Shown here piece after piece: positions 1-64,000 of a stretch of 64,000 nucleotides of DNA. The stretch lies in NCBI GenBank assembly GCA_023701385.1, contig JAMPXC010000001.1, forward strand, positions 1-64,000, written 5' to 3'. Within the stretch, counting starts at the first letter, position 1. Each line of letters starts with the position of its first letter. Under the pieces are notes generated by a model. That model searched no databases and was not told where the DNA came from. It worked only from the letters and a program-made list of their open reading frames with translations. Made by a program: the position numbers and the translations under genes. This DNA is from Pseudobdellovibrio sp. (lineage in GTDB: Bacteria; Bdellovibrionota; Bdellovibrionia; Bdellovibrionales; Bdellovibrionaceae).

Positions 1-326
1 CATACATAAAGTATCGAGCAATGGTGTGTATTTGCTGTCAGCCGTCAATGTAGTTTACTACATAACTAAGTTTGTTTGATCTATGTGTTCGATATCTTTG
101 CAGCTTTGTCTAGATAAGTAGCTGTCTCAGAACAGGAATTCAGCACCCTTATATATAGACATGCAGCATCGCAGCATGTTGGGGTAAAACTCTCAAGTCC
201 AGCGATTTTCATCATTGACTCAACTCACCAGACCAAAGGACAGTTATATATAGTTATCCGTTCTATCCCTTATCTTTGGCCGAGCCAGAGATTATAACCC
301 ATTTTCTTCGCAAAAGGAGTTTTGCT
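1..326. other. Upstream region of smc, no gene identified
   Basis: I see no convincing gene here. One frame is open from base 2 to a stop at about 79 (25 codons) and could be the tail of a gene outside the window, but that cannot be decided. The stretch has two copies of GCAGCAT near 163-176 and alternating TA runs near 150 and 246. TTGACT at 215-220 resembles a -35 box, but no good -10 lies 16-18 bases downstream. The last 15 bases carry the smc ribosome binding site. Confidence 0.5.
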
Positions 327-3300
327 TTGAGAATTAAAAAACTAGAACTTATCGGTTTTAAATCATTTAAAGATCGTACAGTTATTCAATTCGACGCTGG
401 TATCACAGGTATCGTTGGACCCAACGGTTGTGGTAAATCAAATATCGTAGATGCCTTAATGTGGGTTATGGGTGACCAATCAGCCAAAGACTTACGTGCA
501 TCGCAAATGACAGACGTTATCTTTGCCGGAGCCGAAAACTACGCACCATTAGGACTTTGCGAAGTTTCTTTAACTTTAGAAAATGATGGCGGTCCATTTC
601 CTGCCAAATACTTAAAACACTCTGAGATCATGGTAACTCGTCGTCTTCACAGAAATGGTGAGGGTGAATACTTTATCAATAAAGAACCAGCTCGTTTAAA
701 AGACGTGCAAGAAATCTTTATGGATACAGGTGCCGGATCTAAAGGTTTCTCGATCATCGCTCAAGGTATGATCGGTAAAATCATTACTTCTAAACCAGAA
801 GATCGCCGTATGCTCATCGAAGAAGCGGCGGGTATTACGAAGTTCAAAGCTCGTAAAAAAGAATCTCAACGTAAATTACAAAACACTGACCAAAACTTAG
901 TGCGTTTACAAGATATCATCGGCGAATTAAAACGCCAGATCGACTCTTTACAACGTCAGGCTCAGCGTGCTGAACGTTACCGTAACATCAAAACTCAAAT
1001 CGAAGATTTAGAATTATGGTTATCATCAGCTCAATACGTAGAGTTAGCACGTGCTGCGAATGAAGCGCAAAAGATCTTTGATGAAGCTCAATCTTTAGAA
1101 GTGGGCTCAGAAGCAGATCTTGCAGCTATGCAATCACAACTTGAAACAATGAAGTTGTCTGTGCTTGAGCAAGAAAAAGCTGTTGAAGACCGCCAACAGG
1201 AATTCTTCAACCACCAAGGTTCTGTTCAAAAGAAAGAGTTAGAAATCCAAGAATTACGCTTTACGCTTGAACAAGCTAAACGTAATGAACAAATGACGGG
1301 TAATATCTTAAGCGAACAGCAAGCTCGTTATGATTTATTAGCTCGTGACCAGGAAAATCTTCAGGCTCAGTCTGATGAGTTAAAAGCTGAATCAGAATAC
1401 TTAGCTGAAGAATCTTTAACTAAAGCTTTAGCTTTCAGTACAAACCAAAAACGTTTCACTGAAATCGATGAAGACTTAACAGTAAAACGCCGCGAGCAAT
1501 TTGCTTTAGGCCAATCTGAGTCGGCTTTAGATGCGAAATTAAATTCATTCAATGGCCAACGTTCAGAAGTGGCTGACCGTGTAGCTGGTGAAGAAATTAA
1601 ATTAGCTGAATTACGCGAAACACACCACGAGTTCGAAACTCGCCGTCGCAAAGTAACAAATGAATTAGACCAGCAACGTCAGTTACAATTAGATTTATCA
1701 AATGATGCTGAATCATTTGAAGCGAATAAAAAGATTTTGACTGAATCAGTTCAACGTAAACAAGTCGAAGTTCAAGAATTTAAAGATAATTTAAATGAAA
1801 CAGCTTCGCGCCTTTACGGTTTAGAAAACTTAGCACAAAACTTCGAAGGTTTCGAAGAGGGCGTTAAGCAAGTTATGCTTTGGTCAAAAGCCAGAACTGA
1901 ACAATCATTAAACGCTGACGGCACTGTGAATGAAACATTCCATCCAGTATCTGAAGTGATCGAAGTTCCAAGCGAATTTGAAATCGCTATGGAAGCTGCG
2001 CTTGGTTCTAAGTTGCAAATGCTTTTATCAAACAAGCAAGAAACTGCTTTAGAAGCTGTTGATTACTTAAAAGCACAAAACACAGGTCGTTCTTCTTTCT
2101 TTGCGGGCCAAGGCGAAAAAGCTTTAGCTCCGGCAGGAAATCCTGAGAATGAATCTGGTGTTATCGGTTTATTAAATAAAGTTGTGCGTTCAGACGAACA
2201 ATTCTCTCAATCAGTTGAAAACATCTTATCAGGTGTGGCGATTGTTGATTCAATCCGTACGGCTTTAGCTTTGCGTCCTACTTATGCTGGTTGGACATTT
2301 GTGACAACTGATGGTGATACGTTATCAGCTGATGGCGTATTAACAGGTGGATCGAAAGATTCAGCTGAATCAGGTGTTTTAAAACGCCGCCGAGAAATTA
2401 AAGAATTAACTGATAAGAAAAATGAATGGGCAGGTAAACTTGCCTTAGCGAACGCGGCTTTAAAGAAAACTGAAGAGCAATTAGCTAACGTACTTAATGA
2501 TTTCGAAGGCGCGCAAAAACGTCGCGTAGAACAAGAAATCAAAGTTGCTGAACTTCGTAAAGACTTAGAACGTGCTGATAATGAACTTCAACAAGCGGCT
2601 AACGCTGTTGAAAGACAAGATAAAGAAGTTCGCCGTTTAACAGAACAATTAGCGATGTTAGACGAAAAGATTTCTGAAATGACAGAAAATCTAGAGACCT
2701 TACGCACAAATAAAGTTGAATTAGAAACTTCTATCAACTCGTTATCTAACGAATACGATGCGATGAAAGATGGTTTTGAAACTCAACAAGCTGAAGTGAC
2801 TGATCTGCAAATCAAGTCAGCTTCTAAATCGCAAGAATACCAAGGTTTAGTACGCCAATTAGAAATGGTGACTAAACAAGTGACTGAGCTTTCACATCAA
2901 GTAAACCGTATGTCAGAAGAAGCTGAAGGTTACTCTTCGCAAATGACAGAAGGTTCGTATGCACTTGAGCAAGCTAAGATCGATTTCGAAAGAATGGTTA
3001 CTGACATTGAAGCTAAACGTTTAGATTTAGCTCAATTCAAAAATCAATTTGAAATCGAAACTGCTGATATTCGTGCGTTAGATGAAAAAGTTGTTACAAC
3101 TCAACGTGAGCGTAACGAACGTTTAGCGCGTATGAATGAGTCACAATTAAAACTTGAACAAGCTAAAATGAAAGAACAGTACTTAGTCGAGCAAACGCGC
3201 GAGAAGTACATGGTTAATCTTGCTGACGTTGTTGAAAAATACATCGGCCGCGAAGGTGACCCAATTGCAGCTGTTGAAGAATTAAAAGAATTACGCGAAA

Positions 3301-3914
3301 AATTAGCTAAAATCGGTGAAGTGAACTTATCGGCGATTGCTGAATTCTCTGAAACTCAAGAACGTTATGCGTTCTTAACGAAGCAGCATGAAGATTTAAC
3401 TGAAGCGAAAGAACAACTTCGCAAAGTGATCGATCGTATCAACAAAATCTGCTCGAAACGTTTCAAAGAAACTTTTGATTTAGTTAACGAAAGATTCCAA
3501 AAAGTATTCCCTGTTCTTTTCGGCGGTGGTGAAGCGTTACTGCAAATCGTTGAAAATGAAGAAAAAGGCGAGATGGGTATCGAAATCATCGCTAAGCCTC
3601 CAGGTAAGAAAATGCAGAACGTAACTCTAATGTCGGGTGGTGAAAAAGCCCTAACTGCGGTTGCGCTTGTATTCTCGATCTTCTTAGTTAAGCCGTCTCC
3701 GTACTGCTTACTGGATGAGGTTGATGCGCCACTTGATGACGCCAACGTATTCCGTTTCAACGACTTAGTTCGTGAAATGGCGAAACGTTCACAAATCATC
3801 GTAGTAACGCATAATAAACACACTATGGAAGTAGCTCAGAAACTTTACGGCGTAACTATGCAAGAGCGTGGTGTATCGACGATGGTTTCTGTAAGCTTAG
3901 CTGATATTAAGTAA
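327..3914 (+). CDS. smc: Chromosome segregation protein SMC
   Basis: SMC ATPase that compacts and organises the nucleoid with ScpA/ScpB. The 1195-residue length fits the family. The Walker A motif GPNGCGKS is at about residues 31-38, followed by a long coiled coil, a hinge near residues 500-650, a second coiled coil, and the C-terminal ABC signature LMSGGEKAL (about 1100) with Walker B LLDEVDAPLDD (about 1128). I chose the TTG at 327 because AAGGAGT sits 7 bases upstream and the protein then begins with the usual RIKKLELIGFKSF. An in-frame TTG at 276 would add 17 residues, has no ribosome binding site and is unlike the family N-terminus. It heads a co-directional block; the next gene starts 8 bases after the stop. 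Confidence 0.96.
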   Translation: MRIKKLELIGFKSFKDRTVIQFDAGITGIVGPNGCGKSNIVDALMWVMGDQSAKDLRASQMTDVIFAGAENYAPLGLCEVSLTLENDGGPFPAKYLKHSEIMVTRRLHRNGEGEYFINKEPARLKDVQEIFMDTGAGSKGFSIIAQGMIGKIITSKPEDRRMLIEEAAGITKFKARKKESQRKLQNTDQNLVRLQDIIGELKRQIDSLQRQAQRAERYRNIKTQIEDLELWLSSAQYVELARAANEAQKIFDEAQSLEVGSEADLAAMQSQLETMKLSVLEQEKAVEDRQQEFFNHQGSVQKKELEIQELRFTLEQAKRNEQMTGNILSEQQARYDLLARDQENLQAQSDELKAESEYLAEESLTKALAFSTNQKRFTEIDEDLTVKRREQFALGQSESALDAKLNSFNGQRSEVADRVAGEEIKLAELRETHHEFETRRRKVTNELDQQRQLQLDLSNDAESFEANKKILTESVQRKQVEVQEFKDNLNETASRLYGLENLAQNFEGFEEGVKQVMLWSKARTEQSLNADGTVNETFHPVSEVIEVPSEFEIAMEAALGSKLQMLLSNKQETALEAVDYLKAQNTGRSSFFAGQGEKALAPAGNPENESGVIGLLNKVVRSDEQFSQSVENILSGVAIVDSIRTALALRPTYAGWTFVTTDGDTLSADGVLTGGSKDSAESGVLKRRREIKELTDKKNEWAGKLALANAALKKTEEQLANVLNDFEGAQKRRVEQEIKVAELRKDLERADNELQQAANAVERQDKEVRRLTEQLAMLDEKISEMTENLETLRTNKVELETSINSLSNEYDAMKDGFETQQAEVTDLQIKSASKSQEYQGLVRQLEMVTKQVTELSHQVNRMSEEAEGYSSQMTEGSYALEQAKIDFERMVTDIEAKRLDLAQFKNQFEIETADIRALDEKVVTTQRERNERLARMNESQLKLEQAKMKEQYLVEQTREKYMVNLADVVEKYIGREGDPIAAVEELKELREKLAKIGEVNLSAIAEFSETQERYAFLTKQHEDLTEAKEQLRKVIDRINKICSKRFKETFDLVNERFQKVFPVLFGGGEALLQIVENEEKGEMGIEIIAKPPGKKMQNVTLMSGGEKALTAVALVFSIFLVKPSPYCLLDEVDAPLDDANVFRFNDLVREMAKRSQIIVVTHNKHTMEVAQKLYGVTMQERGVSTMVSVSLADIK

Positions 3915-3922
3915 GAATTTAG

Positions 3923-4315
3923 ATGGCAAAACTAGTAGTTGTAGCATTAATCACTTTAGGAAGTTTAATTTGTAAGGCGGAGGGCGCTGGCAAAGCTGTT
4001 AGCGCTGACGGAGAAGCCATTCGCCGAGAAGTTAAAGCTCACTTAGTTGAAGTGAAAACATGCTACGACGAGGCCATTAAAAAAGATTCAAAACTTGGTG
4101 AAGGTAAAATTATTATTCAGTTTGAGGTTGATGAGGCTGGAAAAATCACATCGGCCAAGGCCAACGAACAAAAATCCACTCTTAAAAACAGCGATGTCGA
4201 GCAATGCTTAGTCAAAAAATTTAAGTCGTGGACATTCCCAGCGAGTCCAAAAGGGACAATTGTTGCGGTATCTTACCCCTTCGTATTTAAGCGCGATCAA
4301 CAACCGGCTAAATAA
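3923..4315 (+). CDS. Secreted TonB/AgmX-PglI C-terminal domain protein
   Basis: A 130-residue protein with a short N-terminal signal-like segment (about 1-22) followed by a single domain. Its pattern of VKTCYDEAIKKD, a beta strand IIIQFEVDEAGKIT, then VEQCLVKKFKSWTFP and a final VSYPFVF strand matches the AgmX/PglI or TonB-type C-terminal domain common in Bdellovibrio and myxobacteria. The two cysteines (in TCYD and QCLV) may form a disulphide. TonB-like domains usually contact envelope proteins, but this protein lacks a long spacer, so its partner is unknown. It lies 8 bases after smc and 59 bases before ftsY, probably in the same transcription unit. The link to smc and ftsY looks positional, not functional. 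Confidence 0.75.
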   Translation: MAKLVVVALITLGSLICKAEGAGKAVSADGEAIRREVKAHLVEVKTCYDEAIKKDSKLGEGKIIIQFEVDEAGKITSAKANEQKSTLKNSDVEQCLVKKFKSWTFPASPKGTIVAVSYPFVFKRDQQPAK

Positions 4316-4374
4316 TGCGCCACGCCAGTGGTTTAGATTTTTATCTCTGAAAAAATCGTGTAATAAGACTCCTT

Positions 4375-5589
4375 ATGTCTGAGTCACATTCTTATCAAAT
4401 GAATATTCTGTTAATCGCCGTTGTGGTCCTAGCTTTGGCGATTTTTGTTCCTGTTGTCTTATCTGTATTTAAAAAGAAAAAGCCTTACACACCTCCACCG
4501 CTTGAGACACCTTTTGCGGATAAAGAGCCGTTACATAAATCTGAGCCAACGCCGCACACAGAGCTTGCTGAGTTTACGGCTTCAACAGCCGTAACACATG
4601 AAGAGCCAACGCCTGCTAAGGCCATATCAGTTGATGAGTTTGAATCAAAAGCGAATATTCATTCAGCTTTAACGAAAACTAAAGACAGTTTTTTTGGCCG
4701 TATTAAAAATGCTTTCTCAAATACAGATAAGAAAAAAGTTTTAGAAGAGATCGAAGAGGTTTTATACACAAGCGATCTTGGTCCTAAAACGGTGCAAAAA
4801 CTTTTAGATAAAGTTGACGCTGAATTATCAAATTCAGATATGGCAGATATTACTAAAGTTAAAAATGCTTTATCTGAGCAAATGCAGGAAATTTTATTAG
4901 ATATTCATGCTTCACAAAAAGATTCAAAACTAGTTTCTGAACTTGTGAAAAAACAAAACGATGGCCCGACGGTATTAATGATCGTTGGTGTAAATGGCGC
5001 TGGTAAAACAACTTCAATCGGTAAAATCACCGCGCAATTAGCGCATCAGGGTTTTAAAGTTTTAGTGGCCGCGGGCGATACTTTCCGTGCGGCAGCCGGT
5101 GGGCAGTTAAAAGTTTGGACAGAGCGTGCGCAAAACACGAATGGCCATGTTGAAATTTTCTGGCCAGAAAACGTCACTGACCCAGCAGCGGTGGCGTTTG
5201 ATGCTGTTAACAAAGGTAAAGCTGGCGCTTATGATTTCGTAATTTTAGATACAGCAGGACGTCTTCACACCCAAGGTCACTTGATGGAAGAACTTAAAAA
5301 AGTAAAGCGTGTGATGACAAAAGTGATCGCCGATGCTCCTCATGAAACTTGGATCGTATTAGATGCCAACTCTGGACAAAATGCCTTAAACCAAGCGGTT
5401 GAATTCAATAAAGCCCTTGAAGTAACCGGTGTGGTGTTAACTAAAATGGATGGAACAGCGAAGGGTGGTGTAGCCCTTGGTGTTGTTGATCAATTAGCTA
5501 AACCGATCCGTTTAGTGGGTCTTGGTGAGAAAATCGGTGATTTAAAAGTGTTTGAACCGAAAGAGTACATTGATTCCATCTTAGGATAA
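4375..5589 (+). CDS. ftsY: Signal recognition particle receptor FtsY with membrane anchor
   Basis: SRP receptor GTPase that docks ribosome-nascent chain complexes at the inner membrane. The NG domain occupies the C-terminal 290 residues: P-loop GVNGAGKTT (about 204), GDTFRAAA, DTAGRLH (about 292) and TKMDGTAKGG (about 355). The first 35 residues hold a hydrophobic segment (about residues 9-31) followed by FKKKK, so this FtsY appears to be an integral membrane protein. It is followed by a Pro/Glu-rich acidic linker (about 40-85). E. coli FtsY associates peripherally, whereas anchored FtsY is known in some other lineages. The downstream gene begins 19 bases after the stop. Confidence 0.95.
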   Translation: MSESHSYQMNILLIAVVVLALAIFVPVVLSVFKKKKPYTPPPLETPFADKEPLHKSEPTPHTELAEFTASTAVTHEEPTPAKAISVDEFESKANIHSALTKTKDSFFGRIKNAFSNTDKKKVLEEIEEVLYTSDLGPKTVQKLLDKVDAELSNSDMADITKVKNALSEQMQEILLDIHASQKDSKLVSELVKKQNDGPTVLMIVGVNGAGKTTSIGKITAQLAHQGFKVLVAAGDTFRAAAGGQLKVWTERAQNTNGHVEIFWPENVTDPAAVAFDAVNKGKAGAYDFVILDTAGRLHTQGHLMEELKKVKRVMTKVIADAPHETWIVLDANSGQNALNQAVEFNKALEVTGVVLTKMDGTAKGGVALGVVDQLAKPIRLVGLGEKIGDLKVFEPKEYIDSILG

Positions 5590-5608
5590 GGGTTTAATAT
5601 CTAACTAG

Positions 5609-6202
5609 ATGTTAAAAACTTTTTGGTTCGTCTTTTTATTTACGTTTTGTACTTTTGCAGAAGATCTGGAGCCCATGCCGGCTCCGGTTGTGCCTCTAGG
5701 GCCAAAGCTTTCAGTCTTACAAACCCAGATCAGTAGCTGTGGTTTAACTTTTCCTAACTTAAATAAGATTTCAAATTACAATCAGCTCTATGCGGCTTTA
5801 GAGAAAAAATATCTGCTGTTTGCTGAAAAGATCGTTGAACGCGAAATCCGTTACCGTTCTAAGGGCGAAAACTATAAATTGCGCGTGAATAACGACATTA
5901 TGTCGCTGTTTCGTTTAGGTGAAGAGGATCGCGTGATTCCGACGACCATTGACATCCCAAAGCCTATTGATGCAAAGCAGAAGATTACGACGGCAAAAGG
6001 TAAAATTAAACAGCTTACACTCAATGCAAAAATCGAAGAAGATTGGGGCCAGTATTTTGAGCAACGTGAAAACGGGGTTCAGATCGAATACAGCATTCGT
6101 AATTCTAAAATCAGCCAGATGAAAATCAATCTGACCAAAACTAAGCAAACTTTAGATTGTAAAGTGAAGAGCGATTCTGAAGTTTGTTTTTGTCTTAAAT
6201 AA
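5609..6202 (+). CDS. Small exported protein of unknown function
   Basis: A 197-residue protein with a hydrophobic N-terminus (residues 1-17, ending in FCTFAED) that looks like a signal peptide, then a Pro-rich stretch EPMPAPVVPLGP. The remainder is mixed alpha/beta and fairly basic; cysteines occur near residue 44 and as a cluster at the C-terminus (CKVKSDSEVCFCLK). I do not recognise a family. It follows ftsY by 19 bases and may be co-transcribed. The ribosome binding site is weak. The terminal cysteines suggest disulphide bonding outside the cytoplasm, which is an inference. Confidence 0.7.
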   Translation: MLKTFWFVFLFTFCTFAEDLEPMPAPVVPLGPKLSVLQTQISSCGLTFPNLNKISNYNQLYAALEKKYLLFAEKIVEREIRYRSKGENYKLRVNNDIMSLFRLGEEDRVIPTTIDIPKPIDAKQKITTAKGKIKQLTLNAKIEEDWGQYFEQRENGVQIEYSIRNSKISQMKINLTKTKQTLDCKVKSDSEVCFCLK

Positions 6203-6318
6203 TGTGAATAAAACCACTTGCGTAGGGCTTCTTTAACTCCTTATACTTATTGATGTAAGTCATTGTTTACTTTGGAATTTTCCATTTTTTTAAAGCGACT
6301 AACGGAAATACATACAGC

Positions 6319-6678
6319 ATGAAGCACGACGCAAAAAAGGACTCATCAGTTAAGAATAACGCTAGCGAATCAGCTAAGCCCACTTTCGATTTTAAAATCG
6401 CAGGTGTTTCTTATAAAATTAAAACTTCACACGACGAACAAACTCTTCAACAACTTGTTGAGTACGTTGATGGTAAAGTATCTGAAGCCATGAAAGCGAC
6501 AAAAAATTCTTCTTTTCAAAATGCAGCTGTTCTTGCATCCCTTAATATCGCCGAAGAAATGATTCTTCTTAAACGCAGAGCCCAAGCCGAACTAGAAAAA
6601 CTAGAACAAAAAGCCCTTAAGCTCGCTCAAGAAATCGAAAATACCAAAGCCAACAAGACGCTAAATGTTTCGCCGTAA
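6319..6678 (+). CDS. zapA: Cell division protein ZapA-like
   Basis: A 119-residue protein of the ZapA family, which cross-links FtsZ filaments at the Z-ring. After a charged N-terminal extension (about 20 residues) comes the ZapA core: FKIAGVSYKIKTSHDEQTLQQLVEYVD, then an Asn/Ala-rich helix QNAAVLASLNIAEEMILLKRRAQAELEKLEQ forming the coiled coil. Length and helix pattern fit the family. A 5-formyl-THF cyclo-ligase gene follows 32 bases downstream; the zapA-cyclo-ligase pairing is common in proteobacteria. No Shine-Dalgarno sequence is obvious, so the exact start is less certain than the gene. Confidence 0.88.
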   Translation: MKHDAKKDSSVKNNASESAKPTFDFKIAGVSYKIKTSHDEQTLQQLVEYVDGKVSEAMKATKNSSFQNAAVLASLNIAEEMILLKRRAQAELEKLEQKALKLAQEIENTKANKTLNVSP

Positions 6679-6710
6679 GCGAACCTAATATACGTTTTGA
6701 GGTTTTATAA

Positions 6711-7310
6711 ATGTCCCAACAGACGAAATCTTTAAAAAAAGATTTACGAACTGCTGTTATTGCCGAAACACTTTCACGCAGTGAAGGTGAACGCGCACTC
6801 TTATCGGGAAAAATTCAAAACCAGTTAACACAGTTTTCTCAAAAACAATCTGGCTTTTGGGGCGCTTTCAAACCCTTACCTTCTGAACCCCAAGTAAACT
6901 TCGACCAGTTGAATTCAGCGATCAAATGCTGTTACCCAAAAGTAACCGGCGATGATCTAGAATTTTATGCCGATGTGGATCAGTGGAATAAATCTGGCCT
7001 ACATGTGCAAGAACCGGTCAATGGCACAAAAGTAAAACTGTCTGACTTATCGGGCATTTTTGTTCCCGCATTAGCGTTTCATGCTGATGGTCACCGTTTA
7101 GGTCGCGGCAAGGGCTTTTACGACCGCGCTTTAGCTGACTTCACAGGTCCTAAAGTGGGCGTTTGTTATCAGTTTAATATTTTAAAATCTGTACCGACTG
7201 AAAGTCATGATGTGGGTATGGATTATATCATTACCGATGAAAAAATTATTCAACCTCGTGGGAGCGTAGCTCCCCAAGGAAATACAGGAGATCAAAGATC
7301 ATGGAACTAG
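6711..7310 (+). CDS. 5-formyltetrahydrofolate cyclo-ligase
   Basis: Converts 5-formyl-THF to 5,10-methenyl-THF using ATP and so clears a dead-end folate inhibitor. The 199-residue length is typical. An N-terminal basic stretch (SLKKDLRTAVIAETLSRSEG) resembles the ATP-binding KxxLR region, and the signature near the C-terminus, FVPALAFHADGHRLGRGKGFYDRAL, contains the family RLGxGxGxYDR motif. The start has GAGG about 10 bases upstream. Its last 10 bases overlap the start of the RNase Y gene, indicating coupled translation. A short perfect hairpin (GGAGC-GTA-GCTCC, 7261-7273) lies inside the 3' end of the gene. Confidence 0.93.
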   Translation: MSQQTKSLKKDLRTAVIAETLSRSEGERALLSGKIQNQLTQFSQKQSGFWGAFKPLPSEPQVNFDQLNSAIKCCYPKVTGDDLEFYADVDQWNKSGLHVQEPVNGTKVKLSDLSGIFVPALAFHADGHRLGRGKGFYDRALADFTGPKVGVCYQFNILKSVPTESHDVGMDYIITDEKIIQPRGSVAPQGNTGDQRSWN

Positions 7311-8863
7311 TTATTGCCGCCGTTGTAGGATTACTTATTGGCGCGTTTGCAGTATTTGCAGCCATTCGCATGCACGAAGCAAGCACAAAAAAGACAGCTA
7401 AAGGCGAAGCCGATAAAATCATTAACAAAGCAAAATCAGAAGCTTCTAAATTAAAAAAAGATTCTGAAACAAAAGCTAAAGATTTCGAAACTAAAGCGCG
7501 TAAAACAGTTGAAACTGAAATCAACAAGCAAAAAGCGCAATTAAAAAACAAAGAAACGCAATTAGAGCGTCGTCTTAAAGAAATCGAAGACCAGCACAAA
7601 CATAGAAGCGAAGAAAACGTTAAGTTTGAGCAATCATTAAAAGACCGCCAAGAAAGAATCCATATTTCTGAAGCGCGTTTACGTGAAGCTGAAAAAACAA
7701 CTCAAGATCAAATTCAATTCGTACAAAAGAAATTAGAAAACGTTGCTGGGATGTCACAAGAGCAAGCTAAACGTGAATTATTCCAAGTTCTTGAAGAGTC
7801 GGCAAAAAAAGAAGCAGCTGCTAAGATTGCTGAAATCGAAGAGCAAGCGATGAAAGAATCTGATCGCAAAACAAGAAACATCATTGCCCGTGCTTTAGCG
7901 CGTTTTGCTTCTGAGTACACCTCAGAAAGAACAGTAACGGTTATGCAATTAACTTCTGACGAGATGAAAGGTAAAATCATCGGTCGTGAAGGTCGTAACA
8001 TCAGAACTCTTGAAGCTATGTGCGGTGTGGATTTAATCGTTGACGACACTCCAGAAACAATCGTGATCTCTGGTTTTGATCCGGTTCGCCGTGAATTAGC
8101 TCGCCGTACAATCGATAAGTTAATGGAAGACGGTCGCGTTCATCCGGCCCGTATTGAAGAAGTTGTTGAAAAACAAAAATCTGAACTACAAAAATCAATG
8201 AAAGAAGAAGGCGATAAAGTGATCACTGAGCTTGGTCTTGCAGGTATGCACGGTGAGCTTGTGAAATACGTGGGTGCGTTGAAGTACCGTAACTTACACG
8301 CGCAAAACGCTTTAAATCATTCTTTAGAAGTCGCTCATATCTCGGGATTATTAGCGGCTGAACTTGGTTACAACGTGAAAATGGCTAAACGTGCCGGTGT
8401 ATTACACGGTATCGGACTCGCTGCTGATCACTCGATGGAAGGAAGCTACTCGCAAGTCGGTTCTGAGATCGCTAAAAAATTAGGTGAAAACGAAGAAGTT
8501 TGCCACGCGATTGCTTCGCATAACGATGACAAACACCAATCAGTTCTAGCTTGGATTGTTCACGCAGCAAATATTTTATCAAATGCTCGCCCAGGTGCTC
8601 GTCGTCCGCAAATGGATAGTTTTATTAACCGTTTAAAAGAATTAGAATCTATTTCAAATTCTTTCGATGGCGTTATCAAATCTGTGGCGTTACAAGCAGG
8701 CCGCGAAGTGCGCGTGTTAGTTGAAAGTTCACGTGTAACTGATGATCAATCAGTGATGTTAGCTCGTGATATTATCAAGAAAATCGAACGCGAAATGCCA
8801 CATGCTGGTGGCGTAAAAGTGACTGTAGTTCGTGAGTCACGCGCGGTTGAGATTGCGAGATAG
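7301..8863 (+). CDS. rny: Ribonuclease Y homologue with altered HD site
   Basis: Membrane-anchored RNase Y family protein, 520 residues as in Bacillus subtilis. It has an N-terminal membrane helix (about 2-22), a long Lys/Glu coiled coil, a KH domain (GKIIGREGRNIRTLEAMCGVDLIVDD, about 225-250) and an HD domain that starts at NHSLEVA. In active enzymes the metal-binding residues are the HD of LLHDIGK, SHHGD, and an Asp in AADALS. Here they read LHGIGLA (H369-G370), SHNDD (407-410) and AANILS (N424). The fold is clearly conserved, including ARPGAR and IQAGREVRVLV-like segments, but the nuclease may be inactive or use another metal arrangement. It overlaps the cyclo-ligase gene by 10 bases and is followed after 3 bases by tyrS. 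Confidence 0.93.
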   Translation: MELVIAAVVGLLIGAFAVFAAIRMHEASTKKTAKGEADKIINKAKSEASKLKKDSETKAKDFETKARKTVETEINKQKAQLKNKETQLERRLKEIEDQHKHRSEENVKFEQSLKDRQERIHISEARLREAEKTTQDQIQFVQKKLENVAGMSQEQAKRELFQVLEESAKKEAAAKIAEIEEQAMKESDRKTRNIIARALARFASEYTSERTVTVMQLTSDEMKGKIIGREGRNIRTLEAMCGVDLIVDDTPETIVISGFDPVRRELARRTIDKLMEDGRVHPARIEEVVEKQKSELQKSMKEEGDKVITELGLAGMHGELVKYVGALKYRNLHAQNALNHSLEVAHISGLLAAELGYNVKMAKRAGVLHGIGLAADHSMEGSYSQVGSEIAKKLGENEEVCHAIASHNDDKHQSVLAWIVHAANILSNARPGARRPQMDSFINRLKELESISNSFDGVIKSVALQAGREVRVLVESSRVTDDQSVMLARDIIKKIEREMPHAGGVKVTVVRESRAVEIAR

Positions 8864-8866
8864 TTA

Positions 8867-10087
8867 ATGTCTTTCTTAGCTCCGCAAGAACAGTTAGAAA
8901 TTATCAAGCACGGAACAGTTGATTTTATTTCTGAAGCTGACTTTCTAAAAAAACTTAAAAAGTCGAAAGAAACAAATAAGCCGCTTCGTATTAAGTTGGG
9001 TGCTGATCCAAACCGCCCAGATATTCATTTAGGCCACACGGTAGTGATCAATAAGCTTAAGATCCTTCAAGATCTTGGGCATCATATTCAATTTTTAATC
9101 GGGGATTTCACAGCCTTAATCGGAGATCCTACGGGTAAAAATACAACGCGTCCTATTTTATCTCGTGAAGAGATCGAAGAAAACGCGAAGTCGTATGCAA
9201 CGCAAATTTTCAAAATTTTAGATCCAGACAAAACTGAAATCGTTTACAACTCGGCTTGGCTATTAAAATTAACATCGATTGATTTTATTAAACTGGCAGC
9301 TCAATGTACGGTAGCTCAAATGATTGAGCGTGATGATTTTACGAAACGTTATAAAGCGGGAACACCGATTTCATTACATGAATTTATGTATCCGCTTTGC
9401 CAAGGTTATGACTCTGTGGCAATGGAAACAGATTTAGAGCTTGGCGGTACAGATCAAAAATTTAACTTATTAATGGGCCGAACATTACAGGGTTCTTACA
9501 ATCAAGAGCCACAATGTATTTTAACAATGCCAATTCTAGAAGGCTTAGACGGCGTTAATAAAATGTCTAAGTCTTTAGATAACTACATCGGTGTGAACGA
9601 ATCTCCTAAAGACATGTTCGGTAAAACGATGCGTGTGTCTGATGAGTTGATGTTTAGATATTACGAACTATTAACTGATTTACGCCCGAATGAGGTAGCC
9701 CAGTTAAAAGCAGATGTTGAATCTAAGAAAAAACACCCACGCGAAGTGAAAGTAAACTTAGCTAAATTTTTAGTGGCGCGTTTTCACTCACAAGCAGCTG
9801 CGCAAGCCGCTGAAGATGAATTTAATAGAATCTTCGTTGATAAAGGTCTACCTGATCAAATCGACGATTTTAAAATTAAAACACAAAGTATTGGTTTAGT
9901 TCAGTTAATGACTTTAACTGGAATGACAGCGTCTAATGGTGAAGCTACACGCCTGGTTGCGGGTGGCGGTGTTAGTATTGACCAAGAAAAAGTGTCAGAC
10001 TCAAAACTAAAACTAGATCTTAAAGCGGGGGAGTCATTCGTACTTCGCGCCGGTAAGAAAAAGTTTATTAAGATTGTGGTGGAATAA
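8867..10087 (+). CDS. tyrS: Tyrosyl-tRNA synthetase
   Basis: Class I aminoacyl-tRNA synthetase charging tRNA-Tyr. The 406-residue protein has the HIGH-type motif DIHLGHT (about residue 53), the class signature LGADPNRPD, the tyrosine-pocket segment [14 protein letters not shown], the KMSKS motif (about 231), and a C-terminal S4 RNA-binding domain (about 335-406, with [17 protein letters not shown]). This is the TyrZ-like length class. It starts 3 bases after rny and its stop TAA abuts the ATG of the ferredoxin gene, so the three genes are almost certainly co-transcribed. Confidence 0.96.
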
Positions 10088-10486
10088 ATGCGTATCAAGT
10101 TTTTACCTTCGGGCGTTGAAATTCCAGTAGATCCTTCAAAAAGTTTATTGCAGTTAGCAACTGAAAATGGCGTTAAGATTAAATCGATTTGTGGTGGCGT
10201 GGCTTCGTGCTCTGAATGCCGTGTGAAAATCGTTGAAGGTACGCACTGTGTACCAGAGCCTTCTAAAGCCGAACTAAATTTAATCGGTACCTCATACTTT
10301 TTAGATGGTCGCCGTTTAGCTTGTCAGGTTCGTTGTTTTGGCTCGATCACTGTTGATCTGACTGAACAATTAAATAAAGCCGACACACAAAAGAAAATTA
10401 AAGGTATGAAAATCAAAGATCAAAAAGAGATTCATGCTAAGCAAGATACAATGATTCTGACTGAATCAAAGGATCAAAAAAAGTAG
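10088..10486 (+). CDS. 2Fe-2S ferredoxin
   Basis: Plant-type 2Fe-2S ferredoxin domain of about 95 residues with a Lys-rich tail (132 residues in total). Cluster ligands are visible as C35, C41 and C44 (CGGVASCSEC, a C-x5-C-x2-C pattern) and C79 in RRLACQVR. It probably carries single electrons in the cytoplasm; the redox partner is not encoded nearby. The C-terminal 30 residues (KKIKGMKIKDQKE and on) are highly charged and outside the fold. The ATG follows the tyrS stop directly, with GGTGGA in the tyrS end as the likely ribosome binding site. Confidence 0.9.
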   Translation: MRIKFLPSGVEIPVDPSKSLLQLATENGVKIKSICGGVASCSECRVKIVEGTHCVPEPSKAELNLIGTSYFLDGRRLACQVRCFGSITVDLTEQLNKADTQKKIKGMKIKDQKEIHAKQDTMILTESKDQKK

Positions 10487-10495
10487 GACATAATT

Positions 10496-11011
10496 ATGAC
10501 GATTTCAGTTTTTGAAGTAATAATTCCACAATTTGTTCTTTCACTTAAAGCTTTATGTCATATTTTACAAAAAGCTGAAAAATACGCAGAAGCAAAGAAG
10601 ATTAAGCCTTCAGTGATCTTACAATCACGTTTGGCTTTAGATATGTTTCCGTTCTATCGCCAAGTGCAGATTGCCACAGACAATGCAAAAGGCTGCGCGG
10701 CTCGCTTAACAGGTATTGTAGCTCCCACGTTTGAAGATAACGAACAAAATTTTCAAGAGCTGCAAGAGCGTATTCAAAAAACGATTTCTTACTTAGAAAC
10801 AATTAAGCCTGAAAACTTTCAAGGGTTCGAAGCTAAAAAAGCTGAGTTTCCTTGGTACCCGGGAAAATACCTTCAAGGTAAAGATTATTTAATTCAGCAC
10901 GCGCTTCCGAATTATTACTTTCACGTCACTACAGCCTACGCGATCTTACGTTCGCACGGTGTAGAACTTGGTAAAGGTGATTATTTAGGAAACCAGAATT
11001 GGCACAGCTAG
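10496..11011 (+). CDS. DUF1993 family protein
   Basis: A 171-residue protein matching the DUF1993 pattern: the N-terminal helix ISVFEVIIPQFVLSLKALCHILQKAEKYAE, then LALDMFPFYRQVQIATDNAKGCAARLTG, and a C-terminal YYFHVTTAYAILRSHGVELGKGDYLG. The family is related to the DinB-like four-helix fold and has no assigned reaction. An ATG with AGGAC upstream starts 9 bases after the ferredoxin stop, so it probably ends the rny-tyrS-fdx operon. A hairpin repeat follows immediately after the stop. Confidence 0.88.
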   Translation: MTISVFEVIIPQFVLSLKALCHILQKAEKYAEAKKIKPSVILQSRLALDMFPFYRQVQIATDNAKGCAARLTGIVAPTFEDNEQNFQELQERIQKTISYLETIKPENFQGFEAKKAEFPWYPGKYLQGKDYLIQHALPNYYFHVTTAYAILRSHGVELGKGDYLGNQNWHS

Positions 11012-11047
11012 TTTTGATTCGCTTCCAGCGAACCTTATTCTAAAGGA
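11012..11047. repeat. Hairpin direct repeat, copy 1
   Basis: A 36-base unit with a perfect stem TTCGCT-TCC-AGCGAA. It recurs at 11243-11278 with 3 mismatches, in the same orientation. The two copies bracket the small CPxCG gene. They may be a dispersed REP-like element or part of a duplicated regulatory/terminator sequence; there is no strong T-run. Confidence 0.8.
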
Positions 11048-11050
11048 TCG

Positions 11051-11243
11051 TTAGCCGTAGGCTTTGTCGATGGTGAAGTTTTTGACTTTGCCGTTGATAG
11101 CCTTCGTAGGTAAGTTGGATCGGGTTACAGCAGACCTCGCAGTCTTCAACATAGGTTTGTGCCCCTTCTTCAGAAACATCCAATAACATCGAGATTTTCT
11201 CCAGACAGTACGGACATTTAAAAAATTTTTCGACCTCTTCCAT
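11051..11243 (-). pseudogene. CPxCG-type zinc-ribbon protein, probable frameshift near C-terminus
   Basis: A small Cys-rich protein: MEEVEKFFKCPYCLEKISM..., then VEDCEVCCNPIQLTYEGY. CPYC and CEVCC match the CPxCG-related family of about 60-70 residues. In the initiating frame the tail becomes a Gln/Arg-rich stretch that stops at 11040. One base away, the frame ends as NGKVKNFTIDKAYG at 11051, which looks like the normal beta-strand end of this family. The shift would occur near 11085-11095. It may be a real mutation, a sequencing error or simply a divergent tail. The initiator ATG lies at 11241-11243; no clear Shine-Dalgarno sequence is visible. It is transcribed opposite to its neighbours and flanked by the two hairpin repeats. 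Confidence 0.6.
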
Positions 11244-11278
11244 TTTAATTCGCTTCCAGCGAACCCTATTCTAAAGGG
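11243..11278. repeat. Hairpin direct repeat, copy 2
   Basis: Second copy of the unit at 11012-11047, again with the perfect TTCGCT-TCC-AGCGAA stem; 33 of 36 bases match. It sits in the leader of the minus-strand CPxCG gene, so that gene and its copy-1 tail look like one duplicated segment boundary. Confidence 0.8.
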
Positions 11279-11414
11279 GGCGCTTCTACGTATTATATCG
11301 AAACACATATGTTATGTCGTGAAGTGACATTCGACGTCGTCGTATCAGGAGCTAAACAATATTTTGGCGTTATAAGCAATTTACGGGGTTTGAGACGGTC
11401 GATAGATTGCTCTA

Positions 11415-12773
11415 ATGAATAAGCCTATGGGTAAATTAGCTTTATTATCAGTTGTTTATGGTTTTGTAGCCTTAATCGGTTTCACTCAACAAGCGCACGC
11501 ACAAGCGATGTGTGTGAATCTATTTCCGCAAGATCCTGCGGCCGGTATCTTTGCTAAAATGTCTGAGCTTGAACGCAGCGAATACACCGCTGAATTTAAA
11601 AAATTCGATCAAAAAATCCGTAACTTAGAAAAACGTATTCGTAAATACAGCGAATTAACAGGATCAGAAACAAACCGTTCAATGGTTGAAGCTGAAAACT
11701 ACGCTGGTAAAATCAAAGACCAAGTTCGTTTAGGTTTAACAGCGAAAGTTTTAGAGAAGGTTGGACCGTTATTTAAGCGGTACGAAGTAGATATTCGTTT
11801 GGCTGAGAAATTAAAAAACGAAATCGCTTATTTACGCCAGTACGAAGCCCGCGAAGCTTCACCAGCTAAAAAAGAAGAAATTCAAAAGCTGATCAAAGGT
11901 AAGCAGGCCGAAAAAAATGTTTTAGATAAACATATCGGTCAAAACTACTATCGTTATATTTCTTTAAAAGAAGCTTTAAATCAAATGTCGAATTCAAAAC
12001 TTCCAGTTGTCGCTGAACGTGCGCAAACCGTTCTAGCAGAGCTTGAGGCTTTAGCTACAAACCATGCTTTATCGTACAACATGCAATTTAAAAAATTCTC
12101 TATCGAAGAAGTAAAGCGCTACGTGCAATCAAATATCAGAACACAGCATGCATTACTTAAAAAAGCTGCGGTGGATGAGTTTTTCTTAATGTTACGTTTA
12201 ATGACGTTCAGTGGTCCGATCGTAAACGGTTTAAAATCTGTGTTATATAAAATTCCAGAAAAAATCGTGATGGGCCCGTTTATGGTTCCAGCCCGTAAAG
12301 TGATTTCTGAAGCCTTTCAAGTGGGGTACACAAAACACTTACGCAGCACTTACTTAGAAGATATTGAAATGATTATCGAAGCGAAGTCTCCGGTTGAACA
12401 GTATGAATTACTACGTTCACTGAATGTAAAATCAGAAAGACCTAACGAGCTTATCGAATTATTCTCACGCGTAGTTGAAAATACAGAAGAGTGGGAGGCG
12501 ATTAAGTCAGTATCGGCAACTAAAGCTACAGAAAATGAGCGTTACAAACTATTTCATGAGCAAATCATGGAAGCCGATAAAGCGGCTTTAACTAAAGATG
12601 CATTTCCTTTGTATTATCAAGAATCAGGTGCTAACTCTTTCGGTAAAATTATCTTAGGCAGTTACGTGGCTGGTTATATGGGTAATAAATATTTAGAAGC
12701 TCATCCAGAGATGGTGCATTCTTTCTTTGATGGCTTAAACCAATTCACAACGGCGATTCAAAGTTTATTTTAA
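11415..12773 (+). CDS. Secreted protein of unknown function, CVxLF type
   Basis: A 452-residue protein with a signal peptide (about residues 1-30, ending in AHAQA) and a mature N-terminus reading MCVNLF. The body is alpha-helical and charged, with probable coiled coil at about 45-75 and 120-190. Near the C-terminus a hydrophobic stretch (GKIILGSYVAGYMGNKYL) could be membrane-associated. I recognise no family. The same CVxLF motif directly after the signal peptide recurs in the gene at 61984-63288, although the rest of the two proteins does not align clearly by eye. A strong terminator follows the stop. Confidence 0.8.
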   Translation: MNKPMGKLALLSVVYGFVALIGFTQQAHAQAMCVNLFPQDPAAGIFAKMSELERSEYTAEFKKFDQKIRNLEKRIRKYSELTGSETNRSMVEAENYAGKIKDQVRLGLTAKVLEKVGPLFKRYEVDIRLAEKLKNEIAYLRQYEAREASPAKKEEIQKLIKGKQAEKNVLDKHIGQNYYRYISLKEALNQMSNSKLPVVAERAQTVLAELEALATNHALSYNMQFKKFSIEEVKRYVQSNIRTQHALLKKAAVDEFFLMLRLMTFSGPIVNGLKSVLYKIPEKIVMGPFMVPARKVISEAFQVGYTKHLRSTYLEDIEMIIEAKSPVEQYELLRSLNVKSERPNELIELFSRVVENTEEWEAIKSVSATKATENERYKLFHEQIMEADKAALTKDAFPLYYQESGANSFGKIILGSYVAGYMGNKYLEAHPEMVHSFFDGLNQFTTAIQSLF

Positions 12774-12794
12774 TTTCAGAACAAAAACAAAAAT

Positions 12795-12824
12795 AAAAAG
12801 GGAGCTTGTTAAGCTCCCTTTTTA
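12795..12824. terminator. Bidirectional intrinsic terminator
   Basis: Perfect stem GGGAGCTT-GTT-AAGCTCCC flanked by A-run and T-run, between the convergent genes ending at 12773 (+) and 12826 (-). It can serve both strands. Confidence 0.92.
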
Positions 12825-12825
12825 T

Positions 12826-13113
12826 TTATTCGCTGGCATCTGATTCATTACGGAATTCTGGAGGAGGCCCACCAGGTCTGCCACCTTTAGGATGCTTTAT
12901 GCCTTTGCCTTCAAGGCATGTTTTCATAGCCTCGTGTTGTTCTTTCGTTGGACGCTCGCCAGATTCGCGGTCAGGCATTCCAACTTCTTCCGCGCAAGCT
13001 TCAAACGCGGCTTTTGTTTCTTCGTCCATCTGTGGGCCTTTGTGAGCACGCGCATAAGCGATAGATAACATTAAGCTCGAAATTAACAGTGTTTGTGTGA
13101 TGAATGATTTCAT
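12826..13113 (-). CDS. Small secreted two-cysteine protein
   Basis: A 95-residue protein with a signal peptide (MKSFITQTLLISSLMLSIAYARA) and a hydrophilic mature part. Two motifs of similar spacing, AFEACAEEVGMP and AMKTCLEGKGIKHP, place two cysteines about 33 residues apart, followed by a Pro/Gly-rich tail (GGRPGGPPPEF). The ribosome binding site AAGGAGT lies about 8 bases before the ATG. I know of similar short secreted proteins in Bdellovibrio-like genomes but no function. It is divergent from the low-complexity protein/two-component operon; the Pro/Gly tail resembles the insert in that kinase's sensor region, which may be coincidence. Confidence 0.82.
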   Translation of the reverse strand: MKSFITQTLLISSLMLSIAYARAHKGPQMDEETKAAFEACAEEVGMPDRESGERPTKEQHEAMKTCLEGKGIKHPKGGRPGGPPPEFRNESDASE

Positions 13114-13299
13114 CTGAAACTCCTTTGGTTGTTGTAGGTCCAGAATAAAGCCCGAATGTTGAAGGAATATGGAGAAAACAAAAACTTAGGTCCAGTAAAT
13201 CAGGACCATTTTGAGACAAAATTCAAATCTTTCTGGAATTCACAATTCTTCCACATTGTTTTCGTAATCTGTAGGCGTCTACTAACGATGGGAAAGTTT

Positions 13300-15135
13300 A
13301 TGAATAAATGGATCACTTCAATCATGCTGATGCTTCCTTTAACAAGTGTGGCGCAATATGGATATAGCGCCTACGGTTACGCCAATGCAGGCCTTCAAGG
13401 TTCTGGTTATTGGGGTGGTCAACAAAACTGCGGGTATCAAGTCAGTCAAAATACCGGTGGCAAATCGCAGGGCCAACAAAAAGAAAAAGCTGACAGTCGC
13501 TTAATAGAACTAAAAAAAGAAAAATCTGCTAAAGAGCTTGATAAAAAGCGTGCTGAAAAAGAAATGGAATTGGCTGCCAAAAAACTTGAAAGAGTTTTTG
13601 ATTCAGAAATTTTAGATTTCTTATTAGAAGTGCATATCCAAAAAGGTAATACCTGCGCTGATTATAAAACTTTTCCAGGTAATCGTTGTGGCCAACAACA
13701 AGTTTCACAAACGGGATCAACAGCAGTGGGTGAAGGCACAGTGAGCGAAGATGGAGGCCAAGTGATTACACCAGCCACTCAAGTTGTATCGGCAGTAGAT
13801 TGTGAAGGTAAAGAAGAGGTTCCTGAAAAATTACAAGCTAAATGGACAAGACAAGGTGGCGGTTATTGTAACGCTAACACGCGTAGCTCGGGAGGTTCAG
13901 TATCAGCGGCGATCTGCAGCGATACTTCACTTAGAAACAGTGACCGTAAAAGTTCGGCACAATCTTCTGATTGCAGTAAGCAATTAGCTAATTACAGAAA
14001 ATTTCGTATTAAGCGCGACGAAGCTCAGGCAAAAATCGAACGTATTGAAGATGAGATCGAAGATCGTCAGTACGCGATTGCTGACGAAAAAGAGCGCGCA
14101 TCTTTAGATGGTCAAAGCCGTATGGCAAAAACAGAAGCCGACTGTGAAGAGTGCGGTATGATGGACCGTGATGGTGGTGGTGGCGAAAAAAAATCAAATC
14201 GTGACTGGGTAAGCACTTTAGGAAATATCGGTCTTGGTCTTGGTTTAGCTTATGTAGGTAAACAGTACGATGATCGTAACGCGGAATATTCGGCTCAATT
14301 AGGTTACCCTCCACAAACAGGTTACCCAACAGCGGTGTCGTTAGGCTTACCTTATATTTTAAATGGCGTGTACGGCTCAGTGAATGGAGCAAACGGCCAA
14401 GGTTCAATGGGTTGTGGAAATTCAATGTCGATGATGAATGGCATGGGCAATAACATGTACGGTATGGGTAACATGAGCGGCATGGGGCAAATGAGCGGCG
14501 CGTTTGGTTATCCACAAAGTATGTACGGTCAAAATCCTTACGGTGGTGGCATGTACACAATGGGTTACAATCCCTATATGAATGGCTACGGAAACCAAAA
14601 TCTTTATGGAAGTAACGGTTATGGAATGATGGCAAACGGCATGATGAATGGCTATGGCACGATGATGAACGGTTACGGCACGATGACCGGTGGTATGGCT
14701 AATTACGGAATCAACGGAAATATGTCGAACTACGGCTTAGGTACGATGAGCAACAACTACCAAAGTCAAATGTTAGCGCTCCAGTACCAACAGCAAATGT
14801 CGCAGTATCAAATGCAATATTATCAACAGCAATATCAAGCGCAAATGCAACAGTATCAACAACAGCAGCAGGTAACCCAACAATCACAGCAGTTGCAGCA
14901 AGAAATTTATAACTTACAGATGCGTTTGCAAAATTTGTATACGGGCAGTTACTATAATAACGGAACGTCAACAAGTGGTTTGACGGCAACCGGTGGCTAT
15001 TACGGAACAACATACGGCACGTCAACTTACGGAACCACAACAGCGCCAACGTGGATTCCAGGTTCGACAAGCACGATTTATTCGACAACACCAACTTATT
15101 ACAATACCACGACAACAACTGTTAACGGGCGCTAA
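13300..15135 (+). CDS. Exported low-complexity Gly/Met/Tyr/Gln-rich protein
   Basis: About 611 residues from the ATG at 13300, which gives a clean signal peptide (MNKWITSIMLMLPLTSVAQ). A farther upstream in-frame start at 13156 would put a long non-signal leader in front. The mature protein has a charged coiled-coil stretch (about residues 60-105), a Cys-containing middle (CADYKTFPGNRCG, CEECGMM), a hydrophobic Gly segment (LGNIGLGLGLAYVG), then a long tail of MYGMGN/GMGQM-like repeats, a Gln/Tyr block (about 485-545) and a Thr/Ser/Tyr-rich end. This composition suggests a surface or self-assembling protein; no family is recognised. The two-component genes start 10 bases downstream. Confidence 0.78.
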   Translation: MNKWITSIMLMLPLTSVAQYGYSAYGYANAGLQGSGYWGGQQNCGYQVSQNTGGKSQGQQKEKADSRLIELKKEKSAKELDKKRAEKEMELAAKKLERVFDSEILDFLLEVHIQKGNTCADYKTFPGNRCGQQQVSQTGSTAVGEGTVSEDGGQVITPATQVVSAVDCEGKEEVPEKLQAKWTRQGGGYCNANTRSSGGSVSAAICSDTSLRNSDRKSSAQSSDCSKQLANYRKFRIKRDEAQAKIERIEDEIEDRQYAIADEKERASLDGQSRMAKTEADCEECGMMDRDGGGGEKKSNRDWVSTLGNIGLGLGLAYVGKQYDDRNAEYSAQLGYPPQTGYPTAVSLGLPYILNGVYGSVNGANGQGSMGCGNSMSMMNGMGNNMYGMGNMSGMGQMSGAFGYPQSMYGQNPYGGGMYTMGYNPYMNGYGNQNLYGSNGYGMMANGMMNGYGTMMNGYGTMTGGMANYGINGNMSNYGLGTMSNNYQSQMLALQYQQQMSQYQMQYYQQQYQAQMQQYQQQQQVTQQSQQLQQEIYNLQMRLQNLYTGSYYNNGTSTSGLTATGGYYGTTYGTSTYGTTTAPTWIPGSTSTIYSTTPTYYNTTTTTVNGR

Positions 15136-15145
15136 TTAGGTTTTT

Positions 15146-15817
15146 ATGTTTGTACAAATTGTTGAAGATGATCCCATTTTAGCCAGAGCCTTACAAGTGA
15201 ACCTAGAACTTGAAGGCCACCGTGTTGTTTTAAACAACACGCTAGAATCTGCAAAAAAACAATTGCAGGAATCGTCTTTGGATTTTGTGATTTTAGATTT
15301 AGGTTTACCTGACGGATCAGGCTTTAGTTACTTAGAAAAAATTAAAAACGAATTTTCACATATTCCGGTTATTATTTTGTCAGCTCAGTCTGACGAAGAT
15401 TCGGTCGTTAAAGGTTTAACGATGGGAGCCAATGACTTCGTTAAAAAACCTTACAGCTACAAAGAGTTAGCGGCGCGTATGCAAGTGGTTTTAAAAAAGC
15501 CAACAGCAAAAACGAATGTGGTTGAATTTGGTGGCGTCAAAGTTTTTGAGCAAGACCGATTAGTTAAATACAACGATGTCGTGATTGATTTTAACCGCCG
15601 TGAATTTGATATTTTCTTCTATATGATGAAAAATGCAGAACGCATTATTTCACGTGATTCATTGTTACAGTTTTTAGATAAAGAATCAGAAATTTTTGAC
15701 CGCACGATTGATTCTCATATTAGTCATCTGCGCAAAAATTTAAAAAAACATGCCGTTGATAGTATCAAAATTTCATCAGTCTATGGTTTAGGCTACAGAT
15801 TGGAAAAAAATGATTAA
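15146..15817 (+). CDS. OmpR-family response regulator
   Basis: A 223-residue two-domain regulator. The receiver domain has acidic residues D8/D9, the phospho-acceptor D51 in VILDLGLPDGSG and the conserved Lys in FVKKPYS (about 105). The winged-helix DNA-binding domain follows (about 130-220): FNRREFDIFFYMM, RIISRDSLLQFL, the recognition helix DRTIDSHISHLRKNL, and VYGLGYRL. It is a transcription factor, probably phosphorylated by the kinase encoded next, whose start overlaps by 8 bases. It follows the low-complexity secreted protein by 10 bases, suggesting one operon; targets are unknown. Confidence 0.94.
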   Translation: MFVQIVEDDPILARALQVNLELEGHRVVLNNTLESAKKQLQESSLDFVILDLGLPDGSGFSYLEKIKNEFSHIPVIILSAQSDEDSVVKGLTMGANDFVKKPYSYKELAARMQVVLKKPTAKTNVVEFGGVKVFEQDRLVKYNDVVIDFNRREFDIFFYMMKNAERIISRDSLLQFLDKESEIFDRTIDSHISHLRKNLKKHAVDSIKISSVYGLGYRLEKND

Positions 15818-17393
15818 ACATAAGGTCTTCCGCGAATATTTTCTTTTAGCTTCGGTGATTTTGATCTTAACGATCTTCTTAGGTTTTTTTATTTCTCGCT
15901 TTGTGGCTGAAAGTTTTAAACCTGAGCGCCAACAGGCACAGCGAGAGATAATGCCGCCGTTATTTTTAGGTAAGACTATTGATCATCTAAATTATCCGAC
16001 AAAGTTAGAAGCGATCCGCGCGATGGAATCCTTCCATGATAAAAACATGGGCCCCAAACCAAGCTTGATTCTAATTAACGACCAACGTGAAATTCTGTAC
16101 GGCGAAGCTGAAATTCCAAAAGTGGATCTTCCATCAGCAGAAATTTTAGCTTCATTAGTAAATGATTATGATTTTAAATTCTATGGTGAAAAAATCGAAC
16201 ACCGTCCTCCGCCCCCTCCAGGCTTAGAAGGCCCAGGTGGTCCCCCAGGTCCACCTCCAGGTGGTGGGCCGGGTGGCCTCGGAGGCCCAGGCGGCCCGAT
16301 GATGCCGAAGCAAAAATCGGTGATCAAACTTAAAGACGTAGCAAACGATGCCAGCAAATATTATTTAATTATTTTGCCACCAAACCCTAAAATATTCGAG
16401 CTGCCAAAAGGTATGGCGCGTGTGATGCCAATTCTTGGGATTGGTTCATTGGTTTTATCATTACTCATCGGTGTGGGATTAACCTTATTTGTGATTTATT
16501 TATCGGTGCGCAAAAAAGTTCGTGATGCCGATTTTGTGATTTCAGAATTACACAAAGGAAACTTAAAAGCGCGTTTTGCTATCGACAGAAACGATGAGTT
16601 CGGTCAAGCCATGCTTCGCTTTAACCAAATGGCCGATGAGATTGAACATTTAGTCAGTCATTTAAAAAGCGTTGAAGTGTCTCGTCGTAAGTTACTTCAA
16701 GAGCTGGCGCATGATTTAAGAACGCCGATCGCTTCACTTAAAACTTTACTTGAAACACTTGAGATGAGCAGTGCCAAGTTAGATGAAAAAACAAAGTCTG
16801 AACTTTTATCTCTTTCAAATAAAGAAATTAATTATTTCGCACGTCTTGTTGAAGACTTATTAGTGTTATCGCAAGTCGATGAACCGAAATACAGTTCAGC
16901 TACAAGTGGTGTACCGGTAGCGCAGCTTCTGCAGGAAGAAATCTACGATATTGAACTTAAAAATCCTTTGAAAAAGATCAACTTTAAATCTGACTTTGCA
17001 GAAGGCGAACTGCTGATTCAGGGTGATGCAAAACTTTTAAAGCGTATGTTGCGAAATGCTTTAGAAAACTCAGTTTCGTTTGCCCGCAGTGAACTTTGGG
17101 TTTCAATAAATGATTTAGGGAATGGTAGTTACAGTATTACGGTGGCAGATAATGGCCAAGGGTTTAGACCAGATGATCTGTCTCATTTCGGTGAACGTCG
17201 CATTACACGCCAAATTATCGATGGCGGTGGGCATGGTCGTGTATCGGTGGGTCTTGGTTCAGTGATTATGAAAAAGATCTGCGAAGTTCATGGGGGTGAA
17301 TTAAGAGCGGATAATCGCATTGATGAAACAGGTGTGATCAAAGGGGCTATTATTTCATTTAGATTTTCAGGGCATAACCTAAAAAATTCTTAA
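15810..17393 (+). CDS. Sensor histidine kinase with Pro/Gly-rich periplasmic insert
   Basis: A 527-residue membrane kinase. TM1 is at about 10-32 and TM2 at about 205-232, enclosing a periplasmic sensor region of about 170 residues. That region contains a striking Pro/Gly insert (RPPPPPGLEGPGGPPGPPPG and onward, about 131-168), collagen-like in composition. Then come a HAMP domain, HisKA with H301 in ELAHDLRTPIASL, and HATPase with N-box MLRNALENS, G1 VADNGQGF and GLGSVIMKKICEVHGG. It overlaps the regulator gene by 8 bases. The ligand is unknown; the insert is unusual for OmpR-type kinases. A strong terminator follows. Confidence 0.94.
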   Translation: MIKHKVFREYFLLASVILILTIFLGFFISRFVAESFKPERQQAQREIMPPLFLGKTIDHLNYPTKLEAIRAMESFHDKNMGPKPSLILINDQREILYGEAEIPKVDLPSAEILASLVNDYDFKFYGEKIEHRPPPPPGLEGPGGPPGPPPGGGPGGLGGPGGPMMPKQKSVIKLKDVANDASKYYLIILPPNPKIFELPKGMARVMPILGIGSLVLSLLIGVGLTLFVIYLSVRKKVRDADFVISELHKGNLKARFAIDRNDEFGQAMLRFNQMADEIEHLVSHLKSVEVSRRKLLQELAHDLRTPIASLKTLLETLEMSSAKLDEKTKSELLSLSNKEINYFARLVEDLLVLSQVDEPKYSSATSGVPVAQLLQEEIYDIELKNPLKKINFKSDFAEGELLIQGDAKLLKRMLRNALENSVSFARSELWVSINDLGNGSYSITVADNGQGFRPDDLSHFGERRITRQIIDGGGHGRVSVGLGSVIMKKICEVHGGELRADNRIDETGVIKGAIISFRFSGHNLKNS

Positions 17394-17397
17394 GCCG

Positions 17398-17438
17398 AAA
17401 ATGAAAAAGGAGAGTAGTTAACTCTCCTTTTTCATTTT
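17398..17438. terminator. Bidirectional terminator with 18-bp stem
   Basis: Perfect 18-bp inverted repeat (AAAATGAAAAAGGAGAGT and its complement) around an AGTTA loop, between the kinase gene (+) and the helicase gene (-). A and T runs make it work in both directions. Confidence 0.93.
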
Positions 17439-17455
17439 TAATATGTAATTAAAAA

Positions 17456-19327
17456 TTAATCGCGTGCGCGTCTTTCAGAACGACCGCCTGATCTTCCACC
17501 ATCACGGCCACCACGGAATCCACCGCGTGAACCGCCACCAGCTGGACGACCTTCGCCACCACGTCCACCGCGGAAGCCACGACCTTCGCCGCCACCACGC
17601 TCAGAACGATCACCACCAAAGCTACGCTCTGGACGATCACCACGAGGAGCATCATTGCGATCACCGCGCTCAGAGCGATCACCACGGTCATCACGACCAC
17701 GGAACCCCCATGAACGACCTTCAGAACGGTCACCACCGCCATCACGGTCACGGCGTGAGAAACCGCCACCACCACCACGGCCACCGCGGAATCCGCGATC
17801 GCCACCGAAACCACGACGCTCGCCACGGCCTTCGCCGCCACGGTCATCATAGTTGCCTTCAGAACGACGGCCAGTGCCTTCGCCACGCTCACGTAATTCT
17901 AATGAACGAGGTTGTTTCATGCGAAGATCTTCGCCTTGGCCGATGTAGTTTAAAGCTTTTGCTAACCAAGTTTTAGTCTCAGTTGATAAATCAGACAGAC
18001 CTTCTAATTTATCAATCGCTTTTTCAAATTTAGCAGAATCTTTTTCGTGCATTTTCATGTCAGCGATTTGTTTTAACCAATTCATTTTCATGTTGATTTG
18101 AACATCTTCAACTAAAGGAATTTGTAAACCTTTGAATTTGAAATTTAAAGCGCGTTCGAAGCGAGATAATTTTCCAGATTCTTTTGGTTTAACCATTGTC
18201 CAAACTGTACCAGCTTTACCGGCACGACCTGTACGACCGATACGGTGTGTGTAAGTTTCAGTGTCCCAAGGGATTTCAAAATTCACAACGTGAGTTAAAT
18301 CCTGGATATCTAAACCGCGGGCCGCAACGTCTGTCGCCACAAGGATTTTTGTAGCTTTTCTTTTCATACGCTCGATAGTGCGCGTACGATCAGCTTGAAC
18401 TTTATCACCGTGTAAGGAGTCAACATCTAAACCTAAATTACGTAAACGTAATTCTAATTCAGCAACTTGTTTTTTAGTTGTTGCGAAGATGATTCCGTAA
18501 AATTCTGGAGTGTTCTTGATTAATAAAGATAAAGCATCTTCTTTATCTTCTTCAAAAATCACGCAAGCAAACGATTCAACATTTGTTTTTTCTGTGTGAG
18601 TATTTAAAGTTACTTCTTCAGCGTCTTTTAAGTACTTGTTCGATAAAGATTTGATTTGTTTCGACATAGTTGCCGAGAATAACCAAGTTCTTAAGTCAGT
18701 TTTTGCAGAAGCTTTCCAGATAGTTTCTAAAGCTTCTTCGAAACCGAAAGATAACATTTCATCAGCTTCGTCTAATACTAAGTATTTAACATCTGCTAAT
18801 TCAACGATGTTTTGATCCATTAAATCCACTAAGCGGCCCGGGGTAGAAACTAAAATTTCAGGGTTAGCTTTGATTGATTTAATTTGGCGGTCGTAAGATT
18901 CACCACCAACAACAGTTGTTACTTTTAATTTTTTGAATTCACCAAAGCTACGTAAGTTACTAGCAACTTGCTGAGCTAATTCACGAGTCGGGCAAAGAAT
19001 TAACGCTTGTAAACCAGCGCCAGCTTCTAAACGCTCAACGATCGGAAGACCGAACGCGGCTGTTTTACCAGTACCAGTTTTAGCTAATGCTACGATGTCT
19101 GTTTCGTTTTCTAACAAAAGCGGAATACAGGCTTTTTGAACCGGCGTTGCTTTCGTAAATTTAAGTTTTTCTAGAGCTTTTTGAACTTCAGCAGATAAGG
19201 CAAAACCCAAGAAATCATTTTTTTCGATTTCGTTACCGTCAGTGCTGTCTTGTTCAATAACAGGCTCAATATTTTTTTTAGATGCGTCTACATCAGTAGG
19301 CGCGATCACGTTTTCTGTGTCGTTCAC
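17456..19327 (-). CDS. DEAD-box RNA helicase with RGG-rich tail
   Basis: ATP-dependent RNA helicase, about 623 residues, of the CsdA/DeaD-RhlE group used in ribosome assembly and mRNA decay. Motifs in order: Q-motif with FTKATPVQKACIP, AKTGTGKTAAFGLP, PTRELAQQ, STPGRLVD, DEADEML, SAT, HGDKVQADR, VATDVAARGLDIQ, HRIGRTGRAG. The last 130 residues are an Arg/Gly/Asp/Ser-rich RGG tail, likely for RNA binding. I chose the GTG at 19327 (protein beginning MNDTENVIAP) because AGAAGGAAAA sits just upstream; an upstream in-frame ATG would add 14 residues lacking a ribosome binding site. The upstream region is long and hairpin-rich, as in cold-shock helicase mRNAs. Confidence 0.93.
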   Translation of the reverse strand: MNDTENVIAPTDVDASKKNIEPVIEQDSTDGNEIEKNDFLGFALSAEVQKALEKLKFTKATPVQKACIPLLLENETDIVALAKTGTGKTAAFGLPIVERLEAGAGLQALILCPTRELAQQVASNLRSFGEFKKLKVTTVVGGESYDRQIKSIKANPEILVSTPGRLVDLMDQNIVELADVKYLVLDEADEMLSFGFEEALETIWKASAKTDLRTWLFSATMSKQIKSLSNKYLKDAEEVTLNTHTEKTNVESFACVIFEEDKEDALSLLIKNTPEFYGIIFATTKKQVAELELRLRNLGLDVDSLHGDKVQADRTRTIERMKRKATKILVATDVAARGLDIQDLTHVVNFEIPWDTETYTHRIGRTGRAGKAGTVWTMVKPKESGKLSRFERALNFKFKGLQIPLVEDVQINMKMNWLKQIADMKMHEKDSAKFEKAIDKLEGLSDLSTETKTWLAKALNYIGQGEDLRMKQPRSLELRERGEGTGRRSEGNYDDRGGEGRGERRGFGGDRGFRGGRGGGGGFSRRDRDGGGDRSEGRSWGFRGRDDRGDRSERGDRNDAPRGDRPERSFGGDRSERGGGEGRGFRGGRGGEGRPAGGGSRGGFRGGRDGGRSGGRSERRARD

Positions 19328-19558
19328 AATTTTCCTTCTTGCGTGCCGAGGGCACGACGTCATGTGCATTTTGCTCTTTGCAAAATCTGCTGTTTATTGA
19401 GGGCACACAGTCGCACCAAATTGCTTATTAGTAAAGCAATGCGTCGCTCAAAACGATTTTAAGCCGCTTTGGTGTAATAGTTATACAGTTCCTGCATCCG
19501 GCAGGATTTTAAATGTATGTGGACGTCGTAGAAGAGGAAACCTTTGGATTAGGGATCG
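19328..19558 (-). promoter_or_regulatory. Long structured leader of the helicase gene
   Basis: About 230 bases between the Fe-S carrier gene and the helicase start. It contains several short hairpins: CGTGCC-GAG-GGCACG (19342-19356, right next to the ribosome binding site), ATTTTGC/GCAAAAT (near 19370), TTGCTT/AAGCAA (near 19420-19440) and TCCTGC/GCAGGA (19491-19507). Cold-shock helicase mRNAs often have long regulatory leaders; that this is one is inference. No confident promoter boxes are seen. Confidence 0.4.
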
Positions 19559-19885
19559 TTATACGTTGAAGCTTGAACCGCAACCACAATTCTTCGTGGC
19601 GTTCGGGTTATTGAATACAAAGCCTTTTCCGTTTAGTCCGCCAGAAAATTCCAGCGTCATCCCAATTAAATACAGAAGACTTTGGCCATCAACAATGAGT
19701 TTTTGTCCGTTTGATTCAAAGACTTGGTCGCCCTCTTTGGCCTCAGAGCTGAAATCCATTTTATACGATAAACCAGAGCAACCACCTTTTTTTACTTCGA
19801 CTCGTAAAGGTGTTTCCTCGGTTTTGCCTTCCTCTTTTTTAAGGGCGGCTAATTTGATTGCAGCGGATTCTGAAATTTGAATCAT
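19559..19885 (-). CDS. A-type iron-sulfur carrier (IscA/ErpA family)
   Basis: A 108-residue A-type carrier that accepts and delivers Fe-S clusters to apoproteins. The three conserved cysteines are present: one in KKGGCSGLSYKM and two in NCGCGSSF at the C-terminus. The FVFNNPNA segment is also family-typical. Length fits if translation starts at the ATG at 19885 (MIQISESAA); an upstream TTG at 19903 would add six residues without family support. It stands alone between the helicase leader and a secreted protein, both on the same strand. It cannot be told from IscA, SufA or ErpA by sequence alone here. Confidence 0.93.
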   Translation of the reverse strand: MIQISESAAIKLAALKKEEGKTEETPLRVEVKKGGCSGLSYKMDFSSEAKEGDQVFESNGQKLIVDGQSLLYLIGMTLEFSGGLNGKGFVFNNPNATKNCGCGSSFNV

Positions 19886-19982
19886 GGGTCCACTATACCC
19901 CAAGATAGGGAGTTTGGCTAGGACCCATAATAGATTTAAATAGAATATATCGGAATTAGAAGCAGCTTAGTGGCCTTAGCCA

Positions 19983-20381
19983 CTAGAAACGTCTAACCGC
20001 TTCGCCCCAAACGTGAATTTGTACTGAATCTTGTTTGAACTGTAATACGAAATCACCTGTATCTGAACCTTCAAACGCTGGCCAATAAGCGATTTCGAAT
20101 TGGCAACGTTGCTGTGGTAATAACGTGCCTGAGCAATTGTGGTAAGCATTAAAATCAAAACTTCCCCACATATTAGCACTAACGTAATCAAGATTTTCAT
20201 CACCTGTGTTAGTCACTGTGTAACGAACAGAAGTGCGGCTGTTTACGAATACACGGCCAAACCAGTGAGAACCATAATCCATTGGTTGAACTTGTTCTGG
20301 AGTGATGTGAATTGAAACGGCAGCGTTAGCAGTTACGTTCACGCAAAGCACAGTCAATAAAGATAGAATGATTTTTGTCAT
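19983..20381 (-). CDS. Small secreted Ig-like domain protein
   Basis: A 132-residue protein with a signal peptide (MTKIILSLLTVLCVNVTANA) and one beta-sandwich domain. The pattern VRYTVTNTGDENLDYVSANM...CSGTLLPQQRCQFEIAYWPAFEGSDTGDFVLQF resembles the ASPM-SPD2-Hydin/choice-of-anchor-D type domain, in which a Cys pair spans the TLLPQQRC turn. These domains usually mediate binding, not catalysis. AAAGGAA lies upstream of the ATG. It is divergent from nrdJ. The partner or role is not visible. Confidence 0.85.
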   Translation of the reverse strand: MTKIILSLLTVLCVNVTANAAVSIHITPEQVQPMDYGSHWFGRVFVNSRTSVRYTVTNTGDENLDYVSANMWGSFDFNAYHNCSGTLLPQQRCQFEIAYWPAFEGSDTGDFVLQFKQDSVQIHVWGEAVRRF

Positions 20382-20472
20382 TGGAAATTCCTTTCACAAT
20401 TGGTGTTTATGACTAAATTGCATCAACTTTTTTTACCTTTGTCCAACAAAGATATTGTGCTTCAATATTTTT

Positions 20473-22734
20473 ATGGCCAAATCACTCCCGTTTTTTCAAC
20501 CGTATTTCACTGCGAACCGTAAGTCTCCGTATTTTAAAGCGAAATCTTATGAGGCTGTGATCAAAGATCAGCAAAATCGCATCTATTTTGAAAAACACGG
20601 TGTGGCAGCTCCCGAACACTGGTCACAAACTGCCGTAGATATCGCCGCCAGTAAGTATTTTCGTAAATCTGAAAAAGGCGAAAACTCCATTTTTGCCCTT
20701 GTAAACCGAATCGCTGCGGGGCTAAAAACCGCAAGCCAAAACGCCAAACTTTTTAAAAGTTCAAAAGAGTTAGAATCCTTTATTTCTGAAATTAAATTTC
20801 ATCTTTTAAACCAATCGGCGGCCTTTAATTCTCCGGTGTGGTTTAATTGCGGTCTTTATGAAGCTTATAAAGTTTCATCGAAAAGCCATCACTTTGCCTG
20901 GGATTATAAATCGAAAAAAATCACTGAAATCACAGATGCATTTAAGCGCCCACAGTGTTCAGCCTGTTTTATTCAATCGGTCGATGATTCTTTAGAATCT
21001 ATTTTTGACTTGGTAAAAACTGAAGCTAAGTTGTTTAAATACGGTTCAGGTTCAGGAACAAATTTTTCAACTCTAAGAAGTAAGTACGAAAATTTAAATT
21101 CTGGGGGCACAAGCTCGGGGTTAATTTCTTTCTTAGAAATCTTAGATAAATCAGCAGGGGCGATTAAATCGGGCGGTACAACCCGCAGAGCCGCTAAAAT
21201 GGTTTGTGTAGATATGGATCACCCTGAAATTTCAGAATTCATTTCATGGAAAATGAAAGAAGAAAAAAAGGCCCATGCTTTAATAGCGCAAGGCTATTCG
21301 GCGGAACTTGACGGGGAGTCGTATCACACGGTTTCTGGCCAGAACGCGAATAATTCAGTTCGTATTTCTAATAAATTTATGCACGCTTTAGAAAAGAATG
21401 CGCAATGGTCATTACGATCACGTGTAAATGGCAAAGTGGTTTCTGAAGTGGGTTCTGATCAATTATGGCAGCAGCTTTGTAAAGCCGCTTGGAATTGCGC
21501 CGACCCTGGGGTGCAGTTTAGCGATACAATTAATAAATTTCATACCTGTAAAGAAACAGCCCCAATCAACGCGAGTAATCCATGTTCAGAGTACATGTTC
21601 TTGGACGATTCAGCTTGTAATTTAGCTTCACTAAACCTGGTTAAATTTTTCGATCAATCAAAAGCCAACGATGAAAAATTTAAAATTCACGAATTTCTCA
21701 TTACCGTAAAAACGTTTATCTTAGCGCAAGAATTTTTAGTTGATTATGCCAGTTACCCCACTGAAAAAATCGCCAAGAACTCTCATGATTACCGCCCATT
21801 AGGTTTAGGTTACGCCAACCTTGGAAGCTTACTAATGCAAATGGGTTTAGGTTATGACAGCGATCACGCCAGAGCTTTTGCAGGAGCTGTGACCGCGATG
21901 ATGACAGGCATGGCATATTACACAAGTGCCGAACTTGCCGCGAAACTAAAACCATTTCCAGGCTTTAAAAAGAATAAAAAATCGATGATGGGCGTAATGA
22001 AGCTTCACCAAAAAGCTTTAAAAGATATTCAGTGGGATTTGCTACCAGCAGCCTACAAAGAAATCTGCCATGAGCTTTGGGCTGATGTAATCAAGATGGG
22101 TGAAAAGCATGGTTTTAGAAATGCTCAAGTTACAGTGATTGCCCCAACTGGCACAATCGGGCTTGTGATGGATTGTGATACCACAGGCATTGAGCCTGAT
22201 TTTTCACTGATCAAACATAAAAAATTATCAGGTGGCGGACAGCTTAAAATCGTTAACCAATCTGTAAAAATCGCTTTGGATAATTTAGGGTATTCAGAGG
22301 TTGAGCGCGATAAAATATTATTTCAAATCGAAAGTGGCGAGGATTTCATCGCGAGCAATATTTTAAAACCTGAACATAAAAAAATATTTTTCACCGCTGC
22401 GGGCACAACTCATACTGGTGATGATGTGTTATCTCCGGATGCACATATTCTGATGATGGCCGCTGTTCAGCCGTTTATTTCAGGGGCCATTTCAAAAACC
22501 GTAAATCTTCCAAACTCGGCCACAGAAAAAGATATTGCCGAAGTTTATCATAAGGCATGGCGTTTAAATTTAAAGGCTGTGGCCATTTACCGCGATGGAA
22601 GCAAGTTCGTACAACCGTTAAATCGAAATAAACCAGAGTTTCCGGCCTGTACTGAGTGTGGAAGCCCTACGGTGCTTGAATCAGGTTGTTATCGCTGCTT
22701 AAACTGCGGAACCACAACGGCCTGTTCGAGTTAA
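20473..22734 (+). CDS. nrdJ: Class II (B12-dependent) ribonucleotide reductase
   Basis: Adenosylcobalamin-dependent reductase producing deoxyribonucleotides for DNA synthesis with or without oxygen. The 753-residue protein shows the family landmarks [36 protein letters not shown], the active-site [21 protein letters not shown] region, [31 protein letters not shown], and a C-terminal zinc-ribbon [22 protein letters not shown] chose the ATG at 20473; an upstream TTG at 20455 only adds six residues. No B12 riboswitch is visible in the short gap. The reductase is monocistronic here, with no nrdR or thioredoxin nearby. Confidence 0.95.
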
Positions 22735-22735
22735 T

Positions 22736-22754
22736 CTTAACAAAAGCTGTTAAG
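22736..22754 (+). terminator. Possible weak terminator hairpin after nrdJ
   Basis: CTTAACA-AAAGC-TGTTAAG stem starting two bases after the nrdJ stop. No T-run follows, so its function as a terminator is uncertain. Confidence 0.4.
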
Positions 22755-22850
22755 GTATGGTTAAAAATGCCCCATTTGTTACTATGAAATTACGTGAACT
22801 CTAAGAGCTAGTTCTAGGAATGCGCTTAGAGTTGTGGTATTCCGGACGGC

Positions 22851-23234
22851 ATGCAAGCCGGACCAACAATTCTAGTTATGGATGATGACATTGATTTACT
22901 TGAAGTGCTTCAAGAAACACTCGTTACTCTGTGTAAAGTTGATCAGGTGATCACGGCAACATCTATGGATTCTGTTCAACAACAAAAAGATAAAATTCTA
23001 AACTGTGAATTAGCCATTCTTGATGTCAACTTAGGGGCAGAAAGACCTTCGGGTGTTAATGTCGCCGAATGGTTACGCGCTAACGGCTTCAAAGGTAAAA
23101 TTGTTTTTCTAACAGGCCATGCGGTTTCTGATCCAGAAGTATTGGCCGCGACACGTATGCCTAACACAAAGGTTGTGGCAAAGCCTATTGGGCTTCCGCA
23201 GTTATTAGGCTTTGTTGAAGGAATTCACGCTTAA
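22851..23234 (+). CDS. Single-domain response regulator
   Basis: A 127-residue receiver domain without an output domain. Acidic residues D11-D13, the phospho-acceptor D58 in AILDVNLG, a Thr in FLTGHA and the conserved Lys in VVAKPIG are all present. Such proteins work by protein-protein contact or as phosphate shuttles. The stop codon overlaps the ATG of the next, frameshifted gene (TAATG), so the two were a translationally coupled pair. The second product carries a segment like the dimerisation/phosphotransfer region of kinases, which may be its natural partner. Confidence 0.88.
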   Translation: MQAGPTILVMDDDIDLLEVLQETLVTLCKVDQVITATSMDSVQQQKDKILNCELAILDVNLGAERPSGVNVAEWLRANGFKGKIVFLTGHAVSDPEVLAATRMPNTKVVAKPIGLPQLLGFVEGIHA

Positions 23235-23556
23235 TGATCAAACGAGTTTCTGAATTTCATATGGAAGCCTATCTCACAATGGTTTTTGTGCTGAAGCTTT
23301 TGAGCGTGCGGCCAGATTATTCTTAGCGGTGCGCGACCGCGCAAATTCGCCGTTACAAGTTATTAATTTATGCGCCACTCTTATTGAGTCACGCAATCCT
23401 GAAGAAGTAGAAACAGTTGAACGTTTGCGTCGTTCACTTTCAAAGCTTCAAGGTCTAACTGAAATCTTAGCCGAGACTGACGTGTGGCGCGAAACCTACG
23501 AAGCCGGTGGCGATATTTCTAAAGAAATCGATAAAACATTTTCTAAGCTGGTTTAG
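23234..23556 (+). pseudogene. Frameshifted gene, histidine-kinase-like helical fragment
   Basis: An ATG overlapping the receiver gene's stop opens MIKRVSEFHMEAYLTMVFVLK but stops at about 23325. One frame over, a long open stretch reads HNGFCAEAFERAARLFLAVRDRANSPLQVINL and continues in good order to 23556. Joining the two near the T5 run at 23283-23287 gives one protein of about 106 residues. The second half (RDRANSPLQVINLCATLIE) looks like the helical hairpin of a histidine kinase dimerisation domain, with N/P in the usual H-box positions. One missing T would explain it. It could be an inactivating mutation, a sequencing error, or a frameshift site. If only the second part is translated it would begin at GTG 23329 (75 residues). 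Confidence 0.6.
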
Positions 23557-23576
23557 TTCTTGCTCGAATTTCTTCT

Positions 23577-24641
23577 ATGAAGTTCATTCGTAAACTGTTA
23601 ATTATTATTTTGATTCTGGGGGCTATTCGGTTGCTTATTCCTGTTGTAGCATTGACAGGCATTAACTACGCCTTACGCCATAAAAATAAAGACTATACCG
23701 GTCATTTAAAAGATCTAGATTTGGCAATTCTGCGGGGGCAGATTGTTTTTAAAAATCTACATATCGAAAAAAGAGATAAGCCTCAGGCTTTGCGGCTTGA
23801 TGTGGCCAATACACAAGTGAATTATTCCTGGAAAAAGCTTTGGGATAAAAATGCTGTGGCTGAATTTTTTATTGATGGCGTGAGTGTGGTGATGACTGAA
23901 ATTCCTAAGATAAGACCACCCAAACCAGATGAGGTGAGTTTTGCTAAGATTAGAAAATTTTTAGCTGAATCAAAATGGTCTTCAGAGGTTTCTAAGTTAT
24001 CGGTGCGTAATGCGAATGTTAAGTTTGTCATGCCAGAGGCAAAAGTGCCATTGTCGGTAAATCGCATCTCGGTGGATCTATCTAATGTGCATCTATCGCC
24101 CGCGAAAAATTGGCAACTGGCTAACGTTAAAGTTGAATCGTATTTACAAGGCCAAGGCCACATGTCATTAAGAGGCCAAGTACAGCCTTTAGCTAAGCCT
24201 GTATTAGCGGATATGAATTTTTCTATTGTTGATTTTGATTTAAAAACTTTAAATGGCTTACTTTTAAAAATTCTTCCGATGGATTTAACACAGGGAAAAT
24301 TTTCGACCTATATTGAAGCGGCCAGTGAAAAAGGTCATACCAATGGCTATGTAAAACTATTTTTTGACGGCATTGACGTGGTTTCAAATCCGCAGAAATT
24401 AAAATCGGGCAGGCATTTTGTTATCGAGGCGGCAGCTGCTATCGGGAATTGGATTTTAAAAAACGATAAAGAAAAATCAGTGGCACTGAATTTACCTTTT
24501 AAGATTAAACACGATAACGTGGTCGTAAATACATCAGATGCTTTCTGGTCTACCTTAGAAAATAAACGTGATGAGCTTGATCGTAAATTCGATAATAGTG
24601 TCAGTTTCGCACAGAACCGCAGTGAAAGACTGCTTGAATAG
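23577..24641 (+). CDS. AsmA-like/DUF748 inner-membrane anchored protein
   Basis: A 354-residue protein with one N-terminal membrane helix (residues 5-27) and a beta-rich body. The opening (NYALRHKNKDYTGHLKDLDLAILRGQIVFKNLHIEKR) and repeated strand patterns (VNRISVDLSNVHLSP, ANVKVESYLQGQGHMSLRGQV, KPVLADMNFSIVDFDLKTLNGLL) match DUF748/AsmA-type proteins. These are thought to form elongated lipid-transporting or envelope-spanning structures. Reading starts 20 bases after the frameshifted gene. No clear Shine-Dalgarno sequence is visible. The function here, presumably envelope homeostasis, is inferred. Confidence 0.8.
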   Translation: MKFIRKLLIIILILGAIRLLIPVVALTGINYALRHKNKDYTGHLKDLDLAILRGQIVFKNLHIEKRDKPQALRLDVANTQVNYSWKKLWDKNAVAEFFIDGVSVVMTEIPKIRPPKPDEVSFAKIRKFLAESKWSSEVSKLSVRNANVKFVMPEAKVPLSVNRISVDLSNVHLSPAKNWQLANVKVESYLQGQGHMSLRGQVQPLAKPVLADMNFSIVDFDLKTLNGLLLKILPMDLTQGKFSTYIEAASEKGHTNGYVKLFFDGIDVVSNPQKLKSGRHFVIEAAAAIGNWILKNDKEKSVALNLPFKIKHDNVVVNTSDAFWSTLENKRDELDRKFDNSVSFAQNRSERLLE

Positions 24642-24793
24642 GTGTTTACCCATTGTGCCTCGCTATTTTAAGTTATGGGGAATAATTCCCGTAAGGGTTT
24701 GAGCCTTTTCTAATCTAGAAGTCATAGTGTGTGGCGCTTTAATTGCTTAACGAAACACGAACACAATTTAAACCGCACTTAAAGAAGGACAAC

Positions 24794-25024
24794 ATGCCTC
24801 AAACGCAGACAAGCAAAAGCCAAGTCACACGCAAAAGTCATATGAATAAAGATGATATGTCGAAAGCTACACCAACCAGTCGCCCTCGTGATGATATCAG
24901 AACGGCCTACGGTGGTGACGAAAACCGCGGTCCTGCGCGCAATCACAAGTCAAAATCTGCTAAGGGCGGGCGAGTTAAGGGGCGTAGGCTACCTGCTGAC
25001 TCCGGTAAAACGCCGATTCGTTAG
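24794..25024 (+). CDS. Small basic hydrophilic protein, unknown
   Basis: A 76-residue protein starting at the ATG at 24794, which has AAGAAGGA 6-8 bases upstream; an in-frame upstream start at 24743 would have none. Very rich in Lys/Arg/Ser/Gly/Asp, without hydrophobic segments: KSHMNKDDMSKATP, RPRDDIRTAYGGDENRGP, KGGRVKGRRLP. It looks disordered and could bind nucleic acid. I do not recognise it. About 150 bases upstream are free of genes. Confidence 0.6.
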   Translation: MPQTQTSKSQVTRKSHMNKDDMSKATPTSRPRDDIRTAYGGDENRGPARNHKSKSAKGGRVKGRRLPADSGKTPIR

Positions 25025-25200
25025 CCCCACATTGGAACCTTCAAAAAATAAAACCAAATATAACCAAGTCCGAAATGGAACTGATGGGATAAAAACTTCC
25101 TTGTTCAAATTTTGACGACGAAAAAAATAGACTGACAACGCGAGATTGTTTAGAAAAAGCCTGTCAATTTAATTTTATTTACCTGATTTTAGGAGAACGT

Positions 25201-25740
25201 ATGAAATACTTATTAATGATCATCGCAGTTATGGCTTTAACTCAAACAGCCAAAGCCCAATCTTGGCAGTATATGCCAGAGAACATGGCGCTGGTTAAAG
25301 AAAGTTTAAATAAAGATCTTTATACATCTCAAAACATGAACGTGAATTTTTCACTCTCTAAAAACCGCGAAGTGGCTCATTTACTAATTTTTAGTAATCT
25401 TTGCCCTAAAATCGAAGGCGGTATTTCTTGCTTAGCAATGCCTATGACGATTTTAAATGCGACATACACTCTTAAGCACATTGAGACCGATGCTTGCGGT
25501 ATTCAAACTTTTGTTTCTAATAATGTTGAAGTAGGCAGCCGTTTTATGAAAAACCAACGCCGTTTTGCGCAAGTACGCATTAAAGATTTTTCTAAATCAG
25601 TTTGTGAAATGATCTATACAGCTGATGTGCAAGTGGATTTAAAAGATACAACTTTAGATTCTGAATTAAATAAAGTTGAAATTCACTATTCAAAATTAAC
25701 ATTTAATTATTTTAAAGAAAGCGGCCCTGTGACTCAGTAG
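25201..25740 (+). CDS. Secreted protein of unknown function
   Basis: A 179-residue protein with a clear signal peptide (MKYLLMIIAVMALTQTAKAQ) and a strong ribosome binding site (TTAGGAGAACGT before the ATG). The mature part is beta-rich with four or five cysteines (NLCPKIEGGISCLAMP, DACGIQT, SVCEMI) that probably form disulphides. No family is recognised. A strong terminator lies downstream, so it is a single-gene unit. Confidence 0.8.
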   Translation: MKYLLMIIAVMALTQTAKAQSWQYMPENMALVKESLNKDLYTSQNMNVNFSLSKNREVAHLLIFSNLCPKIEGGISCLAMPMTILNATYTLKHIETDACGIQTFVSNNVEVGSRFMKNQRRFAQVRIKDFSKSVCEMIYTADVQVDLKDTTLDSELNKVEIHYSKLTFNYFKESGPVTQ

Positions 25741-25772
25741 TTGTTGTCTGATTTACAGTATCTCTTAAAACT

Positions 25773-25806
25773 AAAAGAGGCGATCGAAAGATCGCCTCTT
25801 TTTTTT
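25773..25806. terminator. Bidirectional intrinsic terminator
   Basis: Perfect 10-bp stem AGAGGCGATC-GAAA-GATCGCCTCT with a following T-run. It separates the secreted protein gene (+) from glnN (-). Confidence 0.95.
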
Positions 25807-28048
25807 ACGCTAACGTGTTAGCTAAAAGCATTTCACGGTATTTTGGCAGTGGCCAGAACTCATCAGCAACGATGTTTTCAGCTTGGTCACAAGCCGCACG
25901 TAACTTAAAGCTTTGAGGTTGCAATTGATCTACGATATCACGCATACGTTTTTCTTCGTCGTGTGATTTTTTCGATTTATCAATCATACCTTTGAATTTT
26001 TCTAATTCCATAAGTACATTGCCTAATACAGTATCTAATGTATTTAAACGTGTCTCATGAAGTTTAGCTGTAGCTTTTGATGGAATCGCTGCGTGAGCTG
26101 CTGCTAACGCTGCAAATTGTTTTTCAATTGCAGGTACAACATAAGTTTCAGCTAATTCAATTAAAGCTAAATGCTCGATATCTAAAGTTTTCACATAACG
26201 TTCAACCGCGATGTGGTAACGAGAGCCGATCTCTTCTTGAGTTAATACATTTGTATCAACTAAGAATTGCGTTTTCTTTTTATCTTTAAATGTCTCTAAA
26301 GCAGCAGGAGTTGTGTTTAAGATCGGAAGACCACGTTTTTTAGCTTCAGCTTTCCATTCATCAGAGTAACCGTTGCCGCTGAAACGAATGTGTTTAGTTT
26401 CTTTCACCACTTGGCGAACGAGTTCCATAACAGCTTCGTCGCGTTTTTTCTTTTTAAGAAGATCTTTTAATCTTGCAGAGCATTCTTTAAATGAAGCGGC
26501 TACCGCGGCATTTAAGATCGACATTGGAACAGCTACGTTTTGAGTTGAACCAACAGCGCGGAATTCGAATTTGTTTCCAGTGAACGCAAATGGCGAAGTA
26601 CGGTTACGGTCAGTGTAGTCTTTAGAAACGTTAGGAATTTTGTTAACACCTAAATCAATGATAGACTGTTCAGTGGCTTTTAAAGTTTTACCAGCATCAA
26701 TCGTATTTAAGATATCTTCTAATAAACTTCCTAAGAAAGCTGAAATGATTGCCGGAGGAGCCTCGTTAGCTCCTAAACGATGGTCATTACCTGGAGAAGC
26801 AATCGCTGCACGTAATACAGCGGCGTTGTCGTGAACAGCTTTTAGTGTAACCGCTAAGCAAGCTAAGAAACGTAAATTTTGGTGAGGTGTATTACCTGGT
26901 TCAAGTAAGTTTTCACCTTTGTCGTTCGCCATTGACCAGTTGTTGTGTTTACCTGATCCGTTAACGCCAGCAAATGGTTTTTCGTGTAGTAAGCACACTA
27001 AACCATGCTTAAGGGCTGTACGCTTTAAAACTTCCATAGTTAATAAGTTATGATCTGAAGCGATATTCATATCTTCAAAGATCGGCGCTAATTCGAATTG
27101 GCTTGGAGCCACTTCGTTATGGCGCGTTTTAATAGGTACACCTAATTTATATAATTCAAATTCAACTTCTTGCATAAACTGAGTGATGCGAGAAGGAATA
27201 GCTCCGAAGTAGTGATCTTCCAATTGTTGACCACGGGCAGCCGGAGAACCAACTAATGTTCTGCCAGTCATGATTAAGTCTGGACGTAACGCTACGAAGT
27301 TTTTATCAACTAAGAAGTACTCTTGTTCAGCGCCTAAAGTTGTAGAGATTTTTTTAACATCTACATCACCTAATAACTTTAAGAATTCGCAACCAGCTGT
27401 TGAAATCGCTTCTGTTGAACGTAATAGAGGAGTTTTATTATCTAAAGCTTGACCATGGTAACCGAAGAACACTGTCGGAATACAAAGCGTTTTGCCGTTG
27501 CCTTCTTCAATGATAAACAACGGAGAAGATGGATCCCAAGCCGTGTAACCGCGCGCTTCGAAAGTTGAACGCATACCACCTGAAGGAAATGATGAGGCAT
27601 CTGGTTCACCCTGGATTAATTGTCCGCCAGTGAATCTTTCGATTACGCGAAGTTCTGAGTGGTTAGAGTGTTGAATTGTAATGAAGGCATCGTGCTTTTC
27701 AGCTGTTGAACCTGTCATCGGTTGGAACCAGTGGCAGTAATGAGTAACACCTTTAGTGATCGCCCATTCTTTAATAGCAGAGGCCACAGCTTCAGCTGTT
27801 TCTTTTGGAAGTTTTTTACCTTGCTCTAAAGTTTTTAATAAATTGCTGTAAGCATCTTTCGGAAGTTTCTCGCGCATCTGCGCAAGACCAAAAGTCATAC
27901 AACCAAAGTATTCAGAAATCGGAGATTCTTTACCGAACTGATCTTTGATTTTTGCGATTGAGTTTGTTCTTGTTTCGATAGCGCTTTTGAAAGCATTTAG
28001 GCGCGCGTTTGCAGCAGTAGACGCTGCAGACTCATTTTGAGTTTGCAT
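25805..28048 (-). CDS. glnN: Glutamine synthetase type III
   Basis: ATP-dependent synthesis of glutamine from glutamate and ammonia, by the large GSIII class. The 747-residue length is right for GSIII and far above GSI/GSII. Signatures visible: YFGCMTFGLAQMREKLP, GGQLIQGEPDASSFPSGGMRSTFEARGYTAWDPSSP, LGAEQEYFLVD, RHNEVAPSQFELAPIFE, the glutamate-binding region FAGVNGSGKHNNWSM, and FAFTGNKFEFRAVGS. AAGGAGCC lies 8 bases before the ATG. No ammonium transporter or PII protein is nearby. The leader has an inverted repeat at 28067-28088. Confidence 0.95.
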   Translation of the reverse strand: MQTQNESAASTAANARLNAFKSAIETRTNSIAKIKDQFGKESPISEYFGCMTFGLAQMREKLPKDAYSNLLKTLEQGKKLPKETAEAVASAIKEWAITKGVTHYCHWFQPMTGSTAEKHDAFITIQHSNHSELRVIERFTGGQLIQGEPDASSFPSGGMRSTFEARGYTAWDPSSPLFIIEEGNGKTLCIPTVFFGYHGQALDNKTPLLRSTEAISTAGCEFLKLLGDVDVKKISTTLGAEQEYFLVDKNFVALRPDLIMTGRTLVGSPAARGQQLEDHYFGAIPSRITQFMQEVEFELYKLGVPIKTRHNEVAPSQFELAPIFEDMNIASDHNLLTMEVLKRTALKHGLVCLLHEKPFAGVNGSGKHNNWSMANDKGENLLEPGNTPHQNLRFLACLAVTLKAVHDNAAVLRAAIASPGNDHRLGANEAPPAIISAFLGSLLEDILNTIDAGKTLKATEQSIIDLGVNKIPNVSKDYTDRNRTSPFAFTGNKFEFRAVGSTQNVAVPMSILNAAVAASFKECSARLKDLLKKKKRDEAVMELVRQVVKETKHIRFSGNGYSDEWKAEAKKRGLPILNTTPAALETFKDKKKTQFLVDTNVLTQEEIGSRYHIAVERYVKTLDIEHLALIELAETYVVPAIEKQFAALAAAHAAIPSKATAKLHETRLNTLDTVLGNVLMELEKFKGMIDKSKKSHDEEKRMRDIVDQLQPQSFKLRAACDQAENIVADEFWPLPKYREMLLANTLA

Positions 28049-28066
28049 AACAGGGCTCCTTCAGTC

Positions 28067-28088
28067 TCTAAGAACTTATGCTCTTAGA
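28067..28088 (-). repeat. Inverted repeat in glnN leader
   Basis: TCTAAGA/TCTTAGA arms separated by 8 bases, 19-40 bases upstream of the glnN start. It could be an operator or an mRNA hairpin; no known consensus is matched. Confidence 0.4.
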
Positions 28089-28264
28089 AAGTTAAAATTG
28101 TGAGAGGGAAAGCTTGTAGAATTATAAAACTCTAACAAATCAATCCACGGACATCAGGCTATCGTGGGTTGGGGCATTTCGCAAGAGGGTATGGTCTAAA
28201 TAGTTTTGGGATTATTCATTGCTTCATAGAGCTTTTTATCTAAAACTAATTATATGAGGTTTAG

Positions 28265-28939
28265 ATGACTAATAACCAATTTAAAAAGGTAACTCGTCTG
28301 GAAGTTGACCGGATTTTAACCCATGGAGTATTTCAGAAATGCCAGCTCAGTCTGAATTTTACCCATTCACAAAAGGTTATTAAGGTTAAACTAGCCACAA
28401 TTCCAGAAGATAAGTTTAAAAGAATTTATGTGCTTCCGCAGGAAGTTGAAGATCTTAAAGATAAACTTTGCGCTTTTAGTTTTAAAATCGGCACACAAAT
28501 GTATTTTTTTAAAGCGCGAATTAGATTTAACCAGCGCGGTTTTTATGTCGAAGCTCCAACTGATCAAACGTATGTTTTAGCGAGAAGAAAACATATTCGT
28601 TTTGAGTCACATCCTAAATTTCCGATTTACTGTTCGGTGGTTGTTTCTAACGATGGTAAAGCCAAAGTGTCAGGCCAGCTTTTAAATATTTCAACAGCAG
28701 GAGCCAGTCTTCGTTTAGGCGAAGACCAAACGATTTTTAAAAAGGGAAACCCGGTGCACGCGTTAATTAAGCCAGAACAAAGCTCTGGTTTTACGGTTCA
28801 GGGAACAGTTCGTTACGTAAAACAGAAATCTGGAAAACCCACCGAAGTGGGCCTAGAGTTCGCAGCTCTTGATGTAATGCAGACGAATAAAATTAATTCG
28901 ATCTGCGAAGAGCTGTCGTTTTATATTTTTACGCGTTAG
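28265..28939 (+). CDS. PilZ domain c-di-GMP binding protein
   Basis: A 224-residue protein with an N-terminal YcgR-like beta domain (about 15-105) and a C-terminal PilZ domain (about 110-220). The c-di-GMP binding motifs are RRKHIRF (an RxxxR arrangement, about 106-112) and NISTAGASL, a permitted variant of [D/N]xSxxG. It is expected to bind c-di-GMP and act on a protein partner. Bdellovibrio relatives use many PilZ proteins in motility and predation. The 3' end overlaps the convergent CinA-like gene by 11 bases. Confidence 0.88.
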   Translation: MTNNQFKKVTRLEVDRILTHGVFQKCQLSLNFTHSQKVIKVKLATIPEDKFKRIYVLPQEVEDLKDKLCAFSFKIGTQMYFFKARIRFNQRGFYVEAPTDQTYVLARRKHIRFESHPKFPIYCSVVVSNDGKAKVSGQLLNISTAGASLRLGEDQTIFKKGNPVHALIKPEQSSGFTVQGTVRYVKQKSGKPTEVGLEFAALDVMQTNKINSICEELSFYIFTR

Positions 28940-30074
28940 TTAGGTTTTTTACAAAAGTGATCAACGCCATTTCAGCAAAATATTGTTTACGGCGTTCGAT
29001 CATTAAAGGCGATTTAAGCGAAGCTTCGAGCTCAACAGTGAAGCTTTTGCCGTTAAAGTGGCCCATCACCACCGCACGCTCGATATTTTCATCCTGTGGA
29101 AATAGGGCAATAAAATTCTCTTCATGGGCGAAGAAGTCTGTATCTAACGGTTGTTGTGACTCTTTCCAAACCCAGTTTTTATATTTTTTTAATTCATTGG
29201 ATAAACGGTGGTGTAAAAAACCGCCGCTCACGAAATCGTAAAAACCAAATTCAGCGTTTGCAGTTAATTTAGCAAAGGCTTGCGTGATATCAGCAAAGTT
29301 TTTTAAAGCTGTAGCTTTTTCTAAAACTTTATCGATTTTTTCAACGATAGCTTTGGCAAAGTTTTCTTGAGATTTGTAATATGAAAATTTCACTTCAACG
29401 TACGGGTGGTGCACGCGGTAACCGACATCGTATTTTAAATCGGGCCAGCGGCCTTCGAAACAAGGTTCAACCATTTCAGCCACTTCTGATTCTGGTAAGC
29501 CTAATGTATCCCAAGCTTTTGTTAATTTTTTATCGAACAATTGTGTTTCAACAAATAACCATTTGGCAATCGACTCATTCCAGATGGCTTCGATTTCTTT
29601 CGGAGGACCCGGAAGAATAAAAACATCCTTTGTTCCATAGGCTGTAGAGACTTCCATTTGGAAACCGTTTGCGGTGCCTTGTGAGTTATTTAAAATCACA
29701 GCCCCTTCAGGAAAGTAACATTGTTGTTTTTGAATATCTTTAACTACAAGGTTACGGCTAGTCATACGCACTTGAATTGATTGCCAAGATTTTTCATCAA
29801 ACTGCATTTTCTTTTTAGACCACTCGCTGATGAGGTCGCGGGTAAAGTCATCGCTGGTCGGGCCAAGGCCGCCAGTTACGAAAATATAATCAGAATTTTG
29901 GGCGCAATAGTCTAAAGCTTGAAGGATTAAAGCACGATCATCCGGAATCGTAAGCTGCATCGACGTTTCAAGGCCAAAGGGAATAAGTTTGTCAGAAATC
30001 CAAGATGCGTTCTTATTGGTAATTTGTCCGGTGGTTAATTCGGTGCCAACGCCTAAAATAGTGGCTTTTTTCAT
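28929..30074 (-). CDS. CinA-like molybdopterin-binding domain protein
   Basis: A 381-residue protein whose N-terminal 170 residues form the MoCF/CinA domain: ILGVGTELTTGQITNKNASWISDKL, FVTGGLGPTSDDFTRD, NSQGTANGF and FILPGPPKE. The C-terminal part (about 200-381) is less typical of the nicotinamide-nucleotide amidohydrolase domain; it may be a degenerate C-terminal domain. CinA proteins are linked to NAD-recycling pyrophosphatase activity. AAGGATC precedes the ATG. It is convergent with the PilZ gene, overlapping by 11 bases. Confidence 0.85.
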   Translation of the reverse strand: MKKATILGVGTELTTGQITNKNASWISDKLIPFGLETSMQLTIPDDRALILQALDYCAQNSDYIFVTGGLGPTSDDFTRDLISEWSKKKMQFDEKSWQSIQVRMTSRNLVVKDIQKQQCYFPEGAVILNNSQGTANGFQMEVSTAYGTKDVFILPGPPKEIEAIWNESIAKWLFVETQLFDKKLTKAWDTLGLPESEVAEMVEPCFEGRWPDLKYDVGYRVHHPYVEVKFSYYKSQENFAKAIVEKIDKVLEKATALKNFADITQAFAKLTANAEFGFYDFVSGGFLHHRLSNELKKYKNWVWKESQQPLDTDFFAHEENFIALFPQDENIERAVVMGHFNGKSFTVELEASLKSPLMIERRKQYFAEMALITFVKNLTNA

Positions 30075-30156
30075 AGCAAGATCCTTATTTTGACCTTTAT
30101 CAAGCCAAACTCCTTTGCTACAGTCAAGCCATCAAAAATGACCTCGAGGTAAAGAT

Positions 30157-31356
30157 ATGAATACGGTTGATTTAAAAACTTTTGATTTAGCTAATCCCAC
30201 TGAAACGCACCAAATGTTGCGTGATACTTTAAAATCGTTTGTACAAGCTGAAGTTGAGCCACAAGCGCATGAGTTTGATAAAAAAGAACAGTTCAATTTA
30301 CCGTTATTCAGAAAATTAGGTGAATTAGGTTTATTAGGAATCACCGTTCCTGAACAATACGGCGGGTCAGGCTTAGACGCTTCAGCGGTAGTTTTAGTTC
30401 ATGAAGAATTATCAGCTTCTGATCCGGGTTTTGCACTAGCTTACCTTGCGCACGCGCTACTTTGTGTAAACAACTTAGCGGTTAACGGTTCTGAAGCACA
30501 AAAACAAAAATACTTACCAAAACTTTCTTCTGGTGAATTCGTAGGTGCGATGGCGATGTCTGAACCAGATTACGGTACAGATGTAATGGGTATGCAAACG
30601 ACAGCAACTAAAAAAGGCGATAAGTATGTTCTTAACGGCCGTAAAATGTGGATCACCAACGGTGCGATTGATGAAAAACGCACTTCATGTGATGTCGTTT
30701 GGGTTTACGCTAAAACCGGCGAGAAAAACGGTCGTGCGCAATTATCAACATTCATCGTTGAAAAAGGCGACATGGGTTTCTACGTGGGTCAAAAAATCCA
30801 CGACAAACTTGGAATGCGTGCTTCAAACACAGCTGAATTAGTTTTTGAAAACTGTGAAATCCCAGCTGACCGCTTAGTCGGTCATGAAGGCGATTCAATG
30901 TTACATATGATGCGTAACTTAGAATTAGAGCGCATCGGCTTAGCAGCAATGTCTTTAGGTATTGCTCGTCGTTCAATTGAAATTATGAATAAATACGCTA
31001 ACGAGCGTAAATCTTTCGGTAAACCATTAACTTTCTACGGCCAAATCCAAAAGTATGTGGCTGATTCTTACGCTGAATACAAAGCTAGTTCTGCTTATGT
31101 GTACGATACAGCTCGTAAACACGATTTTCATAAAGAAGGTAATCGTTTAGATTCAGACGGTGTGAAACTTGTGGCTACAACAATGGCTAAAAACGTTGCT
31201 GACCGTGCGATCCAAGTTCTTGGTGGTTTCGGTTATGTGGGTGAATACGTTGTTGAACGTCTATGGAGAGATTCTAAATTATTAGAAATCGGTGGCGGAA
31301 CACTTGAAGCGCACCAAAAAAATATCACACGCGATTTATCTCGTTTAGGTTTCTAG
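30157..31356 (+). CDS. Acyl-CoA dehydrogenase, isovaleryl-CoA-like
   Basis: FAD-dependent acyl-CoA dehydrogenase of 399 residues, carrying out alpha-beta desaturation of a CoA thioester. Landmarks: GLLGITVPEQYGGSGLD, AMSEPDYGTDVMGMQTTA, MWITNG, GMRASNTAELVFENCEIP, ERKSFGKPL, QVLGGFGYVGEY and LEIGGGTLEAHQ. The usual YEGT glutamate near the C-terminus is Gly; a Glu in NLELERIGLAA probably serves as catalytic base, as in isovaleryl-CoA dehydrogenase. That argues for leucine or branched-chain catabolism, though other branched acyl-CoAs are possible. The TrmH-like gene starts 6 bases later. Confidence 0.9.
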   Translation: MNTVDLKTFDLANPTETHQMLRDTLKSFVQAEVEPQAHEFDKKEQFNLPLFRKLGELGLLGITVPEQYGGSGLDASAVVLVHEELSASDPGFALAYLAHALLCVNNLAVNGSEAQKQKYLPKLSSGEFVGAMAMSEPDYGTDVMGMQTTATKKGDKYVLNGRKMWITNGAIDEKRTSCDVVWVYAKTGEKNGRAQLSTFIVEKGDMGFYVGQKIHDKLGMRASNTAELVFENCEIPADRLVGHEGDSMLHMMRNLELERIGLAAMSLGIARRSIEIMNKYANERKSFGKPLTFYGQIQKYVADSYAEYKASSAYVYDTARKHDFHKEGNRLDSDGVKLVATTMAKNVADRAIQVLGGFGYVGEYVVERLWRDSKLLEIGGGTLEAHQKNITRDLSRLGF

Positions 31357-31362
31357 TTTTAA

Positions 31363-32076
31363 ATGTCTGCTAATCACTTTCCGTTAACGACTCCTTTAGA
31401 ATACAAGCCGGGGCACTCTGCTTCGGTTGAAACCATCATGGAAAAAATTTGGCCTTTGCTTACGCCAGAGCGCCAAAGAAAAATCGCAAATGTAGCGGCT
31501 AAACGCTGCTTTTCGATTCCTGTGGTTTTAGAAAGTATTTATGACCGCGGTAATATTTCTGCGGTGATGCGTACAGCGGAAGGTTTAGGTTTTGCTAACT
31601 TTCACATTATCGAAACCCAAGAAAAATTTAAAAATTCTCAGCGTGTAACCCAAGGTGCTGATAAATGGGTAGAAGCTAAAAAGTGGAAATCAACTTCTGA
31701 AGCGGTTAAATACTTTAAAAATAATAAGATTCGTATCTGTGTGACTTCATTAGAAGCGGCTAAGCCTCTTCATGAAGTGGACTTTTCAACGCCTTTGGCA
31801 CTTGTCTTAGGAAACGAAAAAGACGGGGTTTCTAAAGAAATGTTAGAAGCTGCTGATGAACGTGTGATTATTCCGATGCCGGGCTTTGTACAAAGTTTTA
31901 ACATCTCGGTAGCCGGTGCCTTGTGTCTTTATCAGATCTTCCAAAGCCGTTTACATCGACTTGGCAAAAATGAAGACATCACACCTGAGCAGATCTCGAT
32001 TTTAAAGGCATCTTATGCTTTAAGAACCCTGGATTCAGCCGAAGACATTTTACGCTTAGCCGCTGAAAAAAAGTAG
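31363..32076 (+). CDS. TrmH-like tRNA/rRNA 2'-O-methyltransferase
   Basis: SpoU/SPOUT-class methyltransferase, 237 residues, closest by eye to TrmH (Gm18 of tRNA). Motif 1 is SIYDRGNISAVMRTAEGLGF, motif 2 LALVLGNEKDGVSKEML and motif 3 VIIPMPGFVQSFNISVAGALCLYQ, all typical. The N-terminal part carries an extra basic segment (PERQRKIANVAAKRC) comparable to the TrmH RNA-binding region. It follows the dehydrogenase by 6 bases, likely co-transcribed. TrmH and RlmB are hard to tell apart by motifs; TrmH-like is favoured. Confidence 0.87.
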   Translation: MSANHFPLTTPLEYKPGHSASVETIMEKIWPLLTPERQRKIANVAAKRCFSIPVVLESIYDRGNISAVMRTAEGLGFANFHIIETQEKFKNSQRVTQGADKWVEAKKWKSTSEAVKYFKNNKIRICVTSLEAAKPLHEVDFSTPLALVLGNEKDGVSKEMLEAADERVIIPMPGFVQSFNISVAGALCLYQIFQSRLHRLGKNEDITPEQISILKASYALRTLDSAEDILRLAAEKK

Positions 32077-32187
32077 CGGCTATCCCGTAAAACCCTGCCT
32101 TAACCAAAAACTGACCCGTAGAAATGCCCGCTAGTGGTATAAGTACTCCTGTTTGTAACGACAAATAAACTATAACTAGGAGTATGT

Positions 32188-32652
32188 ATGAAATTCGCTA
32201 TGGCTTTATTAGTAACTACGATCGCAGCTACGTCGACATTTGCTGCCGAAACAGTGTGTTTAAACGCAAAACTAACTGAAAATTCTCGCCCAGGCATGAG
32301 TTGTGGTGATGTAGCAAAAATCTGCGTGAAAGGCTTTCAGCAAGACGATAACGCTCGTGTTGATGAGAAGATTAAAGCTGACTCATTAGTTTTAACTGAT
32401 GCTAGTGGTAGATCTTTAAAAATGGCTTCAACGGGATCAACAGTTGATCATGATTCTGATGTTGATACTCACTTAGGGTTATCTTTTAGCAGCAAGAAAA
32501 TTTCGGCCTATTTAGAAATCGAAACAGCTTATATGGACTATGATTCACGTGGTGAGATCATTGGTACATTCATTAATATGGAACTTTACAGAGCTTATAA
32601 AGTTGGTAAAGACGTTGAAGTTCAACGTTGCGAATACGCTCTTTCTAAATAA
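32188..32652 (+). CDS. Secreted protein of unknown function
   Basis: A 154-residue protein with signal peptide (MKFAMALLVTTIAATSTFAA) and strong ribosome binding site (TAGGAG). The mature protein has four or five cysteines (VCLNAK, MSCGDVAKICV, QRCEYA) and mostly beta structure predicted by eye (SLVLTDASGRSLKM, ISAYLEIETAYMDYDS). No family recognised. It is a single-gene unit with its own terminator at 32675-32711, shared with the convergent gene. Confidence 0.78.
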   Translation: MKFAMALLVTTIAATSTFAAETVCLNAKLTENSRPGMSCGDVAKICVKGFQQDDNARVDEKIKADSLVLTDASGRSLKMASTGSTVDHDSDVDTHLGLSFSSKKISAYLEIETAYMDYDSRGEIIGTFINMELYRAYKVGKDVEVQRCEYALSK

Positions 32653-32674
32653 TTAGATTTTTAAAATCTATGAG

Positions 32675-32711
32675 TTAGCCGTAGGCCTAAAGCTTACGGC
32701 TAATTTTTTTT
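32675..32711. terminator. Bidirectional intrinsic terminator
   Basis: Stem TTAGCCGTA/TACGGCTAA with an 11-base loop holding the palindrome TAGGCCTA, followed by an 8-T run. It overlaps the stop codon of the minus-strand fusion gene. Confidence 0.9.
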
Positions 32712-34280
32712 GACGATCAAACCTTTTAAAAGATTGTCGTAAGCATCCGGAAATTCAAAATCTAAATCCGGTGTTGGTAATTCTTGAAATTTAAATTGGC
32801 CCTTAGGTAAAGCTTTTTCAAACTGCTTTTGAATATCGTTTAACGACCATTTTTCATAGTTGCAGGTAAAAAGAATTAAGCCTTTGCCGTTTAAGCAAGA
32901 CCACATAAGTTTAGCTAGTTTTGGAAAGTCTTTATCTAATTTCCAGGTTGTGGTTTTGGTTCTGCCAAACGATGGTGGATCGCAGATAATAATATCCCAT
33001 TTACGATTACGTTTAATTGAGCCCTCTAAAAACAGCAGTGAATCCTGCGCGAAGAATTCGTGTTTTTCAGGATCAAGATTATTATGTTTAAAATTATCTT
33101 TCGACCAATCTAAAAATGTGCGGCTGGCATCAACGGTTGTGATTTGTTTGGCTCCGCCAACGCCCGCAGCTACTGAAAATAGGGATGTGTAAGAAAATAG
33201 ATTTAATGCTGTTTTACCTTTGCTGTGGTCTTTAATAAACTGGCGGTTATCACGTTGATCTAAAAATAACCCTGGCGAAAAACCTTGGTCACGGCGAAGT
33301 TCGGCGATGAGGCTATGTTCTTTAGCGGTCCATTTTTCTGGCGCAGCCTCATAGTATAGATCTTTTTGTTCTTTACCACCAACACCAGTGCCACGATTAA
33401 TCATATGGCGAACCACATAATCTAATTCATGCTTTTTGCAAAACCCTGATAATGACGAAAGATCAGCTTCTGTTGGCGCATCTTTTTTATACCAGTAAAC
33501 CCAGATGATCGAGCCGTAAAGATCGGCTCTGATTTCAACTTCTTGGTTAGTGCGGTGATATAAACGATAGGTCTGACCTTTTTCTAAAGGCATAAACGCA
33601 TTTAAATCAGAGTATTCATTAGCAACAAATTCACCTAAAAGCTCAACCCTGTTTTCAAAACAGTAAGGAAGTGGAGTTTTAAAGTTTTGAGTTTTTCCAT
33701 CAAATGAAAAAGAAATTTCAGAGGCGTGAAGTGCTAAACGAAACCACGGGCCTCCGCCGTGTTCGTGATCGCCTAATACCGGAATTCCAATTTTTTCAGC
33801 GTGCAGGCGAATCTGGTGCGGCTTACCTGTGATAGGTTCAGCTTTCCATAAATAAATTGAGTCAGAGATTTTTTTAACGAACGTGAATTTTGTTTCTGAG
33901 TTATCTTCTTTACCTAAAACATTCGCAAACTTTTTATCAACTTTGTCGATATGGGATTTAACAGTGATTGTTTCATCAGATTTTTTTAAAGTTTGATCAG
34001 TTAAAAAGAAGTAAGTTTTTTTAACGTCACGGCTTTCAAACTGTTGCGCTAAGGTTGCTGCTGCGGTTTTATTTTTGGCGAACAGAATGAGTCCGCTCGT
34101 TTCCTTGTCAAGGCGGTGAACTACAAATAATTCTTGTTTAATTTTGCTCGATAATACTTCAACTAACCCCAACTGGTTCTCATTCACTCTGTGGGTGCGA
34201 AAGCCAGATCTTTTGTTGAAAACGACGAAATCAGGCAGGTCGGTAAAGCGTAGATTGTAGGGGCTGCCAGCATTTTGCAT
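32700..34280 (-). CDS. Fused RluA-type pseudouridine synthase and SAM-dependent methyltransferase
   Basis: A 526-residue two-enzyme protein. Residues about 10-225 form a RluA-type pseudouridine synthase with the catalytic D58 in HRLDKETSGLILF, plus GKPHQIRLHAEKIGIPVLGD. Residues about 230-526 form a class I methyltransferase of the RlmI/RlmK type: FSPGLFLDQRDNRQFI, ALNLFSYTSLFSVAAG, TVDASRTFLDWSKDNF and the catalytic-region motif IICDPPSFGRTK. Together they suggest dual RNA modification, probably of 23S rRNA. The usual S4 domain of some RluA enzymes is absent. The fusion is continuous, with no stop or frame break. Target sites are unknown. Confidence 0.88.
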   Translation of the reverse strand: MQNAGSPYNLRFTDLPDFVVFNKRSGFRTHRVNENQLGLVEVLSSKIKQELFVVHRLDKETSGLILFAKNKTAAATLAQQFESRDVKKTYFFLTDQTLKKSDETITVKSHIDKVDKKFANVLGKEDNSETKFTFVKKISDSIYLWKAEPITGKPHQIRLHAEKIGIPVLGDHEHGGGPWFRLALHASEISFSFDGKTQNFKTPLPYCFENRVELLGEFVANEYSDLNAFMPLEKGQTYRLYHRTNQEVEIRADLYGSIIWVYWYKKDAPTEADLSSLSGFCKKHELDYVVRHMINRGTGVGGKEQKDLYYEAAPEKWTAKEHSLIAELRRDQGFSPGLFLDQRDNRQFIKDHSKGKTALNLFSYTSLFSVAAGVGGAKQITTVDASRTFLDWSKDNFKHNNLDPEKHEFFAQDSLLFLEGSIKRNRKWDIIICDPPSFGRTKTTTWKLDKDFPKLAKLMWSCLNGKGLILFTCNYEKWSLNDIQKQFEKALPKGQFKFQELPTPDLDFEFPDAYDNLLKGLIVKKN

Positions 34281-34377
34281 AGAGTTAAAGAGTAGCTGTT
34301 TCCTTTATTTCAAGCAAGCTCATTGGTAAGCTTCTTTTGATCAACCTCCGGTTGACCTTTTCCTAAAGGGGAGAACA

Positions 34378-34959
34378 ATGAAAAAAATTATCGTATTAGC
34401 TATGGCTTTATTTCTTACAGGTTGTGGTATCCAAAGCATTCCTCAACAAAAGAACGAAGTAGACGCCGCTTTAGCTGAAATCACTAACCAATATAAACGT
34501 CGTGCGGATTTAATTCCTAATTTAGTTAACGTTGTTAAAGGTTATGCTAGTCATGAAAGCAAAACATTAACTGATGTTGTTGAAGCACGTGCTAAAGCCA
34601 CTTCAGTGCAAATTGATCCATCTAAAGTTTCGGCTGAAAAATTAGCTGAGTTTTCAAAAGCTCAAGGTGAATTATCACAAGCTTTAGGTCGTTTAATGGT
34701 GGTTAGCGAAAACTATCCTAACCTTAAAGCTGATCAAAACTTTCGCGATTTACAGGCGCAGTTAGAGGGCACTGAAAACCGTATCACTGTGGCTCGTAAT
34801 CGCTACATCGAACACATCAAAGGTTTTAATAACTTAGTGTCTGTTCCGCCAACGAACATCACGAACATGATTATCTATCGTTATGAAAAAATGCCTCAGT
34901 GGGATGTTTCAGAAGCTGAAAAAACAACTAACGAAAAAGCTCCTGAAGTTAAATTCTAA
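34378..34959 (+). CDS. LemA family lipoprotein
   Basis: A 193-residue LemA protein anchored to the envelope. The signal ends in a lipobox LTGC (about residue 16). Family landmarks: NEVDAALAEITNQYKRRADLIPNLVNVVKGYASHE, VVEARAKAT, RLMVVSENYPNLKADQNFRDLQAQLEGTENRI and ARNRYIEHIKGFNNLV. Function of LemA is unknown, but it often occurs, as here, upstream of TPM-domain proteins; 13 bases separate it from the next gene. A strong ribosome binding site (GGGGAG) precedes it. Confidence 0.93.
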   Translation: MKKIIVLAMALFLTGCGIQSIPQQKNEVDAALAEITNQYKRRADLIPNLVNVVKGYASHESKTLTDVVEARAKATSVQIDPSKVSAEKLAEFSKAQGELSQALGRLMVVSENYPNLKADQNFRDLQAQLEGTENRITVARNRYIEHIKGFNNLVSVPPTNITNMIIYRYEKMPQWDVSEAEKTTNEKAPEVKF

Positions 34960-34972
34960 TTTTAGTATTTAA

Positions 34973-35782
34973 GTGGTAACTCATTTTAGAACTCTTCTTT
35001 TTATCTTGGGGTTTTTCTGGCTGACGTTTGCGTCGGCCTTTGAAGTTCCGTCTTTAACTGGTCCTGTCGTTGATCGAGCGGGTATTCTTTCGTCGAATGA
35101 ATCAGCGCAGATCGCTGAACGCCTGCACGCCATCAAAGCGCAGGGCGGGGCGCAAATCCAAGTTTTAATTATTCCTAGTCTTGAAGGCGAAGCCATTGAA
35201 CAGGTTTCGATTCAGGTTTTTGATCAATGGAAATTAGGCGATGAGAAAAAAGATAACGGTGTTTTATTTGTCATGGCCACCAATGACCGCAAACTTCGTA
35301 TTGAAGTGGGTCAGGGCCTTGAAGGTAATATTCCTGATATTATCGCAAAACGTATTGTTAGCGAAATCACCAGACCAATCTTTAAGGCCGGTAATTATTT
35401 TGCTGGAATCTTTTTAACGACAGAAGCCATCAATCAGGCGGCAAGTACTCCTGACGGCCAGGTTTTTGATGTTTATAAATTTAAAGAAGAAATTTTAAAT
35501 AATCCGTCAGTTGCTTTGACTAAACGTGATCGTGGTAATCTGGCTGATCGTCACGACAAAGGTTCATCGGAAAAAAAGCTTTCAACAACTAAGATTTTTT
35601 TAATCTTAGGAGTGTTGTGGTTGATTATTTTTGTTTTCAGTCCATCAACAGCACTTTGGATTTTATTTAGTTTATTAAGTGGTGGCCGTGGAGGCGGTGG
35701 TGGTTATCGTGGCGGTGGCGGCGGTGGCTGGTCCGGCGGAGGAGGAAGTTCTTCTGGTGGTGGCGCTTCGGGTGATTGGTAA
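34973..35782 (+). CDS. TPM domain exported protein with Gly-rich tail
   Basis: A 269-residue YgcG-type protein: signal-like N-terminus (to about residue 22), TPM domain (about 25-170, with VVDRAGILSS, KKDNGVLFVMATNDRKLRIEVGQGLEG), a membrane helix (about 207-230), and a short cytoplasmic tail of repeated Gly (RGGGGGYRGGGGGGW...). TPM domains are thought to act in phosphatase-like or folding/assembly processes. The GTG at 34973 is the first start giving a signal sequence; the ribosome binding site is weak. It lies between LemA and another TPM-related gene. Confidence 0.85.
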   Translation: MVTHFRTLLFILGFFWLTFASAFEVPSLTGPVVDRAGILSSNESAQIAERLHAIKAQGGAQIQVLIIPSLEGEAIEQVSIQVFDQWKLGDEKKDNGVLFVMATNDRKLRIEVGQGLEGNIPDIIAKRIVSEITRPIFKAGNYFAGIFLTTEAINQAASTPDGQVFDVYKFKEEILNNPSVALTKRDRGNLADRHDKGSSEKKLSTTKIFLILGVLWLIIFVFSPSTALWILFSLLSGGRGGGGGYRGGGGGGWSGGGGSSSGGGASGDW

Positions 35783-35792
35783 GGAGTTGATC

Positions 35793-36437
35793 ATGGGTAA
35801 AATTAAAATTGATGCCGCAAAAATTGAATCAGCTATTGCCGACTTCGAGCAAGCCGTGGATTTTGAATTAGTTCCGGTGATTGCGAAAAGCTCAACGCCA
35901 ACATTACATGTGCCGTTTGTGATCAGCGCGCTTTTAATGGTGTTCGTGTTCTTTGGTTTTGAAGCCTATTATCTTTCTCAGTGGCATGACTGGGAAGCTT
36001 CAACAATTATTCATGTATTAGCGACGTTATTTGCCATCACACTGGTAATTGGCTTTATCTTGGCGCGCTTTAATGTGGTTCGTAGACTGTTAACGCCAGC
36101 GAAGTATCGTCATCAGTTTGCGCAACTTGAAGCCGAACAAGTGTTTTTAAAAAAACGTTTATTCGAAACAAAAGCACACCAAGGTTTACTGTTATTTATT
36201 TCTTTAATGGAACACAGAATTGTTATTCTTCCGGATATGCGTTCTGACTTTGCGGATTCAAAAAAAATAAGCGAAGAGATTCTTAAAATTCTACAAGATG
36301 ATTTCAAAGCGGGAAGCTATGAGAAAGGTCTTTTAGAAGCCATTGAACATCTTAAAAAGACCTTAAGCTCGAAATATCCAAAAACAAGTACCCACGGCAA
36401 TCAACTTCCGAACAAGTTGATCTGGTGGGACGAGTAA
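35793..36437 (+). CDS. TPM-related membrane protein
   Basis: A 214-residue protein beginning at the ATG at 35793 (AAGGAG six bases before); the longer frame back to 35679 overlaps the Gly-rich tail of the preceding gene and is not used. Two membrane helices (about 38-60 and 73-95) are followed by a TPM-like C-terminal part: LFETKAHQGLLLFISLMEHRIVILPDMRSD and FKAGSYEKGLLEAIEHLKKTL. It looks like the second TPM subunit that often accompanies LemA and YgcG. The stop abuts the stop of the convergent methyltransferase gene. Confidence 0.83.
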   Translation: MGKIKIDAAKIESAIADFEQAVDFELVPVIAKSSTPTLHVPFVISALLMVFVFFGFEAYYLSQWHDWEASTIIHVLATLFAITLVIGFILARFNVVRRLLTPAKYRHQFAQLEAEQVFLKKRLFETKAHQGLLLFISLMEHRIVILPDMRSDFADSKKISEEILKILQDDFKAGSYEKGLLEAIEHLKKTLSSKYPKTSTHGNQLPNKLIWWDE

Positions 36438-37109
36438 TTATTTTTTTCTAACAAACATTAAGCCATCACCCACAGTTAATAGACAGCTATCAACGCGTGT
36501 ATCTTGGCTAATTTTTAAATTTAAATTTCTAAGTGCTACGGTAGTTTCATCTTGAACTGAATTATCAGCCACATCGCCACTCCAAAGCATATTATCTAAA
36601 ACAATGACTCCGCCTGGGCGTAATAGCTTTAAACAAGCTTCAAAATAGTTGTGATAATTTAATTTATCCGCATCGATAAATGCGAAATCAAAAGTTCCGG
36701 CTTGGCTATTTAATGAATTTAAAGTTTCCATAGCTGGAGCGATTCTTAAATCGATTTTTTTATCAACACCGGCGGCTTGCCAATATTTTTTACCCATGTC
36801 AGTCCATTCTGTGCTGATATCACAGCAAATAATTTTTCCGTCTGCAGGTAATGCTTGGGCGATTTTTAAAGCGGTGTAGCCAGTAAAAGTTCCTACTTCG
36901 ATGGCTTTTTTTGCATTTGCGGTTTGAGCTAAAACGCCAAGAAAACTTCCTACGTCAGAGCTTGAAATCATTCCGCCTTGAGATAGGCGAGTGGTGTCTT
37001 TGCGTAATTGAGCCTCGATATCGCTTTCGACAGTGATCTTTTCGACCACGTAACGGGCAACTTGTTCATTAGTAATTGTACTTTTAACTTTTAAATCCGG
37101 TGAACTCAT
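36438..37109 (-). CDS. Class I SAM-dependent O-methyltransferase
   Basis: A 223-residue methyltransferase of the caffeoyl-CoA/catechol O-methyltransferase family. SAM-binding motif AIEVGTFTGYTALKIAQALP, acidic loop IICCDIS, metal-binding FAFIDADKLNYHNYFE and VIVLDNMLWSGDV are all present. It likely methylates a small hydroxylated molecule; the substrate is unknown. GGAGCTT precedes the ATG. Its stop codon directly abuts that of the convergent TPM gene. Confidence 0.9.
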   Translation of the reverse strand: MSSPDLKVKSTITNEQVARYVVEKITVESDIEAQLRKDTTRLSQGGMISSSDVGSFLGVLAQTANAKKAIEVGTFTGYTALKIAQALPADGKIICCDISTEWTDMGKKYWQAAGVDKKIDLRIAPAMETLNSLNSQAGTFDFAFIDADKLNYHNYFEACLKLLRPGGVIVLDNMLWSGDVADNSVQDETTVALRNLNLKISQDTRVDSCLLTVGDGLMFVRKK

Positions 37110-37173
37110 AGAAAGCTCCTTTTTAAGGTCATTTTACGAGTATATGGGTGCATTACAAGTTGATTTGATTTTA

Positions 37174-37211
37174 GCTATCATTTACGATTTTTATGATAAC
37201 GCGATGATAGC
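37174..37211. repeat. Inverted repeat upstream of tRNA-Arg
   Basis: GCTATCAT at 37174-37181 and ATGATAGC at 37204-37211 form perfect 8-base arms. A second palindrome, GCGTTGT-C-ACAACGC (37210-37224), follows at once and ends 7 bases before the tRNA. They may be operator-like or part of the tRNA gene promoter region; no -35/-10 pair is clear. Confidence 0.5.
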
Positions 37212-37231
37212 GTTGTCACAACGCACCTAAT

Positions 37232-37307
37232 GCAGTCGTAGTTCAATGGATAGAATTCCCGGCTTCGAACCGGTAGGTTGCAGGTTCGAGTCCTGCCGAC
37301 TGCACCA
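37232..37307 (+). tRNA. tRNA-Arg (anticodon TCG)
   Basis: 76 bases including encoded CCA. The acceptor stem GCAGTCG pairs with CGACTGC, D-stem GTTC/GAAT, anticodon loop CTTCGAA with anticodon TCG (reading CGA and related Arg codons), T-stem GCAGG/CCTGC with TTCGAGT loop. The outermost anticodon-stem pair is C-T, a mismatch. The gene stands alone. Confidence 0.93.
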
Positions 37308-37363
37308 TTTTCAAAATCAGACGCACTTTTAGTCTTTTGGGGGCCCACGCTCATGGATCAAAT

Positions 37364-38302
37364 TTAGAGTCGTTTTTTATTTTTCTTCTTATTAGAAAAA
37401 TCTTTTTTAGATGTAAAAAAATCTATGAACGCTCGCATCTTCGCGGGCATTTGGGCGCGAGAAGGCATGTAAAGATTAAACCCAGGCCAAGGTTGGCTCC
37501 ATGAATCTAGAACTCTTACTAAAGAGCCATTTGCGATGAGCGAGTTCACAGCCAGATCAAAGTGAATAATCAGTCCGATACCATCAACTGCTATGCGGAT
37601 AAGGGCTAATTCGTCATTCGTTGTTAATGAACCTTTTGGTTCAAATAAAATATCTTGGTGAGGCTTTTGAGGATTGGTGAACTCCCAATGATAAACTGAT
37701 TTATTCGCTGATGGTCGAAATCGCAAACAATTGTGTTGATTCAAATCAGAAGGAGTCTTTGGTACAGGGTGGTTTTTAAAATACTCAGGAGACCCAACCA
37801 CAGCCATTTGAATATCTGGTGATAGGGGAATAGCAACCATACTATCTAAAACGCTTTCTCGAAGTCTGATGCCCGCATCACATCCGTCTTGAACAATGTC
37901 TCCGATGCCATCATCCATAACTAGCTCGATGTGAATTTGAGGATGCAGTTTATAAAACTCCTTGAGATGGGGCTCGATCAAGAGTCTCGCGGCGACGCGA
38001 GACGTATTAATGCGAATTTCACCAGAGGGATTTGAAAGAGATTCTCCAGCAACCCCCGCTGCGTATTCGATTGACTTAAGCGCAGGTTCAACTTGTTTAA
38101 GAAAAATTTGACCTTCCTCAGTCAGTGAAATACTTCGTGTGGTTCTGTTTAAAAGACGAACGTTTAATTTTTCTTCGAGCATTCTCATGGTTTGCGACAA
38201 TGCGGAGGGCGAAACGCCCAGCACCTCTGAGGCAAGAGTAAAGCTGCCATGTTTTGCAAGTTGGCAAAAAGCTGAAATCGCCGGTAGTAAGTTTCTGTCC
38301 AT
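37364..38302 (-). CDS. LysR-family transcriptional regulator
   Basis: A 312-residue regulator. The N-terminal winged helix-turn-helix is clear: AFCQLAKHGSFTLASEVLGVSPSALSQTMRMLEEKLNVRLLNRTTRSISLTEEG. The C-terminal effector-binding domain (about 90-295) contains LVMDDGIGDIVQDGCDAGIRL, with the usual dual lobe arrangement. A lysine-rich tail follows. It is divergent from a hydrolase gene with about 110 bases between starts, the usual LysR arrangement, and a dyad TGAAG-N5-CTTCA lies 16 bases upstream of its start. The effector is unknown. Confidence 0.92.
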   Translation of the reverse strand: MDRNLLPAISAFCQLAKHGSFTLASEVLGVSPSALSQTMRMLEEKLNVRLLNRTTRSISLTEEGQIFLKQVEPALKSIEYAAGVAGESLSNPSGEIRINTSRVAARLLIEPHLKEFYKLHPQIHIELVMDDGIGDIVQDGCDAGIRLRESVLDSMVAIPLSPDIQMAVVGSPEYFKNHPVPKTPSDLNQHNCLRFRPSANKSVYHWEFTNPQKPHQDILFEPKGSLTTNDELALIRIAVDGIGLIIHFDLAVNSLIANGSLVRVLDSWSQPWPGFNLYMPSRAQMPAKMRAFIDFFTSKKDFSNKKKNKKRL

Positions 38303-38317
38303 TTTTACCCCTTATTG

Positions 38318-38332
38318 TGAAGCTGTACTTCA
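38318..38332. promoter_or_regulatory. Candidate LysR operator
   Basis: TGAAG-CTGTA-CTTCA, a perfect 5-base dyad of the T-N11-A type bound by LysR proteins, between the divergent LysR and hydrolase genes. It is 16 bases from the LysR start. Confidence 0.5.
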
Positions 38333-38411
38333 AAGTAATTTAAGCATTAGCATATTCTCAATAAAAAATACCAGGACTATTATTAATCTATAAACTCAAC
38401 AGGAGATACTT

Positions 38412-39338
38412 ATGAAAACAGTTAATATTAAAAACCGTGATATGTATTGGTCAATTGCCGCAGATCTTTATTTCCCGCCTGGATTTGATGAATCGAAAAA
38501 ATATCCAGCTATTGTCAGCGCCCATCCGATCGGTAGCTGCAAAGAACAAACGTCAGGGAATATCTATGGTGCAGCCTTAGCGAAGGAAGGATTCGTTGTC
38601 ATTGCTTTCGACCGTAGCTTTCAAGGGTCGAGCGGTGGTGAGCCACGCTTTATTGAAGATCCAACTTTGTCTGTCGAAGATTTCCGCCATGTTGCAGATT
38701 ATCTTGTAACACTTCCTTATATCGATGATGCCCGTATTGGCGTTTTGGGTATTTGCGGTGGTGGTGGTTACGCGATTAACGCAGCCATGACCGAACGTCG
38801 CTTTAAAGCAGTAACTACTATCACAGGAGTGAATTACGGTCGTCTTATGCGAGAAGGTTTTAGTAATTTTGATCCTGTCGCGTTACTAGAGGCTACTGCC
38901 AATAAACGTACAGTCGAAGCGCGTGGAGAAAATTGGAAAGTAACAGATCTGTTGCCACCTTCAGTTGAAGCGGGAAAACAAGCCGGTATCAAAGATAGAG
39001 ATGTGCTTGAAGCCACAGACTATTACCGCACTCCACGCGGTCAAAAACCAAATGGTCTTAATCGCTCACTGGATTCACACCAAGCAGCCGCTGTGGGATG
39101 GGATGCATTTCATTTAGCTGAGGTTTTACTGACACAACCATTAATGGTCGTAGTCGGCGACCAAGTTGGCGCCTTTGGTGCTTACCGTGACGGTTGTGAA
39201 ATTGTTGGTCGTGCGCGATCACAGAAAAAAGAACTCGTTGTTGTCGAAGGAAGTTCTCACTACGACCTTTACGACAAAACAGAGCCAGTCGGTAAAGCGT
39301 TAGCCAAAGTAATTCCTTTCTTTAAAGCCAATCTTTAA
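38412..39338 (+). CDS. Alpha/beta hydrolase with Cys nucleophile
   Basis: A 308-residue alpha/beta hydrolase of the dienelactone-hydrolase/YcjY-like group. The nucleophile elbow reads GICGGGGY with C115 in the Ser position; dienelactone hydrolases also use Cys. Oxyanion-side IVSAHPIGSCKEQ and catalytic His in EGSSHYDLYD are visible, with a candidate Asp in VVVGDQVGAFG. AGGAG lies 7 bases before the ATG. It is divergent from a LysR regulator, which probably controls it. The substrate is unknown. Confidence 0.87.
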   Translation: MKTVNIKNRDMYWSIAADLYFPPGFDESKKYPAIVSAHPIGSCKEQTSGNIYGAALAKEGFVVIAFDRSFQGSSGGEPRFIEDPTLSVEDFRHVADYLVTLPYIDDARIGVLGICGGGGYAINAAMTERRFKAVTTITGVNYGRLMREGFSNFDPVALLEATANKRTVEARGENWKVTDLLPPSVEAGKQAGIKDRDVLEATDYYRTPRGQKPNGLNRSLDSHQAAAVGWDAFHLAEVLLTQPLMVVVGDQVGAFGAYRDGCEIVGRARSQKKELVVVEGSSHYDLYDKTEPVGKALAKVIPFFKANL

Positions 39339-39343
39339 ACAAT

Positions 39344-39377
39344 AAACAGGGCCTCTTTTTAAAAGGCCCTGTTTTTT
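39344..39377. terminator. Intrinsic terminator
   Basis: AAACAGGGCCT ... AGGCCCTGTTT stem with a loop of A/T and a 6-T run, following the hydrolase gene; also usable for the minus-strand small gene. Confidence 0.93.
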
Positions 39378-39439
39378 CATTTTCAAGCGCGTTTAGATTA
39401 ATTGCGGCTCTGGTTTTATATCTCGTTTATATTACGTAA

Positions 39440-39694
39440 TTACTTCTTATTTATAACATTGTCGATTACAGATTCAGACACTTCAATATTAAACATAGCC
39501 CCTTCTGCAAATTTAAATTTTTTTGGAAAAACTGATTTTGGAAGCCAGTATTTTTGCCCGTGGCTATCTATCACTTTAACTCTGGTGTGTTCGGCTTCGT
39601 TACCGATTTTACCTTGAATAAAAATATTTTCATCTAAAGCCGCGAAAGCTGTTGTTGTGAATAATAAAAAACCGATGACGATTTTAGAAGTCAT
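39440..39694 (-). CDS. Small secreted protein
   Basis: An 84-residue protein with a signal peptide (MTSKIVIGFLLFTTTAFAA). The mature part reads like a small beta-barrel (FIQGKIGNEAEHTRVKVIDSHGQKYWLPKSVFP, then GAMFNIEV). No cysteines, no recognised family. AAGGAGTT precedes the ATG, and the ATG overlaps the stop of the upstream gene by one base, so the two are translationally coupled. Confidence 0.8.
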   Translation of the reverse strand: MTSKIVIGFLLFTTTAFAALDENIFIQGKIGNEAEHTRVKVIDSHGQKYWLPKSVFPKKFKFAEGAMFNIEVSESVIDNVINKK

Positions 39695-40590
39695 TAGTTA
39701 ACTCCTTTGCCGTTATTTTGTTGGTCGCCAGCTTTTGAGTGAGGAACAGCTTGGCCATCAGCAGTGACTGTTTTTGAACCGTAGCCTCTTTGTTTTGCGC
39801 ATTCAGTCGGTGTTGCATCAGTGCAGAATTCAGCGCCGCATGTAGCGAGACGATTAATTTTAAAACCATTTTTAGTACATTTCACAAAACCACTGCAGAC
39901 TTTACCGCTGCCACTACAACCAGGAGCATAAAGTAACTTTCTCGGTGGAAGGGCGCTATCCCATTCACAAGTGTATTCGTAACCTTTTGCTTCTTTAGCT
40001 GTTCCCGAAACAGAAACTGTCGCTGATACACTGGTTACCGCAGATACAGTGACTGGACTTGACACTGTTGTTTTGGCTGTCGGCGTAGAAGCTTTAGGTG
40101 TTTCAGCTGTAGCATTAACATATTTTTTATTTTTTAGATCGTAGGTTTTGCCATTAAGACTATACGTGTATTTTTCTAAATCGATCTCTGGGTAAGCGGG
40201 TGTTTTAGGTTTGTAGTCTGTATTGTATTTTGTTTTATATGCCGCTAACTGATCTATTGAAGCTTTACAGATCGTAGTCATCTTTTTATTGCGGTTACAT
40301 TCATCCGTATAATAATCAATATCAGCTTCGGCGTTTAAACGAATACTTTGATCAGTTGGAGTGCCTTTATCCCCGTAAACCAAAGTGTTATTAAACTGTA
40401 AAGCATCTCGCTGCGCTTTTCTTAAATTGCGCGAAGAATCTTGATTCGGGTAATTTTTTTTAGAGCGCAAGTAATAGTCGATTGAATCAACGACCGATTT
40501 GGCTTTGTTGTTTAAATAATTTTCGTCAGCATGGGCCGACAAAGCCAAAAATACAGAAAAGACGTAAATAAAAGTATTTTTAATTTTCAT
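39694..40590 (-). CDS. Secreted protein with Ser/Thr linker and Cys-rich C-terminus
   Basis: About 298 residues from ATG 40590 (MKIKNTFIYVFSVFLALSAHA signal); an upstream in-frame start adds 8 residues. The N-terminal half is helical and charged (NKAKSVVDSIDYYL, RKAQRDALQFN); the middle is a Ser/Thr/Val/Ala-rich linker (about 165-200); the C-terminal 85 residues hold eight cysteines (YTCEWD, APGCSGSGKVCSGFVKC, ATCGAEFC, TECAKQ). No family recognised. It is coupled to the 84-residue gene downstream, so the two may act together outside the cytoplasm. Confidence 0.78.
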   Translation of the reverse strand: MKIKNTFIYVFSVFLALSAHADENYLNNKAKSVVDSIDYYLRSKKNYPNQDSSRNLRKAQRDALQFNNTLVYGDKGTPTDQSIRLNAEADIDYYTDECNRNKKMTTICKASIDQLAAYKTKYNTDYKPKTPAYPEIDLEKYTYSLNGKTYDLKNKKYVNATAETPKASTPTAKTTVSSPVTVSAVTSVSATVSVSGTAKEAKGYEYTCEWDSALPPRKLLYAPGCSGSGKVCSGFVKCTKNGFKINRLATCGAEFCTDATPTECAKQRGYGSKTVTADGQAVPHSKAGDQQNNGKGVN

Positions 40591-40685
40591 AGTTAAATAA
40601 TAACAAAAAAGCACAAACTGATTAGGTCCAGTAATTGGGGGAGTAGACCATTGTCGTGCCTCTAAAAAGAGGTTAAAGTATCGCT

Positions 40686-41558
40686 ATGGTTCTAGGATAC
40701 ATATTTGCGTTAACAGCGGCTCTTCTTTGGGGTGTGTCAGGCACTTTAGCACAATACCTTTTTCAACATCGCGAAGTTACACCCGAGTGGTTGGTAACGG
40801 TGCGGATGCTGATGGCGAGTGCTGTATTGTTAAGTTTTCCATTGATCCAAAATTCAAAAGCGGTGTTTGCTCCGCTGAAAGAGAAAAAAGATCGTTTGAG
40901 TATTATTGCTTTCGGTATTTTTGGCATGCTTACGGTTCAGTATACTTATTTTGTCACAATCAAACACTCGAATGCAGCAACGGCGACGATTCTTCAGTAT
41001 CTGGGGCCGGTGTTTATTGCGATCTACTATTCGTTTATTGAAAAAAGAATTCCTGTTGTTAAAGAATTCATTGCGATTACTTTTGCATTGTTGGGAACTT
41101 TTTTAATTGTCACACATGGAAGTCTTGAAACGCTTTCGGTGACTCCGCAAGCTTTTTGGTGGGGAGTTGCATCAGCCATTGCGTTGGCTGTGTATTCAGT
41201 TCTTCCGCTTAACTTGATGAACCGTCATAATGCTGCCATCGTCGTCGGTTGGGGAATGTTTGTCGGTGGTGTTTCGTTAAGTCTTATTTACACACCATGG
41301 AATGTTCCAGGAATTTGGGATAGCACAGCGTTTATTTTTACTGGAGCCATTATACTTTTTGGAACGGCCTTGCCATTTTATTTATATTTACGTTCAGTCA
41401 AAATGGTTGGAGCCACAACGGCGAGCCTTCTGGCGTGTATTGAACCTTTATCGGCAGCTGTCGTTGCGGTTTTTTGGTTAAATGTTTCTTTTGGAATTTT
41501 TGATTGGTTAGGCACAGTTTGTATTTTAACAACGATTGCACTGTTAACAAAAAAATAG
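40686..41558 (+). CDS. EamA-family (DMT) transporter
   Basis: A 290-residue protein with ten predicted membrane helices in two EamA halves (about 3-140 and 155-290). Features such as TAALLWGVSGTLA, YFVTIKHSNAATATILQYLGPVFIAI and LPFYLYLRSVKMVGATTASLLACIEPLSAAVVAV are typical drug/metabolite exporters. The substrate is unknown. It has a weak AGAGG ribosome binding site and no operon partner. Confidence 0.92.
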   Translation: MVLGYIFALTAALLWGVSGTLAQYLFQHREVTPEWLVTVRMLMASAVLLSFPLIQNSKAVFAPLKEKKDRLSIIAFGIFGMLTVQYTYFVTIKHSNAATATILQYLGPVFIAIYYSFIEKRIPVVKEFIAITFALLGTFLIVTHGSLETLSVTPQAFWWGVASAIALAVYSVLPLNLMNRHNAAIVVGWGMFVGGVSLSLIYTPWNVPGIWDSTAFIFTGAIILFGTALPFYLYLRSVKMVGATTASLLACIEPLSAAVVAVFWLNVSFGIFDWLGTVCILTTIALLTKK

Positions 41559-41642
41559 GGCATAGGTGTTAAGTCTTCAAACTGAGTAAGTTGACTTAAA
41601 AACTAAAATAAGTTTAACATAGTGTGGAGAAGGGGCTCTGCA

Positions 41643-43160
41643 ATGAAAATTCAGTGGAAGATATTTTATTGCCTATTTGCCATTGTTTTATTCGTACTGC
41701 TTGTTGGGGCCGTTACCTATGATGCCACAGCAAAAGTTTCCTATTTTCGGGAGCGTGCCTTAGCTGTTGAAGGTCGTTTGTTATCTGCGACATTCCTGCG
41801 TGCCCAGGTCAGAAACCAACTTTTAGAAACATTTGACGTTCTATTCGTTTCAGGAATTGAAAAGAACGAAGATCGTATCACTAAAGGCAAAGAAAGCATA
41901 CAGCAAAAACTTGCTACTCTTGAAAAAACACTTACTGCGGCGGGTGTTGTTGATAGTGCTTATAAAACTGATTTAGAGGAAGTCATCAGTTCTTACACGG
42001 CTCTTCAGAGCAGTCTTGATCGTGGTGTTTTGCTTGTTAAAAGCGGAAAAATGAAAGAGGCCCGACAAGTTTTAATTGATGCTCATAAGAATAAATTTCA
42101 AAAAGGATTTATTGAAAAAATTTCGGCTATCATTAAAAAAGAAGCGCAAGTGAGCGCTGCAGAATCTAAAAACTTAGGGCGAAGTATTAATTTACTTCAA
42201 AGAATACTTTTGTTTTCTGCGGGCGCCTCTGTACTGCTGTCGTTATTGTTATCAACCATAATTTCACGCTCGATTGGTCGAAGATTGTCTGGCATTGAAA
42301 AAGCAGCACAACGAATTTCATCTGGTGATTTCAACATTTCACTGACTACTAATGGTAATGATGAGGTTTCAACACTCTCAGAAGCGATCAACAAAATGGC
42401 AGCATCATTGCAGGATGCAAAAACGCAAATCGTGAAACAACAAGAATTGTTGGTTTTAAATTCTAAAATGTCATCGCTGGGTGAAATGGCCAGCGGTATT
42501 GCTCACGAGATTAATACACCATTGGCCGTTATTGCGCTAAGAGTTGCGCTACTTAAAGAAGCCTGCAACGCCGAAAACTTTGCAATAGCCGGACGAAAAG
42601 TCGTGATCGATGCTTGTACTATTATTGAAAGAACAACGAATCGCATCGCTAAAATTGTCACGGGGCTTAGAGCCTTTGCGCGAGATGGAGCCTCTGATCC
42701 TTTTCAGCACACAGACATGCAAGCTATTGTCGATGACACTTTAGATCTATGTGGCGAAAGATTTCGTAGCAGTGGTGTTGATCTGCAGCTAGAAATGCCT
42801 GAACATAAGTTGTTTCTTTCTTGCCGTGCAACGCAGATTTCGCAAGTTCTTTTAAACTTATTAAGTAATTCATTTGATGCGATTGAAACACTCGGAGAAA
42901 AATGGATCAAAATAAAAGCCACAGATTTAGGTGAGGAAATTGAATTAAGTGTGACCGATAGTGGACACGGTATTTCACCAGTGATTCGCTCGAAGTTAGC
43001 GCAACCATTTTTTACAACAAAAGACGTTGGTAAGGGCACAGGGCTTGGGCTTAGTATTTCACGGGGTATCTTGATGGATCACGGCGGGCGTTTGTTTTTA
43101 GATGAGCAAAGTGAAAACACTCGCTTTGTGATTGTACTTCCGAAAAAAACTGTAAAATAA
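41643..43160 (+). CDS. Sensor histidine kinase with HAMP domain
   Basis: A 505-residue kinase starting at the ATG at 41643 (AAGGGG nearby). TM1 is about 5-27, followed by a helical periplasmic four-helix-bundle-like domain (about 35-185), TM2 (about 187-208), HAMP (about 208-265), H-box GIAHEINTPLAVI with phospho-acceptor His at about 288, and HATPase (NLLSNSFDAIE, VTDSGHGI, FFTTKDVGKGTGLGLSISRG). It closely resembles the kinase at 59288-60871 in the cytoplasmic part, suggesting paralogues. No response regulator is adjacent, so its partner must be encoded elsewhere. Confidence 0.93.
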   Translation: MKIQWKIFYCLFAIVLFVLLVGAVTYDATAKVSYFRERALAVEGRLLSATFLRAQVRNQLLETFDVLFVSGIEKNEDRITKGKESIQQKLATLEKTLTAAGVVDSAYKTDLEEVISSYTALQSSLDRGVLLVKSGKMKEARQVLIDAHKNKFQKGFIEKISAIIKKEAQVSAAESKNLGRSINLLQRILLFSAGASVLLSLLLSTIISRSIGRRLSGIEKAAQRISSGDFNISLTTNGNDEVSTLSEAINKMAASLQDAKTQIVKQQELLVLNSKMSSLGEMASGIAHEINTPLAVIALRVALLKEACNAENFAIAGRKVVIDACTIIERTTNRIAKIVTGLRAFARDGASDPFQHTDMQAIVDDTLDLCGERFRSSGVDLQLEMPEHKLFLSCRATQISQVLLNLLSNSFDAIETLGEKWIKIKATDLGEEIELSVTDSGHGISPVIRSKLAQPFFTTKDVGKGTGLGLSISRGILMDHGGRLFLDEQSENTRFVIVLPKKTVK

Positions 43161-43161
43161 A

Positions 43162-43890
43162 TTATTCGCTTTGAGTTGTTCTTGCGACGTAAGAAAAATA
43201 TAAAGCAATCGAAGCGGGCAATAAAAAACCAGCAAATTTAAAATTAATAAAAGCAAACGCGCCAACAATAGCACCGGCCGTGAACGAGGCCACAGTTCCC
43301 ATACGTAATTTATTTGAACGGCGTTCTTTTTGTTTTTGTTCTGAATTTTTCGCGGTGATTTCGGCACGCACTAAGCCTAAGCCTAAATCTGTTGTAAGAC
43401 CTGTTAAATGAGTTGTGCGAACAGTGGCTCCAGATGACATCGTGATAGCGCCATTTTGTAAACCGCAAGCCATGCAAAGAATAGCTGAAAGTAGATAATC
43501 ATTTTTAAGATCGGTATTGGTGCCAAACTCACCGAAGAAACCAAAAAGGCCACCTAAAGCAACAACTAATAAAAGAAAAGCTACGATCTGCATGACCGGG
43601 GCATATTTCTGCCCGTGGCGGTAATGGGCGAATTGTTTTTCAGTTAAGTAAGCTGAAAACATCACGCCCACCATGAACGCTATCGGAATGATAAGTGTCA
43701 TGATAAAACCGTACCAATCCATTTGTTCAAGAGAAATTCCAGCTAAAGTGGCGTAGCCTGTGACATGCGAAACAAAACGGTGGCTAGCCAAAAAACCGCC
43801 GGTGTTGATGCTTCCGGCTAAAAAGCTAAGGATAAACCAATCGATGTAAGTTTTGCGGCTGACTTGATCTTCTAATTTGTGCACGAACAT
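43162..43890 (-). CDS. DUF1275 (YoaK-like) membrane protein
   Basis: About 242 residues from ATG 43890 (MFVHKLEDQVSRKTYI); the longer frame from 43941 lacks support. Six membrane helices. The family pattern LAGSINTGGFLASHRFVSHVTGYATLAG and ACGLQNGAITMSSGATVRTTHLTGLTTDLG is clear. Function unknown. It is divergent from the lipoprotein gene at 43963; TATAAT on its strand lies about ten bases upstream of this ATG, so the -10 may be very close to the start. Confidence 0.88.
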   Translation of the reverse strand: MFVHKLEDQVSRKTYIDWFILSFLAGSINTGGFLASHRFVSHVTGYATLAGISLEQMDWYGFIMTLIIPIAFMVGVMFSAYLTEKQFAHYRHGQKYAPVMQIVAFLLLVVALGGLFGFFGEFGTNTDLKNDYLLSAILCMACGLQNGAITMSSGATVRTTHLTGLTTDLGLGLVRAEITAKNSEQKQKERRSNKLRMGTVASFTAGAIVGAFAFINFKFAGFLLPASIALYFSYVARTTQSE

Positions 43891-43962
43891 ATAAAATATT
43901 ATATGGCACTTCTTTTGAAATGCCACAGAGTTTTTAAACAAAACTGTCCAATAGGGGGCAAC

Positions 43963-44931
43963 ATGGGTCGTAAAGTTTTAATCGGGGCGTTAGCTTTAGT
44001 TTTTTTAGCCACAGGTTGTGGTCCAATTAAAAACAAAAAAGAAGAAAAGCCAGAAGAAGTTGTTACAGCCGGCTTCAACTCTGGACTAAGTGGAGCTATT
44101 TACTTTGATAACAAAGAAAGCTACCAGCGCCTTGATATGCACAGCGGGTTAAGCGAAAACTTTTTAGCCAGCGGTCCTAAAATGACTTCAGCCTCGATCG
44201 GCGGCGATCGTTTTGTGACTGTGAAACGTTCACGCAGCTATCCCGAAATTTTAATCATGGGCAGAAACAAAGAACCTGTGACTCGCATCGCGATTCCTGA
44301 AAATCCAGATGGTACCCCAAAGCTTTCACGCAACGGAGAACTTATTTTAATCGGTGGAATTGCGGGCGATACAAAAGTTTATAACTTAAACGGCCAGGTT
44401 GTGACAAATTTACGAACAAATGTTTCAAGTTATGATTGGCTTCCTGATGGACGCGTGATCTTTTCACGTTTCGGTACGATCTATATTATGGATGCCGACT
44501 TTAAAACTTTTAAAGTCTATCGCCAAATGGCGGGTACGGTAAGCTCATTAGCGGTAAGCCCAGATGGTGCTAATTTAGCTTTTGGAATGAAGTCGGGATC
44601 TGGTTCGCATATTTGGATTCTTAATTTATCTTCTGAAACTCTTCGTCAAATAACCACATCAAAAAGTGAGGAACATTTTCCAGCTTGGTCACCCAGTGCA
44701 ACTCACTTAGTTTTAGCTAAAGGAAAGCTCGCAGCCATTGATCTGATTGATAATGATAACAGAACAAAACCTCAGAATTGTCTTGAACTGTGGGTTGTGA
44801 ATGCTCACGCCAGCACAATCAGTGATTTAACTTCAGAAGATTTAGCCAACACATTTCTTGTAAAACAAAGTGTGGAAGGCCAAACCTCTGAAACCTGCGC
44901 TACATCTGCGCCACTGTGGCTTTCTCAGTAA
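43963..44931 (+). CDS. TolB-like beta-propeller lipoprotein
   Basis: A 322-residue lipoprotein from ATG 43963 (AGGGGG six bases upstream). The signal ends in a lipobox LATGC (about residue 19), followed by a Lys/Glu-rich linker. The body has repeating PD40/TolB-like strands: PKLSRNGELILIGGIAGD, LPDGRVIFSRFGTIYIMDAD, VSPDGANLAFGMKSGS, HFPAWSPSATHLVLAKG. It probably acts in the envelope as a scaffold, as TolB does with Pal. No tol genes are adjacent. The 3' end abuts the convergent GDT1 gene. Confidence 0.87.
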   Translation: MGRKVLIGALALVFLATGCGPIKNKKEEKPEEVVTAGFNSGLSGAIYFDNKESYQRLDMHSGLSENFLASGPKMTSASIGGDRFVTVKRSRSYPEILIMGRNKEPVTRIAIPENPDGTPKLSRNGELILIGGIAGDTKVYNLNGQVVTNLRTNVSSYDWLPDGRVIFSRFGTIYIMDADFKTFKVYRQMAGTVSSLAVSPDGANLAFGMKSGSGSHIWILNLSSETLRQITTSKSEEHFPAWSPSATHLVLAKGKLAAIDLIDNDNRTKPQNCLELWVVNAHASTISDLTSEDLANTFLVKQSVEGQTSETCATSAPLWLSQ

Positions 44932-45483
44932 TCAGACGAAGACACAGGCGATTCCGAAGCCAATAAAGAGTACACTGGCAATACGGTGTACCCATTTCAT
45001 TGGAATACGGTCTGTGAACCACTTGCCAAAGAACACAACTGGGGCATTGGCGAATAACATGCCCAACGTCGTCCCGAATGTGACCGCTGTCGTTGAGGCG
45101 TATCTTGCACCCAAAGCAACAGTGGCCAGTTGAGTTTTGTCTCCCATTTCGGCCATGAAAAAAGCAATCAGGGTAGTTACAAAGGGGCCCCATTTGTAGT
45201 TTTCATTTAAACCTTCATCTTTATCAGGAATTAAAATCCACAAACCAAATCCGATGAAAGTCGCTGCTAAGATTAAGCGTAAAGTCGTCGGTGAAAAGTA
45301 TTGCGTGATATAAACGCCGACATAACTTGCTAAAAAGTGATTCGCTAAGGTGGCGATGAAGATACCAAGTAAGATGGGAATTGGTTTTTTAAAGCGCGCT
45401 GCCAGAACTAAAGCGAGCAGTTGGGTTTTGTCGCCCATTTCGCTGATAAAAACTAAAATTGTTGAGTTGATAATTGCTTCCAT
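44932..45483 (-). CDS. TMEM165/GDT1 family (UPF0016) cation exporter
   Basis: A 183-residue membrane protein with about six helices and two copies of the family signature: EMGDKTQLLALVLAARF and EMGDKTQLATVALGARY. The family moves Mn2+ (and in some members Ca2+) out of the cytoplasm. I chose the ATG at 45483 (MEAIINSTILVFIS); the longer frame would extend into the riboswitch region. A yybP-ykoY manganese-sensing riboswitch lies just upstream, supporting a manganese export role. Its ribosome binding site is part of a hairpin in the leader. Confidence 0.93.
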   Translation of the reverse strand: MEAIINSTILVFISEMGDKTQLLALVLAARFKKPIPILLGIFIATLANHFLASYVGVYITQYFSPTTLRLILAATFIGFGLWILIPDKDEGLNENYKWGPFVTTLIAFFMAEMGDKTQLATVALGARYASTTAVTFGTTLGMLFANAPVVFFGKWFTDRIPMKWVHRIASVLFIGFGIACVFV

Positions 45484-45489
45484 GAAGTT

Positions 45490-45535
45490 CCTCACAAAAA
45501 AATAGCCGTGAGGTCTAAAGCATAAGACGACACGG
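45490..45535 (-). promoter_or_regulatory. Two mutually exclusive hairpins in the riboswitch expression platform
   Basis: On the minus strand, CCGTG...CACGG with GTCT/AGAC (45506-45535) forms one hairpin. Alternatively CCTCAC (45508-45513) pairs with GTGAGG (45490-45495), which holds the Shine-Dalgarno of the GDT1 gene. The two share the CCTCAC strand, so only one can form. This fits translational control by the upstream aptamer. Confidence 0.75.
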
Positions 45536-45550
45536 GCGTTAATTAACACC

Positions 45551-45680
45551 TATGTCAGTCTCGTCGAGAAAGTTAAACTGTACTGCAGTTTTTTCTACCC
45601 AACTGTGCCGGGGGTTATACCCAGTATGTCGACACAGCTCTTATTCGCAAGAATAAGTGACTACTCCCTAACAGCTCTTA
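45551..45680 (-). promoter_or_regulatory. yybP-ykoY manganese riboswitch aptamer
   Basis: On the minus strand the leader reads TTAGGGAGTAG ... GTGTCGACATACTG ... CCGGCACAG ... CTCGACGAGACTGACA. The GGGAGTAG start, CATACTG loop and CGAGAC-type end match the yybP-ykoY consensus; TGTTA near 45675 and TGACA near 45556 can close the P1 stem. This class binds Mn2+ and typically turns on export proteins such as MntP and UPF0016/GDT1 members, which matches the gene downstream. Confidence 0.9.
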
Positions 45681-45788
45681 AGTTATTGTAAGTTAAATGA
45701 AAACGCAAGAATTTGCTGTTAATACACATTTTGTTTAGCGGAACTCCTGCTTGTGTACCCGGTTTAAAGTCATTTAGAATCATACATC

Positions 45789-46469
45789 ATGAGTCAGTTT
45801 CGCCGTGGATTTAAAAGTATGCTTCCAATTGCTCCAGGAATTATTCCGTTCGGTGCGGTTATGGGAACAGTGAGTGCCGATGCGCACATGAGTTTTTTTC
45901 AAACGGTTTCAATGAATGCCATTGTTTTTGCCGGAGCCTCACAAATCGCAGCGGTTGAACTCATGAAATACCAAGCGGCAATTTGGGTCGTGGTCGCTAC
46001 AGGCTTAATTATTAATTTACGTTTTTTACTTTATAGTGCCGCTTTATCTCCGGTGGTTCAGCAAGAGCCTTTTGCTAAAAAACTTTTTAGTGCTTTCTGC
46101 GTGACTGATCAAAGTTACGCAGTGATGTCGGCTAAACAAGATAAGTTTCGTACCAACCACGAGGCCGTCGAATTTTACATAGGGTCATGTGTTTGTATGC
46201 TAATTGTTTGGCATTCATCGGTGATGGCGGGATATGTTTTTGGTAACTTTGCGCCAAAATCAATTTCTTTAGATTATGCTATTCCTTTAAGTTTTGTGGC
46301 GCTGTTAATTCCCACACTTAAAAATCATAAATATATTTTAGTCGCTATTTTTTCTTCGGTAGTATCACTGCTATTAAATGATTTGCCTTACCGCACAGGT
46401 TTAATGGCTACAGCTTTATTAGGAATTGCGGTGGCGTATTTTCTAACACGCAAAAAGGGGGATGCATGA
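45789..46469 (+). CDS. azlC: AzlC-family branched-chain amino acid exporter subunit
   Basis: A 226-residue membrane protein with about seven helices. The family opening (FKSMLPIAPGIIPFGAVMGTVS), FAGASQIAAVELM, NLRFLLYSAALSP and CVTDQSYAV are characteristic of AzlC/YgaZ. It works with the small AzlD subunit to export valine or other branched amino acids. Its stop overlaps the azlD ATG (ATGA), so the two are translated together. No LysR or Lrp-type regulator is immediately adjacent. Confidence 0.93.
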   Translation: MSQFRRGFKSMLPIAPGIIPFGAVMGTVSADAHMSFFQTVSMNAIVFAGASQIAAVELMKYQAAIWVVVATGLIINLRFLLYSAALSPVVQQEPFAKKLFSAFCVTDQSYAVMSAKQDKFRTNHEAVEFYIGSCVCMLIVWHSSVMAGYVFGNFAPKSISLDYAIPLSFVALLIPTLKNHKYILVAIFSSVVSLLLNDLPYRTGLMATALLGIAVAYFLTRKKGDA

Positions 46470-46789
46470 TTCCTCAAGGGTATTACTGGGTAAATGTTCT
46501 TCTCCTGGCGATTGGTACTTTAGCGATTCGCGGTTCGATTATCGCCTTATCTGCCAAAGTTAAAATTTCTGATCGTCTTAAAGAGTTATTCACGTTTATT
46601 CCAGCTGCGATTTTACCAGCCTTTGTTGCGCCCGCTGTATTTTTTCATAAAGGCGCAGTAGATTGGGTTTTTGGTAAAGAGCGTGCTGTTGTTTTAGTGT
46701 TAGCGACAATCTTGTGTGTGGTGACGCGTTCGACGTTGGCCACGATTGTTTTTGGCTTAGTGGCTCTGTATCTATTTACGAGTTTTTGA
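46466..46789 (+). CDS. azlD: AzlD-family small exporter subunit
   Basis: A 107-residue membrane protein with about four helices (LLLAIGTLAIRGSIIALSAKV, FTFIPAAILPAFVAPAVF, VLVLATILCVVTRSTLATIVFGLVALYLF). Size, hydrophobicity and its ATGA overlap with azlC identify it as AzlD/YgaH. The 3' end overlaps the convergent TfoX-like gene by 18 bases. Confidence 0.9.
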   Translation: MIPQGYYWVNVLLLAIGTLAIRGSIIALSAKVKISDRLKELFTFIPAAILPAFVAPAVFFHKGAVDWVFGKERAVVLVLATILCVVTRSTLATIVFGLVALYLFTSF

Positions 46790-47548
46790 TTTTTTCTTTG
46801 CTTTATCACGCAGTTCTTTGGCAAAAACTTGGGCTTCTTTTTTTAAATCTTCGCTAATCGCATTCCATTCAATATTTTCTAACGCTCCAATAATCGCATA
46901 AGCAAAAAGAGAATGGTTATGCTTAGGATTAACGTCAACCAGCTTAGCAAAAGTTTTTTTCCAGCCTAGGGCAATAAACTGCGCCGGCGTTTTGATCTTC
47001 GCCTGCAAAAAAATCTTTTCTGTCGCCGGGCCAAAATTTTTAAAATCTTGGATCGTTTTTAACTTATCCATTTTCTCGGTTAAAGATTCGTCACGAAACA
47101 TGCGTGGTTTACGCATATCTTCAGCAGATACTTTTTCGATTTTTTCAGGTTTGGCTTTTTTTGCTTTTTGAGGCGTCTTTCCTGTGACTTTTTTATCAGC
47201 CTTTTTCTTACGGTCAGGAATTGTGCCAAACATGGTTCTCGGGCGCGAAAGCTCGCGCGCAACTTTCTTAGCATGCTCTTCAAAGTTTTCATCATTGAGA
47301 GAAAGAAAAAGCCACTTAGGTAAAACAGAATGGTTTACTAAAAATGGAAATTGTGAAAGTAGTTTTTCGTGGTGTTCTTTTTCTGCAGGGAACATACAGC
47401 CATCCCACTTTTCAGAGCCGCCTTCAAAAAGTACGAGCTTTAAAAAAGGGCCGTCATAATAGGCAAATCCACCGAACATAGGGCGGCGGTTAAAGCTTTC
47501 TGGAAGCAGTTCTTCAATCCATTGTAATTCATCAGGGGCTTTTGCCAT
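46772..47548 (-). CDS. TfoX-domain protein (N- and C-terminal domains)
   Basis: A 258-residue protein with a TfoX N-terminal-type domain (about 1-110: RRPMFGGFAYYDG..., RTMFG) and a TfoX C-terminal-type domain (about 165-250: FKNFGPATEKIFLQAKIKTPAQFIALGWKKTF). They are joined by a Lys-rich linker (RKKKADKKVTGKTPQKAKKAK). In Vibrio, TfoX drives competence genes; here the role is unknown and the linker is unusual. It overlaps azlD convergently by 18 bases. Confidence 0.75.
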   Translation of the reverse strand: MAKAPDELQWIEELLPESFNRRPMFGGFAYYDGPFLKLVLFEGGSEKWDGCMFPAEKEHHEKLLSQFPFLVNHSVLPKWLFLSLNDENFEEHAKKVARELSRPRTMFGTIPDRKKKADKKVTGKTPQKAKKAKPEKIEKVSAEDMRKPRMFRDESLTEKMDKLKTIQDFKNFGPATEKIFLQAKIKTPAQFIALGWKKTFAKLVDVNPKHNHSLFAYAIIGALENIEWNAISEDLKKEAQVFAKELRDKAKKKSKTRK

Positions 47549-47657
47549 TTATGTTTATTTGCTCGCTTTCAGCATGACCAGTCATAGCCAAAAAATCTCT
47601 TTTACTCAAAAAGAATTCACGTCTACAGTTACATTATTCGCTTAAAAAGGAGTCATA

Positions 47658-48551
47658 ATGGCTAAAACATTTACTAAGGCCTCTTTGTTATCGGCTGTTC
47701 TTTTCTTATTTATTTTTAGTTGTTCTTCTTTACCTCAGAAAGAGGTTTTCTCAGAAAACACTAAAGGCTCGGTGACCAATCCTAAAGAAGTGATGTTTAT
47801 TCACGGTATGTTCATGAATTCAGATAACTGGACAGCTTGGGAGAAATACTTCGCCCTTCATGGTTATAAAACTTCATCTCCAGCATGGCCGCAACATGAT
47901 AAGTCAGTGGCTGAAATGCGCGATAAGAAAAACTTCGATGCTTTAGCTGAAGTGACTTTAGAAGATGTGTTAAATCACTACCGCGCTATCTTACGTGATC
48001 GACCGGTAAAACCCATTTTGATCGGCCACTCGATGGGTGGTTTAGTGTCGCAAATTTTATTAAGCGAAAACCTAGCTTCGGCAGCTGTTGTTCTTGATTC
48101 AGCCCCGCCACGTTGGACCTTTGTAGTGAGCTGGTCATTCACACGCACTAACTGGCCTGTGTTAAATCCGTTTGGTTCAAATCCTATCGTGCAAGACCAA
48201 GACAGCTTCAACTACGCTTTCTGCAATGCTCAACCTAAAGCCGAACAAAAAAGAATTTTTGAAACATTCGCGGTTCCAGAATCAAAACGTGTAGGTCGTG
48301 GCCCGTTAACGAAAGCGGGCTCTGTTAATTACGACAACGCTCGCGGCCCGTTATTGTTAGTGGCAGGAAGTGAAGATCATATTATTCCGGCGAAATTAAC
48401 TTATGCTAACTTTCAAAAATACGACGATACTCCGGGCTACACAGAGTTCTACTTAGCGCAAGGCCGTGACCACTGTTTAGGTCTTAGCCGCGGTTGGGAA
48501 GAGTTAGCTGAAATGTCTCGTAACTGGTTAGAAACGCACATGGTGAAATAA
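47658..48551 (+). CDS. Alpha/beta hydrolase lipoprotein
   Basis: A 297-residue hydrolase. The signal ends with IFSC (about residue 22), a lipobox-like site. The catalytic triad is clear: Ser in GHSMGG (about 125), Asp in GSEDHIIPA (about 238) and His in GRDHCLG (about 273). The oxyanion HG is in FIHGMFMNSDNW. It may be a lipase/esterase or peptidase acting in the envelope. AAAAGGAG precedes the ATG. The alkyltransferase gene follows 10 bases later, possibly co-transcribed. Confidence 0.88.
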   Translation: MAKTFTKASLLSAVLFLFIFSCSSLPQKEVFSENTKGSVTNPKEVMFIHGMFMNSDNWTAWEKYFALHGYKTSSPAWPQHDKSVAEMRDKKNFDALAEVTLEDVLNHYRAILRDRPVKPILIGHSMGGLVSQILLSENLASAAVVLDSAPPRWTFVVSWSFTRTNWPVLNPFGSNPIVQDQDSFNYAFCNAQPKAEQKRIFETFAVPESKRVGRGPLTKAGSVNYDNARGPLLLVAGSEDHIIPAKLTYANFQKYDDTPGYTEFYLAQGRDHCLGLSRGWEELAEMSRNWLETHMVK

Positions 48552-48561
48552 CGGAGAAATA

Positions 48562-49056
48562 ATGAAAGCAGACGTAGTTCAATACAAATTCGAATCTGAA
48601 GTTGGCGATATTTATCTTGAAGCTTCGGCAACAGGGCTTCGCAGTTGCCTTACAGAAAAACAAAAATCACCGTTAGTTAAATCTTTATCTGAAGCGGGCG
48701 AAGCTAAAAAATATTTAGTGCAAGCTGAAGCAGAAATCCGTGAATACTTAGCCGGAAAAAGAAAAACTTTTTCAGTTAAACTTGAAATCGTGGGTACTCC
48801 GTTTCAAAAGCAAGTTTGGAATCAGTTACAGAAAATTCCTTTTGGTAAGTCGGTGTCTTACAAAGAGTTAGCTGAAAATATTGAAAATCCAAAAGCGGTG
48901 CGCGCGGTGGGAACAGCCAATGGGCGTAATAATTTTTGTATTATTATTCCCTGTCACCGTGTGATTGCGGCCGATGGAACGTTGGGTGGTTACTCGGGTG
49001 GATTACCATTCAAGCGTCATTTGTTGAATTTAGAAAACATCGCTTTTAAGGGTTGA
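48562..49056 (+). CDS. ogt: Methylated-DNA-[protein]-cysteine S-methyltransferase
   Basis: Repairs O6-alkylguanine by transferring the alkyl group to its own active cysteine. The 164-residue protein has the family motif IIPCHRVI with C131, the helix-turn-helix segment GKSVSYKELAENI and AVRAVGTANGRNN, plus a terminal GYSGGLPFKRHLL. Size fits the Ogt type without a regulatory Ada domain. GGAG precedes the ATG, 10 bases after the hydrolase stop. No ada or alkB is adjacent. Confidence 0.93.
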   Translation: MKADVVQYKFESEVGDIYLEASATGLRSCLTEKQKSPLVKSLSEAGEAKKYLVQAEAEIREYLAGKRKTFSVKLEIVGTPFQKQVWNQLQKIPFGKSVSYKELAENIENPKAVRAVGTANGRNNFCIIIPCHRVIAADGTLGGYSGGLPFKRHLLNLENIAFKG

Positions 49057-49214
49057 TATGACGTTAGTTTGGTGTCGAGGACTCCTGTCCTCGACCCTGA
49101 CGGGCTGCGCGCAAAAATATCATTCTGATATTTTTGTCTAGATTTGATATTTTTAGACCTGTTCAAGACCTAGGGCTCGTTTAATAAAACACTTAAAATC
49201 ACGATAATTAATGC
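49057..49214. other. Structured intergenic region after ogt
   Basis: 158 bases without a gene. Two strong perfect hairpins: GTCGAGGAC-TCCT-GTCCTCGAC (49074-49095) and an 11-bp stem CAAAAATATCA-TTC-TGATATTTTTG (49112-49136). A further copy of TGATATTTTT at 49145-49154 overlaps a GTCTA/TAGAC pairing. The second hairpin may be a terminator for ogt, although the tail is short; the whole may be a dispersed repeat or a small RNA. Confidence 0.55.
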
Positions 49215-50297
49215 ATGATCGTTTCACTTTGGATAACCATCGGACTTGTGATTGCAGCTGCGCTCGTTTCAACACTGGGTGCTTATTTCTCTATTATCGG
49301 GATCGGGGCTTTATTTAGCGGAGCCTTAGTTGCTGTTTGCTTAATGGCCGGATCTTTAGAGTTCGCAAAGTTTGTCTTAGCGGCTTATCTTCACCAAACT
49401 TGGAAAAATATCAACGTTGCTTTTAAAATTTATATGACGTTCGCGGTTATTACTTTATCAGCGATCACGTCAATCGGTGTATTCGGTTTTTTATCTGATG
49501 CATATCAATCAGCTTCTACGGTATTAGAAGGTGAAACCATCAAATTAGAGAACGTAAAAAAACAACAGGAAATGATCACAACAGAAATTGAACGTTTAAA
49601 CTACTCTGTTGAAGAAATTCCTGAAGAACGTATTTCAAAAAGATTAGCGGCACGTCAAGCGATCGAGCCTCGTATTTTAGAATTAAATAAAAAATACGCT
49701 GATAACGAAAAAACAATTACCGAATCCAATTTAAATATCTTAGAAGTTAAGAAAAAAGTAGGACCATTAATCTACATTTCTCGTAACTTTAATATTCCTA
49801 TTGATAAAGTCGTTCAGTACTTAATCTTAATTTTCGTTTCGGTATTTGACCCGCTGGCGATTTGTTTAGTTGTTGCCGCGACTTATTCTATTGAAACTCG
49901 TAAGAATAAACATTTAGTTTTACACATGCAGCAAATGCAAGAAGCTGAATTAGAAGCTAAGCTTGCCGTGGCTCGCCAGGCGGCTGCCAAGAAAATCGAA
50001 GAAGCTGCTGCCGCAGCTGCGCAAACAACAGCGACTGTTGAAGCCGCGGCACAAGCAGATGTGCAACAAGCCGTTGATGCCGTAGTCACAGAACAAAAAG
50101 AAACAGCGGCTGTTGAAGCTGAACATTCAAAAACTGTAGAATCTCAGGTTAAAGCTGAAATGCAAGCTGAAGCAAAAGCTGAATCAGTAAATCCTGAAAA
50201 TCAAGCGACTGAGGATGATGTGATCGTTCAAATGAACTTTAAAGACGAACCCACGCAAGATAAAGCAACTAAAGACGAATCCTCAAAAGTGGTTTAA
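49215..50297 (+). CDS. Membrane protein with coiled coil, phage-like
   Basis: A 360-residue protein with membrane helices at about 7-27, 33-53 and 72-97, then a periplasmic/extended coiled coil (about 100-190), a further helix (about 200-225), and a long Ala/Glu/Gln-rich C-terminal tail (about 235-360). The opening region (GAYFSIIGIGALFSGALVAV, LEFAKFVLAAYLHQTW, YMTFAVITLSAITSIGVFGFLSDAY) resembles membrane proteins carried by many T4-like and marine phages, as I recall. Function unknown in either setting. The next gene begins 3 bases after its stop. Confidence 0.8.
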   Translation: MIVSLWITIGLVIAAALVSTLGAYFSIIGIGALFSGALVAVCLMAGSLEFAKFVLAAYLHQTWKNINVAFKIYMTFAVITLSAITSIGVFGFLSDAYQSASTVLEGETIKLENVKKQQEMITTEIERLNYSVEEIPEERISKRLAARQAIEPRILELNKKYADNEKTITESNLNILEVKKKVGPLIYISRNFNIPIDKVVQYLILIFVSVFDPLAICLVVAATYSIETRKNKHLVLHMQQMQEAELEAKLAVARQAAAKKIEEAAAAAAQTTATVEAAAQADVQQAVDAVVTEQKETAAVEAEHSKTVESQVKAEMQAEAKAESVNPENQATEDDVIVQMNFKDEPTQDKATKDESSKVV

Positions 50298-50300
50298 TGT

Positions 50301-51143
50301 ATGATCATTGTTACCAGATTTCTAGAACGTAAATGGGTTATCCAATTATTCGGTCTGGGACTGATCATTGCTCCATTTGTAAATATCCTTATTCAATTTT
50401 TAATTTTAAATTCTAAATCGGGTATCTCTTGGAGATACATCAGTATTTCATCGTATTTAATGAGCGGATCTATCGCGAACTATGTTCTGGCTTTAGGAAG
50501 TATCATTATCGGTTGTATCATGTTAAGTGGTTCAACAAAGGCATGGAAAGCGGTTCTTGCTTTAGTGGGAACACATCTGGTTTTACAGATTTTAAATTAT
50601 AAATCAAAAGAGTGGCAAGGTTCTCTGGGATGGGGAGCATTTGCTGTTAATCTTTCGGTGTTTTTATTTATCGCCGATCAATTAGTTTGGCGTATTAAAT
50701 CTAAAGAAGAGCTAATGGCTGAAGCGATGGCTCGTGCAGCAGCACTAAAACCAAAGCCAAAAGCAACACCAGAACCTACACCATTAATGGCCAAAGCCGT
50801 TGTGCCTGACCCAGGAAGTGAGTTTGTTCTTGGTGGCGGTAGTCGTCCGGTCGAGAAGATTTTAAATCTTAAATCGTACAAAAAGATCTTTTTTAGTTTT
50901 GGCGCCGATCGCCCTTGGGGAAGACTGATGACTCTTACAAGCCATCAGCTGATCGTGAATTGTTTTGAAAAAGCGCCGGAATCTATTGAAAACAAAACGG
51001 TGCAAATCGCATTCACTAAAAATTTAGTCATTGATATTAAGTTCGATCGCAAAGAGAGTAATTTATATTATTTTACTCCCTTGGATATGACACCGGATCG
51101 CGTGTTAGAGCTGAACCAGTGGCTTAAAAAAATCGCTGTCTAA
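50301..51143 (+). CDS. Membrane protein of unknown function
   Basis: A 280-residue protein with about four membrane helices (about 12-35, 48-72, 83-103, 113-132), a Pro/Lys linker (KPKPKATPEPTPLM, about 150-165), and a soluble C-terminal domain (about 185-280) with strands such as KILNLKSYKKIFFSFGADRPWGRLMTLTS and VQIAFTKNLVIDIKFDRK. I do not recognise the soluble domain. It starts 3 bases after the phage-like gene; the pair probably form a complex. Confidence 0.75.
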   Translation: MIIVTRFLERKWVIQLFGLGLIIAPFVNILIQFLILNSKSGISWRYISISSYLMSGSIANYVLALGSIIIGCIMLSGSTKAWKAVLALVGTHLVLQILNYKSKEWQGSLGWGAFAVNLSVFLFIADQLVWRIKSKEELMAEAMARAAALKPKPKATPEPTPLMAKAVVPDPGSEFVLGGGSRPVEKILNLKSYKKIFFSFGADRPWGRLMTLTSHQLIVNCFEKAPESIENKTVQIAFTKNLVIDIKFDRKESNLYYFTPLDMTPDRVLELNQWLKKIAV

Positions 51144-51494
51144 TTACTTTGTTTCAGCAGGAGCTTGTGCTTTAAGCTTGTTAGCCTGCTTCACGATAAT
51201 AAATAATACGAACGCAATAATTAAAAAATCGATAATGCCTTGTAAGAAGTTACCGTAAGCTAATACAGCGGCTCCTTTGGTTTTGGCTTCTTCGATTGTT
51301 AGGTAAGTGTTGCCATCCAAAGCGATAAATTGCTGAGCCACGTTTACGCCTTTCATTAAAAGACCGATTAACGGCATTAAGATATCGTTTACTAACGAGT
51401 TAACGATTTTGCCGAACGCAGCCCCAATGATCACACCGACAGCTAAATCCATTACGTTACCTTGTGCGATAAACTTTTTAAATTCTCCCATCAT
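51144..51494 (-). CDS. mscL: Large-conductance mechanosensitive channel MscL
   Basis: A pentameric channel that opens under membrane tension and releases solutes in osmotic downshock. From ATG 51494 (MMGEFKKFIAQGNVMDLAVGVIIGAAFGKIVNSLVNDILMPLIG) the protein is about 116 residues. AGAGGAA is positioned well upstream; the longer frame back to 51605 lacks one. TM1 with the GxxxG-like AVGVIIGAAFGKIV and TM2 (GIIDFLIIAFVLFIIVKQ) are clear. It is convergent with the preceding membrane protein gene, whose stop abuts it. Confidence 0.94.
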   Translation of the reverse strand: MMGEFKKFIAQGNVMDLAVGVIIGAAFGKIVNSLVNDILMPLIGLLMKGVNVAQQFIALDGNTYLTIEEAKTKGAAVLAYGNFLQGIIDFLIIAFVLFIIVKQANKLKAQAPAETK

Positions 51495-51701
51495 AAAATA
51501 TTCCTCTCTTGTTTTATGTGTTCGTTTTCCGTCGCTTATAAACAAGATAAAGCCTATTAAAATATTGTAAAAAGACAATAGTTTATCAGATGTCTGGCCG
51601 CACAAAGTGCTCCACCTAATTGTCTTAGCGTCATATGTTTAGACAGTAATGTTCAATATATTTAATTTAGAGCAGGAATAGGGTGTGCATGCTTTAAGGG
51701 T

Positions 51702-52322
51702 ATGCAATCTTTAAATTTAAAATCTATTTTGTCTTTATCGCTTGTAATGCTTTCAACATCTTTGGCACTTTCTGCCCCAATTAAGCAGGCCGATTTGACT
51801 GGAACTCAGTACTGCAAAGATGAAACTAAGCTTAAAAATTTAAGCTCAATTGCCTATCTTGATGAAAGAAATGAAATTGATCGTATCGTAGTTTCTAAAA
51901 AAAGCCGCGAACTTTATTTGATTAGCCAAGGCCGTATTTACAAAACGTATAAAGTGGCTTTCGGTTTTGGCTTTTACGGTGGTAACAAAGTGCAAATGGG
52001 CGACGGTCGTACACCTGAAGGAATTTATAGAGTTGAATTGAAAAATGCCCAATCAGCCTATCGCAAAGCCTTACGTGTTTCGTATCCGAATGACCGAGAT
52101 AAAGCTTTTGCTAAAGCGAATGGTGTAGCACCAGGTGGCGATATCATGATTCACGGTTTTCCGGTTGCAGATAATAAAGAATTACAGCGTTATGCGCTTT
52201 CACAAACACACCCACAGTTGAATTGGACACAAGGTTGTGTGGCTGTTACAGACAAAGAAATTGAAGAGATTTTCTCATTAGTGGCCGTTAACACGACGAT
52301 TGAGATCTGCCCCGTTGATTAA
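51702..52322 (+). CDS. Secreted L,D-transpeptidase (YkuD domain)
   Basis: A 206-residue protein with signal peptide (about 1-25) and a YkuD catalytic domain. The active-site motif HGFP (H151) and the nucleophile C179 in WTQGCVAVTDKEIEEI are both present. It probably forms or edits 3-3 peptidoglycan cross-links or anchors proteins to the wall. In Bdellovibrio relatives such enzymes can also modify the prey wall; which applies here is not shown. A strong terminator follows. Confidence 0.92.
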   Translation: MQSLNLKSILSLSLVMLSTSLALSAPIKQADLTGTQYCKDETKLKNLSSIAYLDERNEIDRIVVSKKSRELYLISQGRIYKTYKVAFGFGFYGGNKVQMGDGRTPEGIYRVELKNAQSAYRKALRVSYPNDRDKAFAKANGVAPGGDIMIHGFPVADNKELQRYALSQTHPQLNWTQGCVAVTDKEIEEIFSLVAVNTTIEICPVD

Positions 52323-52379
52323 ACATCAACACGTTGTCGAAAAGTTTACCAACACAACCCTCACATAAACTAATATAAG

Positions 52380-52404
52380 GCCAGCACAAGCTGGCTTTTT
52401 TTTT
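52380..52404 (+). terminator. Intrinsic terminator
   Basis: GCCAGC-ACAA-GCTGGC stem with a 9-T run, after the L,D-transpeptidase gene and before the CotH gene. Confidence 0.95.
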
Positions 52405-52450
52405 GGATTTCACTTTATACATCAATTTTAACTAGCAAAGGTGTATTAAA

Positions 52451-53785
52451 ATGAAACATTCAGTGATTATCAAAAAATTGGTTCTTTTAAGCCTTATCGC
52501 AACAAGCACACAAACAGCTTGGTCACATGTTAATGGCAAAGGAACTTACCGCATTGAAATCACTATGGATCAGGCCGGTCGCGAAGCTTTAAAAGCCGAT
52601 CACAAAACTGAAGTTCCTAATGTAAATATGAAGGTTTATTCTGCAGGCAAGTTAACCGACGAAGAACAAGTTGAAATCTCAACTCGTGGACAAAGCTCGA
52701 TTAAGTTTCCTCGCAAAAACTTCAGCATTAAAACGTTAAAAGACGAAGGCGGCGAAAAGAAGAAAGTTAAAGTAGGAGACCTTAAATCAAAAGATATCGT
52801 GATGTCAGCGGGTGCGATGGATAATTTGTTTGTCAAAAACAGCATCGGCTATGCTTTATTAAAAGCTATCGGTATCCACTCTTTAAAAACACAATTTGCA
52901 GAAGTTGAAATTAACGGATCTTCGCAAGGTCTATATATGTTAACTGAAAACCAAACAGATAACTTAATGAAAGATCAAGACGCCGAAGTTGTCTTCCGCC
53001 GCCGTTATAACGATGCTTTAGAACTTAAAGACGCTAAAAAAGAATTGTCACAAACTCAAATTGAACAATACCAAGCCACGTTAAGAAGTGTTCATAAATC
53101 TATCCGTGAATTAAGCGGTGATGAGCTTATCACGCGTTTAGAGAAAAACTTAAATTTAAAGAACTATCTTAAATGGTTAGCTTTTAACTACATCGTTAAA
53201 AACGGTGACTACTCAGACGAAGTTTATTTCTATGGTAAAACAAACCCACAAACAGGCGAAATGGTATTTGATGTAAGTCCATGGGATATGGACGATTCAT
53301 TTTCTGAAAAAATGCACTCAAGCAGTATTTTCACAAGCGCTAACTTTCACAGAACTAAAGATTCGCAAAAACAAATGATCTATAACTATGAAAGCCGTAT
53401 CGATCGCAAAGTGGCTGGCGATGAAAAGTTATTACGTATGTACTTTGAAGCTATGGGTGAAGTGGTTGATACCCTTTCTCAAGGTAGCACTTTGTTTGAA
53501 ATCCAAGATAAAATTTTAAGCGATTTAACCCCCTACTTAGATGATGCAGATATTCAAGTCAACGGTCGTCTTGATGAAGGCCAAGCACGCCATTCTCGTG
53601 CGGCGATTGAAGACGAAGTCAAAGTGAAAATGGCTAAGGTGTATTCGCGTATGCAAGACATCAAAGCTGAATTAAACGTTATTAAAACAGAAGAAAGTAT
53701 TAACCACCGCGTACTTGATTTAGCGGGATTAAGAAAAGTTCTTATCAAAATTAACAATGTATTGATGAGAGAATTTACTAAGTAA
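52451..53785 (+). CDS. Secreted CotH-type protein kinase
   Basis: A 444-residue protein with a signal peptide (about 1-26, ending AWSH) and a CotH kinase fold. CotH motifs seen: STRGQSSIKFPRKNFSIKT (nucleotide/phosphate-binding region), GLYMLTENQTDNLM, FNYIVKNGDYSDEVYFYG (catalytic loop) and MVFDVSPWDMDDSFS (the metal-binding DxD-type motif, here DMDD). CotH proteins are atypical secreted kinases that phosphorylate spore-coat, host-cell or surface proteins. In predatory bacteria such an enzyme could act in the prey or on its own surface; no substrate is seen. The next gene, another secreted protein, follows in 17 bases. Confidence 0.87.
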   Translation: MKHSVIIKKLVLLSLIATSTQTAWSHVNGKGTYRIEITMDQAGREALKADHKTEVPNVNMKVYSAGKLTDEEQVEISTRGQSSIKFPRKNFSIKTLKDEGGEKKKVKVGDLKSKDIVMSAGAMDNLFVKNSIGYALLKAIGIHSLKTQFAEVEINGSSQGLYMLTENQTDNLMKDQDAEVVFRRRYNDALELKDAKKELSQTQIEQYQATLRSVHKSIRELSGDELITRLEKNLNLKNYLKWLAFNYIVKNGDYSDEVYFYGKTNPQTGEMVFDVSPWDMDDSFSEKMHSSSIFTSANFHRTKDSQKQMIYNYESRIDRKVAGDEKLLRMYFEAMGEVVDTLSQGSTLFEIQDKILSDLTPYLDDADIQVNGRLDEGQARHSRAAIEDEVKVKMAKVYSRMQDIKAELNVIKTEESINHRVLDLAGLRKVLIKINNVLMREFTK

Positions 53786-53802
53786 TTTTAACGGAGTTTT
53801 TA

Positions 53803-55206
53803 ATGGTACTTAAAAAATTGGCCTCATTTTCTATGGTCACAGTTATGGCAACCTCTGCGGCTTTCGCCGGAAAAAGCAAAAGTTCAGACTGGCGTGATGT
53901 TCCTGAATACTATGCGAAGTATTTTAAATATAACCGTTATATGGAATACGATTATAATTCCACTTTTTTAAGACGTTTTAGAGTTCCTGAACATCCATCA
54001 GGAAAATCGAACCAGCAAGACACCTACGTGAGCTGGTCAGATGTTAAACTTAAAAAAGACACTCCGTCCGACGTTCGTGAGTGTTGGAATATTTTTGTGA
54101 GTGGTGGTGAGTGTGGTAAACCCGTTGTAACTCCATTACCTGAACACTATTCAGCTGAAGGTACTTTAGATGTTCTTGCATACAGCCGCTATGTTTCTGA
54201 AGAGAACGGGCTGCGTGTAGCTCGTGATGTGTTAGTTCAAGAGTTAGCTAAAAAAGATGCTTCCAATGGCACCTTATTAGAGCGTATTTTAAAAACAACG
54301 TCTGATAGAAGTTACACTTACCCAAATTCTTTTTCGACAATTCCACAACAAGAGCGTAAAGATATCGGCGTTTATTTAGTATTAGGCATCGGTGGTGAAA
54401 AAAGTGCGAACGCGGCATTAATTCAAAGAGCTGCGGATCAAATTCGCCAATTAGGATTTCAAGCAGAGATGTTAAAGGTCGATGCGAATTTAGGGAGTGA
54501 TTACAATTCAGAGATGTTAAGCGGAATGCTTGCTGAGCGTTTGCCAAAACTTAAAAAAGTTATTTTAGTAGCGGCCAGCAAGGGAGTAGCTGATTTTATT
54601 ACCTTCTTCTTAAACCAAGGCCAAAACTTTCCGCAAGAACAGCGTGAGAAAGTAAGATTAATGGTGTCGTTAAGTGGTGTTATTCGCCCGTCGATGGTGG
54701 CAGATTTTTTAACAAACAGTAATCGTCCTCTGCCTTTAATGATTCGTGGTCTTTTACACTTAACGGGTAAAGGTGACACGATCAAAGGCGTTAACTCGTT
54801 ATCACATAATCCGTGGCAAGGTCATGATCCAAAAATGGTGAAGCAATCCTTTTCACGCATGAAATGGTTAAGTCTGCCAGCCATTCCTGAAGGCCCAGAA
54901 GGTGTTACTCACTTAAGTATGTGGGAAGGTTTTTTGAAAACACCAAGTTATCGTTGGAATGAAAAAGCTTCACCGATGGACGGGTTAGTTGAAAGTGCGG
55001 CTTCTGTGCTTCCGCCAGACACAGGGCTTACAGAGTATATCGTTCCGGTGTATGGCCCGCATGCGATTGCACTTGGTTCATATACAGGTTCATTGCGTGT
55101 AGCACCTGAAGCCATGGGTGATGTTACTGATCGCGTAGTTCCAGAAGCTGGTGCCGAAATGTTAAGTGCCTTGTTCCGTGCTCTGCCGATCGAACTTATT
55201 CAATAG
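53803..55206 (+). CDS. Secreted alpha/beta-fold-like protein, possible CotH partner
   Basis: A 467-residue protein with a signal peptide (about 1-22, ending AAFAG). The middle and C-terminal parts resemble an alpha/beta hydrolase fold: VYLVLGIGGEKSANAALI, KVILVAASKGVADFITFFL where a hydrolase would have GxSxG (here ASKG), and a possible His in YGPHAIALGSY. The first 190 residues are unlike known domains; cysteines occur at RECWN and GGECGK. No catalytic function is clear. GGAG lies upstream. It is 17 bases after the CotH gene, so likely a co-secreted substrate or partner. Confidence 0.72.
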   Translation: MVLKKLASFSMVTVMATSAAFAGKSKSSDWRDVPEYYAKYFKYNRYMEYDYNSTFLRRFRVPEHPSGKSNQQDTYVSWSDVKLKKDTPSDVRECWNIFVSGGECGKPVVTPLPEHYSAEGTLDVLAYSRYVSEENGLRVARDVLVQELAKKDASNGTLLERILKTTSDRSYTYPNSFSTIPQQERKDIGVYLVLGIGGEKSANAALIQRAADQIRQLGFQAEMLKVDANLGSDYNSEMLSGMLAERLPKLKKVILVAASKGVADFITFFLNQGQNFPQEQREKVRLMVSLSGVIRPSMVADFLTNSNRPLPLMIRGLLHLTGKGDTIKGVNSLSHNPWQGHDPKMVKQSFSRMKWLSLPAIPEGPEGVTHLSMWEGFLKTPSYRWNEKASPMDGLVESAASVLPPDTGLTEYIVPVYGPHAIALGSYTGSLRVAPEAMGDVTDRVVPEAGAEMLSALFRALPIELIQ

Positions 55207-55262
55207 TATTCTGATTGCTATTTTGGTGGGCATTATCGGTGTTTCCATATTAATTTTATCGC

Positions 55263-55291
55263 TTGACGATAAGCTGTTGGGGCATTAGATT
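55263..55291 (+). promoter_or_regulatory. Candidate promoter of tRNA-Gly
   Basis: TTGACG at 55263-55268 and TAGATT at 55286-55291 with 17-base spacing, about 30 bases before the tRNA. This is a good sigma-70-like arrangement. Confidence 0.6.
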
Positions 55292-55320
55292 GATCCCTCA
55301 CGAACAGACGCGTGTTAAAC

Positions 55321-55396
55321 GCGGGAGTAGCTCAGTTGATAGAGCGTCGCCTTGCCAAGGCGAAGGTCGCGGGTTTGAGCCCCGTCTCCCGCTCCA
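55321..55396 (+). tRNA. tRNA-Gly (anticodon GCC)
   Basis: 76 bases including encoded CCA. Acceptor stem GCGGGAG/CTCCCGC with discriminator T, D-arm with AGCTCAGTTGATAGAGC, anticodon loop with GCC in CTTGCCAAG, T-arm with GGTTTGAGCC. An insertion-sequence end lies within 10 bases of its 3' end. Confidence 0.95.
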
Positions 55397-55402
55397 AATT
55401 TT

Positions 55403-55437
55403 GGTTCTTCTGGTTCTTCTCACTTAACAGTTTATCA
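55403..55437. repeat. Older IS end remnant with left target duplication
   Basis: GGTTCTTCT at 55403-55411 and a 26-base unit (55412-55437) nearly identical (24/26) to the IS left end at 55438-55463. Bases 55430-55437, GTTTATCA, are the left copy of the target duplication. The matching continuation of this remnant lies at 56780 onward. Confidence 0.8.
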
Positions 55438-56771
55438 GGTTCTTCTCACTTCACCGTTTATCACATAGCGCAAGTTCATTAAAAACAAGTAGTTAGCGTT
55501 TTCAATCGATAGTTTACAAAGTTTTTATATCCGCGAGCCCTTCTCTGTAGGGCTTTTGCTGATCCGTTAGTAGCTTCCGTAAATCCATTTGTCCACCTGT
55601 TTTCAAAATAATTAAGAACTTCATCTTTCCATTTTACTAAAGTGTTTCTTAAGCGCTGAACAGCCTCCAGCGATGATGAAGTCATCTGGTTGATTAATCG
55701 TTCTAAGTTTATTTTTGCGATTCTGTATCCGCGACAGCGGTAAACTTCACGCAGCCTTTCTTTGATTCGGTACAGCTCATCTAACTCAGGATAATTTTGT
55801 AAATACTCATCAACATCAGATCTTACAAAATAATCTAAATCTTCTCGATTTTTTAAAAGTAATCTTCTTCGTTGCAGATCTTGTCTGTGCCCGTGGATAT
55901 TTTTTCTAACTTTCAGTAAGGCTGGCGTAATAAGCCTTAGCATATGGAACTTGTCTGCAATGATGATGGCATTAGGAAAAAATTCTTTAATTAAACTTCG
56001 ATAGCCGTTAGACATGTCAATCACCACAACTTTTACATTTTCACGGCCGGGTATATGTTTTACTTGCTCGACAATTGATTTTTTATCTTTACCTAAACAC
56101 ATTTCAAAAAGCCTGCGCTTTTTTAAATCACAGAACACAGTAGTAAATTCTGTATAGCCTTTTCTTCGAGAGAAAAAATGCTCATCAACACCTAAAACTG
56201 TGGGCCAAGGAGATCCTTTACGTTCATTTAATTTTGTTTTTAGGGCGTCATAGTGGACTTTATATAAAAATCCACTGGAACAGTGATGATCACGTCTAAC
56301 GAGGCTTAAGTTGGTGTAGCTTTCGCAATCACGAGCTACAGACTTTCTAAAATAATACGTCGTTCTGCGTTTTGGCCAAACACAATCAACACTTTCAGTA
56401 AAAGGCTTACGGCACGATTTGCAATAATACCTATGTTTATGGATTTTAAGCCACAAGGGGTCGTTTCTGATGGGAGCTTCGCGAACGGTGACCGATACCT
56501 TCCCGCAGCGTACATTGGTTTGAGATCCGCATTTAGGACAGATTTCAAAGTCATTACGCAATTTAACGACTTCCCAGATAAAACCATTTTTATAAGGTTT
56601 TGATACGATAAATTTTAGTTCCTTTGGGAGGAAAAACTGGGCTACATTTGATGCAGGCATAGTTAGTTTTCTTTCTTAAAGATTAGTTGTGGTAAACCAA
56701 TCGTATCGAAAAACTCTAACTATGCTTACTTTTTATGACTCATTGCCTTATACGGTCTAGTGTGAAGAACC
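55438..56771 (-). mobile_element. ISL3-family insertion sequence, complete
   Basis: A 1334-base element bounded by short inverted repeats: left GGTTCTTCTCACT, right (reverse complement) GGTTCTTCACACT. The perfect 8-base duplication GTTTATCA flanks it (55430-55437, 56772-56779), matching the 8-base target duplication of ISL3 elements. One intact transposase is inside. It sits downstream of tRNA-Gly and is inserted in an older end of the same family. Confidence 0.93.
55479..56660 (-). CDS. ISL3-family transposase
   Basis: A 393-residue DDE transposase. The N-terminal zinc-ribbon reads CPKCGSQTNVRCG and CKSCRKPFTES. The catalytic acidic residues appear in VLGVDEHFFSRR, VVVIDMSNGYRSLIKEFFP and FTEATNGSAKALQRRARGY (Glu). 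IADKFHMLRL and a C-terminal YKNFVNYRLKT are also ISL3-typical. The frame is intact and the element has terminal repeats, so it may be active. Confidence 0.94.
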   Translation of the reverse strand: MPASNVAQFFLPKELKFIVSKPYKNGFIWEVVKLRNDFEICPKCGSQTNVRCGKVSVTVREAPIRNDPLWLKIHKHRYYCKSCRKPFTESVDCVWPKRRTTYYFRKSVARDCESYTNLSLVRRDHHCSSGFLYKVHYDALKTKLNERKGSPWPTVLGVDEHFFSRRKGYTEFTTVFCDLKKRRLFEMCLGKDKKSIVEQVKHIPGRENVKVVVIDMSNGYRSLIKEFFPNAIIIADKFHMLRLITPALLKVRKNIHGHRQDLQRRRLLLKNREDLDYFVRSDVDEYLQNYPELDELYRIKERLREVYRCRGYRIAKINLERLINQMTSSSLEAVQRLRNTLVKWKDEVLNYFENRWTNGFTEATNGSAKALQRRARGYKNFVNYRLKTLTTCF

Positions 56772-56803
56772 GTTTATCACACAGCGCAAGTCACTAAAAA
56801 CAA
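56772..56803. repeat. Right target duplication and continuation of the older IS end
   Basis: GTTTATCA (56772-56779) followed by CACAGCGCAAGTCACTAAAAACAA, close to CATAGCGCAAGTTCATTAAAAACAA inside the IS left end (55464-55488). Joined with 55412-55437 it rebuilds an intact older end. Beyond it, to 56980, is AT-rich DNA with no gene seen. Confidence 0.8.
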
Positions 56804-56980
56804 AACCCTTTTAAGTTTTTTTGTTTTTTAAACTTTAAATTTTTTTAATTTCAATCTATAGATGTTTATTTATTTAGTTAAGATTTCTACACATTTCGCG
56901 GGACCTAGATATTTTTTGGACCAAAGACGATTTCATAAAATGCGGTTTTTCACTACGCTTGATTAAAACAGGAAGCGTGA

Positions 56981-58318
56981 ATGAATAAAAAAATACTTGT
57001 CGTAGAAGATGATCAGTTTTTTCGTGAAGCTTTGAAAGATTTTCTAACAAAAAATTACTCAGTGCTTGAAGCACCAAACGGACAGTCGGCAAAAGAAATT
57101 TTGTCGATGCAAGAAGATATCGATCTCGTTTTGAGCGACATTCAGATGCCGGTTTGCAACGGCATTGAACTTTTAGAATGGTCAAAGAAAAATAAGCCAA
57201 TACCTTTTGTAATCATGACCGGTTTTTCGACGGTTTTAGAAACTAAGAGTGCCTACGAGATTGGGGCAAAAGGCTTTATCGCGAAGCCTTTTAAAACGGC
57301 TGATCTTATGTCAACTTTAGCCTCTGTGTTAAATCCACAGGATGAAAAACTGTTTCCGACTTGTGATTTTAAAAAGGATTACTGCAAAGTTTCGATTGAT
57401 GAATTTGTTGCCAAACCAAAGATTGATTTTGATGTTTATATAAAACTTGGCGAAGACAAAATTATTAAGCTAGCTCATAAGGGTGAAGAAATTCCGCGCG
57501 AAAAACTTGCTCAATACAAAGAAAAAGGCTTGCGTTATCTGTATATTCTTAAAGACGATTTCAATAAATTAATTAGCTTTAACTTAGGTCTTGCTAAAAT
57601 TATGAAAGACCGTTCTGAAATTTCAGAAACGAAGAAGTTAAATTTTTTAAAGTACACCGGCGAAATTATCTTAGAACGCACTTTTATTAACGGCGTCGAT
57701 AAAGACTCTTTAAAAGATGCTAAGTCATTCTTAGAGCTGACGGTAAGTGCAGTCACTGAATCTGATGAATGCTTAGAGCTTTTGGACGTGTTGAATTCGC
57801 ATTCAGATCACATCTATGCCCACTCTTTAGGGGTAGCTATGTATGCCGTCATGATTGCGAAGAGGCTTGAGATTGAATCGCCGACGACTTTGTATAAGTT
57901 AAGTATGGCAGGTCTTTTTCATGATGTTGGAAAAAAAGAAATTGATCGAGCGATTTTAGAAAAACCACGGCATCTTGTGTCCAAAGCAGAACGCGCAGCG
58001 ATTGAAAGTCATGTTGTGCGAGGGCAAGAAATTTTAAATGCTATGCAAAGTATTCCGTCGGAAGTCATTCAACTGGTGCTTGAGCACCATGAAGACCAGC
58101 AAAATTTAGGGTATCCGATGCAAAAGCATAAATTTCACCAACATCCACTCTCAAAGGTTCTTCAGTGTGCCAATATTTTTATTGAACAAACTTTGGTTGG
58201 AGCCAATTTTGCCGGAAAACCGGCCGCTGAAGCGATTGCTCATATAGAAAGTATTTACGCTGGGCGAATGGATGTTAAATGTATAAAGGCTCTTAAAGAC
58301 TTATTTAAAGTAAACTAG
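56981..58318 (+). CDS. Response regulator with HD-GYP-like domain
   Basis: A 445-residue protein. The receiver domain (1-125) has D10/D11, phospho-acceptor D53 in VLSDIQMP and Lys in FIAKPFK. A linker domain (about 135-245) follows; then an HD-GYP-type domain (about 260-445) with LFHDVGKKEI (H314, D315), RGQEILNAM, and HHEDQQNLGYP (GYP at 377-379). The usual HHExxDGxGYP core is altered: Asp-Gly are Gln-Asn. HD-GYP proteins cleave c-di-GMP; the changes leave activity uncertain. An unconventional HD-GYP protein is known from Bdellovibrio bacteriovorus (Bd1817). AGGAAG is upstream. The peroxidase gene starts 10 bases after the stop. Confidence 0.9.
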   Translation: MNKKILVVEDDQFFREALKDFLTKNYSVLEAPNGQSAKEILSMQEDIDLVLSDIQMPVCNGIELLEWSKKNKPIPFVIMTGFSTVLETKSAYEIGAKGFIAKPFKTADLMSTLASVLNPQDEKLFPTCDFKKDYCKVSIDEFVAKPKIDFDVYIKLGEDKIIKLAHKGEEIPREKLAQYKEKGLRYLYILKDDFNKLISFNLGLAKIMKDRSEISETKKLNFLKYTGEIILERTFINGVDKDSLKDAKSFLELTVSAVTESDECLELLDVLNSHSDHIYAHSLGVAMYAVMIAKRLEIESPTTLYKLSMAGLFHDVGKKEIDRAILEKPRHLVSKAERAAIESHVVRGQEILNAMQSIPSEVIQLVLEHHEDQQNLGYPMQKHKFHQHPLSKVLQCANIFIEQTLVGANFAGKPAAEAIAHIESIYAGRMDVKCIKALKDLFKVN

Positions 58319-58328
58319 AAAGTGAAAA

Positions 58329-59291
58329 ATGAAAAAAATAGTTATTTTTTTCTTCCTTGCGGTCACGGCGCATGCCATGGAAAAAAAATCTGAACCTATT
58401 CGTCCGTTGCCTGTAAACATTAAAGATAATAATCCTGAAAAAACAAAATTAGGGTTTTTATTATTTAATGAAAAAAAGCTTTCAGCAAATAATACAATCT
58501 CTTGCGCTAGTTGCCACGCCTTGAATGCTATGGGTGTAGATGGTCTTGCTAAATCAGTGGGAATTCATGGTGCTGCCGGAGCAGTTAATGCGCCGACAGT
58601 TTTTAACAGCGGGCTAAATTTTGTTCAGTTTTGGAATGGACGGGCGAAAACCTTAGAAGATCAAATTGATGGGCCACTACAGTATCCCAAAGAGATGGGA
58701 AATTCTTGGGAGCAAGCCGTTGCGAAATTAAACCAGGACAAAAGGTACCGTGAGGCGTTTTCATCGATTTATAGTGATGGAATAACGGTTTCCAATATTA
58801 AAAATGCAATTGCTGAATTTGAACGGCAGTTGCAAACACCGAATTCAAAGTTCGATCGCTATCTACGTGGTGAAATGGTGCTTTCTGAGTTAGAAGAAGG
58901 CGGCTACAGGCGTTTTAAATCTTTAGGGTGTATATCTTGTCATCAAGGACAAAACATTGGTGGCAATATGTTTCAAACGATGGGGGTCATGGGTGATTAC
59001 TTTAAAGATCGTAAAGACATGTCGCAAACAGAAGATGATTTGGGGCGCTATCTAGTCACAAAACGTGACCGAGATAAATTTGTTTTTCGTGTGCCCAGTC
59101 TTCGTAATGTTGAGAAGACAGCGCCATATTTTCATGATGGTTATGCTAAAACTTTAGAGCAAGCCGTGGATATTATGGGCCGCTATCAGTTGGGGCAAAA
59201 ACTATCTCGACGAGATATTAATGCGATTGTCGCTTTTTTAAAAACATTAACAGGTGAAACACCGGCTGTCTTGAACAGATTAGAAAAATGA
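58329..59291 (+). CDS. Diheme cytochrome c peroxidase / MauG-like protein
   Basis: A 320-residue periplasmic protein with signal peptide (about 1-16) and two CxxCH heme sites: CASCH at 59-63 and CISCH at about 202. The family sequence TLEDQIDGPLQYPKEMGNSW, PSLRNVEKTAPYFHDGYAKTLEQAV and LGQKLSRRDINAIVAFLKTL is typical of cytochrome c peroxidase. It reduces H2O2 with cytochrome electrons, or in MauG-like members oxidises a protein. Sandwiched in one operon with an HD-GYP regulator and a kinase (ATGA overlap with the kinase), it may also feed a peroxide or redox signal to them. Confidence 0.92.
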   Translation: MKKIVIFFFLAVTAHAMEKKSEPIRPLPVNIKDNNPEKTKLGFLLFNEKKLSANNTISCASCHALNAMGVDGLAKSVGIHGAAGAVNAPTVFNSGLNFVQFWNGRAKTLEDQIDGPLQYPKEMGNSWEQAVAKLNQDKRYREAFSSIYSDGITVSNIKNAIAEFERQLQTPNSKFDRYLRGEMVLSELEEGGYRRFKSLGCISCHQGQNIGGNMFQTMGVMGDYFKDRKDMSQTEDDLGRYLVTKRDRDKFVFRVPSLRNVEKTAPYFHDGYAKTLEQAVDIMGRYQLGQKLSRRDINAIVAFLKTLTGETPAVLNRLEK

Positions 59292-60871
59292 AAAAATACT
59301 TAACCCTGTGCTTTTTTTGCATTTTTGGTTTGGCTGGAATGGGTTATCTGTACAGTCATTCACGCAGCCAACTGCAACATCATCATCAGAAAATTATAAA
59401 TTTGCTAAACGATGTGCAACAAAGTGAAGTTGAAGCTGAAAAAGATGTCCTAAAACTAAGAGACTTTCTGTCGGCAGACTATGACACCTTGACAATAGCG
59501 CGCGAAAAATTAGAGTTTTTCTGTGCCCAGAATAACGATCACAGGCTCGATAAGATTTCATTTGAAGTTTTTAATATTTTTGCAGAATATTGCTACGCTT
59601 TAGAAGCTAAGCTTGCTGCGATGGAAGACTTTAAATCAATCAATTCGGCGTACAAAAATTCACTGCTTTTTCTACATGATCACTCGGTGGGTGGTTTGAG
59701 CGGCATTCGTTCAGAATCTGAATCTGAAAAAATGCTCACTCATGCCATTATGACGTACGCGCTTTTTTCAGATGTAACCTCTAAAATAAACGCCGAACAG
59801 AGCATTAAGTTACTAAAGCACCGTAAATCGGCGGATCAGGTCGTGATCGATCATGCGACTAAGCTTTTGAATTTACAAGAAGCCAAGCGTGAGGCTGTTT
59901 TTCTTATTGTAAATTCGGCATCTTTGCAACTGCTCGGAAAACTAAGAAACGCTTATTTGCAGGAGTACCAAAAAGAATTTAAAAGGGCGGAGTTTTACCA
60001 GAATATTTTATTTGGTCTTTGTGTAACGTTTATCTTTATATTTGTCTTTAATGTTTTAAAAATTTGGAAAGGGGCTCGTGAGCTCCAACAAGCCAACCTA
60101 ACTCTGGAGCAAAGAGTCGATATGCGTACGAAAGAGCTTGTTTTGTCACAAAAAATTATTACGGGACAACAGGAAAGTTTGGCTTTAAGCTCTAAAATGT
60201 CTGCTTTAGGTGAAATGGCTGGTGGTGTAGCCCATGAAATCAATACGCCATTAGCTATTATTCAAATGCGTACCGATCTGATGCTAGAAAGTCTGACCGA
60301 AGAAAATCTGGATAAAGAAACTCTTAAAACATCATTGATTGCCATCGATGTAACCGTTAAACGTATAGGACAGATTGTCAAAGCTCTGCGTTCATTTTCT
60401 CGTGATGGAAGTAAAGATGCGCCAGCTTTGTATCCCGTGTATAGAATTATCGAAGAGACATTCGGCTTATGCCGTGAGCGTTTTGCCAACCATGGTATAA
60501 ATTTGGAGTGCTCGGCGGTTGATAAAACTGTTCAGCTAAATTGCCGGCCTGGTGAAGTTTCACAAGTATTGTTAAATCTTTTAAATAATGCCTATGACGC
60601 GATTCAAGAGTTAGATGTTAAGTGGGTTAAAGTTGAAGCCTATAAAAATCAAGATGGAATATTTCTTAGTGTTTCTGATAGTGGCTCAGGAATTCCTTTA
60701 GAAATTCAAACCAAGATGATGCAGCCGTTCTTTACGACTAAAGAAATAGGTAAAGGGACTGGGTTAGGGTTAAGTATTTCACGTGGTTTTATCGAAAATC
60801 ATGGCGGTAAGCTAACAATTGACAACGCTGTCGGCCACACCAAGTTTGTACTTTCGTTTCCAGCGTCATAA
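59288..60871 (+). CDS. Sensor histidine kinase
   Basis: A 527-residue membrane kinase. TM1 at about 5-20, a helical periplasmic region (about 25-235) without an obvious fold, TM2 at about 240-262, coiled coil with LEQRVDMRTKELVLSQ, H-box GVAHEINTPLAII (His about 316), then HATPase (NLLNNAYDAIQ, VSDSGSGIP, FFTTKEIGKGTGLGLSISRG). Its ATG overlaps the peroxidase stop (ATGA). The cytoplasmic half resembles the orphan kinase at 41643-43160. The HD-GYP regulator at the head of the operon is its likely phospho-partner. No HAMP domain is clear. Confidence 0.93.
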   Translation: MKKYLTLCFFCIFGLAGMGYLYSHSRSQLQHHHQKIINLLNDVQQSEVEAEKDVLKLRDFLSADYDTLTIAREKLEFFCAQNNDHRLDKISFEVFNIFAEYCYALEAKLAAMEDFKSINSAYKNSLLFLHDHSVGGLSGIRSESESEKMLTHAIMTYALFSDVTSKINAEQSIKLLKHRKSADQVVIDHATKLLNLQEAKREAVFLIVNSASLQLLGKLRNAYLQEYQKEFKRAEFYQNILFGLCVTFIFIFVFNVLKIWKGARELQQANLTLEQRVDMRTKELVLSQKIITGQQESLALSSKMSALGEMAGGVAHEINTPLAIIQMRTDLMLESLTEENLDKETLKTSLIAIDVTVKRIGQIVKALRSFSRDGSKDAPALYPVYRIIEETFGLCRERFANHGINLECSAVDKTVQLNCRPGEVSQVLLNLLNNAYDAIQELDVKWVKVEAYKNQDGIFLSVSDSGSGIPLEIQTKMMQPFFTTKEIGKGTGLGLSISRGFIENHGGKLTIDNAVGHTKFVLSFPAS

Positions 60872-60898
60872 CGTTATCGTTTTTGTAGCGGACAACAT

Positions 60899-61879
60899 AT
60901 GAAAATACTCATCACTGGAGCTACAGGTTTTATCGGTCAACGTCTTGTTCAAAGGCTGTCGGCGAACGGTCATGATGTCGTAGGCACCGCCCGCAGTTTT
61001 TCTGGTGAAAAATTTCCGCGTTACACTTTTATTGCCGCTGATTTATCTAAAGCTTCGCAGGGTGATCAGCTCATGCAAAATATCGATGTTGTTATTCACT
61101 GTGCCGGTAAAGCCGGTGTGTGGGGTGGTTTAGCTGAATACACGCAGGCCAATGTGGTTGCGACAAAAAATATTCTAGCGTCAGCGCAGAAAAATAAAGT
61201 GCGTCGTTTTATTAATATTTCTTCACCTTCGATTTATTTTGCTTTTAAAGACCAATTTGATCTTAAAGAAACAGATCGACCTCAAAAATTTTCAAACGCT
61301 TACGCGCTAACAAAATTTCAGGCTGAACAATTAGTGCAGGCCGCGCATACTCCAGATTTTCTTACAGTGTCGTTACGCCCACGTGGTGTGATCGGTGCCG
61401 GAGATAAAAACTGGCTTCCGCGCATTATTGAAATGCAAAAAAACGGAAGCTTGATTCAGCCAGGTTTAGGTGAAAACTTAGCTGACTTTACTTGCGTTGA
61501 AAATTTAATGGACGCGATTGAACTTTGCCTAACGACAGAAGAAAAAAACATGGGCGAAGTTTATAATATCACCAATGGAATGCCTGAAAAACTGTGGACG
61601 GTGATTGAAGAGTCACTTGATGCTGTGGGGCTTTCTTCACAGCATAAAAAAGTTTTTTTAAGTGTAGCTATGACAGTCGCTAAAATTTCTGAAATAATTC
61701 ATCAATTAAAAAAGACCCAACAAGAGCCCGCATTTTTACCAGTGAAAGTTGGTGTGGCCGCTTATTCGCTGACTCTTGATATTTCTAAAGCAAAAACTAA
61801 GCTTGGTTACAAACCAAGACAGTCAACCGCCGAGGGTCTTCGTGAATTTGCCGCGTGGTATGTAAAGCAAAAAATGTAA
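60899..61879 (+). CDS. NAD(P)-dependent epimerase/dehydratase or ketoreductase (SDR)
   Basis: A 326-residue extended SDR protein. The Rossmann motif GATGFIGQRLVQRL is at the N-terminus; VIHCAGKAGVWGG and the active-site YALTK (Tyr/Lys pair) with upstream Ser in ISSPSIYF follow. The sequence pattern SLRPRGVIGAGDKNWLPRIIEM resembles 3-beta-hydroxysteroid dehydrogenase-like proteins and OleD-type reductases. The substrate cannot be told from sequence. It is independently located 27 bases after the kinase stop. Confidence 0.85.
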   Translation: MKILITGATGFIGQRLVQRLSANGHDVVGTARSFSGEKFPRYTFIAADLSKASQGDQLMQNIDVVIHCAGKAGVWGGLAEYTQANVVATKNILASAQKNKVRRFINISSPSIYFAFKDQFDLKETDRPQKFSNAYALTKFQAEQLVQAAHTPDFLTVSLRPRGVIGAGDKNWLPRIIEMQKNGSLIQPGLGENLADFTCVENLMDAIELCLTTEEKNMGEVYNITNGMPEKLWTVIEESLDAVGLSSQHKKVFLSVAMTVAKISEIIHQLKKTQQEPAFLPVKVGVAAYSLTLDISKAKTKLGYKPRQSTAEGLREFAAWYVKQKM

Positions 61880-61983
61880 ACCCACTAGAGATCACTCTTG
61901 TGAACAGTTTTAGTGCTCGCTAAAAGCGCTATATTGCCGTTCTCATTTTGAGATAGGTCCTTCTCTTGCACTTTCATAAACCT

Positions 61984-63288
61984 ATGAAAAAGTTTTTAGC
62001 GTTAATTTTATTAGTGTTTGCGGTAACTGCCCAGGCCCAAATGGCCTGTGTGTCGTTATTTGAAACGCCCTACGAAACGCTAAATGCCAGATTAACCAAA
62101 AGATATCCTCGTTTAGAGTTTATGACTAAAGATCCGCGTGGTTTTATCAAAGAAATTCAAGAGCGTTACAAAGAGCAGCGTTTAAAAGATCCAGTTCGCT
62201 CCCTTGAATTTGATTACACCGATGTAGCCATGCCAATGGTTGAATACAGTGCTAAGCATCTTGAAACAAAAATTGGCGAAATGACGATTTTAATCCGTGA
62301 AACTAAAACGATGTTAGAAAAAGTTTCGTCACTGCGCGTTCTTAAAAAGCGTATTTTACAAAAGCAGTTAAAAGAATACGAAGTCGCTGAACAATTTTAT
62401 AAAGCTTTAGCGAATGAAGCTAAATTTTATCTTGTGCAAAACAAAGTCAACTACAAAAAAAGTATCGAGTTTTTATATTACTTCTCACGCGCTTACGGGC
62501 ATTTTGAAACACGTAAGCTTCCGTTTATGACTCGCTTTTACTTAGGCATTGACCGTGCCTTTCAAGGTTATAAGCAGTTGCCGATCGAGAAAGAGTTTGC
62601 CAGATATCAAGAGCGTAAATTTGAAATCTTTCAAAGAAAATCTACCGTAAATGGTTTTGTAATTTCTGAAAAATCATACTTAGAAGCACTTCAACATCCT
62701 GATGTTAAGGCTCCAACTGAAGAATTAAAAGCGATTATCGTTCCACTTTATGATGCGATCGGCAGAGAATTTCTGATGCGCTATATGTCTACAGAAATTT
62801 CTGTGGTGGGTGTAACACATGAATCCATCGAAGCTGATGGCTTTAAACGCCCAAGCGGTGATTTCTGGATGCATGATATTCGGCATGAGTCAGCACGCCA
62901 ACAAGAAATCAAAAGCTTTATGGAAAAAAACGATATGACCTTAGAGCAATGGCATAAGTTTTCTTCGTTTCAGGAAAAATGGTATTTAGAATACAAAAAA
63001 CATTTAGGTTTAATTCAAGATAAAGAAGTCAAAGAAGCTATCGAACTTTCAATGTTTAATTATTTTCATGACCGCGGCTATCCGTTTGTACCTTCGGTAT
63101 GGAAAAATCGTAAAAGCATGCATGTGTATTACGGACTTGTGCTGATGTTAACGTTAAGCGGGCAGGGAGCCGGTTTTAAAAATGTGCGCTTAAATTCTAA
63201 AATAGCGTCTGATTGGTTAGATAAATTCTTCGAAGCTAGACTAACTGAAGAGGCCGAAGGTCTAAGTCAGATTTTAAATGACAAATAA
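61984..63288 (+). CDS. Secreted protein of unknown function, CVxLF type
   Basis: A 434-residue protein from ATG 61984, which gives a clean signal peptide (MKKFLALILLVFAVTAQAQ); an in-frame TTG at 61966 adds six residues. The mature protein opens with MACVSLF, the same type of motif as MCVNLF in the gene at 11415. The body is helical and basic, with probable coiled coil at about 80-130, and a hydrophobic turn near YYGLVLMLTLSG. No family recognised. Pairs of such proteins with CVxLF right after the signal may share a processing or sorting role; this is an inference. Confidence 0.8.
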   Translation: MKKFLALILLVFAVTAQAQMACVSLFETPYETLNARLTKRYPRLEFMTKDPRGFIKEIQERYKEQRLKDPVRSLEFDYTDVAMPMVEYSAKHLETKIGEMTILIRETKTMLEKVSSLRVLKKRILQKQLKEYEVAEQFYKALANEAKFYLVQNKVNYKKSIEFLYYFSRAYGHFETRKLPFMTRFYLGIDRAFQGYKQLPIEKEFARYQERKFEIFQRKSTVNGFVISEKSYLEALQHPDVKAPTEELKAIIVPLYDAIGREFLMRYMSTEISVVGVTHESIEADGFKRPSGDFWMHDIRHESARQQEIKSFMEKNDMTLEQWHKFSSFQEKWYLEYKKHLGLIQDKEVKEAIELSMFNYFHDRGYPFVPSVWKNRKSMHVYYGLVLMLTLSGQGAGFKNVRLNSKIASDWLDKFFEARLTEEAEGLSQILNDK

Positions 63289-63332
63289 GTTTTCATTTTG
63301 TCAAATTTATTAAAAATTTTAGTCACTTATCC

Positions 63333-63349
63333 TGTCTCAGTCTGAGACA
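63333..63349. promoter_or_regulatory. 17-bp perfect palindrome, candidate operator
   Basis: TGTCTCAG-T-CTGAGACA, a perfect 8-base dyad, about 40 bases upstream of the lipoprotein ATG. No known consensus is matched. The half TGTCTCAG also occurs at 123-130 upstream of smc. Confidence 0.45.
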
Positions 63350-63389
63350 AAATAGTTTAAGCTATTGTTAATAATTCCGATAAGTAGTT

Positions 63390-64000
63390 ATGCATTTTAG
63401 ATGGAATTATGTGCTACTGGCGATATTTTCTATTTTTTTTATAAGCTGTCAGGGTCAAAAACTTGACCTGTCGGGAGCATCGTCTTTAGGTAATACAATT
63501 GTTGATGGTGGAAGTCGTACCGATGGTAGCGATTTAGGTTCTATTTACAATGTTACGATGGTTGTATCCGCTACGTCTGATATTCCTGAATGGACAAATG
63601 CAGAACTTCCGTTTGCGCCTCCCTCGCGTGCGCGTCAGCAAATGGGAGAAAACTATTCAGATACACAAACGCCATTTAAGTTCACATACACTTATCCACC
63701 TAATAATTATAAATTAACGACCGCCCATATGTTAATGGACACGCGACGTGATAGCTCTGACACCGAAGGTATTTTTATCGACGGGGTGTTTACAGGGCGT
63801 GTGCCAGGCAGCATGGTGGGAACAAGTCCGATGATCACCCACAGACATTATTTTTGTGCGCAACAGGCCTGCACCGGAGCGACTGCCCCGGCAAGCCCAA
63901 CAAACACGTATTACATGGATTGGTCGCTTACTCACTACAAGCAAGCGACTACAAATACTTTTGATTTAGATTTAGAAGATCTACTTGTGCCAACAACTTT
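63390..64000 (+). CDS. Lipoprotein, partial at window end
   Basis: An open frame of 203 codons starting at ATG 63390 and running off the window end. The N-terminus is a lipoprotein signal, MHFRWNYVLLAIFSIFFISC (lipobox ISC). The mature part starts with Gly/Ser/Asp-rich residues (LDLSGASSLGNTIVDGGSRTDGSDLG) and continues beta-rich (FKFTYTYPPNNYKLTTAHMLMDTRRD, IDGVFTGRVPG), with Cys in YFCAQQACTG. No family recognised. It looks like a surface-exposed lipoprotein. No upstream gene is close; the palindrome at 63333-63349 lies in its leader. Confidence 0.75.
   Translation, partial: MHFRWNYVLLAIFSIFFISCQGQKLDLSGASSLGNTIVDGGSRTDGSDLGSIYNVTMVVSATSDIPEWTNAELPFAPPSRARQQMGENYSDTQTPFKFTYTYPPNNYKLTTAHMLMDTRRDSSDTEGIFIDGVFTGRVPGSMVGTSPMITHRHYFCAQQACTGATAPASPTNTYYMDWSLTHYKQATTNTFDLDLEDLLVPTT

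Follow-up and report, generated by a model that had tools for sequence, protein, structure and literature searches.

In many bacteria, mRNA decay is initiated by RNase Y. The window analysed here, a stretch of 64,000 nucleotides from Pseudobdellovibrio sp., carries a full-length rny gene in a conserved gene neighbourhood, and residues of its catalytic metal site have been replaced. This raised the question of what such a protein could still do, and where the lost activity would come from. A search of the open-licence literature gave no publication that describes a pair of RNase Y copies or the function of RNase Y in Bdellovibrio.

The rny locus and its metal site

The gene, referred to as copy A, matched TIGR03319 RNase_Y with 582.6 bits, above the equivalog cut-off of 454.35, and Pfam RNase_Y_N, KH_1 and HD were all matched, which placed it within the family. 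The preliminary description of this DNA had read it as an RNase Y with a KH domain and the overall HD fold, and this reading held; a membrane helix and a coiled coil were kept as well. The domain order, length, anchor, coil, KH, HD, C-terminal and dimerisation regions were like those of the known RNase Y (Rny/YmdA, TIGR03319) of B. subtilis and S. aureus. The features of the locus are as follows.

6319..6678, + strand: zapA-like gene, conserved synteny
6711..7310, + strand: 5-formyltetrahydrofolate cyclo-ligase (MTHFS) gene, sharing 10 nt with the start of rny, conserved synteny
7301..8863, + strand: rny copy A, RNase Y of 520 aa (TIGR03319 and Pfam RNase_Y_N, KH_1, HD)
7301..7390, + strand: N-terminal membrane helix of copy A, residues 1-30 (hydrophobic translation; AF2 helix from residue 2)
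7391..7918, + strand: coiled coil, about residues 31-206 (alignment, AF2 model, register analysis)
7931..8134, + strand: KH domain, about residues 211-278 (Pfam KH_1, 34.1 bits; KH folds, Z 11-13)
7970-7999, + strand: intact KH loop GKIIGREGRN (alignment)
8306..8587, + strand: HD domain, about residues 336-429, with a degenerate catalytic site (Pfam HD, 42.5 bits; HD folds, Z 11-14)
8405..8410, + strand: HD dyad changed to HG, H369-G370 (alignment)
8447..8449, + strand: ligand His of the GSH motif, H382 in B. subtilis numbering, changed to Tyr383 (alignment)
8519..8524, + strand: HH pair with the second His changed to Asn, H407-N408 (alignment)
8570..8572, + strand: terminal metal-ligand Asp changed to Asn424 (AADA to AANI; alignment)
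8603..8860, + strand: C-terminal region, residues 435-520, proposed second dimerisation interface (B. subtilis AlphaFold dimer model, PMC9775385)
8867..10087, + strand: tyrS, downstream of rny, conserved synteny
10088..10486, + strand: 2Fe-2S ferredoxin-like gene, named by sequence reading, conserved synteny

The end of the cyclo-ligase gene and the start of rny share 10 nt (7301-7310), suggesting that the two genes may be translationally coupled. The AF2 model of copy A had a mean pLDDT of 81.7, and the KH and HD folds are both predicted to be kept, the KH domain with its GxxG loop. The best structural matches of the HD domain were to the HD-fold domain of bacterial glycyl-tRNA synthetase (Z 13-14), a resemblance of fold only, to part of a synthetase, and nearly tied with other HD domains. 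In the synthetase this domain is non-catalytic and contacts tRNA. A search of the PDB by sequence gave no RNase Y structure.

Residues of the metal site are numbered after B. subtilis RNase Y, whose H368-D369 pair agrees with the numbering of the preliminary description. It is shifted by one relative to the S. aureus pair 367/368 (PMC4608709). Compared to the intact ligand string HHDKHHHD, copy A read HHGLYHNN, so that the H-HD-H-HH-D arrangement was broken. Four of the seven HD metal ligands were gone (D369G, H382Y, H407N, and D424N), leaving H339 (H340 in the window), H368, and H406. The altered residues reported earlier at H369-G370, H407-N408, and N424 were all recovered by alignment, and two changes missing from that list, H382 to Tyr and Lys372 to Leu, were added. 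Since the corresponding protein of G013, an independent genome in one contig, is 95% identical and carried the same string HHGLYHNN, the changes are not an assembly or sequencing error.

A second RNase Y and complementary losses

A search of the window's own genome recovered a second full-length RNase Y (L002 on contig C79), referred to as copy B, which was 32% identical to copy A. All of its HD ligands were intact (HHDKHHHD), its KH loop read GLFCQNLKDN versus GKIIGREGRN in copy A, and Pfam KH_1 gave no match in it. Copy B scored 380.4 bits against TIGR03319, below the cut-off of 454.35; the model was still its best hit, and judged by its sequence copy B is a divergent RNase Y homologue of full length. 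It was complete in the anchor, coil, HD, and C-terminal regions, and the anchor helix and coil were present in the predicted models of both copies. A PDB profile search with copy B returned mainly coiled coils and weak Cas10 matches. The main point, absent from the preliminary description, is that copy A is one half of a pair whose other member has an intact HD site and a broken KH loop. That description had proposed a search for RNase E and RNase J; RNase E/G was present elsewhere in the genome, and no RNase J scored above its cut-off in it.

Two features of copy B were also observed. The last 25 or so residues of L002 formed a His/Gly-rich tail of low confidence (GHGHQGGGNHGKHENHRERNR). At L211:6971-9903 of the window's genome, copy B started 2 nt past the stop of an MFS transporter gene, and a related MFS gene lay near copy B in several other genomes of family f1.

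RNase Y sequences were gathered in three sets of genomes, namely 60 relatives, 291 drawn from the phylum, and 47 from family f4, and 188 to 190 proteins were aligned. The 117 main-locus copies consisted of 39 with all HD ligands and 78 without D424. Chance loss was ruled out by this partition, as 39/39 main-locus copies in single-RNase-Y genomes read HHDKHHHD and 78/78 others lacked D424. Within the collected set, none of the 39 genomes with an HD-intact main copy had a second RNase Y, and these copies had the KH loop wherever the sequence covered the KH region, which was missing from one fragment. The GxxG loop was kept in all 78 copies that had lost D424. Copies B retained all eight HD positions (HHDKHHHD in 73/73) and lost the KH loop signature in 71/73; both glycines were kept in four, two of them from family f22. 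Pfam KH_1 matched 43/43 A or single proteins versus 3/40 B proteins.

Both copies were read in 70 genomes. Copy B was a fragment in three more, and it was not found in five HD-dead genomes (G031, G291, G026, G314, and G317), four of which were fragmented or incomplete assemblies. The fifth, G031, was 99% complete in 10 contigs; since fadE, which adjoins copy B in relatives, was also missing from it, an assembly gap is possible there. Read from these motifs, the complementarity of A and B across Bdellovibrionales is nearly complete. RNase Y loci of other phyla kept both HD and KH motifs in 73/73 cases, a set in which the HD motif was partly selected by the search pattern and the KH loop was unselected.

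RNase Y was intact at locus L238 of Halobacteriovorax marinus, and the distribution alone gave no support to predation as the cause of the split. No RNase Y match was obtained in 76 of the 291 phylum genomes, and the two tested (G061 and G062) carried RNase E/G and RNase J. At L060 (G040:C42:9277-10804), in a genome of family f5, the only RNase Y was split in two frames near residue 350, where the KH-HD linker meets the HD domain. Its halves were otherwise intact, and the split could be a sequencing error or a true frameshift.

Origin of the two copies

Genes of the set zapA, MTHFS, tyrS, ferredoxin-like, or ftsY flanked every copy A and every single copy, and no copy B, whose neighbourhoods varied between genera. 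Because all A and single copies lie near genes of this set and no copy B does, it is, on gene order, the gene at the ancestral locus that appears to have lost catalysis, with the catalytic copy placed elsewhere.

In a tree built without the motif columns, the A copies of families f1, f10, and f4 formed one group (SH-aLRT 97) that excluded four intact single f4 copies, and the B copies formed one long-branched group. The loss of D424 needed two changes, one in the f1/f10/f4 group and one in the distant family f22; forcing the f22 A copies together with the other A copies was rejected (p = 3e-7). The inactivation in f22 was likewise accompanied by a second copy. The second copies of f22 retained the KH loop (IIGKSGRN and IIGRMGRN), as expected if A loses catalysis before the KH domain of B decays, and complementarity is therefore incomplete in that family. 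Copy B could also have been acquired from another lineage, instead of arising by duplication of A, and then have taken over catalysis. The B copies branched apart from A and single copies and together with those of f22 (support 89-92, not starred), as such an acquisition would predict. However, A and B as a single clade was not rejected (p = 0.23), and the long B branches may be drawn to the base; a single clade of f22 A and B was weakly rejected (p = 0.013), and long branches may bear on this test too. We regard acquisition as rather doubtful. It concerns origin only and is compatible with a division of functions between the copies.

A probable division of functions between copies A and B

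Copy A was under strong purifying selection. Between G000 and G013, dN/dS was 0.052 for its HD domain and 0.047 for the whole gene, and the other measurable copy A pairs were likewise low. Identity among A copies in f1 was 0.89 for KH and 0.65 for HD, that among B copies was 0.48 and 0.72, and single copies gave 0.74 and 0.78; the domain identities of A and B were mirror images. The loss of active-site residues, several of them repeatedly, is what a decaying pseudogene might show, but full-length frames at all complete loci, dN/dS of about 0.05, and conserved synteny ruled this reading out, and we give it practically no weight. The KH domain of copy A was conserved no less than that of single-copy genomes, copy A persisted in three families and in genomes of 1.2 Mb, and both copies were present in genomes of 1.2-1.3 Mb. 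The earlier view that the gene is not simply decaying was therefore upheld.

It is also very improbable that copy A is still a nuclease with its metal on remaining or new ligands. H368 was kept in 77 and H406 in 68 of the 78 copies without D424; since D424 itself was kept in none, some of the remaining site may serve the structure or contact RNA. The same retention could speak for activity, as could the 22 of these 78 copies that lost the terminal Asp only, to Asn, and the HD-GYP protein Bd1817 of Bdellovibrio bacteriovorus, in which the terminal HD ligand has undergone the same Asp-to-Asn change and two irons are still bound (PMC8177086). Bd1817 is, however, inactive on c-di-GMP (PMC8177086), and differs in being an HD-GYP rather than an RNase Y, without a KH domain or a described partner copy. 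Moreover the copy A of the window has also lost D369, and S. aureus RNase Y no longer functions once the HD pair is replaced (PMC4608709). The suggestion that copy A uses another chemistry was not sustained: the lost positions drifted by lineage (D424 to N, Y, F, V, H, S, C, or I in the 78 copies), and no conserved replacement ligand stood at them, which speaks against new metal ligands. What stood of the preliminary description was a maintained protein that would be nuclease-dead, in keeping with the loss of the terminal Asp in all relatives with a second copy; what it lacked was that this protein would be only half of a pair.

We favour, with moderate confidence, the explanation that the functions of a single enzyme are shared out between the two RNase Y paralogues, probably in one heteromer formed through the known dimer interfaces. 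Copy A would be the RNA-binding subunit, with anchor, coil, KH, and an HD fold that lacks a working metal site and so could not cut RNA. Copy B would be the catalytic subunit, with anchor, coil, and a perfect HD site, having lost the RNA-binding loop of its KH domain. The division of labour between A and B is well supported at the level of sequence, and we hold an A-B heteromer to be its most likely mechanism, with the balance tipped somewhat in its favour. Opinion is evenly poised on a more specific form, an obligate heteromer that arose by complementary degeneration, in which RNA bound by the KH domain of one subunit is passed in trans to the HD site of the other, and in which the housekeeping copy was inactivated twice independently.

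RNase Y dimerises via its coil and, in an AlphaFold model of the B. subtilis protein, via the C-terminal region (PMC9775385), and in S. aureus an RNase Y without its anchor can be re-anchored by a partner that is mutated in the active site (PMC4608709). The coil block was 180 residues long in 67/67 paired A copies and 65/67 B copies. A and B coils of the same genome were about 20% identical, and their hydrophobic patterns were in phase at zero shift only (r = 0.70 versus 0.29 or less). Given TyrRS distance, the rates of A and B covaried at 0.44-0.63 in f1, the A HD domain excepted, a level that equalled the one within A and exceeded the 0.19-0.36 of the neighbouring MTHFS gene, a comparison that rests mainly on this one control gene; covariation was weaker in f4 and f10 combined. 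From the coil length and register, the rate covariation, and the published dimer interfaces, we infer that a mixed A-B oligomer is likely.

The two copies may instead work separately. Copy A, non-catalytic and in the membrane, would then bind RNA as a scaffold or competitor, and copy B would be a homodimeric, KH-independent nuclease with altered RNA selection. Coil charges leave room for this, as they do not favour A-B over A-A pairing. The net charge in f1 was +6.2 for A and -11.6 for B, with 31/31 f1 B copies negative, and opposite charges were found in f1 and f10 only, not in f4; the offset-5 charge score of A-B pairs (2.4) was not above that of A-A pairs (4.0), and same-genome pairs scored barely above mismatched pairs. 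Copy B is complete in all regions but KH, and some genomes appear to be without it. On the other hand, separate working does not account for the loss of A function only in lineages with a second copy and of the B KH domain only alongside A, for the covariation of A and B rates above the neighbour-gene control, or for coil length and register kept in both copies. We consider it unlikely.

The proposed A-B complex has a partial parallel in the RNase J1/J2 pair of Firmicutes, in which one of two paralogues supplies the activity. In the S. aureus complex only the J1 active site performs the 5' exonuclease work in vivo (PMC4608709), and RNase J2 has much lower activity (PMC7864078). RNase J belongs to an unrelated family and fold, and J1 has not been reported to lose its RNA-binding part (PMC4608709, PMC7864078), so that the loss there is one-sided. 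Known RNase Y is a single gene with both KH and HD functions, whereas here each is intact on a different copy.

With KH and HD naturally split onto separate subunits, their cooperation in the RNase Y dimer would become open to direct test. In relatives of Bdellovibrio, the gene annotated as the housekeeping rny probably encodes no nuclease, and knock-outs or annotations based on it would mislead. Together, the two copies would clearly exemplify a duplication after which each copy lost one function and kept the one lost by the other, and family f22 may be caught at an intermediate stage of this process.
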